This document shows positions 1-64,000 of a stretch of 64,000 nt of DNA, one piece after another. A model generated the notes under the pieces. That model searched no databases. It was not told the DNA's origin and saw only the letters and a program-made list of their open reading frames with translations. The DNA is from Tetrapyrgos nigripes. Taxonomy: Eukaryota > Basidiomycota > Agaricomycetes > Agaricales > Campanellaceae. The translations under genes were made by a program, and so were the position numbers. Location of the stretch: contig JAACJM010000029.1 in the NCBI GenBank assembly GCA_013368315.1, forward strand, positions 372,001 to 436,000, written 5' to 3'. Each line of letters opens with the position of its first letter. Positions within the stretch are counted from its first letter, which is position 1.

Positions 1-1551
1 TGAGAAAAAGGAAGCCCTTTTCATTCTCATCCAGGGCATCGACAACCACAATGCAAATGGGAAGGTCTCTGGCACGCTCAGAAGAGCTTGCTTGCCAAGG
101 TTTGACCAACATCTCCTCAAACTGTTTCTCGAGTTTGGCTGTAGCAAGCCTTAAATCCCTGTCCAAAGCAGCTACAAGCTGACCAGCATAGGATGAGGAG
201 AAGTTGGCAAGATGTCGACATATTGTTGGCAGTAAATACTGGGGCTTGCCACTGTCAAGCTGACGAGAGGCAAAAAAGGATACTACAGGAGATTGACCTC
301 CTGAACCATCAGTGACAGAGCTACTATGGAAGAGATCTTCTAGTTCCTCGCAAATTGTCATTGCAATGGTTGTCTTGCCCATCCCTGCTGCACCTGTCAA
401 CCAGAACACAGGTGCTGCATTTTCTGACTGTAGCCAACATTGAATATCCTCAATCACTTCTGTACGAGTGCCTTTTGTACATGCTCTCCTAACCACATCC
501 GATCCATAGATGCCAGACGTATATGCTGCTGCTGATGCAACAGGAAGATTCTGCAATGCTTGATTCTAAAGATTTACATTAACAAGCCTTTAACATTTTG
601 AGTCAGAACCCAGTTTACCTTGCAAATCTTGCTAGTGTCACGCTCTATGGCTAATGCTTTTTCAAACTGTGATGGAATATCAGCATTTAAATAAAGTATA
701 GGAGTTTCAATAAAAGAAATCACCTCTAGGTTGACATTTATTGTATTGTTAATGTCCCCTCCTGCATCTTGCTGAGCACCCATCAGATTTATGAATGCTC
801 GAGTGGAACCTGAGTAAGTGGTTTATATATTATGAAAATGACCTTTTAATTATCTATACATACCTCTCTCCATGACTGGAGTACTTGTGATGCTCTGTCC
901 TGCCCTATTAGCTTGAGCAGATTGTATATCCTCCCCTATTTTAGTGTCAGTCTAGAGCCAATTTCATTATCTGTACATACCTGTTCTCATGACTTGAGCA
1001 TTTGGGATGATCTGTCCTATGCCGCTATTAGCTTGAACAGATTGTATATTCTCCCCTGTTCTACTGTCAGTTTAATACCATATTTTAAGTAATCATTCGT
1101 GCCTGATCCTTTGGCATCTCCTTTTCCCTTTCTATTCATATCACTCATCATGGAGTTAGAAGTTGGAAAAGTGTCAAAATCACCTGAAGCATTGATGGAC
1201 AGTCAGCCACTCTAATCAATCAAAGAGCAAGGATTACTGACTGTGCGTTGGCGAAGGTTGAGTAGCCATCGACGAGACCTGAGGGATCGGCGGAGGAGTA
1301 CCCGATGCACGTGTAGCAGTCGGCAGCACTGGAGCAATCAGCAGGGCTTGAGCATCCAGCAGAGCCCGAACAGTTAACGAAGGTTGATTGGAAGATGAGA
1401 CGCCCTCGTTGTGATCAAGATCTGCGGTGGAGGTCCGAGGCGTCGCATTGGAGGAATGGTGACCGAGTTGTAGAAGACGCGTCTTACGAGGCTGGTTTGG
1501 GTTTCTGTTTTGCTTTTTGTCGATATGGAGGAATTTCCTGACTTGTTTCAT
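1..1551 (-). CDS. NACHT (STAND/NLR) protein NLR-1, 5' part only
   Basis: The gene is cut by the left window edge. I resolve exons 1551-1242, 1055-981, 935-864, 809-619 and 565 to beyond 1, and the phases agree across every junction. The last exon carries the start of a NACHT NTPase with Walker A GAAGMGKTTIA and Walker B VVDALDE, almost identical to the intact paralogue NLR-2 at 19.7-24.7 kb. The N-terminus (MKQVRKFLHIDKKQ, then a Ser/Thr/Pro-rich stretch) also matches NLR-2. The middle exons do not: exons 3-5 of NLR-2 are replaced by two short phase-1 exons that duplicate one another, followed by an exon beginning GSTRAFINL. STAND NTPases of this class are intracellular signalling switches in fungal non-self recognition; that role is a family inference. 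The C-terminal sensor lies outside the window. The start chosen is the ATG shared with NLR-2. Confidence 0.8.
864..1055 (-). repeat. tandem duplicated exon inside NLR-1
   Basis: Exon 1055-981 (75 nt) and exon 935-864 (72 nt) are copies of each other, both starting GGGGA.ATACAATCTG and both ending G|gtatgta. Each is phase 1 at both ends, so one copy can be added or skipped without changing the frame. The translated cores are GENIQSVQANSGIGQII and GEDIQSAQANRAGQSIT. Confidence 0.65.
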
Positions 1552-3580
1552 GGCTGGACGACGACGAGCAAGTTGAGATGGTGGAACGGGACTAAGAAGT
1601 CGGAAAAGTGCCAAAGTCACCTGAAGCCTTGATGAACACGCCGTTCCTGACAAAAGATAAGGTTTCGCAGAAGGTCTGCTGACCTTGATAAGATAAGTAA
1701 CCGGCCCAATCGTGTTGCGTTGCTGGAAACTACGTTCATAGACTAGATCCTACACCTACATCTCCTCCAACCCCCCTCGACGGTTTCTCTTGCGTTCTCT
1801 CTTCCCCTCAACGCAACTCGAAATTTAGCAAGGACAGGGCAGGAATGCCTATGACTCGGGTATTCGATAGTGTTATTGTTGGACGGGTATAGTTACCAGA
1901 GGTTTCAGAGGATGGCTAGGGTGATGCCTATACCGAATAACGCCGTGGGCAAGGTGAGCTGTTCCTTCCGTGTCTATTACTAGAGTGGATTTTCAAGTTC
2001 GCGTTCTCCAGGGACGTCTACCATCTCAACGTTCTCAACCCTTGTGGACGGGGCCAGGACACCATCAAGAAAGATGTATCAAGCCGTGAGTTTATCCTCT
2101 TCCACTTCCACTTCTATGCCTGGTTCTACCTCGTCGCTGTTACCGTGTGTGCTCTTCCAACCTCTTTCTCGCTCGGCTTCACTCCAAAAGTCGTTTTACT
2201 GACTCATCGCCTCCCCTTACTGTTCCTTCTCCCCACTGGGTGCATCATCATACCAAAACCTTCACTAGCTTCCTCCGTCTCATGCTCACATCGTTCCCAA
2301 CCTCCACCGACTCTCTTCCTTCATGACACAACGACTGTCTGTCATGCACACCTCCCCCACTCTACACCATCTTCCCTCTGTCTGACCACATCGACTTCGC
2401 CAACACTTGGAACTGTTTCGCTGCGTCTTCCAGGGTTATCCACGATGGCGAATACGACTCCGATGGCCGCCGAACGCCTAAACCTTCTCCAGGACGAGTA
2501 TAGCCTGCCAGTTCATCAAGACGTCGAACTGAAGACATGCACGCCGACTCATTTTTGGCTGGACTGGGATAGGTTCTGGCTTCGTTGGCAAAGTTTATTG
2601 GGCTGGGAATCCGCTGATGGGCGCAGCTTGGTGCTGTTCTCAGTGGTTTGGACGCTGAGGATATCATGTCCTCGATGTACCTGTGGATTTTATTCCGGAA
2701 TTTTTCCATCATCTGGGACTTTCCCTACCTGTTTTCCGACGTTATTATCGACGGCGAACACAACTCAGACTGCCCCAGTGCTTGCAGACGTTCTTTAGGA
2801 CGGCGAGCAACTGCCAGGTCATCAAACTCCTGAAACCAAGACATATACACCGACTCGATTCTCGTGGGACTGGTACCTCTCCGGCGTCGTTATCGGGATT
2901 TTCTGGAACTGAGAACTCGTGGGTTGGCGTAGGTTGGTGAAGCTCTGAATGGTTATGGTGTCGTCGACATCGTGTCCTTGGATGTACCTGTGTAGTGGTG
3001 ACTCTCATATCCCAACCGGGTACGTTTCGTCCATTCTTTACATCTTATCGCAACTGACTCTGGGTGTTTGTGCTCTTCGTCTTTCTTATTCCAGGTGGCC
3101 ATCTGTATCGAGCAACACTTTATGTTCGATTCTGCAAGGCTTTACCTGACTGGGTCACCGAAATAATCTAACGTCGCGCAATTTCAACGCGAGAGGATAG
3201 GAAAATGGGCCTCGGAAGCGTCTTCGTCGTACGTTGTGCATGTCATGTACTATCCTTTGTCTCATCTGACCCTAATCATGTCCTCGTTTCAGAGTCTACG
3301 TCCTTTGCATTATCTACCACTCTTATATATCCTTATTCCTTCGCCAACCTAGAGTCCAGCTATGCTTCGTCAAAGACTCATCCCGGCGTAATATGACTAC
3401 CAGTCAAATACTCGGGATCCTCGTGCAAACATTTCTTCCGCTGTACCACGTCGAGTATGTGACTGTTCTGGGACACGCTGTTCGCTCTTCTAGAATCATC
3501 AATGGCTCTGTACACGATTCCAACCCAACCAGAAATTCGTTCAGGACCGCGGAGACGTCGTCAGAGTTTCTTTTGGGATG
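1552..3580. repeat. segmental duplication, copy 1 (5' flank of NLR-1)
   Basis: This stretch aligns in the same order and orientation with 24710-27785 next to NLR-2. Shared landmarks are the stretch upstream of the NLR start codon, a block near 1850, exon-like blocks near 2020-2090, 2400-2990 and 3000-3180, and the last shared stretch at about 3490-3540. Short open segments are conserved between copies (for example LVGLVPLRRRYRDFLELRTR, plus strand near 2850), with stops and frameshifts that differ between copies. It looks like a decayed multi-exon gene of unknown family carried along with the NLR. No intact coding frame is supported. Confidence 0.6.
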
Positions 3581-5154
3581 ATATTAATTGGACGATGGGG
3601 TATTGGTTCTATAAAGAACGAGGGCGGAATAAATGGGCGTTGGGAGTGGTGGGCCTGGTATTTGTCTCTACTCGCAAAAGACGGAACGAGTTGGGAGAAA
3701 GATGCGTGGCGGTGGGTATGTGTCAGTTTCAATCTCACTGCAAGACACGCATGGGGTGAAGATTGTGAAAGGGAAATGGGGTCAAAATATCAAGAAGAAC
3801 AGATCCAGCAATAGGATGGACGGCCACGAGGGCGTACAGATAGAACACACAAACTGATATGATCTATCTCTCTGCCTCACCCCCTCATGCCTATATGTTT
3901 ATATCATCCACGTCGACTTTTACCCCCACACCCACACCCTTACCCACCAACAACAGTTATGATCACGGCTACCGAGTTGACATCTCCTTTCCTTCATCTA
4001 TGGTTTCATCTTCATCTTTGGTTGCCGTCTTCGGTCTTCGGTCTTCTTCGTTCCCCTTACCTTTTTGTTGTCTCCCTGTGTATCCACACCATACTCCATT
4101 AGTCAAGTTTTTGGGGTTTGGGTTTACGTCCCCCTCCTCCACAGCCACCCACTTGTTGCTTTTTCTGGCTTCTAAGGCTATCGGGGCGGCTATGGCTATT
4201 GCCACACGGTCTCGGCTGACTTCGAGTTTGGTACTAGAGGGTACACGAAAGTATATCCCAGGATATGCGATTGGAGAGTATGACAGTAACGGCGATGAGG
4301 ACAGTGACTCTGGCAGAGGTGAGAAATCAAGCTTTGAAGACCCAAGATGAAGGGACAAAGTCTTTATGGAAGACGGAGATACGCTGGGCAGAGACAAAGG
4401 GAAGGGAGGGGGGGGGGATGGGGAAGCGAGATGGGATTTATCCAGTTATCTTTGATGACCGAGCTTGGTGAAGGAGGGGGGGATTTATAAGATGGTAAGG
4501 TGGGATTAGAGAGGGGAAGAAGTGTCATCATCATCGCCGTGATTCTCGTTGCTGTTTTTCTCGTTATCATTCTTTCACCTTGCCTTTCGTGTCCTTCTCA
4601 CCACAAGTCGCGTCCCGTTTCATGCATTGTCTTCACTTTTTGGCTGCCATCTCAAGGTTATTACGGTGGATATCTTGCCATTGTGGCAACTCTATTCTGG
4701 TTCCTTGTACATCACTCTCACCTCACTCCTTCCATTCTTTTCTTCGTCCTGGTACTTGTCCACGTCTCCCTTCCTTCTTGGTCCTTGTATGGTCTCGTCT
4801 GTCATCTGGAATGTACATTCATATCGGTCTATCAGTCTTCTTTCTTGCTCTTAACTTGGGATGTATTTACCAGTGCTCTTCCCTCCGTGCCTTGGTTTCA
4901 GCTTTGATATTGCGATTCTCTCTAGGATTTGTGTATTTGTCCTCTGGTTGTATGCCTGTAGCTGTCACCCGGGGTATTGAGAGTGACGTGACCTTTTTTA
5001 GCCTACTCTCTGTCATTTTGGGCCGAAGCTGCCCTTCTAATATGTATAATCAAACTAAGCATACTCTCATAGAGCTACAAAGAAGTTAAAACAAGAGGCG
5101 CCACATTGACTGCGAAGCACAGAAGCCCGACTCAATACTCGTTCGTTTGCAAGC
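3581..5154. other. stretch without a supported gene
   Basis: Several medium ORFs overlap here on both strands (for example plus 3859-4350 and minus 3969-4397). None shows a recognisable domain or a convincing splice pattern, and the composition is pyrimidine-rich. The minus frame 4300-4000 reads like a low-complexity charged protein end and may be a gene remnant, but I cannot support it. Confidence 0.4.
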
Positions 5155-6768
5155 ATGAAACCCTCGATTTGGCATCCATGTCCTAATATTTTTTCCTTGC
5201 TCGTATACCTTCATTATTTCCAAAGTCTTCGTCGTACTCGAGATCCCTACCCTTCCGGACCAAAAGGCTTCTGGCATCTCGGTCTCCCTAACTCCAAAGT
5301 CCCCACGAAAAAACTTTGGTTGACGTACATAGAATAGGGCAAGAAATATGGTGCGTTTCTGGCGCTCAAATCCATGATAATACGTATTATATACTATCTG
5401 ATGTCCCCTTTTTGGTTCCAGGAGACCTCATTCACTTCTTTCGCTTCGGTAAACACTATCTGGTCATCAACTCCCTTCAAGCCACCAGAGACATCCTTGA
5501 TAAGCAGGCTAGGTTCACTTCTGATAGGCCGCATACGCGAGTGGATGAGATAGTGTGAGTCCTTGCTCGTATCCTATGGATAGGCCCCATCGTAGTATCA
5601 CATAGACTCGGAGATAATGTGTTGAATACCCTATGTAAGTCTCTTGATCCTTTATAGATAATCCGACGCCGGGTCTGTCTAAGAGAGACTAAATCCGATC
5701 TCTCTTACTCCCTACAGCCGCAATACCCTACTCAGACAAATGGAGAAAGACCCGGAAGTTCTTCCATCAAAACTTCCGCACAGAGTCGACGGCTCAACTT
5801 CATGCAATTCAAACCCAGCAAGCCCAATTATTTGTCGTGGTTTTGTCACAGTGCACTCTGAAAGATCAGATAGCTACATGAGTTTTCAGAGTCTTGTCGT
5901 GATCTCTTTTTCTCTTGATAAGATGGTATTCATTTTCTTACCGCCTTCATGCTCACAGGGTATCTCAAAAAATCATGCTCTTGTCGATATACGGCCTAGA
6001 TATCTCCAGCAACAGAGGAAATGCCTGCTCGGAATCGAGAAGTCGTTGACTCTTCTGGAAACGGGATTATTCTAGGCTGGGATGGCTACAAATATATTCC
6101 TTTTATCCATCTCTTACCGTCATGGTTTCCCGTCGTCTAATTGCTGCAATCCACGGAATGCTGTTCTGGAGAAATTAGTCAGTGCATACACAACTTCAGC
6201 ACCTGCAATGCAAATGGTTTGCTGAATATGGATTCATAGAAATCAGACGGAAATCATGCCTCCCTTATTGGAAAGTTACTGTCTGAAATGGATCCCGATA
6301 ATGACAAGGAGATAGATAGGATCAAGTGTTTTGGCTTCCAATCTATCGCGGGTAAGCTTTACCTCAGATGTTCGTTTCATTTGAACCAATATTTTCATCG
6401 CTGGCTGCTGTAGATACAGTGAGTTGCCAAACATCCTTCTGAAATTCTGGTTTTCATTCATCCTTCCTTTTCTCCCTTTTTTTTCATTCAGACAATGTCA
6501 GCTATCTCTATTTTTTTCCTCGCAATGAGCCTGTATCCCGCAGTAAAATCTAAGGGACAGGAGCTTGACGTTGTTCCCGGAAAGGGAAGGATGCCGACAT
6601 TCGACAACCGTCCTTCTTTACCTTATATTGAGTCTATCTTCCGAGAAGTGATGTGTTGGCACCCTGCGCTGCCAATGGGTATGTGGATGCCAATTCCTTT
6701 AAAAACGCATTCATGACTGTATAGAAGATATTGTCTACAGTGGTTACTACGTACCCAAAGATTAGTAG
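5155..6768 (+). pseudogene. cytochrome P450 pseudogene (3' truncated)
   Basis: Spliced pieces read as a fungal microsomal P450: an N-terminal hydrophobic anchor then SLRRTRDPYPSGPKGFW (proline-rich hinge), FRFGKHYLVINSLQATRDIL with FTSDRPHTR, PYSDKWRKTRKFFHQNF (C-helix WRKTRK), a GKGRMPTFDNRPSLPYIESI segment followed by FREV (the K-helix ExxR region), and finally DIVYSGYYVPKD. Disablements include TAG in place of a Trp codon at about 5335 (LTYIE*GKKYG), frame breaks between 6070 and 6480, and complete loss of the C-terminal haem-binding FxxGxRxCxG loop, because homology stops at about 6768 and repeats begin. The small introns keep their GT..AG ends (for example the one ending at about 5422). 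The sequence resembles the basidiomycete CYP5144-like style, but the subfamily is not certain. It cannot make a functional enzyme. Confidence 0.85.
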
Positions 6769-6799
6769 AATATGCTTGAATATGATTCTCCGGTTGGAA

Positions 6800-7800
6800 A
6801 AGGGTAACAAGAGACAAGGGACGAAAACCGAAAACCGAAAACCGAAGACCGAAGACCGAAGAACAAAAACGGAGCATGACCAGAAAAAAAACCAACGACA
6901 ATGCAATGTGAAAGACAACGTCAACGACACCAACACCAACACCAACACCGACAAGACAGAACGTCAAAGAACGTCAAAGACGACGTGAAAGCAAAACCGT
7001 AAAGCCGTCAAAACGAAACTGTAAAACCGAAAGAAGCGGAAATATGCCAGTGGAACGGGAATGGCAATGGCAATAGTCGTCGCCGATGGCGTTATTGGTA
7101 GAAGTTGAGGAGGGGTCAGCGGAAGGGTATGGGTATGAGGATGGACATGTGCGTGGTAGTTCGTTGGTTGGTTCGGATTAGGAAGGAGAGGGAAGAAGGG
7201 TACGTGTCGTGTTTGGCCAAGAAGTAAAATGCAAACGAAAACAAGGGGTGTACGAATTGCGAATTGCGAATTGACGAGTTGAGGCGTATGCGAATTGGGG
7301 TGTTGGCGTCTGGGTTTAACGTTTGGGTTTGGGATTTGAGGTGTATGGTGTATGGTGAATAGTCGTGTGACGGTGACGGACGGGGAAGGTGTATGGTCAT
7401 GTGACGGAGATGTTGACGGACAGGATTGGGGACAAGGACGGGGTTGGGGTGTCGGCGTCGGCGTTTTGAGGTGTATGGCATATGGCGATGTCGTGTCATG
7501 GCGTGTCGTGTTGATGTATTGAGGTATTGAGGTTGGGGTGGGAAATGGTGGTGTCGAGGTAGACGTAGACGTGGTGGGTATGAATAGTCGTGTGCCGGTG
7601 ACGGTGACGGACGGGAAGGTGTATGGTGTATGGTGTAATGGTCGTGTACCGGTGACGGACGGGATTGGAGACAGGGACGAGGTTGGGGTTGGGGTGTCAC
7701 CGTCGACGTCGGTATTTTGAGGTGTACGGTGTATTGTATATTTGAGGTATTGAGGTTGGGGTGAGGAAGTGGGAAATGGTGGTGTCGAGGTAGCCGTAGA
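6800..7800. repeat. minisatellite and low-complexity block
   Basis: It begins with short tandem units (accgaaaaccgaaaaccga; repeated caacac), then a block at about 7310-7790 in which a unit of roughly 300 nt occurs about twice. That unit contains gtgacggacggg.aaggtgtatgg, gaggtattgaggttggggtg and gtgtcgaggtag.cgtagacgtgg. It abuts the truncated end of the P450 relic on the left and the kinase relic on the right. The long minus-strand ORF across it (7116-7937) is a by-product of the repeats. Confidence 0.7.
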
Positions 7801-7937
7801 CGTGGTGGTGGTTCATATAAGAGGAGGAACAAAGAAAACAAAACCGTCAGTCCACAGTCTATAATCATGACTCCGTAACAAAACAAAACAAATCGCAAAA
7901 GAACAAGGAAACAACATGGAGAAGTAAGAAAACCCAC

Positions 7938-8369
7938 CTAGCATTCTCGATCGCCTCCTGAACAATATCATGTACATTGGCCTTTGTACAAATGATACCA
8001 ACGCCAAGACCCCCTGAGCGACAGTCGTCACAGTCGGGTCATGTCTACTCTTTATCCTCTCAAGTACACTGGTAAAGTTGTTATTGTATTGATGAATTTG
8101 AGGAGGATAGGATATGTTCATGAGGGAAAGTTTATAATACTCGGCATCTGACTCAAATTATGCGGAAGCTCGTCCAACTCCTTCACCCTATGCGCTAATC
8201 TGACGGGTAGTTCCTCATGAAGGAATTGAGAAGCTTTCAGAAGAGTTCCCTGCGAGGGATGTTGACCAAAGAGGACCATTTGTTGAAGAGACACTCCTGT
8301 TTGAGGAAACGACGCAAAGTGGTGGATTTTGTCCCATAGGGCTCCAGAAGTTTTGAAGCCTGCAGACAT
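7938..8369 (-). pseudogene. mitochondrial pyruvate/branched-chain dehydrogenase kinase relic
   Basis: The first block reads LWDKIHHFASFPQTGVSLQQ then VLFGQHPSQGTLLKASQFLHEE and RLAHRVKELDELPHNLSQMP, a near-perfect N-terminal domain of the PDK/BCKDK family (mitochondrial protein kinases related to histidine kinases, which phosphorylate the E1 subunit). The next block reads FTSVLERIKSRHDPTVTTVA, then in another frame GIICTKANVHDIVQEAIENA up to a splice donor. Two internal deletions remove the NKVKNWYxQSFxEL region and the stretch normally between TVAQG and VGIIC. The ATP-binding C-terminal half (GHL/G boxes) is absent. This is a non-functional fragment, probably a transposed or partially deleted copy of a housekeeping gene that should be intact elsewhere. 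Confidence 0.85.
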
Positions 8370-8469
8370 CCTGGGGAGAGGAGGGGAAGGAAGGGGAAGT
8401 GGGGAGTGGGGAAACGACAGCAAGAAGAAGAGTGACGAGTGTCGCAATTGAAATCATGTGAATTATGTA

Positions 8470-8790
8470 CCCCGTGATTAGTTTGTATACCCGGTCAACG
8501 TTTAGGGCGGAAATGCGCTTTTTCCGCTCCTTCCGTGCTTCTCCGTACCAACAGGATCAAGGCTAATACGGAGCTTCTAACGGCGCTTTGAGGAGTGGAG
8601 GTACGCTGGAGGTACAAAGTGTCTAGGCGGATTGGCGGAACTAGACCTAGTCATGGCACAAGGTCTGGCTCCATCTAGTGCGTTCTCTGTGTCATTCCAA
8701 ATGGTTCCCGACGTTGACGAGGCGAGTCAGGGCCCGTGTACTAGTACTTACTGAACTAAAAAGACAATAGAATGAACAAACTTATTCCGG
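8470..8790 (-). repeat. solo-LTR-like fragment
   Basis: About 150 nt around 8545-8700 (ctccgtaccaacaggatcaa ... gaggagtggaggt ... acaaggtctggct) matches, with divergence, the segment 12530-12720 downstream of the chromovirus. This suggests an old LTR of the same family standing alone beside the tRNA genes. Exact ends and target duplication were not found. Confidence 0.4.
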
Positions 8791-8893
8791 GTAGTGTCCG
8801 TGTCGAGGACAAACGGTTCCAGACTCAGTACACCCTTTGACTTACCAGTACAACGAAAGAAAACAAAAGGACAACCGACGTCGGATGGATCAA

Positions 8894-8965
8894 TAGCAGC
8901 AACTTGTTTCGATCAAGTGACCTCGGGGTTATGGGCCCCGCGCGCTACCACTGCGCCATGCTGCT
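8894..8965 (-). tRNA. initiator tRNA-Met (CAT)
   Basis: A 72-nt cloverleaf with a perfect 7-bp acceptor stem (AGCAGCA / TGCTGCT), D arm GGCGCAGTGGTAGCGC, an anticodon stem of G/C pairs around CCATAAC, and T-loop GATCGAA. The GATCGAA loop in place of TTCRANY, with the GC-rich anticodon stem, is the eukaryotic initiator signature. There is no intron. It delivers Met to the P site in translation initiation. It looks intact and sits among damaged tRNA copies. Confidence 0.9.
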
Positions 8966-9163
8966 ATACTCCAGTGGTATTCACATCTCACTGTGTACCA
9001 CTCATACTACTCGGCGCACACATCAGCTCAACGATACTCAGCGGAATAACATAGTCGATCGATCGTCGGTACCCCGCTCCAAATTTCACATTTTCAAAAA
9101 TCCCGCCCTAGCCCCTATTGTCTCGCCCGAATCCTGTCTCAATCCTCTAAACAAAGTACTCTT

Positions 9164-9266
9164 GGCCGACTAGCTCAGTTGGTTAGAGCGTCGTGCTAAT
9201 ATTTGTAGTTTGAACTTGTCCAACATTTTAATTCCAAGGTCTTGGGTTGGATACCGGTAACCCACG
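9164..9266 (+). pseudogene. tRNA-Ile(AAT) pseudogene with intron-like insert
   Basis: The 5' half GGCCGACTAGCTCAGTTGG..AGAGCGTCGTGCTAAT is a normal tRNA-Ile with an intact A box. After the anticodon there is a 30-35-nt insert, then AAGGTCTTGGGTTGGATACC. The B box is damaged (GGTTGGATACC for GGTTCGATCCC) and the 3' end (CCCACGTTGAT) no longer pairs with the 5' acceptor strand. Confidence 0.7.
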
Positions 9267-9658
9267 TTGATATGTATACGTTTTGTCTCTCCCCATTTTT
9301 TTCTCATTTTTTCATTTTCTTGGGTATTTTCTTTCGTTCTTTTGTCCTTTCGTTCTCCTTACTGATCAAATTAAGTCATCTTAAGCTTGGAGCGAGTACA
9401 AATCCTGAATACGCAGTAATTCATGATCAGATATGTACATAGCGGAAGCTTTTTGCGCCCTCCGCCCAAATCGTTAGTTACATATGATCAAGCGATCGAT
9501 CGTCGGGGAGCCATTGCCATTTCAATATTTCCGATTGATTCCCGCCTCCTCCCATTCTTTCAAGTCTAAAACTGAGTACTGACAGCCAACAACAAACAAC
9601 CTAAGCCAGGGAGCAGAAAACACGGAACATAGAACAGCAAGCATTAGAACGAGACGTC

Positions 9659-9795
9659 GGCCGAGTAGCTCAGTTGGTTAGAGCGTTGTCCCCGACTCTC
9701 TTTCATTCAGAGAGAAGGGCCTTGTGTGGTCAAAACGTCCGTCCGCCATCAAACTCCCACGCTTTAGGTCCCCGGTTCGATCCCGGGCTGAACCA
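9659..9795 (+). pseudogene. tRNA-like gene with large central insert, probably chimeric
   Basis: The 5' half GGCCGAGTAGCTCAGTTGG..AGAGCG carries a good A box. The 3' half AGGTCCCCGGTTCGATCCCG then GGCTGAACCA carries a good B box. The halves are about 60 nt further apart than in a normal tRNA, and the acceptor strands GGCCGAG/CTGAACC mispair at three positions. The 3' half looks like a different isotype from the Ile-like 5' half. It could still be transcribed by Pol III. I cannot assign an anticodon. Confidence 0.5.
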
Positions 9796-10372
9796 ATCAT
9801 TTTCTGTTGTTTTTCGCTTCTCCACATCCCAAACGGCGCAATTTTTCAGCACTCGTTGATTGATTACTTTTTTTAATCGATTTTCTATGCATATTTTAGA
9901 TAGTTTTGTGACCAAAAAGTTCGAATTTATTTAAGTACCGTTTGAGTACCGTTACGCTAATCATACCATTTCATCGAAAAGTGAGACGCAAATTGGATTA
10001 GTAAGTCTGACGTTTACTCACGCCTCAACATTGACTCTCGGTAACTTTTCAGACTGGATTGATAGTTGACTTACTCGCAGCTGCATTACAATACTGTTGT
10101 TGCTTTCTCTTCCCCACCATCATCCTTCTAGTGTTTGCCCGTGCATCCCGCTTTGGCTCTACTGTTGATGGATAACTGCGAAGGTAAGTTCATATTTCAA
10201 CTTGCTGTAGAATGAGGAAAATAGGGCCGGATATTTAGGAGAGAGAGGAAAGAGCGTATAGGCAGGGATATAAGAGGAGAAGCGAGGATGTAGGAGGGAG
10301 AAGAGAAAGAGAGAGAGCTCAGAATAGCGCCTTATAGATGAATGACTCTCTCCTGCAAAGTATGGTTATGTT
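9796..10372. other. stretch without a supported gene
   Basis: AT-rich sequence followed by a purine-rich run near 10250-10320 (repeated gagag). I recognise no gene or element here. It separates the tRNA cluster from the Helitron helicase fragment. Confidence 0.4.
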
Positions 10373-10777
10373 ATGAGACACAACAAACGTATTCGAGGTT
10401 TGGAGTTATTTCCTGGTTGTCTTTCCAGCATTAACACGTCTAAAATAGTGAACCAGTTAGGGCACCAATGTCAGTATAAAAGTACGGTGGACATTATCTC
10501 ATTCGTGGAAACAAAGAATACGCTCAACGAGAAGCAGATTGCTTACTGTATTATTATCAATTTGTGGGTTAATCAATATCTTTTGAGGAATTATACCAGT
10601 GATCCATTGAGACTTCTTCTTACTGGACCTGGAGGTACTGGGAAAACTCATGTTGTGAATGCTGTAAAAGAAGTGATGACACATTACAATATGGGACACA
10701 GAATACGTTTCCTGGCTCCTATCAGCTCTGCAGCAGCGTTGGCTCAAGGATTACACGCATTGTATATATTGACATGA
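10373..10777 (+). pseudogene. Helitron PIF1-like helicase fragment
   Basis: A 134-codon open segment contains LNEKQIAYCII, the strongly conserved block NYTSDPLRLLLTGPGGTGKT (Walker A GPGGTGKT) and HVVNAVKEVM...IRFLAPISSAAAL. This is the start of the superfamily-1 PIF1-like helicase at the C-terminus of eukaryotic Helitron RepHel proteins. Motifs after the first ATPase segment are missing, as is the whole Rep (HUH) domain, and the frame ends in unrelated sequence. It is a truncated Helitron remnant or a gene-capture scar. No Helitron 3' hairpin plus CTRR end was found nearby. Confidence 0.8.
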
Positions 10778-10838
10778 AAATGTGACTGAATAAAGGGGTG
10801 GGAGAGTCGGGGACTGCGTGCGCACTCGCAACGCGCTA

Positions 10839-11576
10839 AGAATGCTAATATAACCTGTTGGAAATAGGTCGGTATTAACGCGAAGGTCTTGGGTTCGATC
10901 CCCACGTAGGGCTCCGCACCGTCCAGTAATACTGGTACGCCCGTAAATTTTACGGGCTCAGTACTGGTACGGTATACCCGTACCCGTAATCGTACTGGTT
11001 CATTTCGAAGCCTGTACGGTACTGGATGGGTACGGGTACGGCAGTAATACTGGATACGGGTCTGTACTGGTGCAGCTGAGGAAAATTATAAAGAAGACTT
11101 ACCCTCTAGCGGCTTCGTGCTGATCTTGAGAGCTATACAAGTTAGTAGGAGGACAAAAATCGAGGTTGTGCTCACCAAGATGGCTTTCTGAAAGTTTTCA
11201 CTTGACTTCGCATCTCATTGACATCTGAACAATACTGCATCAAGACCATTTTTCATCAGAATTTGCTCGAAGATGCTCTCCGGGCTTGAATTTTGCAGTA
11301 TGGGAAGCACTTTATTTACGAGAAATTACCCAAACTAAGCAAAACGGTCAAAAAATCGATACAAAACTCGTCACCGAGGCTTGACCGACCCGTATACCGT
11401 AAAACCCGTAATACGGCCATAAAGAAGACGGTTATATATGGGCTGAACCCGTACCATACAACCCCGTATTTCTTGATCAGAAAGTCACATACGGTACGGG
11501 ACCGTATCCGTTGTACGGTACCAGTACAAACCATACAGTACTGGTACGGCGCGGAGCCCTATCCCCACGTTGGCCA
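10839..11576 (+). pseudogene. tRNA-Ile relic interrupted by a hAT-type element
   Basis: GTGCTAAT-like sequence, an intron-like 30-nt insert, then AACGCGAAGGTCTTGGGTTC leading to GATCCCCACG is a tRNA-Ile 3' half with an intact B box. It is cut at 10906 by a 655-bp element and resumes at 11562 as TCCCCACGTTGGCC, restoring the acceptor strand. The 5' half upstream of 10839 is not recognisable. Confidence 0.65.
10907..11561. mobile_element. non-autonomous hAT-like element (655 bp)
   Basis: Terminal inverted repeats TAGGGCTCCGC...GCGGAGCCCTA are flanked by a perfect 8-bp duplication TCCCCACG (10899-10906 and 11562-11569), the classical hAT hallmark. The subterminal regions are dense in inverted GTACTGGTACGG / CCGTACCAGTAC motifs, typical of transposase-binding subterminal repeats. 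There is no transposase gene; the ORFs inside are repeat artefacts. The target is the T arm of a tRNA-Ile copy. Confidence 0.85.
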
Positions 11577-11645
11577 TGCTTAGAGAGAGGTGAAGCCACT
11601 TCTGTCTCTTTCCCCATTTTTATGTCAGATTCTTTTTTCTTAGTA

Positions 11646-12027
11646 CTGTAGAGTTTTGTCCAAGTGTTCACTGGGGATGACGCATGGCACTTTTTTGCTA
11701 CAGTTCACTGAGTTCAGTCTCAAATTTTGGGTGTGACACCTCACAAAATTAGTTCATTTGTGACAGTTCATTCTGAGTTTTGGCACTGATATTATGCTCA
11801 AATTAAGCCAAATAGAGGCCATATTGAAAGGATTCTTTAAACAGACACATTTTCAAGGTAATTGAGTGCGAAGTGCAAAATTTTTAGGGTTTGGAGGCGA
11901 AATTACCTAAAATGGACGCACCTGTCACCCAGTTCAGTGGCAGTTGTGATGTGTGACAAACCATGAAAAATCAACAGTTCAGTCTTCACTGTGATGTGTG
12001 ACTGAACACTTGGATGAAACTCTACAG
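11646..12027. mobile_element. TA-flanked MITE, Tc1/mariner-like (382 bp)
   Basis: The ends are CTGTAGAGTTTTGTCCAAGT and, at the other end, a near-perfect inverted copy (ACTTGGATGAAACTCTACAG), flanked by TA dinucleotides at 11644-11645 and 12028-12029. Subterminal repeats of the gTGTGACTGAAC type occur inside. There is no coding capacity. TIR plus TA target is characteristic of Tc1/mariner-derived MITEs. Confidence 0.75.
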
Positions 12028-12029
12028 TA

Positions 12030-12469
12030 TGACAGCTCGATGTAAATCATCTTAAGGAATAAGCATATATACTCCATAATATCTCGCAGCAAGACATGTA
12101 CAATCAACTGGGATTCCATTTCATCTTTAATTTCTTCCGAGTCACAAGGAATTATACATACCTGGTAGTACCCAGCCTTTGCCTCTTCAGACTTGCTTCA
12201 GACTCAGATTTGCGGCAAATTGCAATTGCAATTTCATTGAACGCTAAGTAAGTAGCTTCAGGCTTCATTATGTTGTGTTTTGTTTCAATGTTAGGTAGAC
12301 GTAAGTACACAGTAGTGTACTTGCCATATGTATTCAATCTTGGACTCCAGGCCTCAACCCTCGAGCTTGTAACTCGTTGCCACAAAAGACATCCTAGTTA
12401 GTAGTAAATAATATATGTACTTACCTTCTTGTTGTTGTCTTGTTGCCTTCTTGAGGATATACTGGGTAC
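12030..12469. other. stretch without a supported gene
   Basis: AT-rich sequence with one short minus ORF (12152-12385) lacking any recognisable motif. Nothing else seen. Confidence 0.4.
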
Positions 12470-13199
12470 CAATTCAGATTTATTCAAAGTCTAAGAAAGT
12501 ACTTCCTTCCCTGATTATCCATTAGCTCCGTACCAACAAGATGCATATGAATACAGAGCATCTAACCCATTCTAACTGTAATTTGAGGAGTGGAGGTCTT
12601 GTACACATAAACTTCAAAGTTGCTGGAGGCCTGAGGGTGGTTTTGTCTTAGTCTAGGCAGACTCACTTGGCCTAGGCTTAGTAGTCGTGACCCAAGGGCT
12701 AAGGTGACAAGGTCTGGCTTTAAGTTTCACTGTCAAGGTTGTCAGTACACTCAATAACAAACCACCCAAGTCACTCAGAAATGAAATCAATTGAGAGAAG
12801 AGAAATAGATAGAGAAGTAGGACTAAGCTGACTAGGCTCTACACTGCATAGTAGTAGTACAGAGTGGAGATGAAGTGAATGAACTAAGGAATCATTTACA
12901 AAAGATCACAAGTATATATAAGAAAGTTTAAGGGACAAGAAAGAGTTAATGAAAATAGAACAATGGCCATATGATGTATCAAAGATGAGAACAATAGATC
13001 AAATATGGATAGATATAGGTACCAAATTATAGAAGAATGATTGACAGTTATTATAGAGTTTGAAAGAAGGTATAGGGCTCGCTGAGTATGAATCTGAGTA
13101 TAAATTAACGAGGAAAAGCAATAGACAAATGATGAAGGAATTCCAGGTTTAATGATGAAGTAAAAGAAGGAGGACAAAGAACTGTAGCAGTTCATGACA
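12470..13199 (-). repeat. probable 3' LTR of the downstream chromovirus
   Basis: Reading the minus strand, the pol/chromodomain frame is followed by a polypurine tract AAAGAGGGGGTAA at about 13212-13200 and then TGTCATGAACTGC, a typical LTR start after a PPT. The internal segment 12530-12720 is also found, diverged, at 8545-8700. The distal LTR boundary is not certain, and no matching 5' LTR is present because that end of the element is missing. Confidence 0.55.
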
Positions 13200-13227
13200 T
13201 TACCCCCTCTTTAAGCTGTGCTTTTAC

Positions 13228-15440
13228 CTAGAGCACATGAGTACTTCTCCAAATGTCATTCATACTAATTCCCATTGAACAAGTTGTCAATCCTACGTGT
13301 ATTAAATTGGGTGGACAATATGCATCAGGGTGTTCATGATGAAACATTTCAATCATCTCCTTCAGGTTTGTCAATCCAGAAGCTGGTTCCCATGAATTTT
13401 CAGAGTCTGAGTAATCCAACCATTTAACCAAGTACTGAACTCCTCAGAGATTTCTAGTTGGTTTCGAGTCCAGAATTGCCTCAACGTTGTACTTGTTATC
13501 CTCTGGTAGTAATTCTGTGGGTTCACCTGGGTAGTTTACTGCATGCGCTTCAGTTTCTGTGTATGGTGATAGTAGTGAAGCATGAAATACTGGATGAATT
13601 TGCCAGGTGTTTGGCAGTTTGAGATGATAGTTAACTTCACCAATTATGTCAGTGATTTTGAAGGGTCCATGACAACAATTTGCCAACTTAGCTTTTGGCC
13701 TTGTTGTTTTCAAAAATTTTCTGTCTAATAACACCTTATCTCCAACTTTGAACTTCAATCCTTCCTTTATATGATCTTTATTTTTCTTTTCATCAACTCT
13801 GCAGTGGCTGTCAAGCTTGCTTTCAATTCTTTATGCAATTCTTCCAAGTTCTGGAGGTGTTCTTTGACTTTTGGTACATGTGAAGAAGGATTAATCAAAG
13901 GAAAGAGTTGAGGAAGGTACTCATGAAGTAATTCAAATGGTGATTTACCAGTAGCTGAATGGACTTGAGTATTGTGACAGAACTTGGCATATGGCAAGTA
14001 TTTGACCCAATTGTCCTGATGATAGTTACAGAAAGTTTGCAAGTATTGCTTGAGTTCTTGATTGAATCTTTCTATTTCACCATCTGTTTGCAGATGATAA
14101 GCTGTACTGAGAGCTGAAGTGATACCTAACTTAGTATATATTCCTCTCATAACCTGCCTCACAAATTGAGGACCTCAATCTGATATCATTTTGTCCCATA
14201 GGCTGTAACGTTGCCATGTATTGTTGAACAGTAAATCAATGTCCTTTCAGCAAGGGGAAATGACAACTATTTTGGTTGATCGATCTACTGTGATGTGGAT
14301 TGCATTAAAACCATCACACTCTGGGAGATCTGTGATGAAATTGGTTGTAATGGTGCCAAAAGGTCATTCTGGTATTTTGTTCAGAATTAGGGGTACATGG
14401 GATGAATGATTTTGTGCCTTGGTTAATTGGCAGGTAGTGCATCCTTCAACATAATTGTGAATGAAAACTGACATACTGGGCCACCAAAATTCTTGGCTAA
14501 CCAATTCATACATCTTAAATCAGCCAGGATGTCCTGTGGTAAGACTATTGTGGTGCATCTTGATGATATCTCTTCGTAGTTGTTGATCATGAGGTACATA
14601 GATCTTCCCTCAGAACAAGACCATTCCATCCTTGTAGTTCCATTCCTGTAGGTTTTTGACTAGTGAATGGGGACCATTGTTCAATATAACTTCAAGAGCA
14701 CTCACAACTTCAGTATCTTTTCGTGGACATTCTTGAATTCGTCTTTTTAGCTCTCCATCTCCTATCGCAATCACTGCTCCTGGCCTCATAGTTCATATCC
14801 TGAAGAACTTTGGATCTAATAACACCCTATCCTTGTTATCATCCTCTACCCCCTCTTTATGATCTGGTTGTCAGGATAATGGATTGTTACGATTAAGAAC
14901 TCCGGGTTTGTGGATCAGAATAAAGTCAAATGGCATAAGAAATAATGCCATTCTTGCTTGTCATCAGCTTAATTCTGAGCTGTTCTTGAATATTCTAAGT
15001 TCTTGTGATCAGTTAAGATTTCAACAGTATGGAGTGCTCCTTCTAGATAATGTCACCATGCTTCTAATCCATGTATGATCACCAGTAACTCTTTGTCATG
15101 GATATCATAATTCTGTTCTGTTTCTGATAGGGATTTCGATAGATATTCCACTGGATGCCATTGATTGTCAGGCCCTTGTTGAGTTAAAATCCCTCCTGCA
15201 GCATAGTCAGAGGAATCAACTTCAACTCTATATGGTTTAGCACTGGTGAAGAAGTGAACACATCTTTGAGTGCCTGAAAGGCTTCTTCTGTTTCAATGGA
15301 CCATTTCCATGACTCATCTTTCTTGGTTAGATCGATTAGAGAAGTCCTTTATGAACTGACAGTAGAAGTTCCCGAACCCAAGGAATGATTGAACATCCTT
15401 GACTGATTGAGGGGTTGGCCATTCAGTGACACCTTTCACT
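13228..15440 (-). pseudogene. chromovirus B: RT end, RNase H, integrase, chromodomain
   Basis: The minus-strand pieces in order are: the RT thumb [20 protein letters not shown]; RNase H with VEVDSSDYAAGGILTQQG, EYLSKSLSETEQNYDIHDKE and LTDHKNLEY; the integrase HHCC finger (KMHHNSLTTGHPG ... CTTCQLTK); the catalytic core with TDLPE, then a D followed by stop (MISD*GPQF), and LQTDGEIERFNQELKQYLQ; the GPY/F-type segment FKVGDKVLLDRKFL...IHPVFHASLL; and a chromodomain split by a stop (YNVEAILDSK, then YLVKWLDYSDSENSWEPASG). The chromodomain targets insertion to chromatin in this clade. Several stops (for example around 13443, 14163 and 14580) make it inactive. Confidence 0.85.
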
Positions 15441-16550
15441 TTAACTGGACCACCGTACTTGTCGTCGAGTAAGGATTTTGGTGGTTGAAAAATATTCCAA
15501 ATTCTTGTGATCTGTGACGACGTCAATAGGGGATCTGGAGCCTTCCAGGTAATGCTGCCAAATATGGAATGCTTCAAAGATTGCAACATCATAATTAAGT
15601 TCGGCAGCATGGAGGGTGCGGGAATGAAATGCGATGGGATGGATTTCACTGGAATCGTACTGGAGGGACAGGATGGCTGCGATAGCATAGTTGGAAGTGT
15701 CGGCTTTGACGATAATCTGCTGATTTGGTACCCAATGACCAAGGACCGGAGTGGAAGTGAAAGTGTGCTTAAGGTATTCAAAGGATTGTTGGCATGCTGT
15801 AGTCCATTTCCACTGGATAGCCTTTCGGGTGAGACGGGTGAGGGGTACAACAATGTTGGAATAATTATAAATGAACCGCCTGTAAAAATTACAGAATCTG
15901 AGGAAAGACTGTATATCCCGGACTTTCCGAGGAACAGGCCAGTCCAGAATAGTGCAGATTTTAGTGGTATCCATTGTAAGACCCTTGGGAGAGAGAGTGT
16001 AGCCTAGGTACTCCATGGTATCAACAGAAAAGATGAAGAGTCTGTGCTTGTGGAGCTGACAGAACACTTCTCGGACATGCTTCCAGTGATCCTCTTTGTT
16101 TTCTGAGTAAATCAGGACGTCGTCGAGATAAATGATGACAGTAACATCGAGGAGATCTTTGAATATATCATTGATAAAGCACTGGAAAGCAGTGGGAGCA
16201 TTGCTGAGACTGAAAGGCATGACTTTCCATTCAAAGGAACCGTAGCGTGTCTGGAAAGCAGTTTTCCATTCATCTCCTCAGCGATGTGGACCAAGTGGTA
16301 AGCGTGACATAAATCCAACTTGGTATAGATTTTCGCATGCCTAGGAGTGTCTAAAAGTTCAGAAATCAGTGGAAGCAGATACCTATCCTTCTTCGTAATG
16401 GCATTGAGGCCACGGAAGTCAACGCAGAGCCAGAGCTCTCTGTTTTTCTTTTTCACAAAGAGGACCGGAGCCGTGAGGGAAGAGAAAGAGGGTTTGATAA
16501 AACCCATGGCTAGATGTTTGTCAATGAATTTTCATAATTCCCCTAGTTCC
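15441..16550 (-). pseudogene. chromovirus A: reverse transcriptase and RNase H
   Basis: The block 16507-16112 reads FIKPSFSSLTAPVLFVKKKN and LWLCVDFRGLNAITKKDRYL (RT domains 1-2). The frame then shifts to MPFSLSNAPTAFQCFINDIF ... VTVIIYLDDVLIYS, which contains the YLDD active site, followed by the thumb/connection [13 protein letters not shown] and an RNase H with [18 protein letters not shown] and DHKNLEYF. The frame ends at about 15441, exactly where chromovirus B sequence begins. At least one frameshift near 16220 separates the two RT blocks, so it is inactive. Confidence 0.85.
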
Positions 16551-17402
16551 CGATCGGATACCAGATAAATCCAGGCAACTGGTGGTGGTGCACCATCGAC
16601 CAATTCGATTTTGAGATTGTAGGGACAATGCGGAGCCAGTTCATCTGAGAGTCCTTTGTCAAAAATGTTGGAAAAGTCAGCTAGATATTCGGGAGCCTTT
16701 GGATCAGGCTTGGATTCTGAATTTGATGTGGATGTGGCCTGGGCCTGTACTTCTGGTTCTGGATTGAGTTGGAGAACCATTGGATCCAGCTGATCTTGTT
16801 TACAGCAGCGATGGAAAGCTGCTGCTCCAATGATAGTGATATGGGTGTCATCCACAGAAGACGCCATTTGCGTGATGGAAGGATAGGAATAAAATGGGTT
16901 CGTTCGGCCAGGAAGGTTTCTTGGAGCAAGTGGGTGGCTTTGAAGCCAGAAGTGGTGTGGAAACCATAGGACCTGGGTCAGCGACAAGTGGCGACATGCA
17001 GAGTCCAGAGCTCGGGGAGACAGCAACCAGTTCAGGCCCACAGAATGCGATGTTTCCTTTTGCCCAGTCAACCAACGGGTTGTAGTGGGAAAGAAAACTA
17101 TATCCTAGGACGCCCTTACAAGTTGAGTCAAGATTAGTGACATAAAAATCAAGGGAAACTCGCTCCCCTGTCAGAAAGTACATGGAAACAGAGCATACTT
17201 TATTAATTGTACATGGGACAGAACCATCAAGCAAACGCAAACAAACAGGAGAAATGGGAACGGTAGGTAGGGAATGTTCAGAAACATATAGGGAATCGAT
17301 AAAACAATCTGATGAGCCAGAGTCCAAAAGCGATGGAAAAGATAGGAAAGTGTTCAGATTGTTAGTATGGCATATTTTCAACTGAAGTGTAAGGGATTTC
17401 AT
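16551..17402 (-). pseudogene. chromovirus A: aspartic protease region
   Basis: LLDSGSSDCFIDSLYV carries the retroviral-type DSGS protease motif, followed by GVLGYSFLSHYNPLVDW, the second conserved loop of Ty3/Gypsy proteases. A linker rich in Pro/Ser leads toward the RT, with a frame change between about 16930 and 16848. Next in order are DFSNIFDKGLSDELAPHCPY and VAWIYLVSDRELGEL, the usual sequence just before RT domain 1. Confidence 0.8.
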
Positions 17403-17539
17403 GGAAAGAGCAGTGGTGTTGAGAGTGACCTCTTGTATGGCATGATCCCAGTCAACGCAACTCCGATCTCGTGCCGAGGTATCAGAGCTGTGGACTATTT
17501 TGGGGACTGCTCGGAAGCAGTGCTACCCGTGTTGTTAGA

Positions 17540-18880
17540 GGTGGAAGCTGCTTGGCCGCAAGCTTTGTTAGCCACCTTGCATTTGTTGCAGTCATCCATG
17601 GCATGCTTTCCACCACAGAACATGCATAAATTCTTCTGTTTGCAGTGGTCCTTCTCAGCCTGAGAGTTTCCTGTCCTTCCCGAGCTTGTTAGCCCAGGGT
17701 TTCAGGTTCTGACAACGATTGGGGGTTAGAGTTGGAATTGGAATTGGACTTTCCAGAGGAGCCTGAAGGTTTTCCAGATCCACCATTTCCCCCTGAACCC
17801 TTTCTGTCACTGTTACCCTTGCCCCAGTTCCCACTTCTCGCTTCTTTTCGGCTTGACGATGCCAGTAACGGGAATCGATGTGGAGGACTTGGGCTTTAAG
17901 GCAGAAGAGTCGTTCTTCCTCAGAGACGAGGGAAAGAGCATCTTTGATGTGGAGAGCTAAACCCTTCTTGAAAAAGTGTCGGAGGGAATGCTCGTCCCAT
18001 GCAACCTGTGATGCAAGTTGCTGGAAGCAGACACAATACTTTGTGGTCCAATCAGAATCCTTCATATGAAGGTTTCCAGTCGGTCCTCAGCATCTCCAAC
18101 CTCATTGTAAACCCCAAAATTATCCTTCAACTCCTCAATGAAAATAGTGAAGTCTAGAGTCCAAGGAGCGGGATCCTCAGGATCCGGGTTGAGGATATCT
18201 GGCGGTACCGGAAAGTGTGAAGCTGATTTTAGCGGCATCAGTGGAATACGTGTGGGGACGATTCTGGAGGTTGATTTGCACTTGGATGAGGAAAGGATGG
18301 AGCTTCTTTGGATTGGATCCGTCAAAGGTATCAGGCTTCTTGACGTTGGCTTTCTCGCTTGATCCGGGTGCGAGCCTTCCGAGAACATCGTTGAAGCTCT
18401 GGAGCGCAGTAATAAGTTGTGCTCGCTCCTCATCGGAATCAGAATCATTGTCATTGCCATCACCACCACCATTGGGATCATTCGGATCTCCACCACCCCC
18501 ACCTCCTCCACCATCTCCACTACCATCATCATCATCCCAACCTTTTCCATGCTGGCTAGGTCCAGCATGGAAGTCATCATCGGGATCCTGGGGCAGGATG
18601 AACCCTGATTGATTTGGGTATTGGTATGAGTGTGGGTCTGGGTTTGCATCATTGTAGTTGAGTCAGCTGGAATGTCAGGATCCCAGTTGTCTAGGAAATC
18701 CTGGAAAGGACTGGAATGGGGTTTGCTAGGACTCAGATGAGCAAAGATGCTACCAGAGCGCCTGTGCTGACGAATTTGGACATTTCAGAAGATTGTGGAG
18801 AAGTATGGTTTTTTGAATGGAGATTCCAGAACAGATAGTTTGGATTTGGGAGAGGGTGTGCGTTGAGACCTTTGAGACAT
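17540..18880 (-). pseudogene. chromovirus A: Gag with zinc knuckle
   Basis: An ATG at 18880 opens MSQRSQRTPSPKSKLSVLES and then hits a stop. Typical Gag sequence follows in alternating frames: KPDTFDGSNPKKLHPFLIQV, LDFTIFIEELKDNFGVYNEV and DWTTKYCVCFQQLASQVAWD. The C-terminal CCHC knuckle is CMFCGGKHAMDDC near 17590-17630. At least three frame breaks are visible. It forms the capsid in intact elements; here it is a relic. Confidence 0.8.
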
Positions 18881-19700
18881 AGTAGACAACTTGGAGATGA
18901 AAGTCTAAAATACTGTTAAGTCTGGGCAGACCTTAGCGCTAGGAAACACTTCGGACCTGGGTGGAGGTCTATAGGAAATATGAGAACAATGATGAATCCG
19001 GATAGAACCAGAATGAACTGATGACTGATACTTCAAGCAAATGAGCAGTGGAGCTGATTCAGTTATTATAGAAAGAGCACCCTAGGACAGATGTTGGAAC
19101 TTTTTGTTTTATGTTATAACAGAATAGTCATAATAGGGGTATTATTACCAGCCTGGGAAATTTACCTTAATTATAACTGTCCCCCAGGCACCTTGTCAAC
19201 GTCAATGACAGTGCATCTCCTCCTCCTGAGGCTTTGATTTCTACTCTGGAGTCCTGGATAATACCTGTACTTTCACTCTGAGTGCAACTCACCTTTCAGA
19301 ACACAACCATTCCATTTTTTAAAAATGTTATAATCATTTTTTTCATCTTAATAATCAGCTCATAGTGGCGCTTTGGCATCATGGCCATTATAATAGGTTA
19401 TTCCATATCATGTTGTAATTTTAAAAGATCCAACAGATGAGAAATGTAATTAGAAGTACATGTTTTTATCCTGCTGGTTATTATATATTTCTGAGAGAGA
19501 AGGAACTAGAATCATAAAGAAGTACAACCTTGGTGTTGAACCAAAGGTAAGTAAAGATGAGTGAATACTCAGAGATTGCAGGCAGAATGAAGTGAGTGTT
19601 GTACACTATGACAACCTACAAATATATAAGGCCTCTATTCTTATTGAAGACCATGGTGTGACTGCAGAATACAGCACTAACACTGGAGAGTATAAGACAA
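18881..19700. other. stretch without a supported gene; possible chromovirus leader or LTR
   Basis: The sequence directly upstream of the Gag start should contain the primer-binding site and 5' LTR, but I could not match it to the LTR at 12.5-13.2 kb, consistent with two different elements being fused. It also contains the 3' flank of NLR-2. No ORF of interest. Confidence 0.4.
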
Positions 19701-22700
19701 TCATACACAGGAAGGGGAATAAAGATTAGTCCATCCTCTGCCAAGATAATTCCATTTGAATGATAGCTGTGTAGGATGATGTTTGGATATGATCAATTTT
19801 GTGTATGGAGTGTAGACAGCATTTCGCAGGTGAGTGGGAAGCCATATTAAATGATAGGATGTGCCTGTTAGCATGAACCAGCCAGAGGAATCAAGACGCC
19901 ACAATGGATTTGAAGAGATCAACAGATTATCAGAGGCATGAATAGACATGTTATTCCCCTTTGGCAAAAGCTCAACAGAATGAACCAAATCTGAATGCCC
20001 TGTGAGCTCTCCACTTGCTGCATCCCACACATGCACAGATGAGTGTTCCCCCCCAGACACAATCTGATCCCCCTTTGGTGAAAATGCAACAGACTGAACT
20101 GAACCTAAGTACCCTGTGAGCTCCTTGAGCTGCTCTCCACTTGCTGCATCCCACACATACACAGATGAGTCATCTCCCCCAGACACAATCTGATCCCCCT
20201 TTGGTGAAAATGCAACAGACCAAACCCAACCTGAGTGCCCTGTGAGCTCCTTGAGCTGCTCTCCACTTGCTGCATCCCACACACACACAGACTTGTCTCG
20301 TCCCCCAGACACAATCTGATCCCCCTTTGGTGAAAATGCAACAGACCGAACCCAATCTGAGTGTCCTGTGAGCTTCTTGAGTTGCTCTCCACTTGCTGCA
20401 TCCCACACACGCACAGAAGAGTCTTCCCCCCCAGACACAATCTGATCCCCCTTTGGTGAAAATGCAACAGACAAAACTGAATCTGAGTGCCCTGTGAGCC
20501 TCTTAAGCTGCTCTCCACTTGCTGCATCCCACACATGCACAGAAGAGTCTTCCCCCCCAGACACAATCTGATCCCCCTTTGGTGAAAATGCAACAGACCA
20601 GACCCGACTTGAGTGCCCTGTGAGCTTCTTGAGCAGCTCTCCACTTGCTGCATCCCACACATGCACAAACTTGTCTTGTCCCCCAGACACAATCTGATCC
20701 CCCTTTGGTGAAAATGCAACAGAAAAAACCTGACCTGAGTGCCCTGTGAGCTCCTTGAGCAGCTCTCCACTTGCTGCATCCCACACACACACAGAAGAGT
20801 CTTCCCCTCCAGACACAATCTGATCCCCCTTTGGTGAAAATGCAACAGACCAAACCGGACTTGAGTGCCCTGTGACCTTCTTGAGCTGCTCTCCACTTGC
20901 TGGATCCCACACATGCACAAATTTGTCTTCTCCCCCAGACACAATCTGATCCCCCTTTGGTGAAAATGCAACAGACTGAACCCGGCCTGAGTGCCCTGTG
21001 AGCTCCTTGAGTTGCTCTCCACTTGCTGCATCCCACACACGCACAGACTTGTCTCGTCCCCCAGACACAATCTGATCCCCTTTTGGTGAAAGCGCAACAG
21101 AAAAAACCCAACCTGAGTGCCCTGTGAGTTTCTTGAGCTGCTGTCCACTTGCTGTATCCCACACACGCACAGACTTGTCATCTCCCCCAGACACAATCTG
21201 ATCCCCTGTTGGTGAAAATGCAACAGACTGAACCCAATCTGAGTGCCCTGTGAGCTCTTTGAGCTGCTGTCCACTTGCTGCATCCCACACACGCACAGAC
21301 TTGTCTTCTCCCCCAGACACAATCTGATCCCCCTTTGGTGAAAATGCAACAGAAAAAACCCAACCTGAGTGCCCTGTGAGCTCCTTGAGCTGCTCTCCAC
21401 TTGCTGCATCCCACACATGCACAGATGAGTCTTCCCCCCCAGACACAATCTGATTCCCCTTTGGTGAAAATGCAACAGACCAAACCAGATGTGAGTGCCC
21501 TGTGAGCTCCTTGAGCTGCTGTCCACTTGCTGCATCCCACACACGCACAGACTTGTCATCCCCCCCAGACACAATCTTATCCCCCTTTGGTGAAAATGCA
21601 ACAGACCTAACCCAATCTGAGTGCCCTGTTAGCTCCTTGAGCTGCTCTCCACTTGCTGCATCCCACACACACACAAACCCCTTCCCCCCAGACACAATCT
21701 GATCCCCATTTGGTGATATTGCCACACAGATGACTTTGGATTTTGTTACAATGTGCATGAGGATAGCTGAAGAGTGTGTTGCTGACACTTCTGGGATATT
21801 GGGAAATCGGGGTTTCCAGTGCCTTGATACATGTGACTGTGGATCCCAGGTACTAAGAGCTGACACATAAAGGTGAGGAGTGGACTTGCACATCTCACTG
21901 CTTGTGAAAGACCTGCAGAAGCTAACAGCATCTTTCCAAGTATGAATGGAAGGCTCAACATGCTATGAAAAAAGTTAGATCAGTTCACGTCAATGACATT
22001 AGCACACACCTTGTCTATCCAATTCTGTGCCAACTGCAGAGCACGCATTGCATCAATCCTGGCATTCAGAAGATTGACTGCCTCCAACCAGAACAGCAGG
22101 AGATTATTGACAAAGGATTGGGGTATGTTCTTCAGTGTATCACTTGGCATTGACTGCTCAAGATGGGTAGTCCAATAGATGACTGCATATCGGAGTGTCA
22201 GATCAATCCTGTCTGCCACACAGTTTTCTAGATCTGGTATATCCTTGTCCATGATGAATGATGATTCCAGTCCACAGATGTTGAAGTGGAGCTGCTCCTT
22301 CATAATGTCATAGCAGTGTTGGACCAGGGATGTGTGGACTAGACTAACATCACATCTGGGATCAGAGCATGCTGTTGATGCAAGTGAGTCCTTTGGGCAA
22401 AGGATAAAGTCTGCAAAGGAGGCATGGTAGGTATGAATGGTCCCATCTTGTGCTTGGTACATGACAGCATGCAACTGGTCAACAACAAATGACACTGCTT
22501 CTTCATCAGCTTTGATGAGTGCAGAGACCACTTGGATAGAAATGGGGCATTCTGCACCAAGAATCATATGCAGAATATTTAGATAGTGTTGTTCAATATC
22601 ATTGTCACTGTGGTAGAGGGCATCTTGAGTAATCCCAGTGTAAAGTTTCTCAAGCTGACTGTTAGACTGGGGCAGGCCTGATGCATTGAGAAGCTTTTGA

Positions 22701-24709
22701 ACAACACGCTCTTGAATGCTCTTTGGAGTCTTCCCCCTTCCATCTGGGTCAGCCATCTTGACCACTGTTGCAGCATAGATGAACAGGCCATCTGCATGCT
22801 CAGATATGTCTTGTAGTATGTATCGTTCTACTAGAGGAAGAGCCTCCTCCATGTACAGCAAGATGTCTTCCTCAACCTTCTTTGTTGGTACATCCTGCAG
22901 ACGACACACAGCATTTGGCTCAAATGAGCTGCAAAGCTTAGCAATCTCTGGCTCAGTGCGGCTGGTGACAAGAAAGCGCAATCCATCTAATTTGCTGTCC
23001 CTGACAGCACCCAATAGCTTTTTGAGGAAAAGGAAGCCATTTTCATTCTCATCCAGAGCATCAATGACCATAATGCAAATAGGAAGGTCCCTGGTACGCT
23101 CAGAAGAGCTCATCTGCCAAGGTTTGACCAACATTTCCTCAAACTGTTTATCAAGCTTGTCTGTAGCAAGCCCCGAATCCCCCTCCAAAGCACCCACAAG
23201 CTGGCCAGCATAGGATGAGGAGACATCAGCAAGACGTCGGCATATTGTTGGCAGTAAATACTGTGGTTTGCCACTGTCAAGCTGGCGAGAGGCAAAAAAG
23301 GATACTACAGGACATCGACCTCCTGAATCATTAGTGACAGGGCCAGTGGTTACTGTGCTATGGATGAGATATTCTATTTCCTCACAAATTGTCATTGCAA
23401 TTGTTGTCTTGCCCATTCCCGCTGCACCTGTCAACCAGAACACAGGTGCTGCATTTTCTGACTGTAGCCAATGTCGAATATCCTCCAGTACTTCTGTACG
23501 AGTGCCTTTTGTACATGCCCTCCTAACCACATCTGATCCATAGATGCCAGACGTATATGCTGCTGCAGATGCAATGGGAAGATTCTGCAGGGCCAGATTC
23601 TAAAGGACCATCATGTCAAAGCCTCGTCAGAGCCAGTATAAAGGGAACTTACTTTGCGAATTGTGCTGGTATCACGTTCTATAGCCAATTGAAGTGCAAG
23701 CTAAAATAGACTAGTATCAGCAACAAATAAACATGGAGAGGTGAGGAGACTCACTCTGAGGTTGCCGATCACTTGCTCAATATTTTTGTATGCAGATAGC
23801 AAATTCTCAGCATCAGTTGTGCCTTGAGTGATGCGCATCAGCAACCCATGGGTCTGCATATTACGGATCTTGTCTCCTTCCTCCTTCAGAGTCCTGTGTA
23901 GGACATCAGGTTGACCGCTTCTTATAGCGATAATCAATACTTACTTGGTGCACCCAAGGATACCTACATATAGGTATGACGCCTTATCCCCAAATTGATA
24001 GTCCCGTAGTCGATCTTCCAGAGCTCGTAGAACAGGTTGGACCTTCTCAATGCGCTTGAGCGTATTGTCCATCTCGCTCCAATTGGATTTCACTTTCTGC
24101 TTTGCGTGTCAGCTCTTGGCCTTCTATCAGTAGCGGATGACGCACCTTTCCTAATTCAATAGCAGCAACTACACCACGAAGAACGGACTCGACGATTGGT
24201 ACCCCAGCAGTAGCCTCCTTGGCAATGTTCAGCGCCTCGTTAAAGCCATCGCAAATGGTATTGACAATTCCTTGAGTTCCTAGATGACAGTCATCAGCTC
24301 TAATAGATCGACGAGCAAAGATTACTAACCGTCTGTTGACGAAGGTTGAGTAGCCGTCGCCGACGAGATCTGAGCAATCGGCGGAGGTGTACCCGATGCG
24401 CGTGTAGCAGTCGGCAAGGCTGGAGCAATCAGCGGGCCTTGAGCATCCAGCAGGGCCTGAACAGTTAACGAAGGTTGATTGGAAGATGGGACGCCCTCGT
24501 TATGATCAAGATCGGCGGTGGAGGTCCGAGGCGTCGCATTGGAGGAATGGTGACCGAGTGGATTTGCTGAGAAGACAGCGATATTAGCAGCATTGCGAAA
24601 TAATCTCTCAGTATAGCATTGCGTATTTGATTTGAAGGGTCTTACATCGAGGTTGGTTTGGATCCTTGTTTTTGAAAATTTTCCTCATAGATTTCTTCAC
24701 TTGCTTCAT
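19701..24709 (-). CDS. NACHT-WD40 STAND protein (HNWD/HET-E-like NLR), NLR-2
   Basis: I can splice an intact 1,541-aa protein from eight exons: 24709-24646, 24566-24330, 24279-24146, 24096-23945, 23893-23755, 23700-23653, 23599-22010 and 21962-19701. All phases agree and introns are 46-80 nt. Residues 1-258 form a variable helical N-terminus. The NACHT NTPase has Walker A GAAGMGKTTIA near residue 316 and Walker B ICIMVIDALDE near 422. The usual helical linker (HVEPSIHTWKDAVSFCRSF ... STPHLYVSAL) follows, then 14 WD40 repeats of 42 aa, then the conserved fungal C-terminal tail (WLPTHLRNAVYTPYTKLII). In this family ligand binding by the repeats triggers NTP-dependent oligomerisation and a death or immune response (heterokaryon incompatibility in Podospora HET-E/D). 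The effector domain is not a recognised HET or PNP domain. It is paralogous to NLR-1. Confidence 0.9.
19985..21715 (-). repeat. array of 14 near-identical WD40-coding units (126 bp)
   Basis: Units of 126 bp encode GDQIVSGGxDxSVxVWDAAS, then GEQLKELTGHSxxVxSVAFS and PK. Nucleotide identity between units is very high, and most changes fall at the same few codons (the residues after GG, around VWD, and between GHS and SVAFS). All three minus-strand frames stay open for long distances, because the repeats share one sequence without stops in the alternative frames. Confidence 0.9.
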
Positions 24710-27700
24710 GGCTGGACGACGACAAGCAAGTTGAGATGGTGGTACGGGAGCAAGAAGTCGGAAAAGTTTCAAAGTCACCTGACGCCTTGATGAACACGCC
24801 GTTCCTGACAAAAGATAAGGTTTCGCGGAGGGTCTGCTGACCTTGATAAGATAAGTAACTGGTACTTGCGTAGAGTGTACTCTAGTGTACTTTAGAGGAT
24901 TCCAACCTTCCTGGCCCAATTGTGAGATCAGCGTCTTTCGAATTTGCCTACTGACGAAAGTCACGCAGACTCTCCCTTCCCATCTCTTACCCTTCCTGGC
25001 AACCCTGACTACCCTTCGATGAACCAACTTATCTTCCCCTTAACCCAACTCGAATTTAGCGATGACTAGAAGGACAGCCTATGACTTGGGTATTCGATAG
25101 AGTGTTATTGGCGGACAGGTCCGCATATTATCAGAGGTTTCAGAGCACGGCTGGGGTGAGTCTTTCGTGTCTTCATTACTTCATTGTGTCTGTCTTTCGT
25201 TCTCGTTTTCTTTCTGTTTTCTTTGGTTTAGTCTCTCTTCTAACTATGTAGCTAATGCCTAACTAACCCGCCTCTCTCTCCCTCTAAAATCTTTATTCCC
25301 TCTAATCCTCGCTGTCCCTTCGTTGCACCGCTCCACGTCCCACAGAACCCCTTCGCCCACCCCCTCTCCGGCTGAAGACAAGGCACAGCAGAGTAGTGGA
25401 TGCCTATACGGATTACTGTCGTGCCGTTCCCTGGGGCAGACTGCCTCGTTCAACTCTTCTTCTACATCGAAAAAATCGGCCTTATAGTCAGGCCCACTGG
25501 AGGGACATCGACATCAATACCTACTCAACCGGACTCTCAAAATCAACGCGAACGCCAAGAACGAGACGTCGACTCTGATAACACAGAAAGCGACACGCAC
25601 AAGTCGGCCTCGGGGTACCAAAGCATGTAATAACATACGTATCCCAACAAGATTGGACCCGGCGTAAACTCTTACAAGAGCGTCATGAGAGGTTGGTTAG
25701 CGTTTGGAAGGGGTTAGGGAGGAGTGGAATAGGAATGAGAGTGCGAAAGAGGGGAAAGGTGAGTTGTTCCTTCCGTGTCTACTACTTGTGGAGTGGATTT
25801 TGAGTTTTGCGTTCTCTAGGGACGTCCACCATTTTTTGGCCCCTGTGGACGGGGCCAGGACACCATCGAGAAAGACCTGTATCAAACGGTGAGTTTATCC
25901 ATGCATTCCCCATTATTTTACGCTCCCGGTACTGGAGGAAGGCACATCATATCTTCTACTTCCTCTTTCACTTTTATTCCTTGTTCTACCTCATCGCTAT
26001 TATAGCGTATCCTCTTCTATTATCTTTTTCTCACTCGGCTTCACTCCAGAAATCGCTTTATTGACTCGTCACTATGTAGTGGTCTACTTGCTTGCGGTCT
26101 TGAGGTCAACTATCTCCTTCTCCCCTTACCATTCCTTCGCTCCAAGTTGTAGCAGATGTTTCAACATACCAACAACCTCAAGGTAGGAACGGATTCCCTT
26201 TAACATTCCCTTATTAACCATTCCCCAATTCTAGTCGAAAATAATGTCAACTACTGCCGAGGCCTAGATATCCATTCTCCCGACTTCAAACGCTGCCTCG
26301 AATTAGGCCTACTGGATGGCCATAAACAAGTGTGGTCTCACTAATTGCTAGGGCATAACATTAGTGAGGCATCACTGCAAGATGAGCAGCCTCTACTGGT
26401 CAACGGCGAAATTCGTACCTATAGTATGTATGTCTGCTTACAAATTGACTGGTTTTGTCTCTAACCATAACTTCTGCATCGTTACAGGTATCTACCGCCT
26501 TGTAACCTTCAGCAGCTTCCTCCGTCATGCACACATCATTCCCAACCTCCACCGACTCTCTTCTCTCATTACGCAATGACTGTCATACACACCTCTCCCA
26601 CTCTACACCAATCTTCCCTCTGTTCTACCACATCAACTTCCTCAGCACTTGGGACCGTTTTGTTGCGTATTCCGGGGTTATCCACGACGGCAAAAACGAC
26701 TCCGACGGCCCCCGAACGCCCAAACCTTCTCCAAGACAAGTATAGCCTGCCAGCTCATCAAAACGCCGAACCGAAGACATGCGCGCCGAGTCGTTTTTTG
26801 GCTGTATTGGAATGACTCGTTCTGGCTTTGTTAGCGCGGTTTATTGGAGCTGGGAATCCGCTGATGGACGCAACTTGGTGCTGGTCTCAGTGGTTTGGGC
26901 GTTGAGGGCATTATGTCCTCGATGTACTAGCGGATTTTATTCTGGGATTTTTTCCACCGTTTGAAGGCACTGGGGCAGTCGGAGTCGCGTTCCCCGTCAA
27001 TAACAACCTCGTAAAACAGATAGAGAAAGTCTCGAACGTTCTCCAGGACGACGAGCAACTGCCAGGTCATCAAACTCTCAAAAGCCAAAACTTATATACC
27101 GACTCGTTTCTCGTTGGACTGGTACCTCTCCGGCGTCGTTATCGGGATTTTCTGGAACTTAGAACTCGTGGGTTGGCGTGGTTTGGTGAAGCTCTGGATG
27201 GTTATGGTGTCGTCGACATCGTGTCCTTGGATGTACCTGTGTAGTGGAGACTCATATCCCAACCGGATACGTTTCGTCCATTCTTTACATCTTATCGCAA
27301 CTGACTCTGAGTGTTGGTGCTCTTCGTCTTTCTTCTTCCAGGTGGCCATCCGTATCGAGCAACACTTTATCTTCGATTCTGCAAGGCTTTACATGACTGG
27401 GTCACCGAAATAGTCTAACGTCACGCAATTTCAACGTGAGAGGATAGGAAAATGGGCCTTGGAAGTGTCTTCGTCGTACGTTGTGCATATCATGTACTAT
27501 CCTTTGTCTCATCTGACCCCAATCACGTCTTCGTTTCGGAGCCTACGTCTTCGCATGCTCTATCACCCTCTTATACATCATTCCTTCACCAACCCAGAGT
27601 CCAGCTATGCTTCGTCAAAGTCCCATCCCGGCGTAATACGACTACCAGACAAATACTCGGGATCCTTGTACAAGGTTTCTTCCGCTGAACCATGTCGAGT

Positions 27701-27785
27701 ATGTGACTGTTCTGGGACGCTCTGTTCGCTCTTTTAGGATTAACAACGGCGCAGTACACGATTCCAACCTAACCAGAAATTTTAT
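24710..27785. repeat. segmental duplication, copy 2 (5' flank of NLR-2)
   Basis: Co-linear with 1552-3545. The copy is longer, mainly because of extra sequence at 24880-25650 and 26070-26500. The best conserved open segment (plus strand about 27010-27240, EKVSNVLQDDEQLPGHQTLK and LVGLVPLRRRYRDFLELRTR) is longer here than in copy 1, where a stop interrupts it. I recognise no family. It is likely the remains of a gene divergently adjacent to the ancestral NLR. Confidence 0.6.
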
Positions 27786-28362
27786 GCCCGCTCCGAGGCC
27801 AGTGGTCACTGATGGCTGCCAGGTCATCATGACCCCAAACCCGACATGCGTAATGGCACTGTTTCTAAACGACTTGGGAAGTGCTAGGGCAGGTTACTGT
27901 GCGAGGATGACTTTCGTTTGGCGATGCATTGGCTGGTCTTTAGCTGTACAAGGATGGACTGCATGAAATCCGTCGTTTCATTTCCGTCTGGCTTCGGTGT
28001 GAGGCGTTCTCTCTACGTTTATCTCTTTCTAACGCTAGAGTCTCTAGATACCGTGGTCCTCAAGGTTTCTTCCACTCAGCGTCCAGCGTTCCCAACGTCG
28101 TCGTCGCTTTTTCTAGTTTCGTCGAACTTGGAAAACTTTGCTAGTCTCGCGGTCTACTTCAAGAACATGCCATTATCATCTTGCCCTTTGCTCGCCCTTC
28201 ACATACTTCGGCAACAGATCCTTCCAAACGCTACATGATCTTCTCAAACTCCAGTAACACTAACGTCTCGTCGGGTGAAAAAAGTTGCTGTGTTCATCCA
28301 ATGGTACGTTTCTATCTGCCTGTACCTCGTGTGTTTGACTGACTTGGCCGGTTACAATTAGT
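27786..28362. other. stretch without a supported gene
   Basis: Plus ORF 27918-28238 (106 aa) is open but shows no motif, no convincing start context and no duplicate in copy 1. Nothing further recognised. Confidence 0.35.
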
Positions 28363-28474
28363 AGGGTGTTTCACGCCGCGTTTTTTGGGGCATTTTTTGG
28401 ACCATTTTCCGTTCGCTGTTCTATTCATTTTCCGCTCAAAAAATGCCCGAAAACGGGTCCGCGTGAGAACCTAA
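28363..28474. repeat. imperfect fold-back repeat
   Basis: The left arm GTTTCACGCCGCGTTTTTTG then GGGCATTTTTTG pairs imperfectly with the right arm CAAAAAATGCCCGAAAAC then GGGTCCGCGTGAGAAC. The loop is about 30 nt. It is probably a small fold-back element, and no target duplication was seen. Confidence 0.45.
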
Positions 28475-29352
28475 ATATTGACCAATGTATTTACCTTCAG
28501 TCAGGTTTTTTGAAATTTTGAAATGCGATTTTTCTTTCGCCATGCCCTTCATCTCCCCCCGCCTAGGGGCGTGTACAAGTAGTATGCTCGACGGCTTCAG
28601 TTTCTTCCAGAGAAGCCGAGGAGATGTCCGTGGACCTGTCACTCGGAAACCTCGGGATCGGGAAGTGACGTCGCTGCCTGCTCCCTTGGCATCAACCATG
28701 ACCAGCACCGACAGCAAGAAGAATAGTCCGATACCGGAATTCTGAAGAATTCTGAGCGTGAATTCCGTTCATTCCGAGTATTTCCTAGTGAGTGATTCAT
28801 TCATTTGAATGCTCCAATTCACACCACTCGTTCTTGCACTGCCCGCAAGGTTTGCACACCTTTTCAATTCCCGCAGTGCCAATCTTTCCTATGTAATATC
28901 GTCTCGCTTCCATGTTTCAACACCTTATGTATGTACTTGGCAATGACAAATCGATGAACCAAATGATCGTGGCGATTAGACTCACATTTCGCGTGTTGTG
29001 GGCCAAGTCTACGAATCTTCTAGAGAATTGGAGGTCATTCACCTTTTGTTTCTCCTACAGTGCATACAGAACAAGTTATCGATGTTAACAGGCTCGCGAG
29101 AGCATTGCACCAGGCTGGTTTCACCCAATCACGGGATGGAGTCTCGAATCTGGCAGACAGCTTTAGTAACGCTGGAGCCACAGGCATGCGCCAAGATTTG
29201 TATCACATCAATAGAGTAACATCTGTTCTCTCATAACTCCTTCTCCGCCCTTGAACAGCCATTGTGTCAGTGTCACTTTAAAACCCCTAGAACGGATCGT
29301 ATGGATCCATTCCTCACCTCCTTTCTTTTCTTCAGATTCCTTTGTTTCCGAC
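28475..29352. other. intergenic, upstream of the S33 hydrolase
   Basis: Short overlapping ORFs only. It likely contains the promoter of the gene starting at 29353, preceded by a pyrimidine-rich stretch (ctcctttcttttcttc) just before the ATG, as is common at fungal transcription starts. Confidence 0.4.
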
Positions 29353-31692
29353 ATGGTGTTTACACCTCGATTATTTAGTACTAACACGAAGAAATGGCTG
29401 TCATTACTCGCCTTATTGAACATTCAAGTTGCTAGTGCCCAAAACTCGACCGACTTTGATTGGACTTCAGTGAGTTTCACCATGTCGCAGTCATCAAAAA
29501 CTTCAGCTAACAATTCAATACACTATTACTTATATAGATAGAACCAAGCCCAGAGTTTTCCTGGGTTGATTGTTTCTCCAAGTTTCAATGTGCTCGTTTT
29601 CGGGTATGTATACTTTTCTTTCTCTGTCAGCCATCAAGCTAGATGAGACTGATAGAAACCATAAAACCTCGGTTTTCTAGGTCCCTCTCGACTACTCCGA
29701 TCCAAACAACACTCAAACCGCCGCAATCGCAGTTATCAAGTTGAACGCCACTGTTGATAGCTCAGACCCAGCATACGGTGGACCTTTATTCTATAACCCA
29801 GGTGGACCGGGATTGAGTGGAGTAACGAATGCTTTCAAGGGAAGTGCTGCATACCTGCAGGGGATTTTTGGGAATCAGTTTGATATCATTGGGTTTGATC
29901 CTCGCGGTGAGTCTAGTCTGCTTAGCAGGTTTTACTTGTGCTTACGCTTCTCTACTTACTTATTGGACTTGAAATTCAGGCGTCGGACAATCTACACCAA
30001 AGATATCCTCCACCGTCTTCAAATCTGAAGAAGAAATGATTAACTGGAGTAACGACGAGGATATCGATCTGAACGCGACTATGGATTCGTTGCCGCATGC
30101 ATGGGCGAGAGCTCAAGTTATCGGACAGTTGGCGGAAAGCCGGGATAAGAATGGGACTTTGAATTTTGTGACGACGGATTTTGTTGCCACAGATATGCTT
30201 GCTATGAGTGAAGCTTTGGGTCAGGAGAAATTGCAGTATTATGGGGGATCGTGCGTATAACAATGATATTATGATTCGTTGAAGCTTACAATTCTTCTCC
30301 TTCTAGCTATGGAACTGCCCTTGGTTCTGTTTTTGCGACAATGTTCCCGGTGTGTATCGATAGTGATATTTCTCTTGCAAGCATCTCCTGACGTGTCTCT
30401 CGTGTCCAGGATCGCGTCGGTCGTGTCGTCGTTGATGGTAAGAGATTGTAGACCATTGATTCCTCCGTAATAATCGTGATCCTCAGGTTGCTTGGACATG
30501 GATGGTTACTTCTCCAGTATGTCATTGACATCTTTACATCTACGTTTCCGCTAACATGGGCTTTTCGTACTTAGCTGACTTGGCCGATAACATAATGGAC
30601 GCCGATAAAACCATGCAAGCGTTCTATGACGGGTGTCACGCTGCTGGCCCCGAAGCCTGCGCGTTCTATGCATCATCTCCAGCAGAAATCCAAGCCAACG
30701 TTGAAGCTCTCTATGTGTCCATTAGAGCTCAACCGGTTCCTATATTCGATGGAGATGATAGCTTTGGTATCCTCACCTACGACAATCTCCGAGCGGTTGT
30801 CTTAGAGGCCCTCAAGAACCCTCAGCCTGTGTTATTCCCTATAATGGCGGCTGGATTCGCACAACTTTCTGCTGGGAATGCGACTGGCCTTTCTCAAATA
30901 TTGTATGTAATTCTTTGATTTGAGATTTGATTGGGTCTTTTTTTGCTTATTGATGTGATCATGGTCATTCAGAGGTGGTGGTGCATCCGAAAGTGGTGAC
31001 TTCGACAGTCTGATCAATGAGATCTCAATATGGTGTAGTGATGCAGAACCTAGTGACCTGGATACATCGCAGTTGCGGGAGTACATGTCTAACATCAATT
31101 CAACCTTTTCTGGAATGTTCTCCCTTCAAATCATGACTTGGTGCACGTAGGTATACAATTGCTTGATGTAGATACCTTTTGCTGAAGCCGTGTTGTGTTC
31201 AGAGGATGGAGAGTCCACCCAGAGGGCCGTTTCCGTGGTATGTCCATCATTTTCGTTAGATTATCTTTCGTCACTCAGAGCTGTGTAGGACCCGTTGGCG
31301 CCAACACCAGTTCACCTCTTCTGGTCATTGGAAACACAGCAGATCCAGTTACACCGTTGTCCGCGTGAGTCAAGGATTTCCCTGCTTTAAGTTCACTCGA
31401 GGGCTAGACATATTTTCTGCAGCGCAAAGAAAATGAGCGCGTCCTTCCCTGGCTCTGGTCTTCTGATCCAGGATTCACCCGGGGTAAGCACCGAGATTAT
31501 CGATTCTTGCGTTCAGTTCGTCTTATATCCCCATAGCATACAGCCCTCAACTTTGCATCGAATTGCACATCCCAACACGTCGCTGCCTACTTTGCCAATG
31601 GTACTTTGCCTGAAGAAGGAACAGTTTGTTCTCTCAATGATCCATTGTTCCCCGCTATTAACGAGGTTACTAACGGTACAACTCAATCATAA
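29353..31692 (+). CDS. secreted S33 alpha/beta hydrolase, TAP-like (tripeptidyl aminopeptidase family)
   Basis: Thirteen exons splice into a 536-aa protein: 29353-29469, 29538-29603, 29681-29906, 29980-30250, 30307-30349, 30410-30437, 30487-30516, 30575-30902, 30973-31146, 31203-31237, 31289-31364, 31423-31483, 31537-31692. All junctions are GT..AG and in phase. A signal peptide follows the start (KKWLSLLALLNIQVASAQ). Then come VPLDYSDPNN (entry to the fold), PLFYNPGGPGLSG (oxyanion loop), FDIIGFDPRGVGQSTP, the nucleophile elbow YYGGS|YGT split by an intron (Ser near residue 227), the C-terminal TAP-like module SPLLVIGNTADPVTPLSAA (catalytic Asp) and HTALNFASNCTS (His near residue 486). Relatives cleave short peptides from the N-terminus or act as lipases/esterases; the substrate is not known. 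Several NxS/T sites fit secretion. I see no defects. Confidence 0.9.
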
Positions 31693-32741
31693 TCTGCAAA
31701 TTCCTGAGTGAAGATGTGGACAGTCCACTTCATTATTTCATGATTCTTTGAACTATGTATGTGTTATTTTAATATTCAGCAGTGTTTGAACCAAGTTGAG
31801 AACGCAAGTTTTCTTCATTCGGTATGTGGTTGGAAAGAGATTCCATCGACGAGGTGGAAGGTGGTACCAATCGCCCAGACCAAAAGCTCAGTGAGTGCGG
31901 CTTGGACTTTCTTGTTTCGGAAATGGCTTTGCACCGATTCACAGGGATCGTGTATTAGAATGTCTTTCGAAGCTCCTCAGACTCTGTTGCCCCCGACAGA
32001 GGAGCTTAGGTCGCTATCCAGGTTTGGTGTCCCCATAGCTCGTGGATCTTGGAGGCGTTTAGATACCCGTCTGCGTTGGGGGGTCTTGGTCTTGCATTTG
32101 TGTTCACGTTCATTGTTACTACGCCTTCGTTAAGACCTGAGGACTGAGGGTGCAAATGGGCTCTATGTGGAACTCAACACGGGGAAGAAGAAATAATCTC
32201 TAGGAATCTCGTCAGAAAACCTTAATGAAATCAAATCTTCAAGATCAATTCAAGATTGTTCACCCACTGCTGAGTGCTCAAATCCTTTTCGAAAGTCTAA
32301 GATTAATGGTTAGCTGCGCCAGATCTGGCCTAGCTTGACTAATGTTGGTGGTGTACGACAGTGTTCACTACTTCAGTCGAAAATTCCTCCAGAGCAGGCA
32401 ATACGGGAACTGATCGCATTGTCATCGCAATGATCGGCGGACCAATCGAATGACGTCATGCGGTGTCGCTGGCGGGAGTTTGGTCAACTTCCTGTCGTCG
32501 ACTCCCTTCATCGCGCTGCAAGTACTTGCCCCCGTATTCTGCTGCTATCTGTGGATCTGATCTGTACGATCTAACGAAGACTGCTTAAAGGCGTGTCATT
32601 GGTCAAAGCTCGTCTCCGGGGTCAGAACACAATATTTGAATAAGTATTCCTCGAATGTACAATAACTGAAAAATGAACAATCTGAGTAGATTGCTGAGAT
32701 ATCTGTGAACTGGGGTAAAAAGCCATCGCTTCGCATGGAAA
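31693..32741. other. stretch without a supported gene
   Basis: It holds the 3' flank of the hydrolase gene and a 124-aa plus ORF (31759-32133) with no recognisable motif, probably chance. Nothing else identified. Confidence 0.4.
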
Positions 32742-33427
32742 GCTACGAGGCCTGTTCAATAAAGCCAAAATTTTACTCTTATATTGACTACGCTGCAGCT
32801 GCTGAGAGAAAGAGAGCTAAAACAACAAAAGAGGATTTGAAGACAAGAATTACGAGGTTTGTACTTGATGTGAATGCAAGCTTGAGGAGTGGAGGAATAG
32901 GCACACCCAGCACTAACCAATATTCATTGGCCAAAAGTTAGTTCAGAAAGGCCAAAATTTCGAGGGACCAGGAAACTCATTTGGAAACAAAAGGTTTTCG
33001 TGCTTCAGAAATCTATCGGAAGCAGATCCGAGCCAATCGGATCACTTGCCGAGGCTTCGGAAATTTAAACTTTTCGAATCCATTTTTGAGCACCAGAGAT
33101 TTGATGTTTCCTAATTAACTTCTGGACACGGGATATTGGTTACTGCTGGGTGTGAGGGCAGTGGACATTGTCGATGCTGGCAGTGAAAACGAGAGAGTCG
33201 ACACGCTGCCAGCTGGCATGACATTTGCATGATGTTGTGGTTGTCGACAGAAAGGCCTCGGATCCGAGGAAGCCGTGAACAACGTCATGGGTCTTTGATG
33301 GGTCTCGACCGTGACTCCAGATGAGCGCCTAATGAGCGCCAACGAACAGGGGTGGGAGTTTGAACCCGTGGAAAAGATCTGGGAGGTCGCTACGGCATAA
33401 ATTAACTCAGCCTAAAGGCCTTGTAAC
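32742..33427. mobile_element. small TIR element (GTTACGAGGCC family), copy 1
   Basis: Ends GCTACGAGGCC (32742) and GGCCTTGTAAC (33427) form an 11-bp imperfect inverted repeat. Both subterminal regions match the copy at 41.77-42.54 kb: TCGCTTCGCATGG just outside the left end, and TTAACTCAGCCTAAA inside the right end. A short open segment (KRAKTTKEDLKTRITRFVLD, about 32810-32870) lies inside. It is interrupted by a 253-bp MITE. Confidence 0.5.
32902..33154. mobile_element. MITE family CACACCCAGCA, copy 1 (253 bp)
   Basis: TIRs CACACCCAGCACTAACCAAT / ATTGGTTACTGCTGGGTGTG are flanked by a 3-bp duplication AGG (32899-32901, 33155-33157). The interior shares GAAACTCA.TTGGAAACAAAA and CCGAGGCTTCGGAAATTTAA with copy 2. 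A CAC..GTG end with a 3-bp target duplication suggests a CACTA-like superfamily. Confidence 0.8.
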
Positions 33428-34154
33428 ATAATAGACTGGACTTAATAATCCAGAACTGAGAAATCTTGGATGAAATACACAGAGTGTGCAAAGTCATACA
33501 ATATTTAACAGAAAGCTCTGAATCAAAATATCTTGATCAGAGAACTCAATGTTCAATAATTCTGTCTTTGGCATAGATGTCGAGATCACACTCTGTGAGA
33601 GAGTAGACATAAGTAAGAAGTGGTACTTCGCAGGGGAAGTAGTTACTGGAAGGGAAGTACTTGTTAGGGAACTTGTTTTGAGGAACTTCTTCTTTTTATT
33701 TGTACACAAAATTGGGCTACTTATATACTCATAGAATAGGTATTTTAAATAACTGTGCAGCTGAGGCACAGTAAAAGTGGTACGATAAAGAAATAATCAC
33801 TATGGAGCAGTAACTGCGGAAAATATGAGTTAATCTGCACAGTAAGTGCGGCTAAGTAACTGTGCGCAAAGTGACTATGCTGCGCAGTGACTGTGGACTG
33901 TAGGTAAATTGGTAAATGATGAAATAGAAGTTGGTCTCATGACTGAAATATCCAATAATCCTAATAAGTAAAATTATCTCACACTGTGGCATTATGTGTC
34001 CAATGTGTAGAAACCACAAAGTGGGTTTATACTATCGATGCAATGGAAAGTTACATTGATATCTTTCAACAATTGTCTATATTGGACTTGACATTCCATC
34101 TTTGGATTTATTGAAATGCATCAATCCCAAGTCAATCCTTTTGTTTTAAACCAT
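33428..34154. other. stretch without a supported gene
   Basis: AT-rich; small ORFs at 33494-33769 and 33549-33734 on opposite strands are unremarkable. Imperfect repeats of ctgtgc/gcacag occur around 33750-33890. Confidence 0.35.
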
Positions 34155-34397
34155 CACACCCAGCAACAACCAATATTCTGTGGCCAAAAGTTAGTTCGAA
34201 AAGGTCAAGCTTTCCAGTGATGAGGAAACTCACTTGGAAACAAAAGGTTTTTGTGCTTTAGAAATTTATCGGAAGCGAACCGAGCCAATCGGATCACTTA
34301 CCGAGGCTTCGGAAATTTAAAGTTTTTGAATGCGTTTCCGAGCAACAAGTTTCCTAACTAACTTCTAGCCACAGAATATCGGTTAGTGCTGGGTGTG
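34155..34397. mobile_element. MITE family CACACCCAGCA, copy 2 (243 bp)
   Basis: TIRs CACACCCAGCAACAACCAAT / ATCGGTTAGTGCTGGGTGTG are flanked by the 3-bp duplication CAT (34152-34154, 34398-34400). About 80-85% similar by eye to copy 1, so the two insertions are independent. Confidence 0.8.
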
Positions 34398-34759
34398 CAT
34401 ACTCCTGCTGATTGATTCAAATATGGCCATCGTTCGCTTGATGGAGCTCTTGTGGGCAAGAGTAGCATTGTTAAAATTAATGCTGGAATGCGGGCTTATC
34501 TTTGCCATGCATGTAGATTGTCTCTTTCTGAGCATAAGCTACCTGCTCTTCACTTTTGCCTCACTTATTAACCATTTGCATCAAGGAGAATCACTGCCTG
34601 ATCTTCAATCTCTCAACATAACTCGGGCAGAAGAAATGGTATGTGCCATTTACCACACTACAGTGCATGTTGTTTTCTATCGATGAAACTTAACCACGAG
34701 TTCTTCAATACAGTCTCACTTATGAAGAGAGATCCTCTACCTACTCTTCATCAATCACA

Positions 34760-35470
34760 AATTGGTCGGAGTCGGGGGTGCCGCGCACACGCAGCGTTAC
34801 TGGATGTTCTTACAGCTAACTGTTCAGCTTGTGGCCAAGTCACCATCAGCTGGCAATTGCCGCCATCAAAACCCCTATTGTGGGCCTCATAATTGCCACA
34901 CGCAAGCGTTTCTTCATTACGAGGCCCTTTTAAGGGACTCATCCTTATAATCTGACGTTCCTGAGTGTGGCTGTGCTCAATAGGTGTACTGACTATTGCC
35001 GCAGAAACGTGTGGTCTGCAACGCCCATTTAATGCCCATCATCCTTCACACTTGCTCACCATCAATGAAGGTTACAACGTTACGAGGCCCTTTAGGGACT
35101 TGTTCTTACAATCTGAGGCTTCCGTGTATGGCTCTAATCAATTTATATATATGATTTTCTGCACTAATTTCTGCCTTGGAATCTTAGAAGCCAGTACCGC
35201 ACAGTTGACAGTGCTCACTCCTTTTGGGCCTCGTCATTACCACATGGAGTGGTGGCCTACATCTCCTTCATAATGAAGTGAGCCCCGCACGCTACCACTA
35301 CACCAAGTGGCTATACGTGAATAGAAAGTGTACTAAGTAGTTTTGCTCCTCACATAAAACAAGCTAGCTTCAGCTCAGATTACGAGGCCCATTTAAGGGA
35401 CTCGCTCTCATAACGGTATAACCTGTTCAGTGTGTGGCTGTGCTCAACAGCTCCTCTATTCAATCAGCAA
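34760..35470. repeat. three dispersed-tandem units with a tRNA-like segment
   Basis: The string TTACGAGGCCC..TTTA.GGGACT recurs at about 34918, 35075 and 35382. Each is followed by an ATAATCTGA/ATAACGG block and GTGTGGCTGTGCTCAA or a close variant. On the minus strand at 35318-35278 the sequence GCCACTTGGTGTAGTGGTAG then CGTGCGGGGCTCA resembles the 5' half of initiator tRNA-Met, including its A box. This suggests a tRNA-derived SINE-like unit, but no B box was found. Confidence 0.45.
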
Positions 35471-36074
35471 CTCCGATCATGCCGGTATGCCTTTTTTCAC
35501 AGATTTTGGGCCTCATTATCAAGGGGGTGTCACATGATAGTGTTTCCATATAGGGGTGGTTAGCTAGTCCGGCCATTAGGCCATTAATTTTTTTTTGGAA
35601 TGCCCCCATCTGAGGGTCTGGAGATGGTTTTTGGGGACTATGTCCAGTATCTTTGTAAGAGGGCTGCTTTTAAATAAAGTTTCAGAGCCTCAGCCCTATT
35701 AAAGTCTAAATAGTCTATCGGTAACTACAGTATGATAGGGATTCAGAACTTGGTAGATAGGATATAGATAAAAAAGGAAACAAATTTGTAATATAGTTGG
35801 GTATCAGTAAAGCCTGGAGTGACTAGTCTACCACGTCAAAAGGTGTTGAATGATACTTCTGTTGACACTGATAACTGTACAGTACCTCAGGAACACCCGA
35901 GAACTGCCCATAAAGGGAAGTATGGTCACTTCCCACACCCTTTATGCATCCGATGATGATCTTCGGATGGCCAGATGGGATCCGTCAGATGAGGTGAGCA
36001 CCTCAAGCCCATCCGCCATCCGCATCCGAGGTCCCATCGCTGGATGACCGTCGGATCATCCGATCCGCTAGGAG
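35471..36074. other. stretch without a supported gene
   Basis: AT-rich, then a short region at 35940-36074 full of partly palindromic GGATGATCCGA/TCGGATCATCC motifs next to the MULE target site, possibly the end of another small element. No coding signal. Confidence 0.4.
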
Positions 36075-36083
36075 CCCTAGACA

Positions 36084-36140
36084 CGGGTATGAGAAATTTG
36101 CGGACACCCCCTTGCGGACACCCTGCGGACACCCATTTTT
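36084..36140 (+). repeat. left TIR of the MULE
   Basis: AAATTTGCGGACACCCCCTT, then two further GCGGACACC(C) units. It matches the inverted right end. Confidence 0.8.
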
Positions 36141-36220
36141 CATTGCTATGAACCTATTCTTGTCAAAAACCATTGTTTCTATTAGTTTATGGGATAATAC
36201 AAACACTCCTACCACCTGCT

Positions 36221-36917
36221 ATGAGTAATCAGAATGATGGCCTTTTGTGCAGGAAGCTAAAGTTTTGGACTTGTGACCTGGACACTTTTGAATCTTCAAC
36301 ACTTTCAACATTTCGTTGGCTCACTTTTGTAAAGATGAGCTTGTTTGTAAGTATCCTCCTCCAAATATGTATAGTTCAAGTATGTAGTCTAAGTTTTTAT
36401 AGCAAGGCTGGCGTAGAAAGCTGGCCATATTTCTGTATCCAGACTTGGAGACTGAGCAACTTCACAGCAATGAGGAGCCACCTCATACAATGAGCAAATC
36501 TGTCATCAATGGTGTGTATTTTGTTGATGCTATCACAATCATGCAGTTTGCACTGACTTCTATTTTTACTCCTATTTTTAAATTTAGAATACACAAACTC
36601 TTCAATTCAGGTTCCAGAGGACAGCATAGCCAACTGTGGTATGTAGAATTTGCTATCATAGCTAAATGGTGTCAATCTGAGCTATTTGAAAAGATCTACC
36701 TTGCAAACCTGCACCTAAGGATGCCAGTCCTAGAGTGAAAGACAACCATCAGATGAATATAAATCTGAGTGCTACCAATGCAGAGATGGTCCAGGTCCAG
36801 GTCTGGAGTGAGGGTAAGATCTTTACTATATCAATCACTTCTTGATGAATATACCTTAAAACTTATCATTCTTCTTATAGGTTTTTTTTCCAAAATGAAG
36901 GGAAGCACTGGTGACAG
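36221..36917 (+). other. probable 5' exons of the MULE protein (structure uncertain)
   Basis: An ATG at 36221 opens MSNQNDGLLCRKLKFWTCDL ending at a gtaagt donor near 36349. Further short coding-looking segments follow at about 36410-36510 (YPDLETEQLHSNEEPPHTMS) and 36610-36820, each with plausible GT..AG borders. I could not fix a single consistent splice path to the first secure exon at 36918. Confidence 0.4.
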
Positions 36918-39368
36918 TCAATTGCATCACATTACAAGCATCTCCAATGGTATGTGGAAGTCCCTTTAACTGTGGAATGGTGTCTGAGTGAATTTATAGC
37001 TGGGCATAACACTCAGAATAATGCACCTTTGACTGTTCAGCCCCCATCTACTGTACCAGCACTGCAGAAACCAATTCAAGACAAAACTGTCATAGTCCCA
37101 TCTGCTCCAGCTCACCCTACAAATATAGCAGTATATCCTGTAGATCTAACAGATCCTGCTCGTCTGACTACATTTGTTCCACTTGAATCTCCACCAGCAC
37201 CTCAGTGTCGTCACAAAAATGATATGAGTGTGCCATTCACCTGCATTGACTTGCTTGAAGGTGGATTTTGGAATGGGTTCCCAAATGGAAAATTTGCTAT
37301 TGACCTGGACTACTCGACTTTTAGTGCACATAAGAATCTTGCAGTTCAGTGGGCTACACGGGGCTCCAGTGGAGCTAATGGAAAGAATGGTCAAAGTTTT
37401 ACAGTGAATGGTGAAACAATATCCCAGGGCAGAGAGAGCTACAAGCAATGTCTCGGTATACTCCGGTGCAGGAATGAAAATTGTGATATCATCACTCGAC
37501 CTAAAACGCATGCTAAATCACTGGAAAAGCAGACAATAACACAACAGTGTCAGTGTGGTGCCTCACTTGAACATTTCCCTTGTGAATCCCGTTCCTACCT
37601 TATTGAATATGGTCAGGTTGGCACAGATATCTCAACTTGTAAATATCGATACATCAATGGTCAACCCCACAACCATCCCAGGCTTCCCTACGTCAAGCAT
37701 CTGACAGCCCAGGAGTCAAAAGATACCAAAGAGCATCTTCAAATTAATCAAGATCAAACTCCCTTGCAAAGCTATGCAGCTGGCAAAGACTCTGAGGGTA
37801 AAACAAAATCAGCACGAGAGATTGGACAATGCCTTGGAAACCCCGATACTTTCCAATATCACTGCAAGAATTTCAAAAACAGTGCAAAATCAGAAGTTGG
37901 ATCATCATTTATCAATCAGTTCCACTCTTGGATCAAGCGGCACCGTGATGAAGTCATCATGAGAGAAAATACTGTGGGTAGAGAGGTAAGTTCACTAATA
38001 TCTACCTGTTTGGACCTTTCAGTAACTAAGATAAATAAACAAACAAATAGGATGAATGTGTCATATCATTTCACACCAAGTGGATGCGAGATCAACTTTT
38101 GCCAAAGGCAGTATTAATAGAAGGACCTTTGCCACTGGAAGGAATGTTAACAGATGGAGCACACAAGTACTGGTCAGACCTCAATTCTGTGTTGATTTCA
38201 ACCACCACATTCTGTCCAGGAATTGATAGATGGGTCCCCTGCATGTTCAGCTTTGCCAATGGGGTCACCACTCGGCATTACCATTGGCATTTTACTAGTG
38301 TGATTAAGAGCATTTTTGAAGCTGCACTAGAATATGACATGGAAATTAAAGATGAATTGTTTGCATTGGTGAGAACTCTTTATCAAGACTAAATTAAATT
38401 ATATCTCACTGATTTGAATCAAAAAGGTTGTTGATTTTAGTGATGCACAACGACTTGGTTTTATATCTGCATTTGTTGATTGTTTTATGGACTGGAAGGA
38501 CAACACTCGGACACGTGCTGAGCTTGAGAAGGCTGCCCAGGAACTTATCAAGGGATGTAAATATCATTTTGAGAAATCTATGACACGTGTTTCTCGGCTT
38601 GGTAACCATGTGCCACCAGAATCAAGAGACAACTTTCTAGAAACCTGCAGGCAGATGGTTGAGACAGAGAATCCCGGTGTATTCAATCAATTAGTGAAGA
38701 TAATGCAAGAGAGATGGCCAGGGCTGGAAGCATGGCAGAGATGGTGGCTAGCTCCTGAACATGCTAGTATGATTTTTAGGAGTCAACGAACAATGGATAG
38801 CACACTTGCCTCCAAGCTTCCTGATACAACAAATGCAGAGGAATCTCTGCACTCTGTTATATACACTATTGCTGGTAAGGAATCCTGATATATGTCTCAG
38901 AATATTACTCAATTTTCTGCCAGGCCAAAACAAGGATATTGTTCCTGGATGTGATGGTTTGCTCCTAGTCTCACAGCATTTTCAAGGCCTGTATGACTCT
39001 TATAGTAGTAGGTTTGGTCTAATTTTTGAGAATATCTCTCACTGATCTTCAATGCAGTTGGCCAACCAATTCGGTATGGCCGATCTCAGCGCCAGCGTAA
39101 GCTTGATCGGCTTGCAGCTACAACAATACCAGAAACCCCAAAACGTAGACGCAGCAGTCAAAGTCATACCCCTTCCCCTAGAAAACGTGACCGCTCTGCA
39201 CTCAGGGAGGGTCGCGCCCCTGATACTCAGTCCAACCTCAGAAAATCTAAGAAACAAAAGCATGTCAAGATTTTAGCTCTCAGTAGCTCTGGTTCTGAAG
39301 ATGAGTTGCCTTCATCACCTAAAAAGGCAAAAAAAGGAGCAACAGATCAAGATTCCAGTCTTGGATAG
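36918..39368 (+). CDS. MULE transposase with GCM/WRKY-type zinc finger
   Basis: Secure exons are 36918-37985, 38051-38368, 38427-38874, 38924-39007 and 39058 onward, all in phase. The first exon carries a zinc-binding module: CLGILRCRNENCDIITRP, then CQCGASLEHFPCESRSYLIE and KYRYINGQPHNHP (Cys..Cys..Cys..HxH), as in GCM1/FLYWCH/WRKY-like fingers of MULE proteins. The MULE DDE core follows: D in LTDGAHKYW, the VPCMFSFANG..THxYHWHF-like strand region, D in VVDFSDAQRLGF, the diagnostic CxxH in GCKYHFEKSMTRVSRLG, and E in PDTTNAEESLHSV. The chain continues with GQPIRYGRSQRQRKLDRL into a Lys/Arg/Ser-rich, NLS-like segment. TAG at 39366 ends this frame, but the neighbouring frame continues at once, so this is probably a one-base frameshift. 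It should cut and paste the element. Confidence 0.85.
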
Positions 39369-41749
39369 CTTTTCTTCCAAACATGATAAAATTCCTGTAT
39401 CCAAAAAGAAGATGTCACAGGGAAAGGAAAAAAGACCTGATTTATCTGCTCCACTGTCAATAGATCTGGCAATTACCAAGGAATTTGTTAGCTACCCATG
39501 GTCACGTAACTCTTGCTGGCTTGATACATCATTGCATCTTGTGTATATTACACTAATGTGTCATGGACATTGGGAAGAGTTTGCAAGCTTTGCTGCTCCT
39601 TGTGCTGGACAGGATCCCACCAAGTGGCCAATTTCATACTTGCACAAAACTCTGAGTGACCGGAGAGCATGGCCACTCTCTACTTTTGCAGGATCTCACT
39701 CTGAGGATGATGGATCACAAAAACTTCAGAACATACGTGATAGGTTTAGACACATACTCGCTGGGCTACCCCGTTGTTTGTCAGGAGAAGAGACCTCATA
39801 TCATATAGTAAGTTGATCTCTTTTTATAATACTCAGATATGCTCAGTTTATATGAATGCAGGAACATGAATACCATTCTGCTCTAGTAAGACTGTTATAA
39901 TCAATTTTTAACATTTTGAAACTTATTATTTCTCTAGTATTGGCTGTACTACTTGATTACAGCCCCAAATGCCAAGCGTTGTGATGGTCCCATTTGTCCA
40001 GATGCAGTCAGATTCTTTCTTCCTGTCATTCAAAGGGTCTCCAGTTGCAGTGAGGGTCACTATCAGGTTGGGCATCCTCGCGTCACAAATTCTCAATGGC
40101 AGGAACCAGCTGCAAGGGACTTTAATCTCTTTAAAGGCAATATAGGCAACTGGTTTGAGTCACTCTTTAACTTGTCTTCACTGGAGGTTCCACAGAGCTT
40201 TGAAGAATGCTGGAGACATCACACAAGAGAGGGTACAAATGATCCAGATATATATTGTCAAGGAAGTTGCCAAAAAATGGAATTTGTTAGCTGGATTCCC
40301 TCTGTACTCATTATTCGGCCAGGTGTGAGTGAGGAGGGCAAGCAACCTGATTGGGATTTTCCTTGTGCGATGTATCTAGACACCAAATCATCTAGCAAAA
40401 AGAGTGGTGCTGTATACAAGCTTGTGGGCCGGATGTTTTCAAACGGAACACATTTCAGATGTATTACACTTATCCCAACAACTGGTGGAAATTCAGTTGC
40501 TTTTTTGTATGATGGCATGGAGCACAATGGCTATGCCCAGCAGTTGAAGGGGAAGATTGCAGATTTGCTGGGTGGAAAAACATCACTTTCTGGTTATCAC
40601 ACTGTTTGCAGTTTCTATAGCCTTGAAGGTGGTGTCAATGCTCAGAAGAAATTCCACCAAGACTGTATCAAAACAGCACGAGAAAAGCTTGACATACAGC
40701 TAGATGGGACCAATTCAGCCACTTTGGTCAAGGCTGGGTACAGAGTCATGAAAGTGGAGGAAACCAAGAGATGGAAACCACATTACTCAGTTACAGAGTA
40801 TCAACAAACAGACTCTGACCAACAAGTAATTCAATCAATTTCACCTCATTCCAACGCAAGCTCTGGATGTCCAGTGACACCATCACGGACAATTCTCTCT
40901 AGTTCTCCACCACCTTCATCACCCCTTCCTATACTCTGTCAATGTGGCACTGAGAATGATGGTCATCATGACAGTGTAAAACAGGACACAGTGCAATGTG
41001 ATCAATGTCAGCGGTGGTCACATTTAGCCTGCCTTGTCAATCGGTTAGAACCAACAATTGAGGGAGCATTCATATGTCATGTCTGCAGTGGTCAATCACT
41101 GTTGGCCTCAAAGAGGTTGGAAATCAGACCACCCAATTGTACTCAAATGTTGCAGGATGTTGCTAATCGACTCTAGTAAGTTTATTAGCCCTAAAATTGA
41201 TTCTCTTTGACTAATCTACATCAGTGCTGGGAGGACTGTCTTACTTCAGATGACTGCCAGAGATAAATTTTATTATCCAGGCCGTCTTCTCCATGGGGAA
41301 AAAGGCAAGTGGACAGTCAAGATGTGGCGGGGCATCAAACATGAGAATGCAAACAAGATATTAGAAGGTATCCCCATAAGCAGGATAGTTGATGGGCTCT
41401 ATGGCGACCGTGAGGGTCGACGAGCAATCAGGGTATGTCTTTTACGATTCCAGTGCTTGAAAAAGTCTAATACATATCTTCTTAGCTGGGCAAATTTACC
41501 CGGATACATGAGGAACGTGATCCAGAAGATGTTGCCACTGACTGGCGAGCTTTTCCCTATAACACTGAAGTTGACAAGGCATTATACAAGCACAAGATCA
41601 CTCTTCAGGAGATTCTGCTTTCCACAATTAGCTCCGACTTTTCAGAACTGTCTGTAGAGTGTGTTCCTGCCCTGTCTCTATACCTTGAAGACATTGACTT
41701 GGGATACACATTGCCAGAAGGTTACATTGCTCTCACTGGGGAAAGATGC
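39340..41749 (+). CDS. USP-like cysteine peptidase + PHD finger, fused downstream of the transposase
   Basis: This part continues the transposase frame after the 39365 shift. Exons are: to 39807, 39938-41175, 41225-41432 and 41486-about 41749, all GT..AG and in phase. YPWSRNSCWLDTSLHLVYIT resembles the Cys box of C19 ubiquitin-specific proteases. GTHFRCITLIP...AFLYDGMEHNGYA resembles the His box and Asp position, so a catalytic Cys-His-Asp triad is plausible. LCQCGTENDGH ... VQCDQCQRWSHLACL ... FICHVC is a canonical C4HC3 PHD finger (a histone-tail reader). A conserved region follows: RDKFYYPGRLLHGEKGKWTV (a tudor/BAH-like beta segment), WRGIKHENANK and DPEDVATDWRAF. In established families USPs remove ubiquitin and PHDs read H3; their role in a transposon is my inference (protecting transposase or modifying chromatin). 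Confidence 0.75.
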
Positions 41750-41767
41750 CACTGCTTCGCATGGCAA

Positions 41768-42537
41768 GTTACGAGGCCCATAGTAGGGTTGCAGCGTTAG
41801 CCATATTAGGAATATCATACTGTGGTTATTCAGTAGATAAGTAATCATGCAATCAATGCCTATTCGAGGCTATTCGTACTTAGAACCCCAGTGTTTCTAT
41901 TGCTCGGCTTGTACAACTGAATAAAGGCAGGGCATGTTGCCGTTTAGCTGCTGTGAAGCCGGGCAACCGAGTTAATTAAATCGCGGCTTTTTCTGATGGC
42001 CTACACACTACAGCTACTTGCAAAACTCTAGACCCTCAACGGCGTGTCCGTACTTCAGATCTTTGTTTGCGCCTGTGTAAAATCTATTCATTCGTAATAG
42101 ATTTTACACAGGCGCAAACAGAGATCTAAAGTACAGGGAGAGCGTCTAGGGTCTAGAGTTTTGCAAGTAGCTGTAAAACCTCGCTATATTCTTGAACCGC
42201 GTTGTAGCTGATCATGATTGCAAAAACAGGGCTGATCAATTGACTGACAGCGCGTACTTGTATGTTTGTGTATTGGCTACATAAATATGTACATACATAT
42301 ATATCGTAAGGTGAAGGCGAAAGGACTTAGGAAAATCCGACGCGACTTGGGTTATGTCATTGTTTGTTCATAGTTGACGACAGCTTGAGTCAGATCGAAA
42401 AGCTGATGCGTCGTGAGTCTAGACCGATCATTCGGTTGTCGGCATCATAGACTGGCCAATAGAAATTGCAGGCGTGGAAAAGTTGCCATTGAATTGCAAA
42501 GGTCACCTAAGTTAACTCAGCCTAAAGGCCTCGTAAC
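41768..42537. mobile_element. small TIR element (GTTACGAGGCC family), copy 2, inside the MULE protein gene
   Basis: Ends GTTACGAGGCC (41768-41778) and GGCCTCGTAAC (42527-42537) interrupt the open coding frame (…PEGYIALTGER | … | MFGHPCPSYFTGG…). Subterminal TTAACTCAGCCTAAA and the adjacent CTGCTTCGCATGGCAAG match copy 1 at 32.7-33.4 kb, so the true left end may lie about 20 bp outside. It contains a nested 163-bp palindromic MITE. No coding capacity. Confidence 0.6.
42011..42173. mobile_element. TA-flanked palindromic MITE (163 bp)
   Basis: Inverted arms CAGCTACTTGCAAAACTCTA / TAGAGTTTTGCAAGTAGCTG continue inward through GACCCT and TTTGCGCCTGTGTAAAATCT, giving an almost complete hairpin. Flanked by TA at 42009-42010 and 42174-42175, the signature of Tc1/mariner-type MITEs. 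Confidence 0.85.
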
Positions 42538-42540
42538 ATC

Positions 42541-43398
42541 AATGTTTGGACATCCTTGTCCATCATACTTTACAGGTGGGATCACTACAGATGACAGGGC
42601 TCGAATTTTGAACTGGATTCATGAAAATGTTGCTGGAATTGGAAAAGATTTCACAGCTGCTGATTTTGAATTGTGTTTTGCACATGCTCGTACACTCTTC
42701 TTAGCTCATTCTCAACGGGAAACATTTCTGGAACACGTTAAAGAGGGATCATCTGTTCAGGAAATAGAATGTTTGATTCTTCAGCAGGCATGGCAGCGAC
42801 TAGTGGATTTCACTGGAAAGACTGTGGATGGAAAGGACAAAATACAAAGGGCAGATGTGGATGGGGAAGCACTCATGATATTAGAAGCAGCAATGTTTGA
42901 TAGATCAGCAAAGGCAGGCAAAGCAGGAAGAGAGCAATGGGGCCTAGATGTTGGTCCTCCAGAGGATTCATGGTGGCCCTATGATGGTCCAGAGAAATAT
43001 GCACCTGATATCCAACATGCTACTGAATCTGACCTTGAGGTAAAGTAATATCATTTTTCTTCTGAATTTGTTTCTAATTAATCTTCCAGGAGGGTGAACA
43101 GTGCAAGGTTATACGGGAAAAGATTGAGGCAGAAAACAAAGCAAAGCGGATAGAGGAAGAGAAGAAAGCACCTCCCAGACCCAAACCAAAGCCACGGTTC
43201 AAAGAGAAAATCTTAAACAGTTCCAAAGAGGCTTTACAAAAAGTTGGAGAATTAAACAAGGGAATTGCTACAGAGCCAACAGAGCATCATCTACCATATC
43301 AATCAACACGTTCCAAGCGCAAACTTGTTGCAGAAAGGGAAAATCATGAGACAGAAGATCAACACCAATACAAGAGGCTACGCAGGCAAAGAAAGTAG
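42541..43398 (+). CDS. C-terminal exons of the MULE fusion protein
   Basis: Two exons, 42541-43039 and 43090-43398, are joined in phase by a 50-nt intron. The protein begins MFGHPCPSYFTGGITTDDRA and continues through a helical domain (FELCFAHARTLFLAHSQRET, QAWQRLVDFTGKTVDGKDKI). The tail is highly charged: KRIEEEKKAPPRPKPKPRFK ending KRLRRQRK, a strong nuclear-localisation-like terminus. I recognise no family. It probably continued from the frame that ends at about 41749 before the nested insertion. A separate gene is possible, since the ATG at 42541 is usable. Confidence 0.6.
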
Positions 43399-43456
43399 TC
43401 TCTTTGCTAAAATTGTCTATTTGCAGAAATTAGAATGAAATTATTGTAAAGCTATT

Positions 43457-43591
43457 ACAATGTATTACCCTGTATAAAGAGGCTACGACCTGATCCTAAT
43501 TACAATGTATTACCCTGTATAAAGAGGCTATGACCTGATCCTAATTACAATGTATTACCCTGTATAAAGAGGCTACGACCTGATCCTAATA
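43457..43591. repeat. 3 x 45-bp tandem repeat
   Basis: Unit acaatgtattaccctgtata followed by aagaggcta(c/t)gacctgatcctaatt, three times with one or two differences, directly after the stop codon of the MULE protein. It may form its 3' untranslated region. A diverged single unit recurs near 44195. Confidence 0.85.
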
Positions 43592-43599
43592 CAGTAAAT

Positions 43600-44753
43600 T
43601 CTTTGATATTCAAAGTTGACAATTGTTAAGACTGACAGTAAGCATTTCAATGCACTTGAGGTGCATGAGAAAAATTTTGAGTGCCTTCAGTGTCACAAGT
43701 TCATGGAGAGATTGACTTGTGAGTCTGTAGGAATATTCTCTTGGAATCCTGTATGGAGATTATCTGTAAAAACATCAGGAAAAGGATTGTGGCTGTGCTT
43801 ATCCTACTTTTTTCAGAAAGTTTACACTCTGTGGGCAGTGTTGGAATGCATCAGTATTGTAACTGGCACTCCTGAGGCTGTCTACAGGGTGTCCACAAGG
43901 TGTCTGCAAAATGTCCTCTCAGAAAAATTTGTGGCTGTGCTTCTCCCACTTTTTTTCAAAAAGTTTACATTCTGTTGACAGTGCTGGAATGCATCAGGGT
44001 TGTAACTGGCACTCCTGAGACTGTATACAGGGTGTCCACAAGGTGTCCGCAAGGTGTCTGCAAGGTGTCCGCAAGGTGTCCGCAAGGTGTCCGCAAGGTG
44101 TCCGCAAGGTGTCTGCAAGGTATCCGCAAGGTGTCTACAAAGTGTTACAAGTGCAAAACAGGATTACAATCAGTACAACTGATTCTGAAGCTATTACAAT
44201 GTCTTCTCTTGTACAAACATGCTAAGACATGACCCCAATACCATCAGTTGTTTAATATTCAAAGTTGACAGGTCCAAATGTTAAAATTATGGTGAGTACA
44301 GATTACCTTGGAGTTATTATAATGTATATCTTCCAGAAACATGCTATGACCTGTCTCTTATACCACTAACTAGTTGATATTCAAAGTTGACAAGTGCAGA
44401 TGCTGGCAGTCAGCTTCTCAAAGCACTTGAGATTTGTGAAAAACATTTTGAGTGTCTTCAGCATTGCAATTTCACAATGATATTTGACTCATGAGGATGT
44501 ATGAATCTTCTCTTAGCACTCTTTAGAGAAATTATCTGTGGAAACATATCAAAAAAAAAAAATTGTGGCTGTGCTTATCCCACTTTTTGAAGATTTTTAC
44601 ACTCTGTGGACAAGACCTTGAAAGTGTCTCTGAGGCAAGATATACACTTGACACAGGAGGTACAGTCTCATACAGTATCTACAATCCTATCTACAGGGTG
44701 TCCGCAACCCTTCAAGGTGTCCGCAAGGGGTGTCCGCAAATTTACCAGTACCG
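43600..44753. repeat. duplicated subterminal region and right TIR of the MULE
   Basis: TGATATTCAAAGTTGACAA followed by about 250 nt (…GTGGCTGTGCTTATCC.ACTTTTT…TTTACACTCTGTGG) occurs at about 43606 and again at 44385; partial copies also appear at 43920 and 44255. Arrays of AAGGTGTCCGC / AAGGTGTCTGC lie at 44030-44130 and the terminal ones at 44690-44740. The array is the inverted counterpart of the left TIR units. Confidence 0.75.
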
Positions 44754-45299
44754 CCCTAGACAAACAGTCGTAAACTACTGACAAATTGCCCGAAATGGGC
44801 ATAAGGATATGGAATAGGGCAAATCCCTATTCCACCAACGACCGTGGCATCGACACCGACACAATATATACCAAAAGGCAACACCATCGGCGTCGTCCAC
44901 ATGTATTGTCATGGAACATGAATGAGTAATTACAAGTAGCTATATGGCTACGGTACTGCTGCCGGGTAAGTCTGGACGTTGACAATTGCTCCCATACGCA
45001 ATCTACTTATACTTGTCTATGCACATATACAGTCTTTGAAGCTCTTGCCCTGTGGGGGCATATGTAACGTCGGCAGGTGGAATCATACCTCGTAAGCACA
45101 TGTACATGTTCACAGTTCAAGTTATGAATGAGTCGGCTCAGTGACCATTGACTTGACAACCACTGAAGTCTGACAGACGTTCACTGAGTGTTCCGAATGT
45201 TCAGGAGTGGCACGCATGCTGTGGCAAGTTTCTTAGCAGGAACAAACCTACTGAACTCTAGTTCTTGAGAGGCGCGCGTCAAAAGCTGTCGTTGGCACC

Positions 45300-45308
45300 T
45301 ATAAAAGG
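45300..45308 (+). promoter_or_regulatory. TATA box of SSP-A
   Basis: TATAAAAGG lies 94 nt before the ATG at 45394. The surrounding 500 nt (from about 44900, including GTTATGAATGAGTCGGCTC and AGTCTGACAGACGTTCAC) is conserved upstream of the paralogue at 53854, so the whole promoter was duplicated. Confidence 0.8.
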
Positions 45309-45393
45309 ACTGCGTTGCGGCGAAAGGATAAGGACAAAGCACGACTGAACCTGATCAGATTCCCTCGACTTTACGCTACTGCTTTCTATACAA

Positions 45394-46111
45394 ATGCTAG
45401 GCTCCAAGATCACTATCTTCTCCTTCCTCGTGTTGATCTACGTTCTGACTGTTTTTGGACACCCCGAGACCTTGGAAAGTCAGTATCTTCGTCCTGCCTC
45501 CTGCTCCCTATCCATGTCACAATAGAAACTCTGACGTTCACGAATCCTTTCACTAACCTCGACTCGGATCTACACAGTAAAATCCTTGAGTTTGGAGGCA
45601 TTGAATTTGGAGGCTCGTCAACTCCAAGGCAGCGATGAAGACTCTGGGAGTTCTTCAGGATCCAGTGACGACTCAGGCAACCTCACTATCCCAGCTAAGT
45701 GTGATGAACAGTGTAGTGATTGGCAGGTGAGGATCCTCAAGGTTGTCAATCTGAATGTCTTCACTCACTGAAAATCTTCGACATTTATTCTAGGCATGCT
45801 CAGGAGGCGACTGCTGCACCGACTCGATGGGAAGCAGTCTAACGACTTGCTTGAACTGCGTTGTGGCGAACAAAGGAGGGTCTAAGGCTGATGCTCAGAG
45901 TTTTTACGATTGTAAGTGGCATTCAAGAATAATCGGGATTTCGTTACTGAGAGCGATGTTTTTTGTAGCTTACTACTTCCAAATATGCAAAGCAGTAGGC
46001 GCTAGTGTCAAAGAACGAACAGTCAGCGCGGCTATGGGACTGCATGGAACAGAACAATGGCAAGCTGTGATGGCGATCGCTGTGTCGGTTGCTGTTCCTT
46101 GGGTGGTTTGA
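45394..46111 (+). CDS. small secreted cysteine-rich protein SSP-A
   Basis: Four exons (45394-45478, 45578-45726, 45794-45911, 45969-46111) give 164 aa. The first exon is a clear signal peptide (SKITIFSFLVLIYVLTVFG). A Ser/Asp/Gly linker (EDSGSSSGSSDDSGN) precedes a Cys-rich domain (CDEQCSDWQACSGGDCCTDS ... CLNCVVANK ... YFQICK). A hydrophobic C-terminus (AVMAIAVSVAVPWVV) suggests a GPI-anchor signal or membrane tail. The third intron is 57 nt and open, so intron retention would also leave an in-frame protein. I know no family name. A secreted or wall-associated role is inferred. It is paralogous to SSP-B. Confidence 0.8.
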
Positions 46112-46700
46112 TTATGGATATGATTTTGACAGCTTCGACTGACGAACCTGGGTGGCGTCGAGTTATTGTAGAGGTAGTATATCTTCATGGTCCCTTTCAT
46201 GAATCATCTCTTCACTGGCATTGTAATATACTATGTAGGGCATAATATGGATTAATTGCGTACTAGCTTTGGGTTGTATGTACATGTCGTATTTAGATAA
46301 CAAATCAATAGTAACGAATTGCTCCTGCGAATTCCTTGTCCAAAGCCACAATTATTTCCAACTTCTGAGCCACTCTGATACAATCTAGTCCTTCAAATAC
46401 TCACGATTATGGAAAATGCGCATGGATCGCATGGACCGCCAGTCCAAGTCGCCGAGCAGCGGCAAGTCGGAGGTTGATTGAGGCTACATATAACATGTTA
46501 CTGCTCGATGTTTAGCTTAAGCTTGGTAAGTGTAATTATAGTGTCTTGCGCGAAGACATCAATCAATCAGCATTCAGGACTCATATCAATCTTGATTCTT
46601 TCTTCGTGAGTCATAACCGGTACTCAGCAGCAATTTCGTTGAACATAGCTTCGTTGAAGTTTCGTTGTTTCAAGGGCACCTGGTTTTTCAATTTCACAGT
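46112..46700. other. stretch without a supported gene
   Basis: It holds the 3' flank of SSP-A, homologous to 54636-54900 after SSP-B for about 250 nt (CTCTTCACTGGCATTGTAAT and CGAATTCCTTGTCCAAAG shared), then unrelated sequence. Confidence 0.45.
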
Positions 46701-46704
46701 CAAG

Positions 46705-47600
46705 CTACAGTCAAACTTCCTCCAGCAACTCTTGAGCCATCTCACAATGATGCAAAAGCTGCTTATATGCTCTGAAATGCCTTTGATATGCCATGATTTC
46801 TCTTGAATATGTCTAAACTATTTTCTAGCTTTAAAGTCTATTGCCATTGCCTCTGAATCATAAAACCTCATTGATCAGGATCTGCCTGTTTCCTCTGGAC
46901 TACCATATTCACAAAGCAAGCTATCTAACACAGTTGGGAAAATCTAAGAAAAATTGAACATTCTATCTCTGTAAATTATGTACTTGACTCAGTAGAGGCT
47001 AAACAAATGTGCAATGGAGAATATGGTATGCATCATATACATCTGTTCAATGAATGAACCTTTGAATGTGAGTAAATTGTTGTAAAATGAAGTGTAGTAA
47101 AGTTCATTAGACTATAATAAGCATAGCCATACCCCAAAAGGAAAGTCAAGCTACCCCCAAGCTACTCAAGCCACCTTAAGCCACACTCAGGCCACACTTG
47201 TCAAGCTACCCTCAACCTCACCTCAAGCCACACTCAAGCTTCCTCCAGCTACTCTTGAGCCATCTCAAAATGATGCAAAAGCTACTTATATGCTCTGAAA
47301 TGTCTTTGATATGTGCTAAGGATCTGCCTGTTCCCTCTGGATTACCATATCTATCTAACACAGTTGGGAAAATCTAGGAAAATTTGAGCATCTCTGTAAT
47401 TTGAAAAAATTATGTACTTGACTGAACAGAGGGCTAAACCAATGTGTAATGAAGAATGTGGTATTACATTTCAATGTGAGTAACTTGTTGTAAAATGAAG
47501 TGTAGTGAAGTTGACTAGACTAGGAATAAACACAGCCACACCTAAAATGGAAAGCCAAGCTACCCTCAAGCACTCAAGCCAGGGTGGCTTGACTGTGAGC
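46705..47600. repeat. two tandem copies of a ~450-520-bp unit
   Basis: The order CTTCCTCCAGC.ACTCTTGAGCC – CTTATATGCTCTGAAATG – GATCTGCCTGTT – CTAACACAGTTGGGAAAATCT – TTGTTGTAAAATGAAGTGTAGT – CAAGCTACCC occurs at 46705-47150 and again at 47232-47590. Between them is a short run of CAAGC(C/T)ACC(T/C) repeats. No coding frame. Confidence 0.75.
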
Positions 47601-48776
47601 TTGAAAAACTGGTGGCCCTTATTTTCAACAGGTATATGTTACAATACATACAAGTAGTGTATGTCAGGCTATAGCACAGATATTTTATAAAAGTTTCTAC
47701 AAAATCGCGGTTATAACCATGAAGCTATCTTTAAAAAAACGACGGATGATCCTTGCCTACGCGGTATTTGTAAGCGACCTGCCATTCTCAGCATTGGTAG
47801 TTCATGGACCATCCACGGTCTCTGGTCTGTACTTCGGAAAATGCCCTCGCTCGGTGCTCACCTGCCGTCGGGTTTTTCGGAAAACGGTCTGGGCTCGGGT
47901 TATTCGGGAAATTCTTTGGGCTCGGGCTACTTGGTGTACCCGACCCCCTGGGAATATTTCCGCCCTGCTTGGGCACGCATTGCATTGGAATATTGCGCCT
48001 ATACGTGCATACCAATCACATTAGTACACTGCAGTGTATCATACATATGCATATATGTAGTAGTATATAAGTAGATAAAAAGCGAGATTATCATCGGGGA
48101 TTTTTCCAAAATGCTCTGGGCCACCCTGGGAATATTCCCGCCCTGCTTGGGCACCCGCTCATTCCATCGGCATAACCGTAGGCTGCCACCGATGATGATC
48201 GAGGCTTTCGGAAAATCCTTTAGCTCGGGCACTATTTGACGCCCCTGACCCCCTGGAACTATTCCAGCCCAGCTTGGATACACGCCCACATCCTCTCACG
48301 GCATCCAGATCCTGCACCAATTGTTATAGACATGAAAAAACACCAAATACCACTGTGTAATGTCCGTGTGTAGGTGCATATACCTACAAAAATGTATTGA
48401 ACTGGACAGAATTGTATAGGAATGCTCGGGGAATCGGGTATACCATATTCAGTAGCTTTGATTCCCACGTCAATTGGGTTCGGCATTGCCTGCTTTAGCT
48501 TGGGTCGTTATGCACCATTAATCGCACATTCGTTCAAATTGTTACATATACGTGCATGCTACAGCACATACATATGATGCTGAGACAGTGTAATTGAGCC
48601 CAATATTCACGTACGGTTACTTTGCAGCCGATTTGGGTCGGTTTGCTGTGCCCCGCCGTTCCCGCCATTTTGTACAATTCCGTGTAAACCTACTCGCAAG
48701 TGAGGAATTAAACATTCAGTAACTCTGCTGAAAATTTTCAATGTTGTGCGGACTTGTGCGGATTTGTGCGTAGTTT
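47601..48776. repeat. repeat-rich stretch without a gene
   Basis: A GC-rich motif CCCTGGGAATATTCCCGCCC then TGCTTGGGCAC occurs three times in variants (about 47945, 48125, 48250), each preceded by TTCGGAAAA/TTTCCAAAA and GCTCGGGC. It may be the subterminal part of an undefined element. Small ORFs here are incidental. Confidence 0.5.
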
Positions 48777-48788
48777 GTTTTCACTGGG
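48777..48788. mobile_element. transposon end adjoining the N-half of the seven-helix gene
   Basis: Reading the minus strand, the gene's flank AATCACC (48795-48789) is followed by CCCAGTGAAAACAAACTACG then CACAAATCCGC, an inverted copy of the end at 51448-51478. The inner extent of this element is not resolved. Confidence 0.6.
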
Positions 48789-49355
48789 GGTGATTCATTG
48801 CAAAGATTAGGTACTTACCAAGCTTTGTATCCAATAAGGGCAGTGGCCACCATGTTTGTGATAAGAGTAGAGGAACTCTCATCACCAATGCACTTCTTTG
48901 TGATCCGAATGCGTTAGGGTCGCTGTTTATCTCACTTGCAGAACCGAATCCTGCATCAACCAATGCTCCACCTAGCCAAGAGATGAATTTTCATTAATCA
49001 TTTTTATCTTCAAGTTCTACACTTACACAATGAAGCCAGCATACAGATGGCAAGAACACAATTGACACGCACATCTTGAGGGAACATGATCCATGCGTGC
49101 CAGACTGCTGCGTAGTATCAGTATAAGTTTCATCCAAAGTTACATGTGAAGTACTGACATTCAATCATCTCATTATTATTCTCGCACTGGACATAATCAC
49201 AATCTGGTGCATAATATATGTGATGTTGACAGCTTTGTAGCTATTCATTGGAAGCTGGATTATGCTAAAGATGACATCGAGGGCTACATCTGCAGTTGTG
49301 AATGTTAGTAAGAGGATCACTAGCATGAGGAGGATAGCTGAGGTTTTGCTGCAAC
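48789..49355 (-). pseudogene. seven-helix membrane protein gene, N-terminal half
   Basis: Minus-strand exons read ILLMLVILLLTFTTADVALD and FSIIQLPMNSY (49355 to about 49250), AVWHAWIMFPQDVRVNCVLA with ICMLASL (to about 49025), and ALVDAGFGSASEINSD followed, in the neighbouring frame, by STLITNMVATALIGYKAW ending at the donor at 48819|gtaagt. This is the pattern of the large basidiomycete family of hypothetical seven-helix proteins (…TNxxATxLIGYKAWxHR…). A frame change is visible in the last exon. The first exon was not found above 49355. The C-terminal half lies at 51.5-52.0 kb on the other strand. Confidence 0.7.
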
Positions 49356-51340
49356 CTGATGGAAAATAATAGACTTGTTACAAGGCTGAAGAATGAGGCT
49401 GAGTTCTTTACACCCATTTTCCGCTTGTGGCTATACGAATTGTTCCCGTTTTTTCCCGGTACTTTGTCTCCGGTTTTTCCCTTGCCCCCTGACCGCAACA
49501 TACTGGTATTGCAAATGTACATTTGTTTTTGCGGCGACGCTCGCTAATTCGTCTATATCACCATCATTACAATAATCATTCTCCCTGTCTTTCTCGGTCA
49601 GGTCGATGCTGCACTATACTGCATTCCTGCCCACCTCCGACTCAATTGACGTGTAAGCTTTTCATCATCACCAGCCTCTCCTCTCTGCTTCTCTCCTTGT
49701 ATGTTTGTACACGAGAACAAAACTAATGACTAGGCTGTGGTAAATCCTGTGGCCTCGGCGCTGGCCCACACCCCTTTCATTAATGTGCTATATACTCGGG
49801 AAGCCCTCACAAAAACTTACAAAATTGCAAGCATGAGGGCTGCATTAATGCCGTAAAGCAATGATTGGATAGCCATCTGATACATCCATCCATGCAAGAT
49901 TACAAGGTTGAATGAGGAGAGGGGGATAGGGCCACTAGGATTGTTGTTGTCCTTGAGATGCAGATGACATCAAGATAGGAGAAGTTAGGACCCCAAAGGA
50001 GGAGCTTATATTGGCATAGGCATTAAATAGCAGGATTAGAGCATACAATTCTCTTCGTGCCATTGGCATGATAGAAATCAGTTTATGGAGCCAGAAAGTA
50101 TCAGTGTACACTGTGAGTTATCATTAACGTTGAATTAACATCAAGCTCTCCATGTATCAACTTGATTCTACCTATTTGGATATGAACAGTAGCCTAATGG
50201 ATTCCAAGTTGAACTACCAATTGTCAGTTTGGCTGGCATGTGCTGTAGAATTTATATCCGGTGTGGAGACTTTCAGCCACAATTGCTCTGCTCAACCGTG
50301 GAGTGATATTTGGTATCCATAAATTCATGGGAAGGATAAATTACCTTTCTGCATCACTGAAGAGAAATCCAACGAAATCAGTAAGGACGCCAAAAGGATG
50401 CTTCGAAACAGTTCAAGTTTGCCCGAATCTGATGAATTCTGAGCCAACAAAATTTTTTAGGTTCTAGGCTAGTCAAGCTACTCTAGTAGTAGCTGTCAAT
50501 GAGAAATTGTAACTTGGAGAAACTTTCTTCTCTGCAACACTTTTGACCTGGACTCGACCAACTGGTTCAAATGAAATTATTGATAAGTTCACATGCTCCA
50601 TGTCTTTAACATGTACCACCACTGTCCCTTCCTCTATCACCTTGCTCTCTCCTCCCACCCTCCTGCCCTCCTGCCCACCTAATGGCCATCGTCTCATATT
50701 CAAATAGATGCTATATGTCAGCTCAGTATGTGCTCACACCTGCTCTGGAGGCTCCTAACATGTCTATCAGGAAATATTCCCCCTAGACACTGTGACACAA
50801 AGCTTTAGAGGATAAGGTGGGTGTATGTGCTTAGAAGAGGGTTTCTGAAGGGCTTATGGTGGATAGGTGAGTGGTGTGTTGAGTTGTACATGTATTTACT
50901 GGTTCTGACATGTTTTCTCTCCCAGAAAGGGACTCGTATCGGATATGCAAGTGAGTACTGTGTTGCCCTATACATGTATTTGACTGTTCTGACATGTTTT
51001 TCTTTGCAGTGTGATAGTCTGATAGTCTATGATCTCCAATTCTGCTTTTCCAGTCTTTATGGACTTGTATTCATTGCACCGTCCTTCTTTGTGCCAAGTT
51101 ATCCAGTATCACTCTTCTTCCATTGTTTCCAGCTCTTCCATTGTCGACTTCACTAGGAGAAGGATCTTTATATGGCATTAGACCAGGACTTGGTGTTTCT
51201 ATACTCAGTACACTAGTAGTGCATTGTTAGCTATGATATCTAGTAGTAATATAACATATTCTATCAGATTGGCCAGAATTACGTGGATCAAGGCGATTCT
51301 TGCAGATATGTATGTATGATTCAGACAGTTATGAAATTGT
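49356..51340. other. stretch without a supported gene
   Basis: Pyrimidine-rich at 49550-49720, AT-rich afterwards. Small ORFs (49523-49726, 50473-50703, 50821-51156) show no domain. A short duplication (TACATGTATTTACTGGTTCT / TACATGTATTTGACTGTTCT, then GACATGTTTT) occurs at about 50889 and 50971. It lies inside the interval separating the two halves of the seven-helix gene. Confidence 0.45.
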
Positions 51341-51344
51341 GTCA

Positions 51345-51478
51345 ATCAATGGCTCCAGATCTGCTGCAGATTTTTGCGGATTTCCACCAATGAGGGAAAA
51401 TTTTTGGTGAAAATCCGAGAAAGGGTAAAGGGAAACAGATTTTTGCAGCGGATTTGTGCGTAGTCCGTTTTCACTTGG
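51345..51478. mobile_element. transposon end adjoining the C-half of the seven-helix gene
   Basis: GCGGATTTGTGCGTAGTCCG then TTTTCACTTGG ends at 51478 and is followed by the same flank AATCACC (51479-51485) found at the N-half. Its reverse complement matches the end at 48777-48788 in 28 of 31 positions. Confidence 0.6.
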
Positions 51479-51485
51479 AATCACC

Positions 51486-52024
51486 TATCATACGATAACT
51501 CACAGGATACATGGTCAAGATATCAGAAAGAACCTGAAAGATTGTAGTAACCAAACTTCTCGAATCTCGAGCTCAGAAAGGTCTTGTCCTGCTGGTAGAG
51601 TCTGATTTATTGTGGTCTTTGGGTGAGAAATCTAGACTAGACTGCAACATCAACATAAACCAATGCTAAGCTGCATTGTTTCTTACAGATCACATACCTT
51701 GTAATCTCATTTACAGGCCCTAGGAATAATCAAGGAGTGACCTACCTGACCTTTTCCAGTGCTATGCCATTGCTAGCAGTATGTACATGCCTGTTCATTA
51801 TAAGGCTTTTCACTGACACAGTTATTAATAAGGCTCTGTATCCCACATTTACCATTCTGGCAGTGGCCTTGGAAAAGTCAAAAGAGGAGATGAAGTCCGC
51901 AAACAATATGTCTCTATCCCAGTCCATCAGATTTGCATCAGCTCAAGTTGTGGCATCACAAGCTTCTGAGGGGCAGGTGGAGAGTCAGACAGAGGTGCAC
52001 ACCAGTGGAGGCTCCAAAGAATAA
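51486..52024 (+). pseudogene. seven-helix membrane protein gene, C-terminal half
   Basis: An acceptor at 51505 (cacag) opens IHGQDIRKNLKDCSNQTSR. One frame shift later comes SRAQKGLVLLVESDLLWSLG (the family motif ExxLxLLVESG), and then an exon group ending MPLLAVCTCLFIIRLFTDTV, INKALYPTFTILAVALEKSK (family motif IYPTxxxxLVAL) and a hydrophilic tail to the stop at 52024. Joining this intron half (51479-51505) with that at 48818-48789 gives a standard 50-nt intron, so both halves come from one gene. Confidence 0.7.
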
Positions 52025-53300
52025 ATCACTCTCCCCGAATTCTCTCTCAATATTTTCTTCTTCGAGTACTATACACGCACATAGTATGCACGTCGAATCC
52101 CCCTTGCTACTTGAAAGTCCTTGTAATCCTGATTATGTATTCATCCAACTGTAGATATATGCAAGATATATGCTTAATCGACGTGAGACGGGCTAGTAGC
52201 AGGCAGGCTGGTTCTTTTCAGAGCTTTTTGGATAGGTGTCCGCAGACTCGGTCTGGAAAGCGAAAGAAATGTACGACTGGCTCATCATCAAGGTCAAGTT
52301 GACGTGGTTTCCTTGTGGTATGTACCGCACGTCCTTAGAACAGCTATTTAAGACAAGAAATTGGCGATAGGTGCCACAGGTTCGTAATTGTACACGATTG
52401 AACAATGAACAGCCTTGCCTCAGTTACTCTTAACCTTACACACCAGATAACTGTGGAGAATCTCATGTTGATTTCAAGAAATAGACCTCTTGGATGCATG
52501 ACTTAGACATGCATACCATATCTCTCAGATCTTCAGTCCATACTCACAAAGGGTACCTGCGCACTGTAAGTTGGGGCCTTCGCTAGGTCTTTACAAGACT
52601 CGTACAAAGCGGGCGCGGGATCGACCGACGTTCTGAATAGGTTTTTTGGCAGACTCCGCGGACACCCACCAAGAAAGCTCCAAGAAGCACCAGCTTTCCT
52701 TCGGTAGCCCTCCTGCGGGCCCCCCTAAGGCAGACCGGTCACGAGCCTATAATCGACGTACTCCGTAGGGTCCGAAGATAATGAACCAGCAATCCGGGAT
52801 ACGTGAAGTAGCAGGTTTAAGACGGCGAGGAATGATTTCAGGAAGTATCTGTGGTGTAGTATCTATCTCTAAGTACCTTCTCAGGAGGATGAGGAGGAGT
52901 GTATTACCCAGAAGCTCATTATACCCGTCCTGCCTGTCTCGTGGCCGCTTTCAGCTCGATTTTTGACATCTTTTAGCGTCCGGCATTTTTTCTGATGGAC
53001 AGCTCCGAGCACAACGCCGCACATGTTCAACACATGTACATGAAGTCGCTGGGCGTTGACAGGAATGCTCCACTGGATGGTCGTGCCGCTGTGGTCATAC
53101 CATAGACACTAGTTCTTCATAATCAGAACGCATACGTACGTACTTAGACAGAATTCCACGGCACCGCTGATCAGCCACCTCAAGGTTTGATTCAAATCTG
53201 TAGTCTTCTCGATACTATCGATCCTCAATGATATTGACTTAAAGGCTGAACCAGGCCTAGGATTGAACGCTAATCACTTGTAGTAGTACAGGAGTAGAAG
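52025..53300. other. stretch without a supported gene
   Basis: Mixed unique sequence. Two isolated strings resembling MULE TIR units (GGTGTCCGCAGACTC near 52237; CCGCGGACACCC near 52657) may be remnants of related elements. No gene recognised. Confidence 0.35.
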
Positions 53301-53745
53301 TGGGTCAGTGGGGCTGCAACGAGTTGGACAAGACCGTGACACCGGCACTCGTGGAACATAAGTGAGTAATTACACATAAGTGACTATGCGGATACGGTAA
53401 ATTCTGGACGTCGACGATCGTTCTCATACACAGCCTTTGAAGCTCTGGCCCTGTCGCCGTGTATATAGCATTGGCAGATGAAATTTTGGAAACCGAGGTC
53501 TGAAACTAGTACCCGGGGTGGCGTATTCAGAAAAAACATGCTTCATAAGCACGAGTTCACAGTCCAAGTTATGAATGAGTCGGCTCGGTGATCACTGACG
53601 TGACAGCCACTGAAGTCTGACAGACGTTCACCGAGTTTTCCGAATCTTCAAGCCGAGTGGTGCGCACGCTGTGGCGAATTTCTTGGCAGGAACAAACCCA
53701 CTGACCTTGAACGAGAGACGTGCATCAAAAGGTGTCTTTGGCACT

Positions 53746-53754
53746 TATAAAAGG
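53746..53754 (+). promoter_or_regulatory. TATA box of SSP-B
   Basis: TATAAAAGG lies 108 nt before the ATG at 53854. The upstream 450 nt is conserved with the SSP-A promoter apart from small indels. Confidence 0.8.
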
Positions 53755-53853
53755 ACGCCTTTGGGGGGAGGGATAAGGACAAGAACAGGATAGCTGAACC
53801 TGATCCGATTCCCCTCGCCGAAACTCGACTTTACTCTACTACTTTCTATACAA

Positions 53854-54109
53854 ATGATAGGCTCCAAGATCACTATCTTCTCCTTCCTCGTGTTAATCTA
53901 CGTTCTGGCTGTCTTTGGACACCCCGAGACCTTGGAAAGTAAGTATCTTCGTCCTGCTTCCCCTATCCATCACACAATAGGTTAACGAATCCTTTTAATA
54001 ACCTCGACTCGAATCTGCGCAGCAAAATCCTTGAGTTTGGAGGTTCGTCAACTCCAAAGCGGCGGTGAAGACTCAGGATCCAGTGACGACTCGAGTGATG
54101 ACAGTGACA

Positions 54110-54160
<51 letters not shown>

Positions 54161-54635
54161 ACAGTGATTCGGATTCGAGCTCAGTTCCAAACCTCAGTAT
54201 CCCGGCTAAGTGTGATGATCAGTGTAACGATTGGCAGGTGAGGACCATTTCTTTAAGATCGTCAATATGAATGTCTTCACTGACTGAAAAATCTTCGACA
54301 TTTATTCCATCTAGGCATGCTCAGGTGTAGATGAATGTTGCACCGACTCGATGGGAAGCAGTCTATCTGCCTGCTTGAGCTGCGTTGTGGCAAACAACGG
54401 AGGATCCGGATCTGATGCACAGAGTTACTACGATTGTAAGTGGTATTCGAGTATAATCTCGATTTCGTTACTGAGAGCGATGTTTTTTGTAGCACAATAC
54501 TTCCAACCATGCAAAAGCCAAGGCGCTAATGTCAAGGAACGAACAGTCAGCGCTGCTATGGGATTGCATGGAACGCAACAGTGGCAAGCTATGATGGCGA
54601 TCACTGTGGCGGTTGCTGTTCCTTTGGTGGTTTGA
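53854..54635 (+). CDS. small secreted cysteine-rich protein SSP-B with Ser-Asp repeat
   Basis: Four exons (53854-53938, 54023-54237, 54315-54435, 54493-54635) give 187 aa with the same layout as SSP-A: a signal peptide (SKITIFSFLVLIYVLAVFG), an acidic linker, a Cys-rich domain (CDDQCNDWQACSGVDECCTD ... CLSCVVANN ... YFQPCK) and a hydrophobic C-terminus (MMAITVAVAVPLVV). The linker is expanded to about 45 residues of Ser-Asp-Asp repeats encoded by a nearly perfect agcgacgac 9-bp array. Cysteine positions are conserved with SSP-A, arguing for selection on the folded part. The acidic repeat could bind calcium or keep the protein extended at the cell surface (inference). Confidence 0.8.
54105..54165 (+). 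repeat. agcgacgac 9-bp microsatellite in SSP-B
   Basis: Five or more exact agcgacgac units flanked by diverged agtgatgac/agtgacaac units, coding Ser-Asp-Asp. Length is in multiples of three, so changes keep the frame. Absent from SSP-A. Confidence 0.85.
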
Positions 54636-55439
54636 ACCATGCATATGATCTTGACAGCTTCGACGACGGACCTGAGTGGCGTCGAGTCGTTGAGGTGTAC
54701 ATATATGTATATCTTCACCCTTCACGAATCATCTCTTCACTGGCATTGTAATATAATATGTCGGGCATATAATATGGATATTGATTGGGTACTAGCTTCG
54801 GGCTGTGTGTTCATGTCTTATTTAGATGAATCACTCCTGCGAATTCCTTGTCCAAAGTTACAATAATTTCCAACTTCCAAGTCACTCTGATAAAGTCCAG
54901 TCCTTCAAACGTTCACTTCCAAACTAGACAGTATAATTGTAAAAGAGAATGTCAATATCACAGTCAAGGCATCTCACCGCGTCTCCTTCTCCTTAAAATC
55001 GCAAAATGCTAATCTGTACTAGCCTCTCTCAATGAGGTGGCCGTTGACTGTGTGCACGAGATATACTTGGAGGCTACGCCGTCTGCTTGTGAATCTTCCT
55101 GGTGTGGATCATCGCCAGGGGAGTGGCCTAGAGGAGGCGACCCTTCAGGTCATAAATGTATTGCGAGTCGTCAAAGGAAGGCGCAACCTCTGAGTCGGTA
55201 TGGGTTGTTACCGGAACGACGAGGAGGTCAACGAGGACGCGGAGAGCGAACGGCCTCGGTAGATGAGGGGGCGGCTGACTGCTTGATTGAATGACTCTCT
55301 ACTCATCTCTGTGTGGAGACGAGAATACTGTCCATTTTACAACAGAATGAACCACATAAATTCCATAAACACACATACACGCATAGCCAGGTAGTACCAA
55401 GGCGAAGAAACTACCAAAAAAACCCATCCTTTGTCTTCC
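54636..55439. other. stretch without a supported gene
   Basis: The 3' flank of SSP-B (homologous to the SSP-A flank to about 54900), then a short plus ORF 55037-55294 without motifs, and the 3' side of the Pro/Tyr-rich gene. Confidence 0.45.
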
Positions 55440-56449
55440 TTAATTCATCTCAACATCACCCCTCTGTATAGGTTCTCCAAAGCCGTTGCCAGGGGGGGGA
55501 GCGGACCTGGAAAAGCGATCCATCTCAACTTGCGCCTGCGACTGTGGGGGTTGGACGAAAGGATTGTACCGCTTATGATTCGGCGCCATATTTGGGTTGA
55601 CAGAAAACTCTGTGGGACGAGGAGGTGGCGAAGGCGACGGATAATAATACCCAGAAGGTGGAGGAGATTGGGCGGGGTAAGGATGATGATGGTACTCTTC
55701 CCGGGGACTGTAGCCGTTGTACGGGTTGCCTGGATACGGAGCGTACTGTCTCGTGTCAGCACGCGGTTGAGGAATCGGATGAGGGGCATATGGTAGCATT
55801 GGAGGCTGATTGGGAGGGAGGTATCCGTATTGCGCGTATGGGTCGCTGTACGGAGCGTGTGGAATACTAGGACGGTACTGTGGTCTGTCTTCGTAAGCAC
55901 CTGGGCGGCCAGGATCATAGTACGCTTGTGGTGGATAATTTGCCTGGCCAGGAGGGTAAGAGGGTCCTGTAACGAAGAATTTGGTCAACAATAACATAAT
56001 CGGAATATTATGGCAGGGATTTGGGCGCACTAAAGCTTTCCTCGCGGCTCTGATTCACAGATTGACTCCACATGTGAGACTGTATGCGCCTGTTATCAGC
56101 TTGGGGAAGTGTAGGTCAAAATCGATGTCATATATCATTGACGACGGCCACACTTACCACTGCTATCGCTGTAAACATGACTTTGGTTCTGGGACCCGGT
56201 GTTCGTCGTGTTGTAGGTATTGTGGGAATCCTGGATTCGGGAGTTGTTGTTGTTGGTGGTGCTGTAGGCATTACCACCGACATGGGAGATCGTCATACCG
56301 GACATGGTGAAACGGTTCGCTCCTTCGAACATGCTGACACTACCCATTGAAGCAGGACGACTGGGAGCGTCTTGAGACTGAGCTCCTGGAGCAGACTGGT
56401 CTCCTTTACCGGGAAAATTGCCAGGAGTGGCACTCTGAGAGCTGGCCAT
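55440..56449 (-). CDS. Pro/Tyr/Gln-rich protein with an NLR-associated-like N-terminal motif
   Basis: Two exons (56449-56158 and 55966-55440) give 272 aa; the intron is 191 nt with gtaagt and acag ends. The N-terminal part is Ser/Gln-rich and contains MFEGANRFTMSGMTISHVGG then NAYSTTNNNN. This resembles the F.GA..F.I.GG.F..V.GN....N motif often seen just before NACHT domains in agaricomycete NLRs. The rest is disordered and low-complexity (YPPGQANYPPQAYYDPGRPG, repeated PY/PPP) and ends GDVEMN. There is no signal peptide or membrane segment. Function is unknown. It may be a partner or adaptor carrying an amyloid-like signalling motif, or simply a disordered protein. I preferred the ATG at 56449; an in-frame ATG at 56491 would add 14 residues. 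Confidence 0.75.
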
Positions 56450-57101
56450 GATGAGGGAGTTGTCAAAGAGACGTTTCAAGAGACGTTTCAAGAAGGATGA
56501 AGCTGTCAGCCGACCTTAAAACAGACGCCTCATAGGCGCCCAGTTGAAGAGCGCTGGAACAGCCAGAAAGGAAAGGAAAGTAACAGCATTCTCCTTGACC
56601 CTAAGCCCAGTCTACTAGGAATGTGATCCATAGTTGAAGAGTTTGCCGAAGGAGACGATGGTAGTTGAAGACATCGAGACACGTCACGCGGAAACCGGAA
56701 AATCCGAGTAAAAATGTATTAAAATGAACGTCGAGTCCTACTTCCAGTACATATAGGAGCTAGGTAGTGGTATGAGGCATAATTGGTATGAGTGACTACG
56801 GCAGAGGTATGTTGAATAATGCTAAAGCAGAAGAAAGCACATATAGACCAGCAGCAAAAGACAGACAAGGGAGACACATTTAGACATAGAAAACACGGTA
56901 GGGAGCGGTAGTACTATTATAACAGATTGAGAAGAAACCATTATGGTATGCACACGTCTTGGGAAAAAGAAAAAAGAGTATGAATGAGCGTGATGTTGTG
57001 TATCCTGGTAACAAGAAAGCAGACAGAAAGAAAAATCCGAGAGTAAGCGAGTGGAGGTATGAAAAAGGTCCTTAAAAGGTTTTTATCTGTCCAGACAGCT
57101 T
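56450..57101. other. intergenic between two minus-strand genes
   Basis: It contains the promoter side of the Pro/Tyr-rich gene and the 3' side of the BTB gene. A short direct repeat AGACGTTTCAAG occurs twice at 56470-56492. Nothing else found. Confidence 0.45.
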
Positions 57102-60100
57102 TCACAGATCCTCATCAATAGCATCGACGACGTACAGCACCTGCTGCGGTCTCACAAACAGCCCTCTGGACTCGACACCTCCACCTGACGTCTCACTTGC
57201 TGATGGACTGGCGCTACGAATCCTCATCCTCTTCGTTCCCCTGCCAATTGTACTCCCATACCCGTAAGAGTCCCCACTAGCCTCGCCTCTCTTCCTCACT
57301 GTGCCAAAACGCCGCCTTCCCATCCTCGAGTCATCTCCATACCCACCAATCCCATCACCCCACTCCGAGCCTCCAGAACCCGAAATCTCAAAGTACCTTA
57401 TCCCACCCCAAGACCCATCATTCCACTGTCTCCCTTCCACAGTCCACGATGAACTCAATGACAAATTTCCAGAACCACCTTGTCCAGGTACAGGACTCAT
57501 CATCATATCTCTATCAATCGTCCCACCCACACCTTCCGTAATGGGTACCTCCACTCCAACCCACGGCCCAACCTCTCCTTCAACTTCACCAATATACCTC
57601 GCAAACGCTCTAAACCTCTTCCTCTTTGAAGAAATAACACAAGGTATCCCAATCTCCAACGTCGCTCCAAGATGAGGAGGTACATTCGGCGTCGCACTGA
57701 CCGAAATACTAACGTTGACGTCTCCAGCCTTCTTGCCCACACCAACAGTTTTCCCATTCTTCGCAGCAGCAGCAGCAATCCTAGATGCTCGTCGTTCAGC
57801 AACGACAGCAGCTGCAGCACTCTTGGCTGCTGAAGATGCCGTGGGCCTCGTCACACCAGATCCACCAACGACACTTCTTCTTGGTGTAGTCGTTGACCCA
57901 GTAATCGTATCTCCAGACCCCTTCTTCTTGAGCGTAGCCGTAGACGCCGTACTCGCTACACTAGTCGTCTTTTTATCGTGTTCGTCTAGCGACGGCACCG
58001 GTGGAATCTTGCTGTTATCCGAAACCTTCCTCCCACCACGTACACTCGAGACACTAGCCACACTCCTAACAGACGGCGGTCTCTTCGTCGTAACCGGAGA
58101 AGTCGCTCTAGACGTCCCTGAAACCTTTCTCGTCGTCATAGGTGACTTGGGCGTTCCACCACCAACGGTGTTCGTACTAGCAGCACTCGCTGTACTCTTG
58201 ACACTCCCCACACTAGTACTGCTGACCGTTCTCTTCCTAGTACCACCACCAGCAGTAGAAGGCGCCGTCTTGAACGTTGTACTCCCATCACTTGTCGTAC
58301 TGCTGACACTCGTCGCCGCCGATATCGGTCTAGGTCCAGGAGGTGCCAACCCAGTGTTAGACGCCCCAGACCCCCTTCGTAACGTCGAAGTCGACCTCGT
58401 AGAAACACGTGAAGAAGGTCTCGACGTAGGTGATACACCCAACCGAGGTTGTCTCGGGGATATCGACGAAGTAACGCTACTAGCAATACTAGCTCTGGAA
58501 GACCCAGCAGGTCCAGACATCTTTTGTCGAAGACTCGTCGTGGAGGGTGTTGGTGTCGTCTTGGCACCTGTACCTGTTCGAGAAGTGGGTAGAGGCTTAC
58601 CCTTGCCTCTGAGACTCGGGCTTGCACTGGGTGAAGGGGACGTGGTTGTGGATGGAGAGGACCGCATTTCTACGTCCCCGTCTGTGTCTGCGTCGCCGTC
58701 GCCGTCGCCATTTGCATCTACATCTTCATCTTCATCAACAACACTTCTTCTTCTCTTTCCACCACCACCCTCAGTAAGGTCATCATCATCTTCATCACTC
58801 TCAATAACCACATCCGGTAACTCAACGACACTACTCATAGGTGAAGGTCCTGCAGGTGTCAACTTGGAATCTGGACGGTCTCCTCCAATGGGTATGGGTT
58901 TTTCTCGTCTCCTTTGACCTTGACCTGATAAGGACGTTGCTGAACTGGTACTCCTCAAAGATATCTGTGAACCTGAACTCTTCCTATTCCCAGCACCGAT
59001 ATTCACGGTTAATCTCCCCGACCCAGTTCCAGTTCCACCACCCGTCCCCGTCCCTTGAGCCTTCCTCGCCAAAATAGCCACTCTCATCGAAGGTGTCATC
59101 GAATTCGTCGTAATAGTAGACCCAGCCATAGACGGTGAAGCTGAAATAGCCGAATTGACAGAAAGCATATCGGAATCTGCACCGTTTTTGACGCGAAGAC
59201 GTTGTTGGGTGGGAGTGTTGGATCGAGAGGAGGAATCGTTACTGTGGCCGTGGCCGTAGTGGGGTTGGGGGTTTATAGAGGTGGGCGTGGAAGTACCGGT
59301 AGTGCCTGATGGGTGTTGGAGGTCTTCGATGGGGACTTCAATATCTGGAGGATGAGATAAGAGATTAGATTAGCGTGGTCAATAAAAATAAGAATAAGAC
59401 AGATAAAATAGAGAATAGATAACACTCACAATCAGCTATCTCCTTAACAGCCCAACCCTCCATCTTCCCCTCCTTCACTTCCTCCCTAACTCCATCCTTA
59501 TCCTTCACCTTAACCGTCCACTCCTCGCCAACAAGAAGGAACCCCCCAGCTTCTCGTACCCCTCTCCAGCGTTTCTTGATCCATGCTAGGATTTCCAAGC
59601 GCGTTTGTTCGACCTGGAGTGAAATCGTGAAAGAATGAAAAAAGGGAAAAAAGGAGTGTAGATGGGGGGTAAGTGGATTCCCAATGGTTTGGTTAGTTAG
59701 TGGTTTGGTTAAGACATGACAAGAGGAGAATAGAAAGTCAGGGAAGGAAGGAGATGGTGTATGATGATGTGGAACGGGTAAAAAGACGGAATGAACGAAG
59801 CAAGCGAGTAAAAAGTGAAAAGGAACCGAGAAAAATGATAAAATACGACATGGGCACAGGGACGTAGCCAGCCAGGAACCGGGGCAAGAACTAGTCTATA
59901 CCGATTACCGCCGTCCGTGGATCCATGGATGTTCCAGTGAAGAGATAAAAAGAGAAAGAAAGAAAGAATTGGGTGATTCAAAGACCCGCTCATCAACGAA
60001 AAACCGACAAAACCGAGGGGAGAAAGGCAAGTACAACCTCAAAAAGGAGCACAAATTGGAGAAATGCCAAGAAAAACACGAAAACCCTCTTCATAAAACC

Positions 60101-62692
60101 AAACCAAAAAACTCACCTGAACCCTAACATGACTCGTCCCACTCAACAACGCTCCATCCCCACCCACACTTCCACTTCCCCCCGTCCCACTTGAAAACGG
60201 ATTAGGCAACAACAACACATTAGCCACCAACACCTGATACACCCTCCCCGCGTTCCCCTCATTCAACCCTCGGAGAACCGAGGAGACGATTTGTGTTAAA
60301 TGGAGAGAGTCTGTGTATAACTGATCCGCAGGATACGACGAACCATAACCAGGTAGACTAGAGGTGAGTGTTGAATACGAAGTGGAAGGGTATGATGCGA
60401 TAGATGATGGATGGCCATGTCCAGATGAAGTAGCACCAGAGTTGACCCCAGGACCGAAGGAAGAAGCTATAACCGACCCACGCATGAGGATGTCGTACCA
60501 TTCTTGTGCGACGTCTTCTTCGTCTTCATTCTCCAACCCTTCTTTGTCGTCTTGTTGGTCTTCTACGTCGTCCATCTTCACATCCCCATCTCTATCGTTA
60601 TCGAAACCGTCTACCACGTCCCTCCTCAACAATCTCCGAATCTCTCTGGGGACTCTAAACGCCTCTTCACATCTCTCAGCTAGGTATTCATCGCATGCGT
60701 CTCGGCCTTTGATAAGGTCAGAACGAACGATTTCAAGCCAGGGGGCACGGTCTGGGCCTCCAACGCCAACGCTGACGCCATTTCCCATGCCCATGGGGTC
60801 GTCATCATTTGTAAGAGTTCGTCGACCATTAATGGTACCACTGTTTCCATGAGCAAAGGAAACTTGCTGTGACCCATTCCCACCCTTCTGAGCAAGCTTC
60901 CCATTCAAAGCAGCTTCACCAGCCCAGAGGATACGAAAGACGTTGCCGTTTGCTCTGCCTCTGCTTTTGGTTTTGGTTTTGGTGCTTGCTTTTACGTGTG
61001 ATTGGGTTTGGGTTTGGGGTTTGTCACCTGGTCCTCTAGTCGTACTACCCGAATCCTTCCCGACTCCATCCTTCCCATCCTTGGCGTTCCCCGTCGTCCC
61101 AGTAGTAGTAGCATCAACCCCCCAAACCCTCTTCCTAACGCCCCTGCCCACACTCTCCCTAACTCTCGCACTCAAACTCGCGTATTCCTGTGTAACCCAG
61201 CCTTCGCCGTATAAACCCACAAGTGCACGTCGGGCACCTCGGTCGAGGTAGATATCGGATTGGGAAGAAGGTAGTGATAGAGCGAATTGAAGAATTCGAG
61301 GGGCACGTCTTGAACAGGGTTTACACCTACATCCAGAGCCACCTCGGGTTGAGGATGTGTGGGAGGATGTGACACCAGCAAGAGAAGAGATACTAAGTGA
61401 ATGATGATGCCCATGTGCCGAAGACACAGGTAACGCCGGACTCCCCCAAACTCCCCCAGTAACCCTTTCATATTCTGGAAAACTCAAAAACGCATGAAAC
61501 AACCCGTGTGCCATTTCCATTATGATTCTTGCTCGGACTTCTTCTTCTAGTTCCCGCAAGTTGAGGTGACGTGCGGAGAGGAATATGGCGAATGCGGTGG
61601 AGAGGTCGTAGGTTCTGTGGGAGAAGGCGAGGGTACCGGTGTATAGGTATCCGAGGGTGAAGTGGAGAGAGGCGGGGGTGAAGGGTGGGGAAGGGAGGGT
61701 GAGAGTTGGTAAAAGGGTTGTGGGGTCAATAAAGTAGGTTGAGGAGGGTTTAGATGATGGGGTGGCGGGAACGAGGGCTTTGGATGAAGATGGAGACGAG
61801 GAGAGTAGATTGCGGAAATATGCAGACCGGGAAGCGAGGATAAATTTGTGTGTGGAGAATACGGCGGTGGTTGATTCGTGTTCTTTGTTTCCACTTGAGG
61901 ATATGGCTTCCTTCGCAGTAGAAGAAGAAGTAGCTGCAACATGCAATGCAATCTTTACATCCGAATAGAGCCTTGACCTCCACATAAACACTAAATCCTT
62001 CCTCAGTTTATCAATGCGTAACTCCTCGGCGTCGATATCCTCATCTTCTCCACCTAAGCCCAGCAGACCCCCGCTTTCATGAGAAGAATCGAAAAGAAAC
62101 TCGAAAGCCTCGCCGAAACCTTGCCCGGTGTAGAGGTATTCGAGTTCGTTGGCGAAGAGGGCGGGGGTTATGGAAGCGTGGAGACGGAGGGGATTAGCAG
62201 CCGAATTGGGCTGGGGAGTTGTGCGGCCAGAGGTGTTGGCTGTTATTGTGGATGGAGCCGGGGAAGCGCGGAACGGGGAGGGTGAGGGGGTCCGGGAGAG
62301 AGCCATGGACATGTCGAGGCCTAGTGCGCCTGGGGCTTTGAAATAGCGAGATTGGAAGGAGGGAGGGGCACGGGCGTAGACGATGGCTGTAGCATTGTTA
62401 GAGAAAGCTGCTGCAAAGTCAAGGTAGACAAACCCTTGTGCCCCCAAACCTCCTCGACATGGTCCTCATCCTCTCCGACTTCCCATACTACATCCGGAAA
62501 CCTGTCCTTCGCGCCATGAAACAGACTCTCCAGGTCGTTTTGCCAGACTTCGGTCGACCGAATCATGGATTCCTGGAAGGACGGGGCCGACGTCGATGTC
62601 GACGTCGACGCCGACGCTGGGGTCGCTGTTGCGGTGGTAAAGGTGGCAGACGTCAGCGTAGACGCTGTGGAAAGCGTATTTCCAGCTGCCAT
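57102..62692 (-). CDS. BTB/POZ + CAP-Gly domain protein
   Basis: Four exons (62692-62434, 62386-60117, 59613-59430, 59344-57102) give 1,651 aa with every phase consistent. The first intron, 47 nt, restores a BTB fold: FPDVVWEV ... VWGHKA|IVYARAPPSFQSRYF at residues 65-102. A second BTB-like segment follows near residues 240-300 (LYSDVKIALHVA ... STHKFILASRSAYFRNLL). After a long Ser/Thr-rich, basic, disordered region (about 980-1450), the C-terminus carries a CAP-Gly domain at roughly 1465-1570: GIPCVISSKRKRFRAFARYI, GEVGPWVGVEVP and WNDGSWGGIRYFEI. CAP-Gly domains bind EEY/F tails of tubulin and EB proteins; BTB domains dimerise or recruit CUL3. A microtubule-linked scaffold or ubiquitin-ligase adaptor is inferred. 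The frame appears intact. The start is the first ATG in good frame; upstream there is only a non-ATG extension. Confidence 0.85.
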
Positions 62693-62946
62693 CCTCGCCA
62701 ATTTTCAAACAAAACAACCAGAAAATAAAGTGAAGCCGTTGTCGTCGATAAACAAACACGTGGTTACCCGATGGGTTAGGGTTCCTCTGTCCTTTTTTCA
62801 CACCAGGCACTCTTTATCATTCCCTCTCCTTCTTCGGAGCCTTTAGATGGACTCTAATATCTCTGCTTTTGTCCACTTCCATTCCTTGCTTTCCAGGAAG
62901 TAACTCTGGACGGCATGAGGTGCGACAACCCATACTTTTTATCATC
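62693..62946. other. intergenic between the BTB gene and tRNA-Thr
   Basis: Divergent spacing of about 250 nt. No motif beyond AT-rich and pyrimidine-rich runs. Confidence 0.4.
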
Positions 62947-63018
62947 GCCCGCTTAGCTCAGTGGTAGAGCGCGCCACTCGTAATGGTGAGGTCGGTTGTT
63001 CAATCCAGCCAGCGGGCA
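62947..63018 (+). tRNA. tRNA-Thr (CGT)
   Basis: A 72-nt cloverleaf including discriminator A. The acceptor stem GCCCGCT/AGCGGGC is perfect. A box TAGCTCAGTGGTAGAGC; anticodon loop CTCGTAA in stem CGCCA/TGGTG, giving anticodon CGT that reads ACG Thr codons; T arm GGTTGTTCAATCCAGCC, with a B box GGTTGTTCAATCC, slightly off consensus but paired. There is no intron. Confidence 0.9.
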
Positions 63019-64000
63019 ATGTCTCCTGGTTTTTGATCAATCTGCCGGCCATTCTCTCAACTCAAGCCGATTAGATGTGATCGAGGCTTCAGCAGTCAGC
63101 ATCAAAAATAGCTGAAAGCCAGTACGAGGACGAGATTGTGAGTGGTTGCTTTTTGCCGTTCTTCTTTCTGACTCGCTCTTTATGCATAGCGCTAAAGTCT
63201 TGCAACGTCAGTGACACATCTTCCATTCCAATATCATCTGGATTCCGAGGGATACAGCAGTGTCCAAGTACGGAACCGATGCGACTCGGACTCGAAAGAT
63301 ACTTAGTGTGCTTGCTAGTACTTTCTACTTACCTTGAAGCGAAGGTAGTATTGTGGCGGAGACGATTAACTACTCGCCATGACTGGACTGTGTAGCCCAT
63401 ACCCTCCTTCGTGAATCGTTCACTGATGACATCAAGCCAGGACACGGCCGCACAAATTGAATCTTTCCCGGTTCAACCGTTCATGAATGTTGAATCCTCC
63501 CCCCACATTGATATCGTTCCGAATCTTCTCTCCTCATCGTTAATCCTACTTTTCCTCACGAGTAAGTAGTATGCCTTCTTGCTTTCTCCCATCCGAATCC
63601 AGGTGTTTTGGTGACTCGGAGGTCCCGTTTACTAAGGAACAACTAAGGAGTCCTGCTTCAACTGACAACTGTCGGGTGGACAGTGACTAGTGACTGTGTA
63701 TTTTGGATCAGATCTAGGTGGTTGTCGATGTTATACTTTGGAATCAGCCAACAATCAGCTACTTAGTACTTACTCAGGACTTACAAAAGTTACCATTATA
63801 AGGATTCTCCTTTGCTTCAAAGTTCTAAGTGTAGATTTGTGAGTAGTGATGATGGGGGAGGGAAAGACGGCACCGAGTCTAAACAGAGAACAAGGATCTT
63901 AAATATGGCTTCGATATCTATCAGCAAATGTTGTGCAACTTATGACAGTAGTATAGACACACCCGCAGCAAACTTGAAGTTTCGATGCCATGCAGCATCC
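63019..64000. other. stretch without a supported gene
   Basis: Small plus ORF 63138-63395 (85 aa) with no motif. The remainder shows no coding, RNA or repeat signal that I can support. It may be the 5' region of a gene beyond the right edge. Confidence 0.4.

Follow-up and report, generated by a model that had tools for sequence, protein, structure and literature searches.

A single predicted gene of a transposon in Tetrapyrgos nigripes encodes a transposase, a domain of predicted USP fold and a PHD finger as one protein. We consider it fairly probable that the element is a MuDRF-like transposon in which the GCM domain of this protein binds arrays at the element ends and the predicted USP fold removes ubiquitin at the site of work. 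The window is the whole stretch of DNA that was analysed (64,000 nt; contig JAACJM010000029.1, 372,001-436,000 of the forward strand), and all coordinates below are window positions. The element occupies 36084-44753, where it starts with CGGGTATGAG and ends with CAGTACCG in the window sequence, and the following features were assigned to it and its flanks:

36075-36083, unstranded: left target-site duplication (TSD) CCCTAGACA, from the window sequence and the 9-bp TSDs of other copies
36084-36133, + strand: 5' end, CGGGTATGAGAAATT followed by TGCGGACACC repeats (3 x TGCGGACA)
36753-43399, + strand: gene of 12 exons, open in copies L010 and L016, frameshifted in the window copy
+ strand, exons 1-6: 36753-36813, 36881-36949, 37000-37985, 38051-38368, 38427-38874, 38924-39007
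+ strand, exons 7-12: 39058-39807, 39862-39885, 39938-41175, 41225-41432, 41486-43039, 43090-43399
37269-37700, + strand: GCM-type zinc DNA-binding domain
38153-38840, + strand: DDE-type core with D407 (38153-38155), D481 (38433-38435), C522xxH (38556) and E616 (38838-38840)
39478-40648, + strand: USP-fold (peptidase C19-like) domain with Cys808 (39514-39516), His1085 (40451-40453) and Asp1105 (40511-40513)
40937-41086, + strand: PHD finger, C4HC3 with a first pair C-x-C, Pfam PF00628 at 25.7 bits (cut-off 24)
41225-43399, + strand: conserved C-terminal region of unnamed fold with a basic tail at its end, from conserved columns and dN/dS
41736-42534 (bounds within a few bases), unstranded: nested insertion of about 799 bp, missing from other copies
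44031-44135, + strand: 3' subterminal array, GGTGTCCGCAA x 9.5 (reverse complement TTGCGGACACC)
44699-44753, - strand: 3' end, repeats containing TGTCCGCA, then ATTTACCAGTACCG
44754-44762, unstranded: right TSD CCCTAGACA, from the window sequence

At least 10 matches to the query 39000-40800 were found in the same genome at 99-100% identity, the window counted and one match partial. Eleven fetched copies (L009-L019) were aligned to the window element, giving 12 rows. Three of the 11 copies carry a perfect 9-bp TSD of their own (L011, CTCCCTTCG; L012, TTCGCGATC; L018, GGTGAGATA), and together with the window sequence they confirm the ends and duplication proposed in an earlier note on this DNA. 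The exact-motif search for ends gave no TSD pair in the other eight copies: both ends are present in L010 and L016, the flanks of which look swapped, and L009, L013, L014, L015, L017 and L019 lack at least one end in that search or reach a contig edge. A copy of a sister family, L024, is flanked by a 9-bp TSD as well.

The predicted gene runs uninterrupted from ATG to stop in L010 and L016, two of these 12 rows, where its 12 exons, separated by GT-AG introns, encode 1748 aa. Stops, frameshifts or deletions are present in the remaining 10 rows, the window included. The window copy has a single frameshift, located within exon 39058-39807, and its exon 41486-43039 is interrupted by the nested insertion, a dispersed repeat in its own right, into which a 167-bp hairpin is inserted (42009-42175). 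The single reading path that had been proposed from the window, with one frameshift and one nested insertion, is thus borne out by the intact copies. In L010 and L016, Cys808 shares the open exon 39058-39807 with IRYG (residues 660-663), the final conserved block of the transposase; His1085, Asp1105 and the PHD finger lie together in exon 39938-41175, which is open even in the window copy. These shared exons and the intact copies uphold the claim of one polypeptide with a MULE-like transposase, a USP-like peptidase and a PHD finger.

The zinc finger near the N-terminus, previously described as GCM/WRKY-type, proved to be a GCM-type finger, with a Pfam GCM match in 3/8 members. The octamer ATGCGGGT, which is the consensus octamer of animal GCM1/GCM2 in the available text of PMC8859918, occurs 10 times in L024 against 0.09 expected, a count reached by none of 200 shuffles; five occurrences lie in the first ~85 bp of that element and five in a block ~0.7 kb before its 3' end. 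The exact octamer was found in one of the three families examined. The window family, which has only the TGCGG core in common with it, carries TGCGGACA 11 times, each time within 50 bp of the element's 5' terminus or ~710 bp of its 3' terminus, and the third family (L041-L044) has repeats of another kind. The older copy L019 has TGCAG where the window family has the TGCGG core. Because ATGCGGGT is arrayed in the sister family and TGCGGACA in the window family, the GCM domain is probably the reader of the element ends. Downstream of this domain, the proposed D-D-CxxH-E order is supported by conservation among relatives; Pfam MULE gave no match to the transposase region, and Pfam KDZ matched 0/8 members.

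The next domain is predicted to have a USP fold with an active Cys808-His1085-Asp1105 triad. All 50 matches listed in a structure comparison of the predicted model, which was built on 7 sequences only, are USPs or Pan2. Pan2 is top by Z, level with genuine USPs, and the Foldseek matches include Ubp8 of SAGA, whose structure was solved on a ubiquitinated nucleosome. In the model, Cys23 opens helix 23-38, His300 stands just before strand 301-308 and Asp320 closes strand 314-320. The three residues of USPs are placed in the same way relative to helix and strands, and both alignment and model put Cys, His and Asp in USP order and place. The domain differs from USPs (peptidase C19) and Pan2, which it resembles in these respects, at the sequence level: the USP/UCH profile had no match up to E 1 in 7/7 members, and PDB chains gave no sequence match to the domain up to E 1. 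It is for this reason named a USP-fold domain and not a sequence-level C19 member. Its Cys box, NSCWLD, is atypical, with Trp at Cys-5, where the usual USP oxyanion position is an Asn, and an invariant Asn at Cys-2; the CWLD part presumably resembles USPL1. The USP-type peptidase postulated from the Cys box is accordingly upheld by predicted fold without a Pfam or PDB sequence match, and the structure comparison, which could have shown that the domain is no papain-fold peptidase, gave USPs. Deubiquitinase activity and its substrate are putative.

The PHD finger was correctly recognized as C4HC3 from the letters, as is evident from the Pfam match, the zinc ligands and a profile match to the Bye1 PHD (E 2.2e-9). 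The best profile matches include the fingers of Bye1, EBS, MLL5 and Set3. Trp1273 is conserved in 8/8, whereas the upstream aromatic, present in H3K4me3-reading PHD fingers, is not conserved in the alignment as judged by eye; a histone is the putative ligand. In the C-terminal half, Pfam and PDB gave only PHD-type and weak zinc-finger rows, which leaves the suggested tudor/BAH-like segment without support, and the basic C-terminus is present in the sequence.

Relatives in six further genera of mushroom-type fungi likewise join the transposase to the USP-fold domain, and their domains follow one another in the same order. Of the eight relatives from outside Tetrapyrgos, seven came from a query with only the transposase region and one from a query with the C-terminal half. 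The transposase-query search was confined to proteins between 0.55 and 1.75 times as long as the query (~961-3059 aa), a range that shuts out shorter transposases lacking the USP part. The His/Asp box is present in all eight relatives, the NSCW Cys box in seven (the gene model of P0004 is without that stretch) and the PHD finger in seven (absent from the short P0005). The finger scores above the Pfam cut-off in P0008 and P0009 and below it in P0004, P0006, P0007 and P0010, and is recognized by motif only in P0012.

In the T. nigripes genome, a transposase lies directly upstream on the same strand at 47/51 peptidase loci, and the possibility that the peptidase/PHD part is a separate host gene is not borne out there, the stand-alone search elsewhere being limited. 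No peptidase was detectable within 9 kb at 26/73 transposase loci, so that either truncation is common among the copies or some elements lack the domain. The transposase query of the genome comprised 263 residues, the first seven of which (VSSLIST) are intron-derived; no listed match begins before query residue 6, which leaves the loci unaffected. In a single comparison with an older copy, dN/dS was 0.21-0.50 in every module (GCM 0.25, DDE 0.33, USP 0.34, PHD 0.21, C-terminus 0.28), and the linker, at 0.48, is constrained less. Judged by these ratios, each module is under purifying selection, and dN/dS in all modules together with the domain order shared with other genera indicates that the arrangement exceeds chance.

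In the proposed mechanism, the GCM domain would bind the repeat arrays at the element's own ends, the DDE core would carry out cut and paste, and the PHD finger would anchor the complex to chromatin via a histone tail. The USP domain would act in cis, chiefly shielding the transposase complex on host chromatin from ubiquitin-dependent turnover. The transposase and this enzyme-like domain are joined in six other genera too, and it is therefore likely that, on moving, the element frees its own machinery or the chromatin around it of ubiquitin.

Chromatin itself is a less probable target. The PHD finger would then bring the USP domain to nucleosomes, where removal of H2A/H2B ubiquitin would open donor or target sites, as the exon common to PHD and USP residues, the Bye1, EBS, MLL5 and Set3 fingers among the best PHD matches and the Ubp8 match would suggest; however, Ubp8 is just one of very many similarly scoring USP matches, and the retained Trp1273 is not accompanied by the upstream aromatic of H3K4me3 readers. 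Equally doubtful is a dead USP fold or one acting on another modifier (SUMO, NEDD8), i.e., a scaffold like Pan2, which is a catalytically dead USP fold, or a SUMO peptidase like USPL1. The rank of Pan2, tied with genuine USPs, the USPL1-like CWLD box and the atypical oxyanion residue are consistent with this, but His and Asp are kept in all eight relatives and Cys in all seven gene models spanning the site, and USP dN/dS is about as low as that of the transposase core.

It is improbable that the peptidase chiefly cuts the element's own long protein and so releases the transposase from the C-terminal half: the 1748-residue fusion, the papain-like fold and the looser linker would suit such a role, but USP folds cleave after ubiquitin-type tails. 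That gene prediction falsely joined two adjacent genes is very improbable, since, despite apparent gene-model errors in the annotated relatives P0001-P0005, P0007 and P0010, selection acts on the linker, single open exons contain residues from both halves and the annotations of several genome projects unite them.

An active USP domain would make this a transposase with an integral USP-type deubiquitinase and would allow a direct test of whether transposons resist ubiquitin-based control of transposases or chromatin. The near-identical recent copies, two intact versions and one mutable cysteine make the question testable in yeast. The arrays of the GCM octamer offer a ready substrate for a DNA-binding test and connect a developmental regulator of animals with the code by which a group of fungal transposons has its ends recognized. 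A tentative wider reading is that of a widespread class of mushroom transposons with a complete chromatin kit in the transposase (GCM reading ends, PHD reading histones, USP erasing ubiquitin). In this reading, the arrays of the exact animal octamer at the ends of the sister family may mean that the GCM domain of animals, along with its binding site, descends from transposon-end recognition, the octamer being a transposon-end fossil.

Plant MULEs with Ulp1 also carry a peptidase of the ubiquitin-like system, whereas theirs has the Ulp1 (C48) fold and not the USP fold. The closest described group is MuDRF of Puccinia, Laccaria, Schizophyllum, Coprinopsis and Naegleria, in which a GCM domain and a DDE core distantly related to MuDR occur in one protein with a 9-bp TSD (PMC3164196). 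Both the GCM domain and the 9-bp TSD (window, L011, L012 and L018) are found in the window family, which is likened to MuDRF by description and not by Repbase sequences, and MuDRF hosts too include Basidiomycota. PHD, protease, peptidase and ubiquitin have zero occurrences in the main text of that paper, and GCM-site end arrays are not described in its available portion. The class had been considered undescribed; the combination of GCM, DDE and 9-bp TSD is already described as MuDRF, whereas its USP and PHD content was found in no literature on that group, and the accessible parts of the open-licence literature searched describe no MULE or MuDRF with a USP-type peptidase. A PHD finger in a MULE protein is already recorded for the MULE-like Rehavkus, which shares with the window element a 9-bp TSD, a finger in the transposase protein, encoded by a single ORF, and a minisatellite before the 3' TIR (PMC6446971). 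Rehavkus, compared here by description, differs in its hosts, given in the available text as insects and annelids only, and the words peptidase, protease and ubiquitin are absent from the main text (PMC6446971).

Chromatin- or DNA-modifying enzymes, though different ones, are likewise carried by fungal transposons (TET/JBP dioxygenase) and by oomycete MuDR (SET); the TET/JBP genes belong to other superfamilies, among them Kyakuja and Zisupton (PMC12730594). The 9-bp TSD (7-8 bp in the KDZ members described in PMC12730594) and the lack of Pfam KDZ matches speak against membership in KDZ. The Asp-x-His motif of the VTD deubiquitinase family (PMC9741609) is absent, since His1085 here precedes Asp1105 by 20 residues. 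The VTD and OTU enzymes of Helitrons and Helentrons belong to other deubiquitinase families and to rolling-circle elements, and PHD appears nowhere in that text, but they too are transposon-borne deubiquitinases fused to a transposition protein, and the authors propose that they shield proteins required for transposition (PMC9741609).

The architecture of the MuDRF-like element, in which a transposase, a peptidase domain of predicted USP fold and a PHD finger are fused, is solid. The element extends from 36084 to 44753 and carries on either side the 9-bp target-site duplication (TSD) claimed for it in the earlier note. Alignment of the window copy with eleven other copies gave a 12-exon gene model with GT-AG introns. 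Two copies (L010 and L016) have a stop-free translation of 1748 residues, L011 contains one additional stop in the gene model, and the remaining aligned rows, including the window, are broken or truncated. Both the frameshift and the nested insertion previously proposed for the reading path were located in the window copy. The features of the window are as follows.

39058-39807, exon with the frameshift; in L010 and L016 it holds the IRYG transposase block (residues 660-663) together with the peptidase Cys808
39938-41175, exon that stays open in the window copy too; it encodes His1085, Asp1105 and the PHD finger
41486-43039, exon interrupted by an insertion of about 799 bp
41736-42534, the nested insertion, a dispersed repeat with many partial matches across the genome
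42009-42175, 167-bp hairpin insert inside the nested insertion; also at C138:186806, its only other place among the best 40 of 413 candidates
15314-17522, minus strand, remains of a reverse-transcriptase element, Gypsy-like by eye
19701-23599, minus strand, two large open frames; by eye they resemble a NACHT-type NTPase and, after it, a long series of near-identical WD40 repeats

The case for the fusion goes beyond the splice model: single exons (39058-39807 and 39938-41175) span its parts, and the single polypeptide proposed earlier is borne out by the open exons that these parts share in L010 and L016. The IRYG block is conserved in 8-9 of nine sequences. The window PHD finger scores 25.7 bits against a Pfam cut-off of 24, as the note's reading of a PHD finger would have it, and the family profile of this region matches the fingers of Bye1 (2.2e-9), SHPRH, EBS, MLL5 and Set3. 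The conserved region after it, labelled tudor/BAH-like in the note, had no match of its own in the profile comparison. Three deposited Tetrapyrgos models (P0001, P0002 and P0003) likewise join transposase, peptidase and PHD, each with apparent errors: P0001 lacks an exon of eight residues as well as the second catalytic D, P0002 is joined to a flanking gene, and P0003 is shifted mid-peptidase. One copy, L012 (C178:78700-88300; TSD TTCGCGATC), appears inserted within a GH7 cellobiohydrolase gene: the annotated protein, P0002, has the cellobiohydrolase start before the transposase parts and the enzyme end after them.

The window lies on contig C29 of a 98.5-Mb genome. Clustered loci in this genome numbered 51 for the peptidase and 73 for the transposase; a transposase lies directly upstream of 47 of the 51. 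Among the four peptidase loci that lack such a partner are two copies (C145 and C295) that an insertion or a deletion has split. No peptidase match was found within 9 kb of 26 of the 73 transposase loci. Pfam MULE gave 26 own-genome matches, none at copies of the element; Pfam KDZ matches are very abundant (at least 173).

Ten own-genome matches, one of them partial, are 99-100% identical to query 39000-40800; next in identity come matches of 89% and 82%, then a family at around 69%, besides others. The copies arose recently, since few differences separate the window copy from L010 (21 in 7868 aligned sites) or L010 from L016 (4 in 7824). Flanks of L010, L013, L014 and L016 look swapped or common between copies (L010 left with L016 right, L013 left with L010 right, L014 left with L016 left), reflecting either assembly chimeras or inter-copy recombination.

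A protein search with residues 115-700, which exclude the peptidase and PHD, recovered 11 proteins: three from Tetrapyrgos, seven from other Agaricomycetes (Cytidiella, Trametes, two Mycena, Coprinopsis, Panaeolus and Schizophyllum) and P0011, which was set aside (helicase annotation, overlap 11%). Only candidates of about 961-3059 aa were admitted, which excluded any short protein consisting of the transposase alone. With the C-terminal half as query, P0012 (Coprinopsis) and a fragment, P0013, joined the set. Across the eight non-Tetrapyrgos fusions the domains co-occur: the His/Asp box (8/8), the Cys box (7/8; the P0004 gene model lacks that stretch) and the PHD (7/8; P0005 ends early). Of these PHDs, two exceed the Pfam cut-off (P0008 and P0009), four score under it (P0004, P0006, P0007 and P0010) and that of P0012 was detected by motif. 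Residues 820-1480 retrieved only the three Tetrapyrgos proteins, and the word-based search is therefore limited in reach. In the annotation of P0010 (Mycena kentingensis), a glyoxal oxidase is joined to the transposase-USP part; a gene-model error or an insertion adjoining the oxidase gene is the probable cause.

Selection was estimated from a single pair: L010 and L019, an older copy with 78% identity to it across the element. Residues 629-659 were omitted because L019 differs there by one base in length. The dN/dS values were 0.25 (GCM), 0.33 (DDE), 0.34 (USP), 0.21 (PHD), 0.28 (C-terminus) and about 0.5 (N-terminus and linker). Judged from this single sequence comparison, the peptidase and PHD finger are constrained about as strictly as the transposase. 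The anatomy most likely points to a GCM domain that would bind the end arrays, a DDE core that would cut and paste the element, a PHD that would hold the complex on chromatin and a USP that would strip ubiquitin in cis, mainly sparing the transposase complex from degradation. Action of the USP on histone H2A/H2B instead is a serious rival, as is a peptidase that is dead or acts on a non-ubiquitin modifier.

MuDRF elements of rusts, Laccaria, Schizophyllum, Coprinopsis and Naegleria are described as encoding a single protein with a GCM domain and DDE transposase and as having a 9-bp TSD (PMC3164196). The element agrees with that published description in GCM domain and TSD and is therefore called MuDRF-like. 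The words PHD, protease, peptidase and ubiquitin are absent from the main text of that paper. By description, kinship is also possible with Rehavkus, a group of MULE-like elements from insects and annelids; the element has in common with it the 9-bp TSD, a PHD finger and, ahead of the 3' TIR, a minisatellite (PMC6446971). The class of the element itself is already known; the conserved transposase-USP-PHD fusion appears new as a description, within the literature open to search.
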